Positions 1-21,702 of a DNA stretch of 21,702 nt are shown here, piece by piece. The stretch is from a virus, in IMG/VR virus record IMGVR_UViG_3300010885_015292, positions 1-21,702 of that record; one strand, 5' to 3'. The notes under the pieces were generated by a model that saw only the letters and a program-made list of their open reading frames with translations, had not been told where the DNA came from and made no database searches. The translations under genes and the position numbers were made by a program. The first letter of the stretch is position 1; every line of letters begins with the position of its first letter.

Positions 1-555
1 ATCATTAGTTGAGCTGCTAAAGTTATTAGTGGATGATATCGAGTCATTGACCACATTCAATGCATCATTAGAGGAACTACTAAAGTTATTAGTGGATGCT
101 ATAGAATCATTAGATGTACTAAAGTTATTAGTGGATGCTAGAGAGTCATTGACCACATTCAATGTATCATTAGAGGAACTACTAAAGTTATTAGTGGATG
201 CTAGAGAGTCATTGACCACATTCAATGTATCATTAGAGGAACTACTAAAGTTATTAGTGGATGCTAGAGGATCATTAGATGTACTAAAGTTATTAGTGGA
301 TGCTAGAGAATCATTAGAGGAACTACTAAAGTTATTAGTGGATGACAACGAATCATTGACCACATTTAATGCATCAGTAGATGAGCTGCTAAAGTTATTA
401 GTGGATGCTATCGAGTCATTAGATGAGCTACTAAAGTTATTAGTGGATGCTATCGAGTCATTAGAGGAACTACTAAAGTTATTAGTGGATGCTAGAGAAT
501 CATTGACCACATTCAATGCATCATTAGAGGAACTACTAAAGTTATTGGAGATAAT
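1..555 (-). repeat. Tandem 39/42/63-bp coding repeats
   Basis: Eleven copies of the core aagttattagtggatg (plus-strand reading) begin at 20, 83, 122, 185, 248, 287, 329, 392, 434, 476 and, diverged, 539. The spacings are 63, 39, 63, 63, 39, 42, 63, 42, 42 and 63, all multiples of three, so the minus-strand frame is kept. The 42-bp unit encodes DS(L/I)ASTNNFSSSSN, the 63-bp unit adds the seven residues DALNVVN, and the 39-bp unit loses one Ser. The array is cut by the left edge and may continue. Confidence 0.9.
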
Positions 556-1896
556 GGATGATTCAGATATAGTAGATTCTGGAGCAGTATTATAATTTAC
601 GATTGTGTTATTTAAATTACTAAATGAACCATTATCCTGATTTATTGATGATATCGAATTATCAACTGCACTTGATGAATCATATTGAATGTTGTCTATA
701 TTATTTGTAGTATTCACTGATGTAATTGAGTTTGGAAAATTATTTCCCAATTTCGAAATTGTAGTATTTGCACCAATATTACTTGATGACAGTGAATTTT
801 CATTTGAATAATTATTTGATGATGCTACATTTAAGGTATTGTCATTTAAATAATTTTCTAAGGATATAGGATTGGTATTTAAGATTGTATCTATATTGTT
901 CGATACTTTTACATTATTATTACTGTGCAAATATTGTACTGGATGATTTGTCATTCCTATACCACTATTGGTTAAGGAAGTTAGATTAGATTCTATATTG
1001 TCAGAAGATCTATAATTACTATTGATGTTTATAGGTGTATTATTATTTAATATTCTATTATTATAATTTTTATTATGTTTTGCATGTGATCGCAAAATAT
1101 GATTTTGTACAATATTATCTGTATATTTTATGTTGGAATTTTCATTATCAATTATTAAAGACGAACCATTTGTTATGAAATCATATGGATATTTTGTAAT
1201 AAATGACATACTATATTCATTTGATGTATTGTCAAATTGTTTAGTATCACTACTAGTGGTCGGATGAACATCCAAACCATATGAGTCGTTCAAGTAATTT
1301 GAAATATAATTGATATTGGGTTTTAATTGGTATTTATTATTATAAAGTAGATGTGATTGTATATGTGTAGTATCGACTACAGATGGAGTAGAAGATACAG
1401 TATCTACAGAAGAACTAATATTATTATTTCTTGTTTCTATTTTTTGATTATTTATTATATTTTCTGGATTGACAATCTTTTTAATTCCGTGGAATTCAAC
1501 GGGATTAAAATTAATCACATTAGATATACCACTATTAATATGTTTTAATTGATCGTCAATTTTATAAAATGTAGATTCTTCTCCACCTAATATATTTTTG
1601 GTGATATCTATCTCATCGTTTTTTTTTATATTAATACTATAATTTTTTCCACCATCTATTAATTTAATAGGTGCTGACGAATAGTTGTTTCGTTGATCTA
1701 AATTTATATTGATATTTACATTTTTATCAGATCCACCAGATACCGATCCAGATCCAGATTCAGAAGTCGATACACCATTGTTAACGAGATCTAGACTAGA
1801 AGGCTGAATGTTCGACTGTGAACGCAAAGATAGAGAGTTAGAAAAAATATTTAAAATTTCATTTTTCAAACTGTCTAAATTTTTATTTTCGATCAT
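1..1896 (-). CDS. Asn/Ser-rich repeat protein, 3' end cut by window edge; putative tape measure protein
   Basis: The minus strand is open for all 632 codons from an ATG at 1896 to the left edge, so the C-terminus is missing. The start overlaps the stop of the gp51-like frame as ATGA and has an AGGAAAG-type ribosome site just upstream. Residues 1-35 are mixed, residues 45-60 are Gly/Ser-rich (SGSGSVSGGSD), and the rest is dominated by Asn, Ser, Thr and Ile. From about residue 450 it becomes a repeat array of seven-residue modules (DALNVVN, DSLASTN, NFSSSSN). I recognise no domain. In tailed phages the gene directly after the frameshifting chaperone pair is normally the tape measure protein (gp29 in T4), so this is the inferred role. 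Against it, tape measures are usually helical, while this part looks disordered; the helical part could lie beyond the edge. It could instead be another structural protein. Confidence 0.75.
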   Translation of the reverse strand, partial: MIENKNLDSLKNEILNIFSNSLSLRSQSNIQPSSLDLVNNGVSTSESGSGSVSGGSDKNVNININLDQRNNYSSAPIKLIDGGKNYSINIKKNDEIDITKNILGGEESTFYKIDDQLKHINSGISNVINFNPVEFHGIKKIVNPENIINNQKIETRNNNISSSVDTVSSTPSVVDTTHIQSHLLYNNKYQLKPNINYISNYLNDSYGLDVHPTTSSDTKQFDNTSNEYSMSFITKYPYDFITNGSSLIIDNENSNIKYTDNIVQNHILRSHAKHNKNYNNRILNNNTPININSNYRSSDNIESNLTSLTNSGIGMTNHPVQYLHSNNNVKVSNNIDTILNTNPISLENYLNDNTLNVASSNNYSNENSLSSSNIGANTTISKLGNNFPNSITSVNTTNNIDNIQYDSSSAVDNSISSINQDNGSFSNLNNTIVNYNTAPESTISESSIISNNFSSSSNDALNVVNDSLASTNNFSSSSNDSIASTNNFSSSSNDSIASTNNFSSSSTDALNVVNDSLSSTNNFSSSSNDSLASTNNFSTSNDPLASTNNFSSSSNDTLNVVNDSLASTNNFSSSSNDTLNVVNDSLASTNNFSTSNDSIASTNNFSSSSNDALNVVNDSISSTNNFSSSTND

Positions 1897-2057
1897 CTAT
1901 ATCTCTTTCCTGTTTGTAATGACATATCATTTTTCTTATTGGCCAATCTATTATTTTCATTTTCTATGTGCTCCCTCAGTAGTTCCACATACATGTCTCT
2001 TTCCCAAGGTATTAGACTTTCCATCTCGGTCAAAGAATACTTGTAAAGATGAATCAT
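1893..2057 (-). CDS. gp51-like tail assembly chaperone domain (probably made as a frameshift fusion)
   Basis: A 54-codon frame follows the gp26-like gene. It carries the pattern Y-S-L-T-E-M-E-S-L-I-P-W-E-R-D-M-Y-V-E-L-L (residues 7-27), a helix-rich signature like the downstream (T or E') domain of tail assembly chaperone pairs and like T4 gp51. The tail end is charged (REHIENENNRLANKK). The ATG at 2057 has no recognisable ribosome site. The same frame is open upstream to 2111, exactly at the -1 slippery heptamer in the gp26-like gene, adding residues RISLSHISLGSYFELVFK before the Met. I therefore infer expression mainly as a 307-aa fusion (235 residues of gp26 plus 72). Its stop overlaps the start of the next gene as ATGA. 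T4 gp51 is a separate protein, so assignment to gp51 is by position and motif only. Confidence 0.75.
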   Translation of the reverse strand: MIHLYKYSLTEMESLIPWERDMYVELLREHIENENNRLANKKNDMSLQTGKRYR

Positions 2058-2104
2058 CTTGAATACTAGTTCAAAATATGAACCAAGTGATATGTGGCTG
2101 AGGC

Positions 2105-2815
2105 TTATCCGAAAAAATCTTTAATTCCTTTTAGAATTATACTTCGTTCTACTCCATCTGATGTTTTATAACTAACTTCATGTTCTATTCTGGGCATTGT
2201 TGCAAAAAATTTGATTATTTGATCAAATTGAATTTTTGTCATATTATCCACAAAATCTTTTAATTCCTCACTAGTAGAATCCTTTGCCATTATTCTTTGA
2301 TCGGGAGTATCAATATAATCAATGCAAGAAACTGCTAAATCATAAAAATCTAATAGTTGCATACTCTCGACTTCATTTTCAATAAACAATGAAATGCTAG
2401 GGTATTTCATTTTAATCATTAGTTCATTTGAAATTTTTAACTCAGTAAAATGATTATCAAATGTCTTTACTTTTATATCTTCGAGATTGATAACCAGTTT
2501 TACATTTTGTTTAGTTACAGGACATTCTAATATCGGTGTGACTACTTCCAGTACAGATTTAGATCTTAATTTAATAAAAAGATATTCTAAATCAAAAATT
2601 GGAAGAGTGGCAGCATCGGGTAATCCTTCATAGCATTCATTTACAATTGATACTATTGCTTGATGGATTTCATTTTCCTTTCCTGTTTCCTGTGCTATAA
2701 GTAGCATTTTTTCTTCTTTTACAATAAATGGCCTAAACCATACAGTTTTATTAGTTGATGGTATTTTTGTTTGATATTTTGGTGATGTTTTTTTTAATAA
2801 ATCTACTAGTGTCAT
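2105..2815 (-). CDS. 26: gp26-like baseplate hub / tail assembly chaperone
   Basis: This 236-aa protein matches the T4 gp26 family (T4_baseplate, PF12322) by pattern: an FRPF-VKEEKMLL block (residues 27-39), a Cys-containing helix at 51-62, DLEYLF (75-80), and LRSKSVLE (83-90), followed by a segment with a CPV motif (98-100) that in relatives lies in a small beta domain. In T4, gp26 helps hub assembly around the tape measure and is not a simple structural subunit. The start has a good ribosome site (GGAG at 2822-2825). The gene sits between the tube-initiator-like gene and the gp51-like frame, matching the T4 26-51 neighbourhood. Its last codons are GAT TTT TTC GGA TAA, which contain an in-frame slippery heptamer immediately before the stop. 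It is very likely a tail chaperone with a frameshifted long form. Confidence 0.85.
   Translation of the reverse strand: MTLVDLLKKTSPKYQTKIPSTNKTVWFRPFIVKEEKMLLIAQETGKENEIHQAIVSIVNECYEGLPDAATLPIFDLEYLFIKLRSKSVLEVVTPILECPVTKQNVKLVINLEDIKVKTFDNHFTELKISNELMIKMKYPSISLFIENEVESMQLLDFYDLAVSCIDYIDTPDQRIMAKDSTSEELKDFVDNMTKIQFDQIIKFFATMPRIEHEVSYKTSDGVERSIILKGIKDFFG
2111..2117 (-). promoter_or_regulatory. Predicted -1 ribosomal frameshift site T TTT TTC
   Basis: The zero-frame codons TTT TTC preceded by T form an X XXY YYZ heptamer two codons before the gp26 stop. After a -1 slip both tRNA-Phe molecules re-pair on TTT TTT. The next codons (CGG ATA AGC CTC...) stay open through 72 residues into the gp51-like frame. 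A Shine-Dalgarno-like AAGGA at 2126-2130 lies 8 nt before the heptamer, similar in placement to the stimulator of the E. coli dnaX frameshift. No convincing downstream pseudoknot is visible; only a weak 5-bp hairpin (2069-2083) is present, well downstream. Confidence 0.75.
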
Positions 2816-2829
2816 AATAACTCCATATT

Positions 2830-3444
2830 TTAGAAAAATTTATATTGTTTGAATGCAAACACAACTACAAATGTTCCATATCCAGTGGATTCCGATGAAA
2901 GTGAAGTTGGTGTTATTGAAACAGGATATGCATCTTGCATTAAAACTGCACAAGTTTCTTGACTATTGTCAGATGCATCCAATGTAGATACTAATATAGT
3001 ACCTAATTGTTTATCTCTCGTATTTGAATAATCAGAATATTGATTCGCAGATACTTCACTACTAAATGGATTACTAAAGAATGGAACAAGTGCCTTTAGA
3101 ATACCAATACCATCAACACTAGATGGTTCTGTAGCTGTTACGGGAATAACCATATCCATCCATCTCTCAAAGTATCTTCTTTCATACCAATCTTGATATA
3201 TTATAAAGGTCATTGCACATTCGCCATATTCTCTACGAATTGGTATTTGTTCTGTTGGGCCCCAATATGAAAATGGAACTTGAACGAATGATCTTTGTGG
3301 TAAAGTTACAGATTCTGGATAACAGAATATTGGTTGTAAACTAGGATCAACAAATGTACATTTATATCTAGATACTTGTTGAATACCTTTATTATCTAGA
3401 ACTCTTTGTCTAAAATTGGTTATTGTATTTGCGGTTCTGTCCAT
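2830..3444 (-). CDS. gp54/gp19-family tail-tube or tube-initiator protein
   Basis: A 204-aa protein with the tail-tube-fold pattern of the T4 gp19/gp54 group: YPESVTLPQRS (residues 42-52), GPTEQIPIR (62-70), an Asp-Trp-containing strand-helix at 79-99 ending in RWMDMVIP, and a C-terminal hairpin (Asp-Ala-Tyr-Pro-Val-Ser-Ile, then a hydrophobic strand ending KQYKFF). T4 gp54 (320 aa) starts the tail tube on the baseplate, and this shorter version keeps the tube core. Its ATG overlaps the stop of the gp4-like gene as TAATG, with AAGAGGA upstream as ribosome site, and it is followed after 14 nt by the gp26-like gene. The baseplate-side context argues for a tube initiator over the major tube protein. 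The two are homologous and I cannot separate them with certainty. Confidence 0.7.
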   Translation of the reverse strand: MDRTANTITNFRQRVLDNKGIQQVSRYKCTFVDPSLQPIFCYPESVTLPQRSFVQVPFSYWGPTEQIPIRREYGECAMTFIIYQDWYERRYFERWMDMVIPVTATEPSSVDGIGILKALVPFFSNPFSSEVSANQYSDYSNTRDKQLGTILVSTLDASDNSQETCAVLMQDAYPVSITPTSLSSESTGYGTFVVVFAFKQYKFF

Positions 3445-3875
3445 TAAAACAAATCCTCTTCCGTTAGTATTTTAAATTTTATATTTTTATCTTTACAAAA
3501 ATTTGAAGCAGATTTCCATTTTGCTTCATTGATTTTGTATACCATGCTTTCTTGAAGAAATGTATTTTTTTTCTTTTTACCCAGTTTTGGTTCTTTTGTT
3601 TGTTTTTTTGGTTTAATTTCTATTATTATGGTTTCTATAGTTCCACTTTTATCTTTAGTTTCTATGATAAAATCTGGTATATAATTATGCATCTTATTAT
3701 CAATAGGAGATAAATACGGTATCTTTAAAGATTCAAATGCCCAGCGTATTATATTTTTATTTGTATCTAAATATTTACAAAATTTTCTTTCCCATAAAGA
3801 ACGGCATGAAATTATTTTTATATTACCTATATACTTTGAAGGGTTCTCTGGTGTATATTTTGTCTTGTATGCCAT
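3444..3875 (-). CDS. 4: gp4-like head completion protein (nuclease fold)
   Basis: A 143-aa protein, close to T4 gp4 (150 aa). In T4 the head completion protein acts on filled heads before the tail joins. The sequence shows a TnsA/restriction-endonuclease-like layout: SLWERKF with Glu29, a Pro-Tyr segment (53-54), HNYIPDF with Asp68, then EIKPKK with Glu86 and Lys88, which form the PD...ExK catalytic pattern. All expected catalytic residues are present, so it should be active. It is the first gene of the leftward operon, 35 bp from the divergent gp48-like gene. No clear ribosome site precedes the ATG, so initiation may be from a very short leader. This is the only head gene in an otherwise tail-only window. 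Confidence 0.85.
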   Translation of the reverse strand: MAYKTKYTPENPSKYIGNIKIISCRSLWERKFCKYLDTNKNIIRWAFESLKIPYLSPIDNKMHNYIPDFIIETKDKSGTIETIIIEIKPKKQTKEPKLGKKKKNTFLQESMVYKINEAKWKSASNFCKDKNIKFKILTEEDLF

Positions 3876-3910
3876 ATTACTATATATTAGAATAGGTATA
3901 GAAAAATGCT
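3876..3910. promoter_or_regulatory. 35-bp divergent intergenic region with presumed back-to-back promoters
   Basis: Both operons start here, so two promoters are expected in or near this gap. It is almost entirely A/T and contains TATATATTA (3881-3889, plus strand), only loosely like the T4 late element TATAAATA. No good match is seen on either strand and no strong ribosome site precedes the plus-strand ATG at 3911. The promoter elements may extend into the flanking coding sequence. Confidence 0.35.
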
Positions 3911-4744
3911 ATGATCACACAAATTTTTCCAGCAAGTCCAGAATTACGAGGTCAAATACCTCTGTGGTTGAAATTTTATTGCTATGAGTATTCAAATAAT
4001 TCACTACTTCGAGCGGTTACTAGTGTCGTTGGGGCCCCAATGCTTAGAGTTATTCAAGTACCAGCACCCAGAGAATTTGCCACAATAACTGATGTGGAAT
4101 ACAATACAAAACTTGGAGTCACGGAAACTCTCACAGAAGCAGATCCAATGGATGGATTGATGGAACCACTTTCTTGGTTTGCTGGTTGGCCTGATGCTTT
4201 TTTGAATTCTATCGGTATAGGTGTAAGTGTAGATATGGATATGTCTGATACTAAATTTATCGGTGTAAATAAAAGAGTATTTACATTTAAATTAGTATTA
4301 CCAGCAAGAACCGAAGAAGATGCTCAAGCTGCATCAGATATAGCTGATGCCTTTGAAGCATTAAGTTTACCAACTGCTAGATTGGCTTCAATAAGTAAAA
4401 AAATCAATCATCCCCCGATGTGGTCATTTGGTATGGGAGCAATTGATGATCTTCAAAACGATAGAGCATGGACTGGTCAACCCCAATTATCATTATTAGA
4501 TAAAGTAACAGTCAATAAATCAGCATTTCAAGATTCTTATGCAATTTCTAATGGTGGTAAGTTAAAACCTTTAGCACAAACTATAATTTTAAGTTTTATT
4601 GAGTTAGAACCAGCAATGCGTTCTTCTATGCCATTTACAAATGATATAATCAATAGATCAACTGCATTTTACACTCTCGGCGGTTTAGCAAAATCTGGAC
4701 TGAATGCAGGACAAGCAATAGGAAGAGCAGTAGGATTAGGATAA
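3911..4744 (+). CDS. 48: gp48-like baseplate tail-tube cap protein
   Basis: A 277-aa protein that resembles T4 gp48 (364 aa), which joins the baseplate hub to the tail tube. The order of features fits the tube fold plus its flanks: a hydrophobic N-terminal segment (IPLWLKFYCYEYS, about residues 16-28), the strand-helix 'RVFTFKLVLPARTEEDAQAASDI' region (quoted loosely, about 120-145), HPPMW (about 167-171) where gp48 has N-P-x-V-W, a Gln-Pro-Gln strand, and a C-terminal strand ending ELEPAMRS as in the gp48 end 'EITMREI'. It has a Gly/Ala-rich C-terminus (LGGLAKSGLNAGQAIGRAVG) that could insert into the tube lumen. It opens the rightward baseplate operon. gp54 is a homologue, so gp48 versus gp54 is a choice made because the leftward operon already holds a gp54/gp19-type protein. 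Confidence 0.72.
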   Translation: MITQIFPASPELRGQIPLWLKFYCYEYSNNSLLRAVTSVVGAPMLRVIQVPAPREFATITDVEYNTKLGVTETLTEADPMDGLMEPLSWFAGWPDAFLNSIGIGVSVDMDMSDTKFIGVNKRVFTFKLVLPARTEEDAQAASDIADAFEALSLPTARLASISKKINHPPMWSFGMGAIDDLQNDRAWTGQPQLSLLDKVTVNKSAFQDSYAISNGGKLKPLAQTIILSFIELEPAMRSSMPFTNDIINRSTAFYTLGGLAKSGLNAGQAIGRAVGLG

Positions 4745-4745
4745 T

Positions 4746-5702
4746 ATGTATTTTAATAAATTTCCAAAAATAGATTATAAATTTTCAAACAATCAAACTT
4801 TACCAGTTGTTGATATTTTTAGAAAGGTATCTTTTTCCCAAGAAAGCCTTCAAAATTCAAATATATTCATTAATATAGTTAATGGTGAAGGCAAAAAAGC
4901 AGAAATACTAGCATATGAATATTATAGTAATCCAGAATTTTCTTGGTTATTATTCATGGCAAATCAAACAGTAAATCCCAGTTTAGATTGGCCTGTTAAT
5001 TATGATACATTTAAACTAAATCTAAACTCAAGATATAGTGGTTTTGTATATTATACAGTAAATATTAATAAATTACAAGAGGGTGACATTATAATGAGTG
5101 CCATTATAACAACGCCAAGTGGTGTACCCAATATAGCCTCTATTGATGTTACAACTTATGGAATGATTACTAGTATAAATAGAGAATTAAGATATTTTCA
5201 TTCAATAGATTTTATTAACTCTATGTTACCTTCGTCAAAGGCTATAATTTTAAGATTAAATTCAAATGGTAAATATAGACCAGTAGAAGATGAAAATGGT
5301 ATTTTAATTGTCATTAACATATTGAAAAAAGAACCATATATAACTGCACCGAAATATTTTAAATATGGACCATTGATAATATCACCATATAGAATATTTA
5401 ATGTAGCAGGATTAACAGATGCTACTGCATCTCCTGTTACAACTGGAATTTATGAACCAACAGTGACTTCTGATCCGAATACATTATACAATACTATTAT
5501 TTATTCGTATATGCTTTATAATCCTATACCATCTGGAGTAGTAAAAGTATCAATACAAGAAGATGAATTTGCAATTCAAAATGCAAAATACAATATAAAA
5601 GTCATAAAGCCAGAACTTATTTCTGACATAGTTGACCTATTTGATAAGACAATAAATAGTAATAGCATAGGAAGAGCTCAACAGATAGAGCTATTCATTT
5701 AA
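4746..5702 (+). CDS. 53: gp53 baseplate wedge protein
   Basis: The N-terminus carries the gp53 signature: M-Y-F-x-x-F-P-x-I-x-Y (residues 1-11), VVDIFRKVSF (21-30), then a LysM-like segment with AEILAYEYYSNPEFSWLLFMANQ (residues 52-74, shown here as the family landmark) and DWPVN (81-85). In T4 (196 aa) gp53 clamps neighbouring wedges around the hub through its LysM-like domain. This version is 318 aa; the extra 120 or so C-terminal residues are beta-rich and I do not recognise them, although longer gp53 proteins occur in distant T4-like phages. It starts one base after the gp48-like stop, with AGGA as ribosome site inside the end of that gene, so the two are probably co-translated. Confidence 0.85.
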   Translation: MYFNKFPKIDYKFSNNQTLPVVDIFRKVSFSQESLQNSNIFINIVNGEGKKAEILAYEYYSNPEFSWLLFMANQTVNPSLDWPVNYDTFKLNLNSRYSGFVYYTVNINKLQEGDIIMSAIITTPSGVPNIASIDVTTYGMITSINRELRYFHSIDFINSMLPSSKAIILRLNSNGKYRPVEDENGILIVINILKKEPYITAPKYFKYGPLIISPYRIFNVAGLTDATASPVTTGIYEPTVTSDPNTLYNTIIYSYMLYNPIPSGVVKVSIQEDEFAIQNAKYNIKVIKPELISDIVDLFDKTINSNSIGRAQQIELFI

Positions 5703-5719
5703 TATTATAGAAAATTACA

Positions 5720-8700
5720 ATGGAATATAATGTAACAGACAATACCCCAAGCCCATTTCCATCATTTCTCCAAGAGATAAATTTTTATGATAAAAATTAT
5801 CCAAAGACTGATGATTCCGATTCTGGTAGTTTACTTACTGGTACGGATAAAGGAACAAAGGTGGATGGCAAGAAATATATTCTTTTTAACGATAAGCTAA
5901 CTGGTTCTGGCTATGGTTTGAGTTCATTGCTTTCATTGGAAATAACAGAATCAATATTTACACCATATATGGCAGGAACATTAAAATTATATGATGAATA
6001 TAATTTAATAGAAACTGTAAATTTTACTGGAAATGAAACTATTGAAATAGTTTTCCAACTTCGTAGTATTGATGATCCAATAAAATTAAAATTTAGAGTG
6101 ATATCTGCAAAAGCAATTAGTAATATCGCCACACAAGATAGAATCAATTATATAGAACCAGTTAGAGTGTATAGTCTTGAATTCATTTCTGAAGAAATTT
6201 TTAATAGTACATTTACAGATGCATTTTTAAAGGATTATAAAGATTTTATTGGTTATATTGCAACATCTAATAATGAATCAACATTAACCAATAATGGTGA
6301 TACTGTAGAAATAAAAGGGTTAGTAAATGAAATTGCAAAACAATTAAAATTAGAACCAATTTATATCGAAGGAACAAAAAACGGTATATGGCTAAAGCAC
6401 AATGAAATTTCATATCCAAGTGGAAAGGATCATGGACAATATTCATTTGCAAATTTATTGCAACAAGTATCAAATTATGCAGTTTCAATGGAAAATCCAA
6501 ATGCTGTTAATTATTTCTTCTGGAGAGATAGACAAGGTTGGAATTTTAAATCTATTGAAAATTTAATAAAAATAGGAAAATTTAAAAAAGCATTAACTAC
6601 TTTTGCAGAACTTGGTGGCGCATTTGTAGATGATGGATTTCTAGAAGAAAATAAAATTCAACAATTTATACTTGAGAGTGATGATGAAAAAAATCCATAT
6701 AAGATATGGAGTGCTGTTTCCCTCACTCAACTCGATAGTATGAAACAATATACTCAAAAAGCTTATTCTGCATATTACAGAGCAATAAAACCAAATTTTA
6801 ATGATCCATATTCTAATTTTTTGGATACTACTGAAGGATTCACTGGTGGTATTGTGGATTATGATTATCATAGAGATTATGAGAAAGTTTCTCATATTGA
6901 AGAATATAAATTAATTTCTGATGATATTGAAACTAGTCCTACTTTAATTAAAAATGAAAATAATAAATTCATACCAAAACAATTACCAATACCTGCATTC
7001 AGATATGGTGATGATTCTGTCTTTGGTTTCTATGATAACATGAGATATAATGTTCCGTTTGGTCAATGGGTATATAATTCAACAGATATGGGATTTGGTA
7101 AGAAAGTAGATAATCCAGCAGTAGTATGGTGGGATTATTTGGGAAGAAGTGGCGACTCTCGTTGGTCAAATACTGTATGGCAGCCACAATATGATATGAC
7201 TGATTTAGATGTAAAAATATTACATAAAATCAATAAAAATATCAGAGAACCGTTGAGACAAAAAAGACAAAAATTCGTAGAACAAAAAAATATAAAAAGA
7301 AAATGGGAAGTATATCGCTGTGCAGTTTGTTGCCTAGAAGGTGGTGTCATTGGTGGAACTGCGGATGCAGCACTGATAAACCAATTTCAAGGAATAAGTG
7401 GTACTACCTATAATATCCTATTTGGTGCGACTGGTATTTTTTCAGAACTTGAGCAAGAATATAAACTAGTTGCGGCTGGTTCATTTACTGATATAATAAA
7501 TTATAATTCAGGAGATACAGCAAGTCAAAATGGTTTGACATTCTCATACGATTTATCAAAATCTCCATACAACGAATCTATAGGAAAATTTTATAATTTT
7601 AATAGTGATCTATCCAATTATGTTAAATATGTATTTGATAGAGGTTTAAATCTTTATGATATATCAATTACAAAAACAGAAGATAGATTATCCAAAGTAG
7701 ATGGTTTTATCACAAATGTCGATGCATATATTGCAAGTATAGACAACTGGATTACTCAACATATCCAACAATGTCCAGAAGAAACAACACCAGATTCAAC
7801 TAATAAATTTTATCCAGGATTTGGTGGCGTAAATAATGGTGAAAGAACAACCAACTCTGGACAAAATATTTCATGTGGAAATAATTCAGATTATTCTGGA
7901 TCATATTCTGCATATCCAAATGGTGGAAAAATACCAAATATTACAATACCAGAAGGAATGTGTTGGAAAACATTTCAATTTTCCTGCCCTGGCTATGATA
8001 ATTATGAACCACTACCAGAGTTTGTTACTGTATGTTCTCAAGATATAACAGCTGGACCAATTGAAGTAAACAATAATTATGTATCATTGATTGATGGATA
8101 TTACTATCGTTATTATAATCTATATTCAGATTACTACGAATGGTCATATCAATGGCAAATGAATAGTTATTATGAAGCCAATAATGAACCAGGCGAACTA
8201 AAAAGATGTATTGATGCTGGTGATTGTTATAATACTGTATGTTTTAATCCAATTGCTCTTGAAATTCAAAAGAGAATGGCAATAAATGAGAGAAAGGCAA
8301 TATATGTTCAACTTCAATTATTGAAATACTCTAGAGATTTAGTTTCTACACAATTACTTCCCAAGTGGTTAAATCAATATACAGAATGGTATAACAGAGA
8401 AGCATTCTTCTTCTCGAAACAACCAGGCACAAGTATATTTACGGGTATTACTGGTGGTAGAACTGGGCCAATGAAGCAATCACTGTCATTATATAATATC
8501 AAAAGCATAACCCGAAAAGAAATGAAAGGTAGTCGTTATGAAATACTTGCTCGTTCTAAAGGTATAACTGGTTCTGCAATGGGTGAATGGGTATATGATA
8601 TATTCTTTGGTAATGATCCAAATGTTAATTCATTAATAAAGCATCCATATTATGATCAAGGGTATTCTGATAAAAATGGTAAAGGTTCTTTCATTACTCA

Positions 8701-10651
8701 AAGAAATGCTCATTATGTGTATTCATTTGAAGATGCCAATCCAGAAAATAATCCACCATGGCAATCTCAATATGCAGAAGAGGCTATAGATCCTTCAGAA
8801 TTTACAGAACGAGCATATAGTGCATTTCCTCCCAATGTTGTAGATGGAAAACCTGGGTTTACCAAATATAAATTAGCATCAGATGATTTAAATAGTTTAT
8901 CTGGATTTACAGATGATGGATTTAGAGAAACCTTTAATGTATTCACAAATGATTTGACGAATCAAAAACCACCAAATATAAAAAAGGAAGAATTATCATC
9001 ATATGTTCGTATAGAATTTGAAACTCCAATTGGTTTGGATAGAATTGGTGATTTTCCAAATGGATTTGTTAGAGATGCTGGTATAGAATACTTTCTACCA
9101 TATCTCGTCCAACTAACACCTGGACCAAATGGCAGACAAGCAACACGAAATAATATTGCAGTAATAGGTATGGATCCATATGGATTTGATGTTGCAATTA
9201 AAAAACATAAAGTAAATGACGATCAACAGAATAAATCAAGAAATTATTGGTGGTGGAAAGAAACACCAATAAACACAGGTCTTAGCGAAAATAGCATGGA
9301 TCTTTGGCCAGAGATTGGTTTTGAGACTAGTAGACCATATTATACTTCAGATCCAAAGGGATTCTGGAATAATACAGCAGAAGCAAAGGACTATTATGGA
9401 TATAGTGAATATGGAGACTGGTGGGACTATAGTAGCAATAAAGCACATTGGACCTCGTCGGTAGATCCAGAATATAAATTATCTTCTCTTGGTAGTAACT
9501 ATATAAATTCTTCTCATAATAAAATAAAACCACATAGATCATGGTGGTCATTTCATTTCCCTAAAAATGTTTTTGTTCCTCAAAGATTTTTTGGTGCATT
9601 TAATACTATGTTTAGTGGATGGTATGAAGGATTTTATAGTGGTGCATATTTCACATATGGATATTGGAACTACCAGTGGTGGTATGGTGAAGAGGTAGAA
9701 CGATGGCTCCGACTTGCAGATACACCTGATACTCAGGAATTGTTATCACAAGCAAATATGAATAATCTCCTCATGCCAAATACAAATGATGGTTTTGCGG
9801 AAGCAATGGATGTTTATACTCCAACTTCGATAGAAGATATGCATCCAGACTTAAAGAAATATTTTACTAATACATCATTACATTGGTTTAATTCCGATTA
9901 TACTGTTTATAGACCTGGTCTGATTGCTTCAGATGTATGGAAATATGATCTAAGTGGCGAAACCGAATACGGTCTAATTACACCTCCAACCTTAGAACCA
10001 AATTATGATATATTTGATAATAATTTTGCTGCACAATTTGTTGTGTTTGGTAGATCGACTAGTCTATGTGCTAGATTTACATGTGCAAATCCAAATGGAA
10101 AAGTTGAAAACAAAAATTGCCCAGAAGAAAATCCATATTGCAATTGTCCAGCACAAGAACACATGCCAGAGGAAAGAGAACCAAGTTATCTAGAACTTTA
10201 TCAACTATATAATGAATTAAGAGAATGCGATCTAATAGAAGAACATCTAGGAGAAGAGTATCTTGGATGTGTATGGATTGATCCAAATAATCCATGTAGC
10301 TGTAATTGTCCAGAAATTGGTAAGAAATTTCCAGAATATTTAGAATATACAAAAACATATGCAACATATTGGGACACACCAAAAGACACACCGTTAATTA
10401 GAAATGCTCAGATTGCTCAATTTATGTCGCAACAAGTAACTATTTCTATTGCACCCAATAGAAATATAAAAATTGGTGATCTAATTAAGGTAGTTCATAA
10501 AAAACTTATTGAGGATGAAATTCCAGGTGATGCAAAAAGATTTGATGGATACTGGATGGTAACAGAAATAAGACATATTTTTACAGAAGAAACAAGTCAG
10601 CATATGCAGTTAGTTTTAAATAGAGACAGTATACCAAGAAAAGCAAATTAA
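5720..10651 (+). CDS. Giant gp27-like central baseplate hub protein with large insertion
   Basis: A 1643-aa protein. Residues about 70-280 look like the first domains of the gp27/gpD hub family (ITESIFTPYMAGTLKLYDEY, then a strand-rich region and a FANLLQQVSNYAVS helix). The last 75 residues look like the C-terminal hub barrel (NRNIKIGDLIKVV, then DGYWMVTEIRH and a QLVLNRDS end). Between them lie over 1000 residues not seen in T4 gp27 (391 aa): CAVCC at about 533, a Cys-rich block at 684-840, a helical charged segment at 840-895, Trp/Tyr-rich stretches near 794-813 and 1270-1330, and a second Cys block at 1449-1530 (YCNC, CSCNC). No gp5-type lysozyme domain is recognised. Position between gp53 and gp25 supports a hub or spike role. 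Large hub-region proteins in cyanophages (some annotated VrlC) may be relatives, but I could not verify this. The ribosome site before ATG is weak. Confidence 0.7.
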   Translation: MEYNVTDNTPSPFPSFLQEINFYDKNYPKTDDSDSGSLLTGTDKGTKVDGKKYILFNDKLTGSGYGLSSLLSLEITESIFTPYMAGTLKLYDEYNLIETVNFTGNETIEIVFQLRSIDDPIKLKFRVISAKAISNIATQDRINYIEPVRVYSLEFISEEIFNSTFTDAFLKDYKDFIGYIATSNNESTLTNNGDTVEIKGLVNEIAKQLKLEPIYIEGTKNGIWLKHNEISYPSGKDHGQYSFANLLQQVSNYAVSMENPNAVNYFFWRDRQGWNFKSIENLIKIGKFKKALTTFAELGGAFVDDGFLEENKIQQFILESDDEKNPYKIWSAVSLTQLDSMKQYTQKAYSAYYRAIKPNFNDPYSNFLDTTEGFTGGIVDYDYHRDYEKVSHIEEYKLISDDIETSPTLIKNENNKFIPKQLPIPAFRYGDDSVFGFYDNMRYNVPFGQWVYNSTDMGFGKKVDNPAVVWWDYLGRSGDSRWSNTVWQPQYDMTDLDVKILHKINKNIREPLRQKRQKFVEQKNIKRKWEVYRCAVCCLEGGVIGGTADAALINQFQGISGTTYNILFGATGIFSELEQEYKLVAAGSFTDIINYNSGDTASQNGLTFSYDLSKSPYNESIGKFYNFNSDLSNYVKYVFDRGLNLYDISITKTEDRLSKVDGFITNVDAYIASIDNWITQHIQQCPEETTPDSTNKFYPGFGGVNNGERTTNSGQNISCGNNSDYSGSYSAYPNGGKIPNITIPEGMCWKTFQFSCPGYDNYEPLPEFVTVCSQDITAGPIEVNNNYVSLIDGYYYRYYNLYSDYYEWSYQWQMNSYYEANNEPGELKRCIDAGDCYNTVCFNPIALEIQKRMAINERKAIYVQLQLLKYSRDLVSTQLLPKWLNQYTEWYNREAFFFSKQPGTSIFTGITGGRTGPMKQSLSLYNIKSITRKEMKGSRYEILARSKGITGSAMGEWVYDIFFGNDPNVNSLIKHPYYDQGYSDKNGKGSFITQRNAHYVYSFEDANPENNPPWQSQYAEEAIDPSEFTERAYSAFPPNVVDGKPGFTKYKLASDDLNSLSGFTDDGFRETFNVFTNDLTNQKPPNIKKEELSSYVRIEFETPIGLDRIGDFPNGFVRDAGIEYFLPYLVQLTPGPNGRQATRNNIAVIGMDPYGFDVAIKKHKVNDDQQNKSRNYWWWKETPINTGLSENSMDLWPEIGFETSRPYYTSDPKGFWNNTAEAKDYYGYSEYGDWWDYSSNKAHWTSSVDPEYKLSSLGSNYINSSHNKIKPHRSWWSFHFPKNVFVPQRFFGAFNTMFSGWYEGFYSGAYFTYGYWNYQWWYGEEVERWLRLADTPDTQELLSQANMNNLLMPNTNDGFAEAMDVYTPTSIEDMHPDLKKYFTNTSLHWFNSDYTVYRPGLIASDVWKYDLSGETEYGLITPPTLEPNYDIFDNNFAAQFVVFGRSTSLCARFTCANPNGKVENKNCPEENPYCNCPAQEHMPEEREPSYLELYQLYNELRECDLIEEHLGEEYLGCVWIDPNNPCSCNCPEIGKKFPEYLEYTKTYATYWDTPKDTPLIRNAQIAQFMSQQVTISIAPNRNIKIGDLIKVVHKKLIEDEIPGDAKRFDGYWMVTEIRHIFTEETSQHMQLVLNRDSIPRKAN

Positions 10652-10654
10652 TTC

Positions 10655-11053
10655 ATGCCCATAAATCCAACAATATTGAAAAATGTATTTTCAGATTTAC
10701 CAATGTTTTTGACTAAAAATTCATTTACGAATGATATTAATTTAAGAAAAGATTTAGGATGTATTCGAGATTCTATAAAAAATATAATTTTAACCAATAC
10801 AGGTGAAAGATCATTTGATTTTGAGTTTGGTGGAAATATTTATGCATTATTATTTGAAAATTTAGATAAGTTTCAATTATCTGGATATAGAATAAGTATA
10901 GCAAATAAGATTAATCGTTATGAGCCAAGAGTGGATGTGACGCAAGTTCATATTAATTATGGCATTAAAGATATAAATATTGTAATAGAATATTCAGTTA
11001 TAAGTTTAAACACCAAAGACAAAATAACAATCAATCTCGAAAGGTCGCGTTAA
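10655..11053 (+). CDS. 25: gp25 baseplate wedge protein
   Basis: A 132-aa protein, the same size as T4 gp25 (132 aa), with the GPW/gp25 family layout: an N-terminal strand-turn (NSFTNDINLRKD, about 22-33), a helix with IKNIILTNTGERSF (41-54), the FEFGGNIYALLFE segment (56-68) and the conserved EPR motif at residues 90-92 (NRYEPRVDV). gp25 seeds sheath assembly by mimicking the handshake strands of the sheath and sits in the inner baseplate ring with gp6 and gp53. The last base of its TAA is the first base of the gp6 ATG, so gp6 translation is probably coupled. Confidence 0.93.
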   Translation: MPINPTILKNVFSDLPMFLTKNSFTNDINLRKDLGCIRDSIKNIILTNTGERSFDFEFGGNIYALLFENLDKFQLSGYRISIANKINRYEPRVDVTQVHINYGIKDINIVIEYSVISLNTKDKITINLERSR

Positions 11054-12792
11054 TGGCAGCAAATGATAATATACCACCAGTGCTTGGTAGTTTAGATTTT
11101 AATGAAATTAAAAATAATCTAATAGAATATTTAAGAAATCAAAATATAATTAAAGACTATAATTATGAAGGTTCTGTAATACGAACTTTGATTGATTTAT
11201 TAGCCTATAATACATTCTATTATGCATATTATTCCAATATGATTGCAAGTGAGATGTTCTTAGATTCTGCACAACGAATGGAATCTGTTATATCGTTGGT
11301 TAAGCCCTTGGGATACACTGTTGCTGGTAGAAAATCAGCAAGAACAACAATAAATTTAACTGGGTTAGCAAATGTTTCTAATAATATAATACCAAAACAT
11401 TCTATTTTTTATGGCATCAATGATGATGGTAGAAATTATACATTTAGAAATCTAGACGATGTAAATATTGCAGATAGTCAATGTGCAGTAGAAATAATTG
11501 AAGCAAAAGGTTTAGTGTATGATACCACAGCAATTCAATCTCTAGATGTAGGAACACAAAAATATTTTATACCAAATTCTGATATTGATTTATCCACACT
11601 TCAAATTGAAGTAAAACTACAAAATGAAGCATCATACAGTGTATGGAGACTTTCTGGAAATATAGGTAGTTCTAGCGATATAGATCAAAAAATATATTTT
11701 GTAGAAAGAACAGTAAATGGTTTTGTTGTTCAGTTTGGTATTCAAAATAATTTAGGTATCTCACTAACAGCAAATGATAATTTAAGAATTAGATATGTAA
11801 CATCATCTGGTTCTGAAGCAAATGATATATTTGTTTTCCGCTCTGCTGTAATATTTGGAACTGGTAATTTCAATTTAAGTATAGTTGATAAAGCTAGTGG
11901 TGGATTAAATGAACCAGATTTGAATACTATTAAATTTTTAGCACCAAAGTGGTTTTCTGCTCAAGATAGAGCAGTTACAAAAAATGATTATATTGCATTG
12001 ATTATGGAATCAGGTTATGCTCAAAGCCTAAATGATTTTGCAGTATTTGGTGGTGAAGAAATATATCCACCAAAATATGGAAGAGTATTTGTTTCATTGA
12101 GTACCACTAATCAGACCATAGTAACTAATCTTATAAATTTCTTAAGAGAAAAATCAGTAATTACTATATTTCCCGAATATGTCATTTCGGCATCTCTGGA
12201 TGTAACTGCAAAATATGCCTTTAACTATAACAATGGATCTGCATCACAAAATGATAAACAAAGAATAATAAATAGTGTAAAATCATATATTCAAACTAAT
12301 TATTTGATAACAAATAGTTTCAATGCTACTTTCAATGCACAGACAGTTTGTGATGATGTCAATGCATATTTTTTAGATTCTGGTGTAGTCATGAATCCAG
12401 AGGATTTTAAATTATTTTCACAAAAGATAATAAATCCAACTGATGGTGAAATAGTTTTAAATCTTCAAAATGAAATTGATGTCAACATTATAGACGAGCT
12501 ACAAATAACAACTCCATTTAGAACCAATGAAAACAGAACAATAATTCTATATCTAAGAACAACATATTCCACAGATAGAAATAGATTCGTAGACTTGATC
12601 GCCAAAGATGCTACATCAAATACTGATTTAGCTGGATATTTTGGTAAAGTACAAATAAAGAAAGGTGTAATTCAAATACCAGCAATCGCTGCTACAGCAT
12701 TTACCTTGACTATTCCTTTTCTTAAGAAATATTTCACTTCATCTAATAACAATTTAGTAAGTATATATCAAACTGGAGTTGAAATAATTTGA
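11053..12792 (+). CDS. 6: gp6 baseplate wedge protein (baseplate J family)
   Basis: A 579-aa protein (T4 gp6 is 660 aa). It shows the baseplate J family landmarks: an N-terminal helix region with GSVIRTLIDLLAYNTFYYAY (about 40-59), SVISLVKPLGYTVAGRKSA (79-97, the family's 'lGy-x-p...a-A' element), and WFSAQDRAVTKNDYIALIM (297-315), the highly recognisable 'nRAVT-x-x-DY' element. gp6 forms the ring of dimers that, with two gp7 arms, makes the wedge and controls baseplate opening. The start overlaps the gp25 stop (TAATG) with AAGG upstream. The stop TGA overlaps the TTG start of the next gene, continuing the coupled string of wedge genes in the conserved 25-6-7-8 order. Confidence 0.93.
   Translation: MAANDNIPPVLGSLDFNEIKNNLIEYLRNQNIIKDYNYEGSVIRTLIDLLAYNTFYYAYYSNMIASEMFLDSAQRMESVISLVKPLGYTVAGRKSARTTINLTGLANVSNNIIPKHSIFYGINDDGRNYTFRNLDDVNIADSQCAVEIIEAKGLVYDTTAIQSLDVGTQKYFIPNSDIDLSTLQIEVKLQNEASYSVWRLSGNIGSSSDIDQKIYFVERTVNGFVVQFGIQNNLGISLTANDNLRIRYVTSSGSEANDIFVFRSAVIFGTGNFNLSIVDKASGGLNEPDLNTIKFLAPKWFSAQDRAVTKNDYIALIMESGYAQSLNDFAVFGGEEIYPPKYGRVFVSLSTTNQTIVTNLINFLREKSVITIFPEYVISASLDVTAKYAFNYNNGSASQNDKQRIINSVKSYIQTNYLITNSFNATFNAQTVCDDVNAYFLDSGVVMNPEDFKLFSQKIINPTDGEIVLNLQNEIDVNIIDELQITTPFRTNENRTIILYLRTTYSTDRNRFVDLIAKDATSNTDLAGYFGKVQIKKGVIQIPAIAATAFTLTIPFLKKYFTSSNNNLVSIYQTGVEII
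12775..12778 (+). promoter_or_regulatory. Ribosome binding site deciding a TTG start
   Basis: GGAG lies 10 nt before TTG at 12789. No ATG exists in this frame for about 110 codons, and the N-terminal region before that first internal Met is needed to fill the family layout, so this site supports the TTG start overlapping the gp6 stop as TTGA. Confidence 0.55.
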
Positions 12793-13985
12793 TTACACCG
12801 ATAATAGTTCAATCTCCAAAAAATCCAAACCACCAACTTGAGGAATTTTTTAATTTATTATCAACATATGTTGATGATGGTTTACCGTCAGATGGAAATA
12901 CTAATCCACAATTAAAATATTTACTACCAAATGGCATAGAACAAGCATTAGATGGTTTTCAACCAAAACTCGATACATGTGGTTCGGTATTTGATATTTC
13001 TAGATACATTCCATTATGGGTTGTACATGAAAAGAACGATGATCCAGATAAAAGAAATGCAATAAGTGTTTTTGATTTTTTGCAAAAATATTATGATTGG
13101 TTATATTGTGATTCCTCTAGTGGAGCACAATATATGCTTTCTGAAAATCTTTTAGATTTAGTTGATATAGAAAAAACAAGAGAAGAATTTTATAAGAGAT
13201 ATATCTACACATATATCAATGGTTTGAGTGAAAATATTCTTGTAAGTAATGGGGGAACGGTTGTTCCTTCTGCATTTGTTGATTTTGTAAAAGGAATTCG
13301 TAGAGAATTTTACCAAAGAAAAACAACCATAAATGGAATTAAATATTTCTTTAAGGTATTATTTTCAGTAAATGAAGATGATATCTATGTGTATGAAACA
13401 AAAAGAAATATATTAAGACTAAATGGTGGTAAATTTATATCTGATAAATTTAAATTTAGTGGAGTAACTGGTGATTATGATAATGTAAATAATTTAGCTG
13501 GTTCATATTTAAATAATGCTAGATTTCATGATAATGATTGGATTCATGAATATTCATATCTATTATCTGTTGGAATAACTGCTGCATATTATGCCCAATC
13601 ATATCTGGACTCAGTACATCCAGCTGGATTACGCATAGTTTTTGAAAGAAAAATTTCAGATTATATTGCACCAACTGATGACATAATAACCAATGGCATA
13701 TGTGAAATTTCAGTACTAAAACACTATTCTGCATATAGAATAAATACAGCATATACTACACAAATTGCAACAGGGCCTGATGGTTCTTCATTGTATGGAT
13801 TGACTGCATGTGGTGGATGTACTGGTTATGGTGGATTCACAGGTTCAACATATTTCTTTCCAAATTGGTCACCAACTATAAGTGAAACTAAATTCAACGA
13901 TATAAATATTTTTGACTTTTTCAATATGTGTTTAGATTCTGGAATTACTACTCCAAATGAAAATTTATCATGTGCAAATTGTTGA
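12789..13985 (+). CDS. 7: gp7-like / P2 gpI-like baseplate wedge protein
   Basis: A 398-aa protein read from a TTG start that overlaps the gp6 stop. The middle has the gpI/gp7 type pattern: a helix pair around REFYQRKTTINGIKYFFKVLF (about 172-191), a Tyr-rich strand (DIYVYETKRN), HDNDWIHEYSYLLSVGI, then a helix leading to the conserved V-H-P-A-G-L-R-I element (277-284). P2 gpI is 176 aa and T4 gp7 1032 aa, so this is a compact wedge arm keeping the core and lacking most T4 decorations. The C-terminus is Gly- and Cys-rich: Cys341 and Cys344 (CGGC), Cys381, and Cys395 and Cys398 (CANC, the last four residues). Order 25-6-7-8 supports the assignment. A 31-nt gap separates it from gp8. Confidence 0.72.
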   Translation: MITPIIVQSPKNPNHQLEEFFNLLSTYVDDGLPSDGNTNPQLKYLLPNGIEQALDGFQPKLDTCGSVFDISRYIPLWVVHEKNDDPDKRNAISVFDFLQKYYDWLYCDSSSGAQYMLSENLLDLVDIEKTREEFYKRYIYTYINGLSENILVSNGGTVVPSAFVDFVKGIRREFYQRKTTINGIKYFFKVLFSVNEDDIYVYETKRNILRLNGGKFISDKFKFSGVTGDYDNVNNLAGSYLNNARFHDNDWIHEYSYLLSVGITAAYYAQSYLDSVHPAGLRIVFERKISDYIAPTDDIITNGICEISVLKHYSAYRINTAYTTQIATGPDGSSLYGLTACGGCTGYGGFTGSTYFFPNWSPTISETKFNDINIFDFFNMCLDSGITTPNENLSCANC

Positions 13986-14016
13986 TCACATTACATTGTC
14001 ACAATAGGATACTAAT

Positions 14017-15765
14017 ATGTCTGTAAAATCGGATAAAGTTCAAAAATATATCTCAGAAATAGGAAGTAAAACTCAAAAATATTTACTCCTTGGAAAAAGC
14101 AGAACTTCATCTGCTACAGATAATAGCAATACATCATCTATTAATTTATGGAGAGATTCACAAATTACTTATAGAATTGGAAAAAATGATGTCGTTGGTG
14201 TTGTTCCTAATGTATCATGGAATAAAAGCACAGTATATACTCCATGGAGTTCTTCTGGTATAAATACTGGTTCATTCTATAGTCACAATAAATCTAACGG
14301 AATAGTCTATCTTTGTTTATCTGACAATAGTAAAAATAGAAAAGATTTACGGGGAAAAAGTGCTTCCACAATAGCACCATCACATGAAACGGGTGTTCAG
14401 AGATATGCTGATGGATATGAGTGGCTTGCTCTTTATAAAATAACACCTTCTTTGAGTAGATTTGTTAGTTCTTCATGGATTCCTGTAATATCTTTAAATG
14501 ATTTTCAATTTGATACTACTATTACAAAATATTCACAGGTATTGAATTTTTGTAGTGGAGAAACAGGTGCTTGTGGTAATTGTGGTGTATATGTTAAGGA
14601 AAATACCCAATTACCCGCAACAGCATCGACTAATACTACTTATCTATCTGGAGAGTTATATACTACTCTGACAGATGTATTTTGTTATGATTGCTTTACT
14701 ATGTTTGATGATGATGATAATTTTGTTTCTATATTCTATGGATCAGATGCTTCTGAATCGTCAATTACCATAAATGATAAATTAACAGAGATAGGAGAAT
14801 ATGTAAATAATAATCAATTAGCACCAAGTTCTCCATATAATCAGCTATATAAAATGGCAATCAATAGTCCAGAAGATGGTGCATTATTATCTTGTTTTAT
14901 AGATTTATCTTCATTTAGTGAAAATGATCTAATAGTAACAGCAGCAAATCCAGAATTTACCATACTTACTGCTACAGGAACTGGTGCATCAATACGATTA
15001 ACGACTCATATAAATTCATCTGGTTTATATGTTGTAGATGGAATTGAATTATTAAATAGAGGTTCTGGATATTATGATGTAGATTTAAATCTATCAGAAT
15101 ATCTTTTTCCAAATATAGATGTAGATTTGTTTATATCAACTATAGATTTAAATTTTGATAAAATAGATAGTATAGGAATAGATCCAATATCTACTCTAGA
15201 ATGTAAAAATATTTCTACTGATATACAAATTTCAACAACTCAATTAATAGAAAATAATATAACCATTCCATCACAAATTGATTTTTATGGATTTGTTGAT
15301 AATCCTTTATTAACCACAGATGATGATGAAATCGTCCCTGCGGGAACCACAATAAGCAAATATCAATCATCTATTCAAACAAATAATACAAAAATTCAAA
15401 TAACAAAAACAGGAGGAAGTTCTCCTTCTGTTGGAAGTAATATAGTTTTGAATAATACAAATACTTCCAATATAATGTATGATGTAAATGTAGTAAATGC
15501 TACAAATGAAACAGAAAATGATATAATATTGGAAGTAAATGGTGTAGATACAACGGCACTTACAAATTTCAATACAGCATCAAATGCAATTACAATATAT
15601 GATGGTACAAATTCATATAGTGTATCGGCTTATACTGAAGTACCTCCAATTGTTCAATATAGTGGTAATATATCTGGAACAAAATCAATATCATCTCAAG
15701 TATTAGTATCCGCAAGCGGCGAAGTACCAAAAATAATAAGAATTAATAGAATAGAGGCAATATAA
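14017..15765 (+). CDS. 8: gp8-like baseplate wedge protein with C-terminal extension
   Basis: A 582-aa protein (T4 gp8 is 334 aa). Residues about 1-170 match the gp8 plan: a dense N-terminal helix, W-R-D-S strand, a 'YLCLSDNSKN' strand (about 98-107), then T-G-V-Q-R-Y-A-D-G-Y-E-W-L-A-L-Y-K-I (about 128-146), equivalent to the 'E-P-G-D-G-Y-V-W-E-Y-L-F-E-I' element of T4 gp8. Cys186, Cys189, Cys223 and Cys226 form CGNC-x33-CYDC, which may bind zinc. Beyond residue 310 it has beta-rich repeats, one with the G-x-G-A...G-S-G-Y-Y pattern seen in other phage tail proteins. The ribosome site AGGA lies just before the ATG. gp8 connects wedge core to periphery in T4. Confidence 0.82.
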   Translation: MSVKSDKVQKYISEIGSKTQKYLLLGKSRTSSATDNSNTSSINLWRDSQITYRIGKNDVVGVVPNVSWNKSTVYTPWSSSGINTGSFYSHNKSNGIVYLCLSDNSKNRKDLRGKSASTIAPSHETGVQRYADGYEWLALYKITPSLSRFVSSSWIPVISLNDFQFDTTITKYSQVLNFCSGETGACGNCGVYVKENTQLPATASTNTTYLSGELYTTLTDVFCYDCFTMFDDDDNFVSIFYGSDASESSITINDKLTEIGEYVNNNQLAPSSPYNQLYKMAINSPEDGALLSCFIDLSSFSENDLIVTAANPEFTILTATGTGASIRLTTHINSSGLYVVDGIELLNRGSGYYDVDLNLSEYLFPNIDVDLFISTIDLNFDKIDSIGIDPISTLECKNISTDIQISTTQLIENNITIPSQIDFYGFVDNPLLTTDDDEIVPAGTTISKYQSSIQTNNTKIQITKTGGSSPSVGSNIVLNNTNTSNIMYDVNVVNATNETENDIILEVNGVDTTALTNFNTASNAITIYDGTNSYSVSAYTEVPPIVQYSGNISGTKSISSQVLVSASGEVPKIIRINRIEAI

Positions 15766-16559
15766 TGGCAGGAATAACACCATTCCTTTCGGGAAATACA
15801 CCACTAAAAAATGCACCATATTTTAGTAGAGTAGCAAGTACAAATATAATTGATAGCGTAGATAATGTAAATTATCCAATGCTTGCATTTAAGCCAGGTT
15901 ATGCTCTTCAGGCATCAGAATTAAATGAAATACAAGAAAATTTCTATGTTCAAAAAACTCTATCAGATAATCTTCTTCAAAAATGGTGGAAAACTGGAAC
16001 AAATTTACAACTAACTGGAGTCGCAACAGACTCATTATATGGTCCTGGATGGGAAGGTGTCATACCACTAGATCCACTTCAATTGATTTCTGCTATTATT
16101 CCTCAAGGTAATAATAATATATTGGTATTTAACTCCAATGAAGCTGGTGGATATGCTCCTGGATATCGCTGGTATTTGGTTACAGATCCTACTACTAAAT
16201 TTAAATTCTGGATGAGTATAAATGTAAATGCCATGGGTATTTCTCTATTTACTAGTACTTTACCTCCATTGACATATGTTGGTTTAAAGGTAAATACATC
16301 ATTTGTAAATTGTTCTTCTACAGAAACGGACCCTGGTTATATTTTTAATGATAATTCTTCTGGAAATTATATTCAAAATACATGTGGTGCAAGTAGATAT
16401 AAAATTGCTCCAAAGAACACACCTTGGGTGTCACGAACCACGCTCACGGCCGATTTTCTACCATTATTGAAGATAAGAAAAAATGCTGATACAGCATCGC
16501 AGGGTGTAATTTTAATTCAGTATATGAATAATTATTTAATAGCAAAGACACCTGCATAA
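15765..16559 (+). CDS. Connector-like baseplate periphery protein, paralogue 1
   Basis: A 264-aa protein. Near its N-terminus (residues 42-60) is F-K-P-G-Y-A-L-Q-A-S-E-L-N-E-I-Q-E-N-F, a motif recurring at the start of phage proteins that attach fibres to baseplates (for example proteins with DUF4815-type N-termini). The rest is beta-rich with a Cys (about 182) before a D-P-G-Y-I-F element and ends with a strand QGVILIQYMNNYLI. It is clearly related to the 221-aa protein encoded at 17743-18408, which shares the N-terminal motif, the C-S...GY-x-F-N segment and the G-x-x-L-I-Q-F/Y-x-N-N-Y end. It overlaps gp8 and the protease gene by one base at each side (TAATG). It occupies the place of gp9 in T4 order, but I cannot show homology to gp9. 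Confidence 0.6.
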   Translation: MAGITPFLSGNTPLKNAPYFSRVASTNIIDSVDNVNYPMLAFKPGYALQASELNEIQENFYVQKTLSDNLLQKWWKTGTNLQLTGVATDSLYGPGWEGVIPLDPLQLISAIIPQGNNNILVFNSNEAGGYAPGYRWYLVTDPTTKFKFWMSINVNAMGISLFTSTLPPLTYVGLKVNTSFVNCSSTETDPGYIFNDNSSGNYIQNTCGASRYKIAPKNTPWVSRTTLTADFLPLLKIRKNADTASQGVILIQYMNNYLIAKTPA

Positions 16560-17746
16560 TGTCTGTATTATATTTGGATGACAATACTGCATGTAATAGA
16601 GGAGGTCTTGCTTATGTCAAAGAAAAGCACGACTTATATGTTTGGAATTATGCATCTTGGCCTACCTCCGAACCCATATTTGGAACCGTTCAAATTCCCA
16701 GTTTACATGGAGGATTATTTCCAAATGGATATAATCTAAACAGTTATGCCAACGACACTGCCCCCTTTATTCCAGATTTTAGTGGTAAGAGTATAAGAAT
16801 AAAACGATATGGTGTTCCTCAAGGGAATCTTAATTATATTAATTTTGATTTAACTTATTGTGTGCCCTCAGATTTAAACACAATATCTCCAGATTTATTA
16901 TCAAAAATTACAAATATAGCATATTGGAATAATGGTCAGCCTACTGGTGTACTAATATCCCCAAGACATGTTATTATTTGTGGTCATTTCTTGGGATCAG
17001 GACCAGCAACATATGAATTTTTATTCTTATTAAAGAATGGAACAACGATATCGTGTCCTTCTCAGAAGGTGCTACGAGCGGATGGATCTCCTTTGGTAAC
17101 TGGAGACATGCATGTCTATAGACTAGATCAATCTTTACAAGACTATGTTACTTCAAATTTAATAGCAGTATATAATGATTATTTTGATCCAAACGATATT
17201 GCAGTAGAAACATATTTTAATGCTAATCATAATACTGCTTTTAGTCGTGCAATATCTTGGAGAATATGTGGAGCAGAAAAAATTGTTAGAGGAACTCTTA
17301 ATTTACAGGTAACATCAAATCCACAATACAATTATTATTATATAAACTTTAGAAATAATACAGCAGAACTATATTCTACAAATATTTTTACAAATCAACC
17401 TTATGATGCGTCAGTATTTGTGGGCGACAGTGGTAGTCCATTATTTGTTTATAATAAAACTACAAATAAAACAATATTAATGGGATTGCAATTCGGCGGC
17501 GAATTGACTCATGTAATATCTGCTAATGGTAGTTTAAATTTATTCTCTTTACAAAGTGAATTAGCTACATATGGGTATTCTATGAACAAACTAACACCAT
17601 CTAATGTAGATTTAGTAAGTGTATCTGATTATATTACCGTAGTTCCGAGTACAATAAATCCGATTAACGATATTAATACCTTTAAAAATATCAATACATC
17701 GCCACTATATAAATATCCTTATAGTAGCAGAATTTATAGCAAATGA
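16559..17746 (+). CDS. Chymotrypsin-fold (trypsin-like) serine protease in the tail module
   Basis: A 395-aa protein with a full catalytic triad in the S1 layout. GVLISPRHVIICGHF (residues 130-144) equals the trypsin 'G-x-L-I-S...V-x-T-A-A-H-C' element with His143; GDMHVYRLD (182-190) equals 'D-I-A-L-L-R-L' with Asp183; FVGDSGSPLF (287-296) is the GDSG element with Ser291 as nucleophile. Spacings of 40 and 108 residues fit the fold. Residues 1-120 are an unrecognised N-terminal domain, perhaps for virion attachment, and about 60 residues follow the protease core. There is no signal peptide. Genes on both sides encode paralogous connector-like proteins, with one-base (TAATG) and four-base (ATGA) overlaps. 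Role is inferred: digestion of host surface protein or processing of a tail protein. Related protease-like sequences with 'SPRH' occur in environmental bacteria. Confidence 0.8.
   Translation: MSVLYLDDNTACNRGGLAYVKEKHDLYVWNYASWPTSEPIFGTVQIPSLHGGLFPNGYNLNSYANDTAPFIPDFSGKSIRIKRYGVPQGNLNYINFDLTYCVPSDLNTISPDLLSKITNIAYWNNGQPTGVLISPRHVIICGHFLGSGPATYEFLFLLKNGTTISCPSQKVLRADGSPLVTGDMHVYRLDQSLQDYVTSNLIAVYNDYFDPNDIAVETYFNANHNTAFSRAISWRICGAEKIVRGTLNLQVTSNPQYNYYYINFRNNTAELYSTNIFTNQPYDASVFVGDSGSPLFVYNKTTNKTILMGLQFGGELTHVISANGSLNLFSLQSELATYGYSMNKLTPSNVDLVSVSDYITVVPSTINPINDINTFKNINTSPLYKYPYSSRIYSK
17708..17715 (+). promoter_or_regulatory. Candidate T4-type late promoter TATAAATA
   Basis: An exact match to the T4 late -10 element lies 28 nt before the ATG at 17743, within the end of the protease gene. 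The same octamer occurs inside other genes here because Ile-Asn codons produce it, so chance is a real alternative. Confidence 0.3.
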
Positions 17747-18408
17747 TTAACAATTATTCTCATATTGGTTTTTTACCAAGCAATTCTTTACAATCATCCG
17801 AATTGAATGAAATTCAGGAAAGATTTTATTTAGACCAAACATTACAAAATACTTTTTTATTTAACTGGTTAATTCTAACAGAAAATAATTCTATTATAAC
17901 TGGTCTAGATTCTAGTCCATATTTAGGACCATATGTTACTAATGCTATACCAATAAATCCAAATCTAATAGAAGCATATAAAACTGCTGACAATATTATA
18001 GTGAATTTAAATATTGGTTGGTATAAAATAAATAATTCAATAACAAATAATATAAGTATTTGGTGTTATTTGGATGAAATGAAAACAATATCACTTCCAA
18101 TATCTTCCTCTGCTGGTCTATATACTATTACATTGGATGTTTCATTTACAGATATTCCATGTTCACCCGAAGAATCTGAAGAAGGATATACATTCAATAG
18201 TAATGTTGGTGGTTACATTGAACCATGGATTTTTGGTTCCAATAGATTTAAATTAGTAATAAATGATTTACAAGTAAAATATCCCACAGATCAAACACTA
18301 GATGATTTAACGATTATTAAAATAAGAACTGGTATAGATGGTATTGCATTTGGTAGATTTTTAATACAATTTAATAATAATTACAAAATCAATGATATAA
18401 ATATCTGA
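17743..18408 (+). CDS. Connector-like baseplate periphery protein, paralogue 2
   Basis: A 221-aa protein whose N-terminus F-L-P-S-N-S-L-Q-S-S-E-L-N-E-I-Q-E-R-F-Y (residues 10-29) repeats the motif of the 264-aa protein at 15765-16559. The two remain alignable to the end: a Leu/Trp helix (about 30-45), P-Y-L-G-P-Y-V-T-N-A-I-P-I-N-P versus the W-E-G-V-I-P-L-D-P element, C-S-P-E-E...G-Y-T-F-N versus C-S-S-T-E...G-Y-I-F-N, and G-R-F-L-I-Q-F-N-N-N-Y at the C-terminus. Its N-terminal region is about 30 residues shorter. The ATG overlaps the protease stop (ATGA). Likely a tail periphery protein sharing a fold, and possibly an attachment site, with its paralogue; the pair brackets the protease gene. 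Confidence 0.6.
   Translation: MINNYSHIGFLPSNSLQSSELNEIQERFYLDQTLQNTFLFNWLILTENNSIITGLDSSPYLGPYVTNAIPINPNLIEAYKTADNIIVNLNIGWYKINNSITNNISIWCYLDEMKTISLPISSSAGLYTITLDVSFTDIPCSPEESEEGYTFNSNVGGYIEPWIFGSNRFKLVINDLQVKYPTDQTLDDLTIIKIRTGIDGIAFGRFLIQFNNNYKINDINI
18396..18403 (+). promoter_or_regulatory. Candidate T4-type late promoter TATAAATA before the fibre gene
   Basis: An exact late -10 octamer ends 18 nt before the fibre ATG at 18422. Transcription would begin around 18409, just after the previous stop, leaving a short leader that still contains the strong ribosome site AGAGGA (18411-18416). Placement at a true gene boundary makes this the best promoter candidate in the window, but it is not proven. 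Confidence 0.4.
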
Positions 18409-18421
18409 TAAGAGGAAAATA

Positions 18422-20725
18422 ATGCCAATTACATCAACATCTCAAATTAATACACTTGGAGCGAATACTACTTTTTACGATTGGTATACTAAAGAAAATG
18501 ACGAAATAATTGCCAAATTAAATCTCATTAGCGCATTTTCAGCTACGGGTGGAGATGGTATTTTAGCTACAACCAATAGTTCAGGTCTTGTGACAATAGC
18601 AATCGGTGGAACTGCTGGAAAAATCAACGCAGGATTAACATTTAATGGTGATGTAGTTTTTAATGGTTTTGTTTCTATTCCAAATTTATCATATAAAATA
18701 ACAGGTATTACTACTGGTACATCTGGATATTCATTTGGTTCTGCTATTCGATATGTGAATACCACTAGTGGATATACTCTAGCAAAAGCAGACAATCAAG
18801 AAAAGGCAGAAAGTATAGGGTTAATCTCTAAGATAACCGATACGGGTTCTTATGTAACTATTCTTGGTAGAATTGATGGATCATTTACTAATGTAAATGG
18901 AAATGGTGGAACTACTCTGTCTGCTGGATGTTTTTACTTTTTGAGTCCATCGGTGACTGGTGGTATTTCTATTACCGAGCCAACCAATAGTGGACAAGTT
19001 TCTAAACCACTCATGCTTGCTCTAGGACAGACTGCGGGTATAGTCCTACAATATCGCGGTAATTATATAAACAGTGCTGCGAGCGGTTCTGGTAGCACAG
19101 GTGGTAATAGAATATTCATAACTTTAGATTCATCATTAGCTGGTCTAAGTGCTCAATTTGGAGTAGGTAATGTAGTTTCATTTAATCCAGCACTAGATGA
19201 AACCGATACTACTACAATTAATTATTTTGCAGACAATGGTAATAGAAATTTATTCAATGGCTGGTTCTTAAGTAGAGCAACTAATAATTTCGATCTTCCA
19301 TTTAGTGGAAGAGAAGAAGATTTTGTCGTTGGAATAATAACAACAGTTACAGATTTAGGTTCTGTATATGGATATGAGATTGCTGTTTCGGGAAATGTTC
19401 AATATAATTTAGGTACGCCTGGTGTATATTATTTAAATACCGATTATGATGTAGACACTCCATCAAGCAGTCAATTGGTTATTTCCAGTTCTCTAAACTA
19501 TAATGGTAAAATATTTGCAATACAGTATGATATTTCTAATCTCATTGTGATAAATAATCCAAGAAAAGGAATATTTGGCCAGAGCGCACTTGCAGCATCA
19601 TTTACTTCTGGTAGTTCTGCTGGTTCTTATATCAATACAGAAAATTTATTCCTAAATGGTGATTTTTCAATATGGCAAAGATCTTGGACAGGAAAGAATG
19701 CTGGATATACTGGTACAGGTGATTTATTATTTGCCGATATGTGGCGTCGTCATGATGGTATATCAGGAAGCAACGCAACAAAGAATTATAATATTCAAAG
19801 ACAAACTTTTTCAAATATTCAATCAGATGTAGAAGGTAATCCCAAATATTATATTGATGTTAAGGCACTTGGATTATCTGGAGCAACTGGTGATACCATG
19901 AATATTGGTCATGTTGTTCGAAATTCAAAATCATACAATGGACAATATGTTACTCTTAGTTTTTATGCTAAATGTACATATTCAGATTATACTATAAGTC
20001 CATACTATGCAAGATATAATGGTGTGACTGAAATTGATTATCACGATTTAAGTTCTCCAGTAACATTATCCACAAGTTGGCAACGATTCGATGTTCCATT
20101 TTATGTGGAAACATTGCCAAATCCTGGTGTTGATTTAGCAGATGATTACCTAGAAATTGGTTTTGATTTTTATTCATTGATAAAATTGGCAAACACAAAC
20201 GCCATTCCACTTGGTCAGAATCTAACAGTAAGTATTGCATCAGTATGCCTATATGGAAATCAAGCATATACCTTTCCACACATTCATAAAGATGTAAACG
20301 AAAGATTAAAACACTGCCATCATTTATACTATAGCACATATCCATTAGATGAAAATGTTCTAGATGAAAGTATGATCAATAAGAATGAAGCATCTTTGAG
20401 TTGTAAAAATCATGTATTGCTACCAATAAATAATTGTAACTATGTTCAATGGCCAAATGAAATGCGAGGAGAACCATCTATCTCAATATTTTCACCAAAA
20501 ACTGGATATACAGGTGATGCATATAATCAAACAGCACTTAGAGATTTGAGAAATTGTTCTGGTACTTTGGGATATAATTCTGCAAGAAGAGTTGCAAAAT
20601 TGGATGCTCCGACTATAGATACAATATCTTCAAAAAATGGTATTAGAATATGTGTTTCTGGTGGTGGTGTTCCCTATGATAATATATTTTATCACATAAT
20701 AGCAGATGCAGATTATCCAATATGA
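18422..20725 (+). CDS. Tail fibre protein with carbohydrate-binding-like domain
   Basis: A 767-aa protein. The N-terminus (FYDWYTKENDEIIAKLN, about 19-35) is a short helix of the kind that anchors fibres. Residues about 100-216 form a beta domain (A-I-R-Y-V-N...L-A-K-A-D...G-x-I-x-G-S-F...YFLSP...KP...L-Q-Y-R-G-N-Y); about 235-385 may be a diverged second copy (VVSFNP, VSGNVQYN, VYYLN). At about 408 starts NLFLNGDFSIWQR, the 'N-G-x-F-x-I-W-Q-R' opening of a jelly-roll domain common in phage fibres, with A-D-M-W-R-R and a VTLSFYAK strand. The C-terminal block (LKHCHHLYYS, then the MRGEPSIS strand and a closing H-I-I-A-D-A-D-Y) is the usual partner of that domain. It probably binds a host surface glycan. 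It has a strong ribosome site, and its stop overlaps the next start (ATGA). Confidence 0.85.
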   Translation: MPITSTSQINTLGANTTFYDWYTKENDEIIAKLNLISAFSATGGDGILATTNSSGLVTIAIGGTAGKINAGLTFNGDVVFNGFVSIPNLSYKITGITTGTSGYSFGSAIRYVNTTSGYTLAKADNQEKAESIGLISKITDTGSYVTILGRIDGSFTNVNGNGGTTLSAGCFYFLSPSVTGGISITEPTNSGQVSKPLMLALGQTAGIVLQYRGNYINSAASGSGSTGGNRIFITLDSSLAGLSAQFGVGNVVSFNPALDETDTTTINYFADNGNRNLFNGWFLSRATNNFDLPFSGREEDFVVGIITTVTDLGSVYGYEIAVSGNVQYNLGTPGVYYLNTDYDVDTPSSSQLVISSSLNYNGKIFAIQYDISNLIVINNPRKGIFGQSALAASFTSGSSAGSYINTENLFLNGDFSIWQRSWTGKNAGYTGTGDLLFADMWRRHDGISGSNATKNYNIQRQTFSNIQSDVEGNPKYYIDVKALGLSGATGDTMNIGHVVRNSKSYNGQYVTLSFYAKCTYSDYTISPYYARYNGVTEIDYHDLSSPVTLSTSWQRFDVPFYVETLPNPGVDLADDYLEIGFDFYSLIKLANTNAIPLGQNLTVSIASVCLYGNQAYTFPHIHKDVNERLKHCHHLYYSTYPLDENVLDESMINKNEASLSCKNHVLLPINNCNYVQWPNEMRGEPSISIFSPKTGYTGDAYNQTALRDLRNCSGTLGYNSARRVAKLDAPTIDTISSKNGIRICVSGGGVPYDNIFYHIIADADYPI

Positions 20726-21702
20726 GTACAAATACTTCTTCATTTTCTTCTAGCACCGTCTTTATTGAAGGTAATGATGGGGGTTCCAGATTACTCGTAA
20801 ACCTACCAAGTGGTTCCTGCACGGGTGGTGTTGGTGAGGGAGATGTTATTCATTATGATGCTATAACTTTATTTTATAAAAAATCTATAGCAGATAATCC
20901 TCCAAATTCTGAAGTTTTTGGAATAGTTGAAGCTTTAAATCTAGATGGTTCGGTTGATGTAGTAATTTATGGTTCTATAGCATTACCATCAGAAGCAATA
21001 GAAGATATTCCTTCTGGTTCAACTGGATCTGGTGGTGGTTCTGATATTTATTTTTTAAGCCCAGATACGGCAGGCAAAATAAGAAACACAACACCAAATG
21101 AATTAACACAAATAATAAAACCAATATATCAAGTTGCACCACATGGTCTATATAGTGGAATAGTCATGAATTATATTGGATACAAAGTTCCATCAGATAT
21201 AACCACAACTACACCACAGAATAGATCAACCCCTACTGGTTCAATTGAATATTATCTTCCTTTACCATTCTATAATGAAATTACTACTATTTCTAATAAC
21301 TATAGAAACATAAATCTAAATCCTACTGCAATTCCAAATTTGATTGATAATTCAAATGGTGAATTTTCAGAGTTTGTAACTAAATACGGAGATTATTTTG
21401 GTAAATTTTTCGTAGCAAGTTTTACGCCAGTGGCAGTTAATGATTTTGCTGGTCTTCCTTATCCAACATGGGATCCTGTGGCTGTATATAATACTTTCGG
21501 ATATAGATATAGACCTTGTATTATGTGTATTGTTCCTAGTTCTCTTAATGTACTCTACAGTTCATGTATAGTGGATTTTTTAGAATCCAAAATATTTATT
21601 CCACAATCATATGCATATAACATATCTACGCCTCCAAATCTAACAATAGGTGCTGGTGTTACATATAATATTAGATATAACGACAATCCTGGTCAGGGCG
21701 GC
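20722..21702 (+). CDS. Second tail fibre-like protein, 3' end cut by window edge
   Basis: An ATG overlapping the fibre stop (ATGA) opens a frame that stays open for 327 codons to the right edge. After a low-complexity Ser/Thr start (MSTNTSSFSSSTVFIEGNDG), residues about 50-150 repeat the beta domain of the upstream fibre: D-V-I-H-Y-D-A...I-A-D-N...G-I-V-E-A, a V-V-I-Y-G-S-I strand, a Gly/Ser linker (about 95-110), D-I-Y-F-L-S-P-D-T-A-G-K-I-R and I-K-P-I-Y-Q-V-A. Beyond about 150 I do not recognise the sequence; it is Tyr-, Pro- and Asn-rich. Sharing a domain and coupled translation with the 767-aa fibre suggests a second adsorption fibre or a part that assembles with it. Confidence 0.7.
   Translation, partial: MSTNTSSFSSSTVFIEGNDGGSRLLVNLPSGSCTGGVGEGDVIHYDAITLFYKKSIADNPPNSEVFGIVEALNLDGSVDVVIYGSIALPSEAIEDIPSGSTGSGGGSDIYFLSPDTAGKIRNTTPNELTQIIKPIYQVAPHGLYSGIVMNYIGYKVPSDITTTTPQNRSTPTGSIEYYLPLPFYNEITTISNNYRNINLNPTAIPNLIDNSNGEFSEFVTKYGDYFGKFFVASFTPVAVNDFAGLPYPTWDPVAVYNTFGYRYRPCIMCIVPSSLNVLYSSCIVDFLESKIFIPQSYAYNISTPPNLTIGAGVTYNIRYNDNPGQGG

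Follow-up and report, generated by a model that had tools for sequence, protein, structure and literature searches.

Tail assembly chaperones of lambda and of T4-like phages

In phage lambda, a short tail assembly chaperone (gpG) and a low-level -1 frameshift product (gpGT) have their N-terminus in common and are encoded just before the tape measure gene; the locus described here is predicted to encode such a pair, ahead of an ORF in the tape-measure position. Neither the lambda heptamer nor the lambda C-terminal domain is known to be related in sequence to its counterpart at our locus, and the gp26-like protein of the locus, at 236 aa, is larger than lambda gpG, having additional regions, beta-rich and helical, beyond residue 90. 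Frameshifting is said to appear conserved in several T4-like groups, with T4 reportedly using genes 26 and 51.

In an older review, T4 was still given as the exception to otherwise widespread frameshifting (PMC5009743). Tail assembly chaperones of T4-like phages were named by Vladimirov, Gautam and Davidson (Virology 2022, 566:9-15), a study cited in PMC12846349 and PMC10885494. Poly-T signals within the TAC-N genes of such phages are cited in the first of these papers, and the second notes that some T4-like phages have, in place of frameshifting, a short gene together with a longer fusion gene. As far as the 2022 study is represented in the papers citing it, our locus resembles the phages it covers: the gp26 and gp51 families are the short and long chaperone, with a poly-T slip in some phages and two genes in others. 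A difference is that the phage of our locus is uncultivated and that its gp26 is only about 40% identical to cyanophage gp26. In Vandenendeviridae and Andersonviridae, as at our locus, the short chaperone ends with a conserved -1 site and the C-terminal domain is misannotated as a separate gene, but the slip motif is a different one (GTTTTT) and these are other phage families (PMC12846349).

A preliminary description of this DNA proposed a gp26-gp51 fusion. Its central idea had appeared in print by 2022, judging from what the later papers relay of that study (Vladimirov et al., 2022; PMC12846349; PMC10885494), and because the arrangement had been published for T4-like phages the finding is right but not new in kind. 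What is added here is a quantified test at the level of codons and gene copy number, covering about 80 contigs and named phages, and an extension to a marine clade of uncultivated phages. T4 gp26 and gp51, which have long appeared in lists as unconnected hub proteins, would correspond to the short and long chaperone, a pair that lambda produces by frameshifting.

Reading frames of the gp26-like locus

The locus lies on a 21.7-kb viral record bearing T4-type tail genes (the window below is this whole stretch of 21,702 nucleotides). We hold with high confidence that its products are the two tail assembly chaperones of a T4-type myovirus, with the long form made via a -1 slip. The features are:

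3444-3875, minus: gp4-like head closure protein
2830-3444, minus: tail-tube-like protein upstream of gp26 (phrog_45 tail tube, 3.2e-13)
2105-2815, minus: ORF of the 236-aa gp26-like protein (TAC-N, the "G-like" short tail assembly chaperone), from PF12322, phrog_150 and predicted fold
2130-2126, minus: SD-like AAGGA, candidate stimulator 8 nt upstream of the heptamer, from sequence and codon bias in relatives
2117-2111, minus: T TTT TTC, the slippery heptamer, read in the gp26 frame as the last T of GAT plus TTT TTC, from sequence and homologue codons
2107-2105, minus: gp26 stop TAA, from sequence
1893-2117, minus: -1 frame, gp51-like C-terminal domain (TAC-C), from phrog_634, tblastn and substitution pattern
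2066-2086, minus: weak candidate downstream hairpin of GGTTCA..TGAACT type (fold z -1.76; several fold lengths)
2055-2057, minus: earliest ATG in the -1 frame, which falls within the conserved domain and has no SD-like site ahead of it, from sequence
1-1893, minus: next ORF, with Ser/Asn-rich repeats, in the tape-measure position; it starts at 1893 and is cut by the contig end

The gp26-like protein matches PF12322 (T4_baseplate) at 3e-55 over residues 12-235 (187.7 bits against a cut-off of 24.5) and phrog_150 (baseplate hub) at 4.9e-57. The -1 frame peptide matches phrog_634 (baseplate hub assembly catalyst) at 1.1e-19 over residues 2-65. A search of NCBIfam found no model.

The 3' end of gp26 reads GAT TTT TTC GGA TAA, with a single codon (GGA) between heptamer and stop. 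An X XXY YYZ heptamer thus stands shortly 5' of the upstream-frame stop, and its codon choice is kept in relatives. The in-frame heptamer, the SD-like AAGGA upstream, an open -1 frame and a missing ribosome site at that frame's own ATG had all been noted from the sequence, and each was confirmed in the window: the open stretch of the -1 frame starts 13 nt ahead of the gp26 stop and runs to its own terminator at 1893, and no SD-like sequence precedes the ATG at 2057. The likely product, as predicted from the reading frames, is a 307-aa gp26-gp51 fusion (235 + 72 aa, the 72 being the -1 frame residues after FF), the long partner of a G/GT-like pair. The proposal of a gp26-gp51 fusion stands with respect to this predicted length, while its gp51 part, of about 72 aa, is not the full T4 gp51 (249 aa). 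By sequence, the locus has the arrangement of a G/GT pair, with short and long forms that have a common N-terminus and a C-terminal domain that would be reached by a -1 shift.

The incomplete downstream ORF had no match in a PHROG search. In pelagiphage HTVC008M, the tape measure gene is downstream of the chaperone pair, with one small ORF between. Tandem-like repeats (SSTNNFSSSSND) occur in the Ser/Asn-rich ORF of the window; an ORF of 188 aa on the plus strand (29-595) arises from these repeats and is probably spurious.

Coding of the -1 frame and codon choice at the probable slip site

The -1 frame peptide has tblastn matches in 517 phage records. Among the matches listed, most begin at residue 1-2, which is at the heptamer, rather than at the ATG 20 codons later; homology to the gp51 family thus begins upstream of that ATG. 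Between the gp26 stop and the position of the window ATG, single-substitution codon differences among 77 homologues were 8055 synonymous versus 4861 not in the -1 phase, compared with about 2400 versus 14700 in the other two phases. This substitution pattern indicates that the -1 frame is under coding selection ahead of its ATG. In the -1 frame, another stop codon usually lies no more than about 10-60 nt ahead of the gp26 stop (farther in a few relatives), and therefore entry must be near the heptamer.

These observations bear on whether gp26 and a short gp51 could be made separately, by reinitiation at a -1 frame start after the gp26 stop (translational coupling), with the heptamer being incidental. 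The two reading frames do abut, database annotators call gp51 as its own gene, and most cyanophage relatives have a start codon soon after the gp26 stop: in 64 of 78, an ATG, GTG or TTG occurs by codon 13 of the -1 frame, and because of these early starts a short separate gp51 is possible in many cyanophages. An SD-like site accompanies the early start in only 8 cyanophage relatives. In the window and its nearest relatives, however, the earliest -1 frame start is at codon 18-21 and has no SD, and the peptide upstream of it is conserved and under coding selection. Reinitiation also leaves the TTT TTC and NNT codon choice unexplained (see below), and T4 gp51 bears the same domain fused in frame. 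We therefore consider separate synthesis very unlikely. A separate gp51 start was rejected as a candidate feature, as there is no SD-supported start ahead of the conserved domain in the window lineage; the pattern named beforehand as contradicting the fusion (gp51 with its own intact start and a ribosome site) did not turn up in that lineage. In these phages, gp51 is annotated as a small gene of its own but is probably never made alone.

Junctions were taken from about 90 loci, mostly on viral contigs, and dereplicated to 83. The terminal Phe-Phe is encoded by TTT TTC in 80 of 81 dereplicated homologues, and the codon before it is NNT in all 81, although the residue varies (Ser, Asp, Ala, Asn). 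An internal Phe-Phe of the same genes (FFxTM), used as a control, is TTT TTC in 1 of 68. Such agreement at the terminal codons would be vanishingly rare by a chance estimate from general codon usage that treats the sequences as independent; relatedness inflates this estimate, so the internal Phe-Phe is the better yardstick. The heptamer and the open -1 frame, which the preliminary description had proposed to look for in homologues, were found in nearly all relatives (about 80 dereplicated contigs and named phages). The named phages include KVP40, Aeh1, Aeromonas 65, Cronobacter S13 and Cr30, as well as S-PM2, P-SSM2, S-SM1, PhiW-14 and Mendera.

Slippage of RNA polymerase on the T run would give mixed mRNAs, from which the fusion is then read in frame. 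There is a run of six T for this to act upon (eight in HTVC008M), but for transcriptional slippage in bacteria a run of six T with a C after it is short. In most relatives the run is not extended, and the phase-specific NNT TTT TTC together with the SD-like element points to translation; we regard a transcriptional origin as more improbable still than reinitiation. Bare TTTTTTC is uninformative in the window because the DNA is AT-rich (12 copies versus 10.6 expected), and that count is all that favours a chance heptamer beside an unrelated small ORF, a reading of negligible probability that is contradicted by the substitution pattern in the -1 phase and by conservation of the same codons across cyano-, pelagi-, vibrio-, aeromonas- and other T4-type phages. 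By comparison among relatives, the significance of the heptamer rests on its kept position, codon choice and frame.

Variant slip sites with an open -1 frame were observed in Vibrio phage D532 (ACTTTTCA, context A CTT TTC A; L011:2140-2175), in HTVC008M (TTTTTTTT, with eight T; L007:1490-1513) and in one further record (TTTTTTA; L024). The gp51 -1 frame is wholly unannotated in the cyanophage records of S-BM3 (L127) and DSL-LC03 (L128). None of the public records examined has the pair annotated as a joined frameshift product.

Elements around the heptamer

The Glu-Gly codons upstream of the heptamer are GAG GGN in 59 of 81 homologues, and where Glu is GAA the next codon is GGG in 8 of 12. In the same genes, GAG makes up 0.29 of Glu codons and GGG 0.05 of Gly codons. 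An SD-like GAGGG or GAAGGG is thus retained in relatives beyond codon usage. The GAGGG or AAGGG sits about 9-10 nt upstream of the heptamer; in E. coli dnaX, the SD-like element has a comparable spacing upstream of the slip site. As a sequence element, it is a predicted stimulator of frameshifting.

Downstream of the heptamer, the mean fold z is -1.59 versus -0.53 in a control region, and the structure in the window itself is weak. One cyanophage group has an 11-bp stem that begins 5 nt 3' of the heptamer and in which one position shows paired changes (T-A, G-C), and another has a short GGTYCATATGRACC palindrome. The cyanophage hairpin was considered as an element of the window and rejected: it does not carry over.

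T4 gene copies, predicted fold and proposed mechanism

In T4, genes 26 and 51 are on opposite strands. T4 gp51 matches PF12322 (4e-52, residues 1-201) as well as phrog_634 (1.2e-23, residues 147-246), and its 249 aa align end to end with the predicted fusion of the window. Thus, we conclude that T4 encodes the long form in a single frame, as gp51. Both T4 proteins match PF12322, as does gp26 of the window, and the domain order of gp51 is that of the predicted fusion; unlike the window, T4 has two separate genes and a gp26 end without the heptamer. T4 gp26 and gp51 had been taken as a chaperone pair made as separate proteins. The separate genes are borne out, while gp51 proves to be not merely the second half but a complete gp26-like plus gp51 fusion. 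The annotators of KVP40 already noted that its small ORF resembles the C-terminus of T4 gp51.

Gene copy number follows the heptamer. A single PF12322 gene is present in each of the ten named heptamer phages (S-SM1, P-SSM2, S-PM2, S13, Mendera, PhiW-14, Aeromonas 65, Cr30, Aeh1 and KVP40) and in each of the two with heptamer variants (HTVC008M and Vibrio D532). Two are present in each of T4, RB49, Acj9 and RB43, and the heptamer is missing at their gp26 ends. The T4-type lineages may keep one heptamer and, in most of them, an SD-like GAGGG, and may have evolved differing downstream hairpins as stimulators, the ratio of short to long form being tuned by interchangeable parts, and the T4 lineage may then have dropped the slip via a duplicated in-frame copy; we put this forward tentatively, and are inclined to doubt it.

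The two parts of the fusion (gp26 and the C-terminal domain) were modelled apart rather than as one chain. The AlphaFold2 model of gp26 has a pLDDT of 88, and its best match among solved folds is the HK97 tail assembly chaperone gp13 (2ob9; Z 7.8, rmsd 4.1 over 85 residues, 1-88). The next matches are 3klu (Z 7.0), 3fgx (6.8) and 5ir0 (5.1), all at or before residue 98, with unrelated structures from 3.1 down; 3klu and 3fgx have likewise been discussed as members of this tail assembly chaperone family. The match is support rather than proof, because it covers the N-terminal third only and Z is below 8. The proposed link to the general chaperone family is consistent with this model, for which the HK97 chaperone is the top fold match. 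Foldseek against PDB alone gave no significant match for the gp26 model, and a sequence search of solved structures found nothing for gp26. The C-terminal domain is modelled as helices; its matches in the sequence search of solved structures were set aside as weak coiled-coil chance matches.

We infer a mechanism in which most ribosomes would terminate at the gp26 TAA, giving the 236-aa short form. A minority would pair with AAGGA upstream of the heptamer, both tRNA-Phe would re-pair on T TTT TTC with a one-base backward slip, and reading in the -1 frame would give the 307-aa long form bearing the gp51-like helical domain. The two forms may then form a coat on the tape measure protein and bring in tail-tube or hub proteins, like lambda gpG and gpGT. 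In T4, two genes would give the pair, gp26 as the short form and gp51 as a gp26-like domain joined in frame to the C-terminal domain.

Other genes of the window include, within the tail/baseplate gene cluster, one for a protein with a GDSGSPLF sequence (16559-17746, plus) and a weak match to Peptidase_S6 (3.3e-4, below the cut-off). The ORFs flanking this protease-like ORF (15765-16559 and 17743-18408, plus) have a common N-terminal LQxSELNEIQExFY motif and look like paralogues. A 1643-aa tail protein (5720-10651, plus) has a PHROG match (phrog_350) in its N-terminal part only and includes a Cys-rich stretch.
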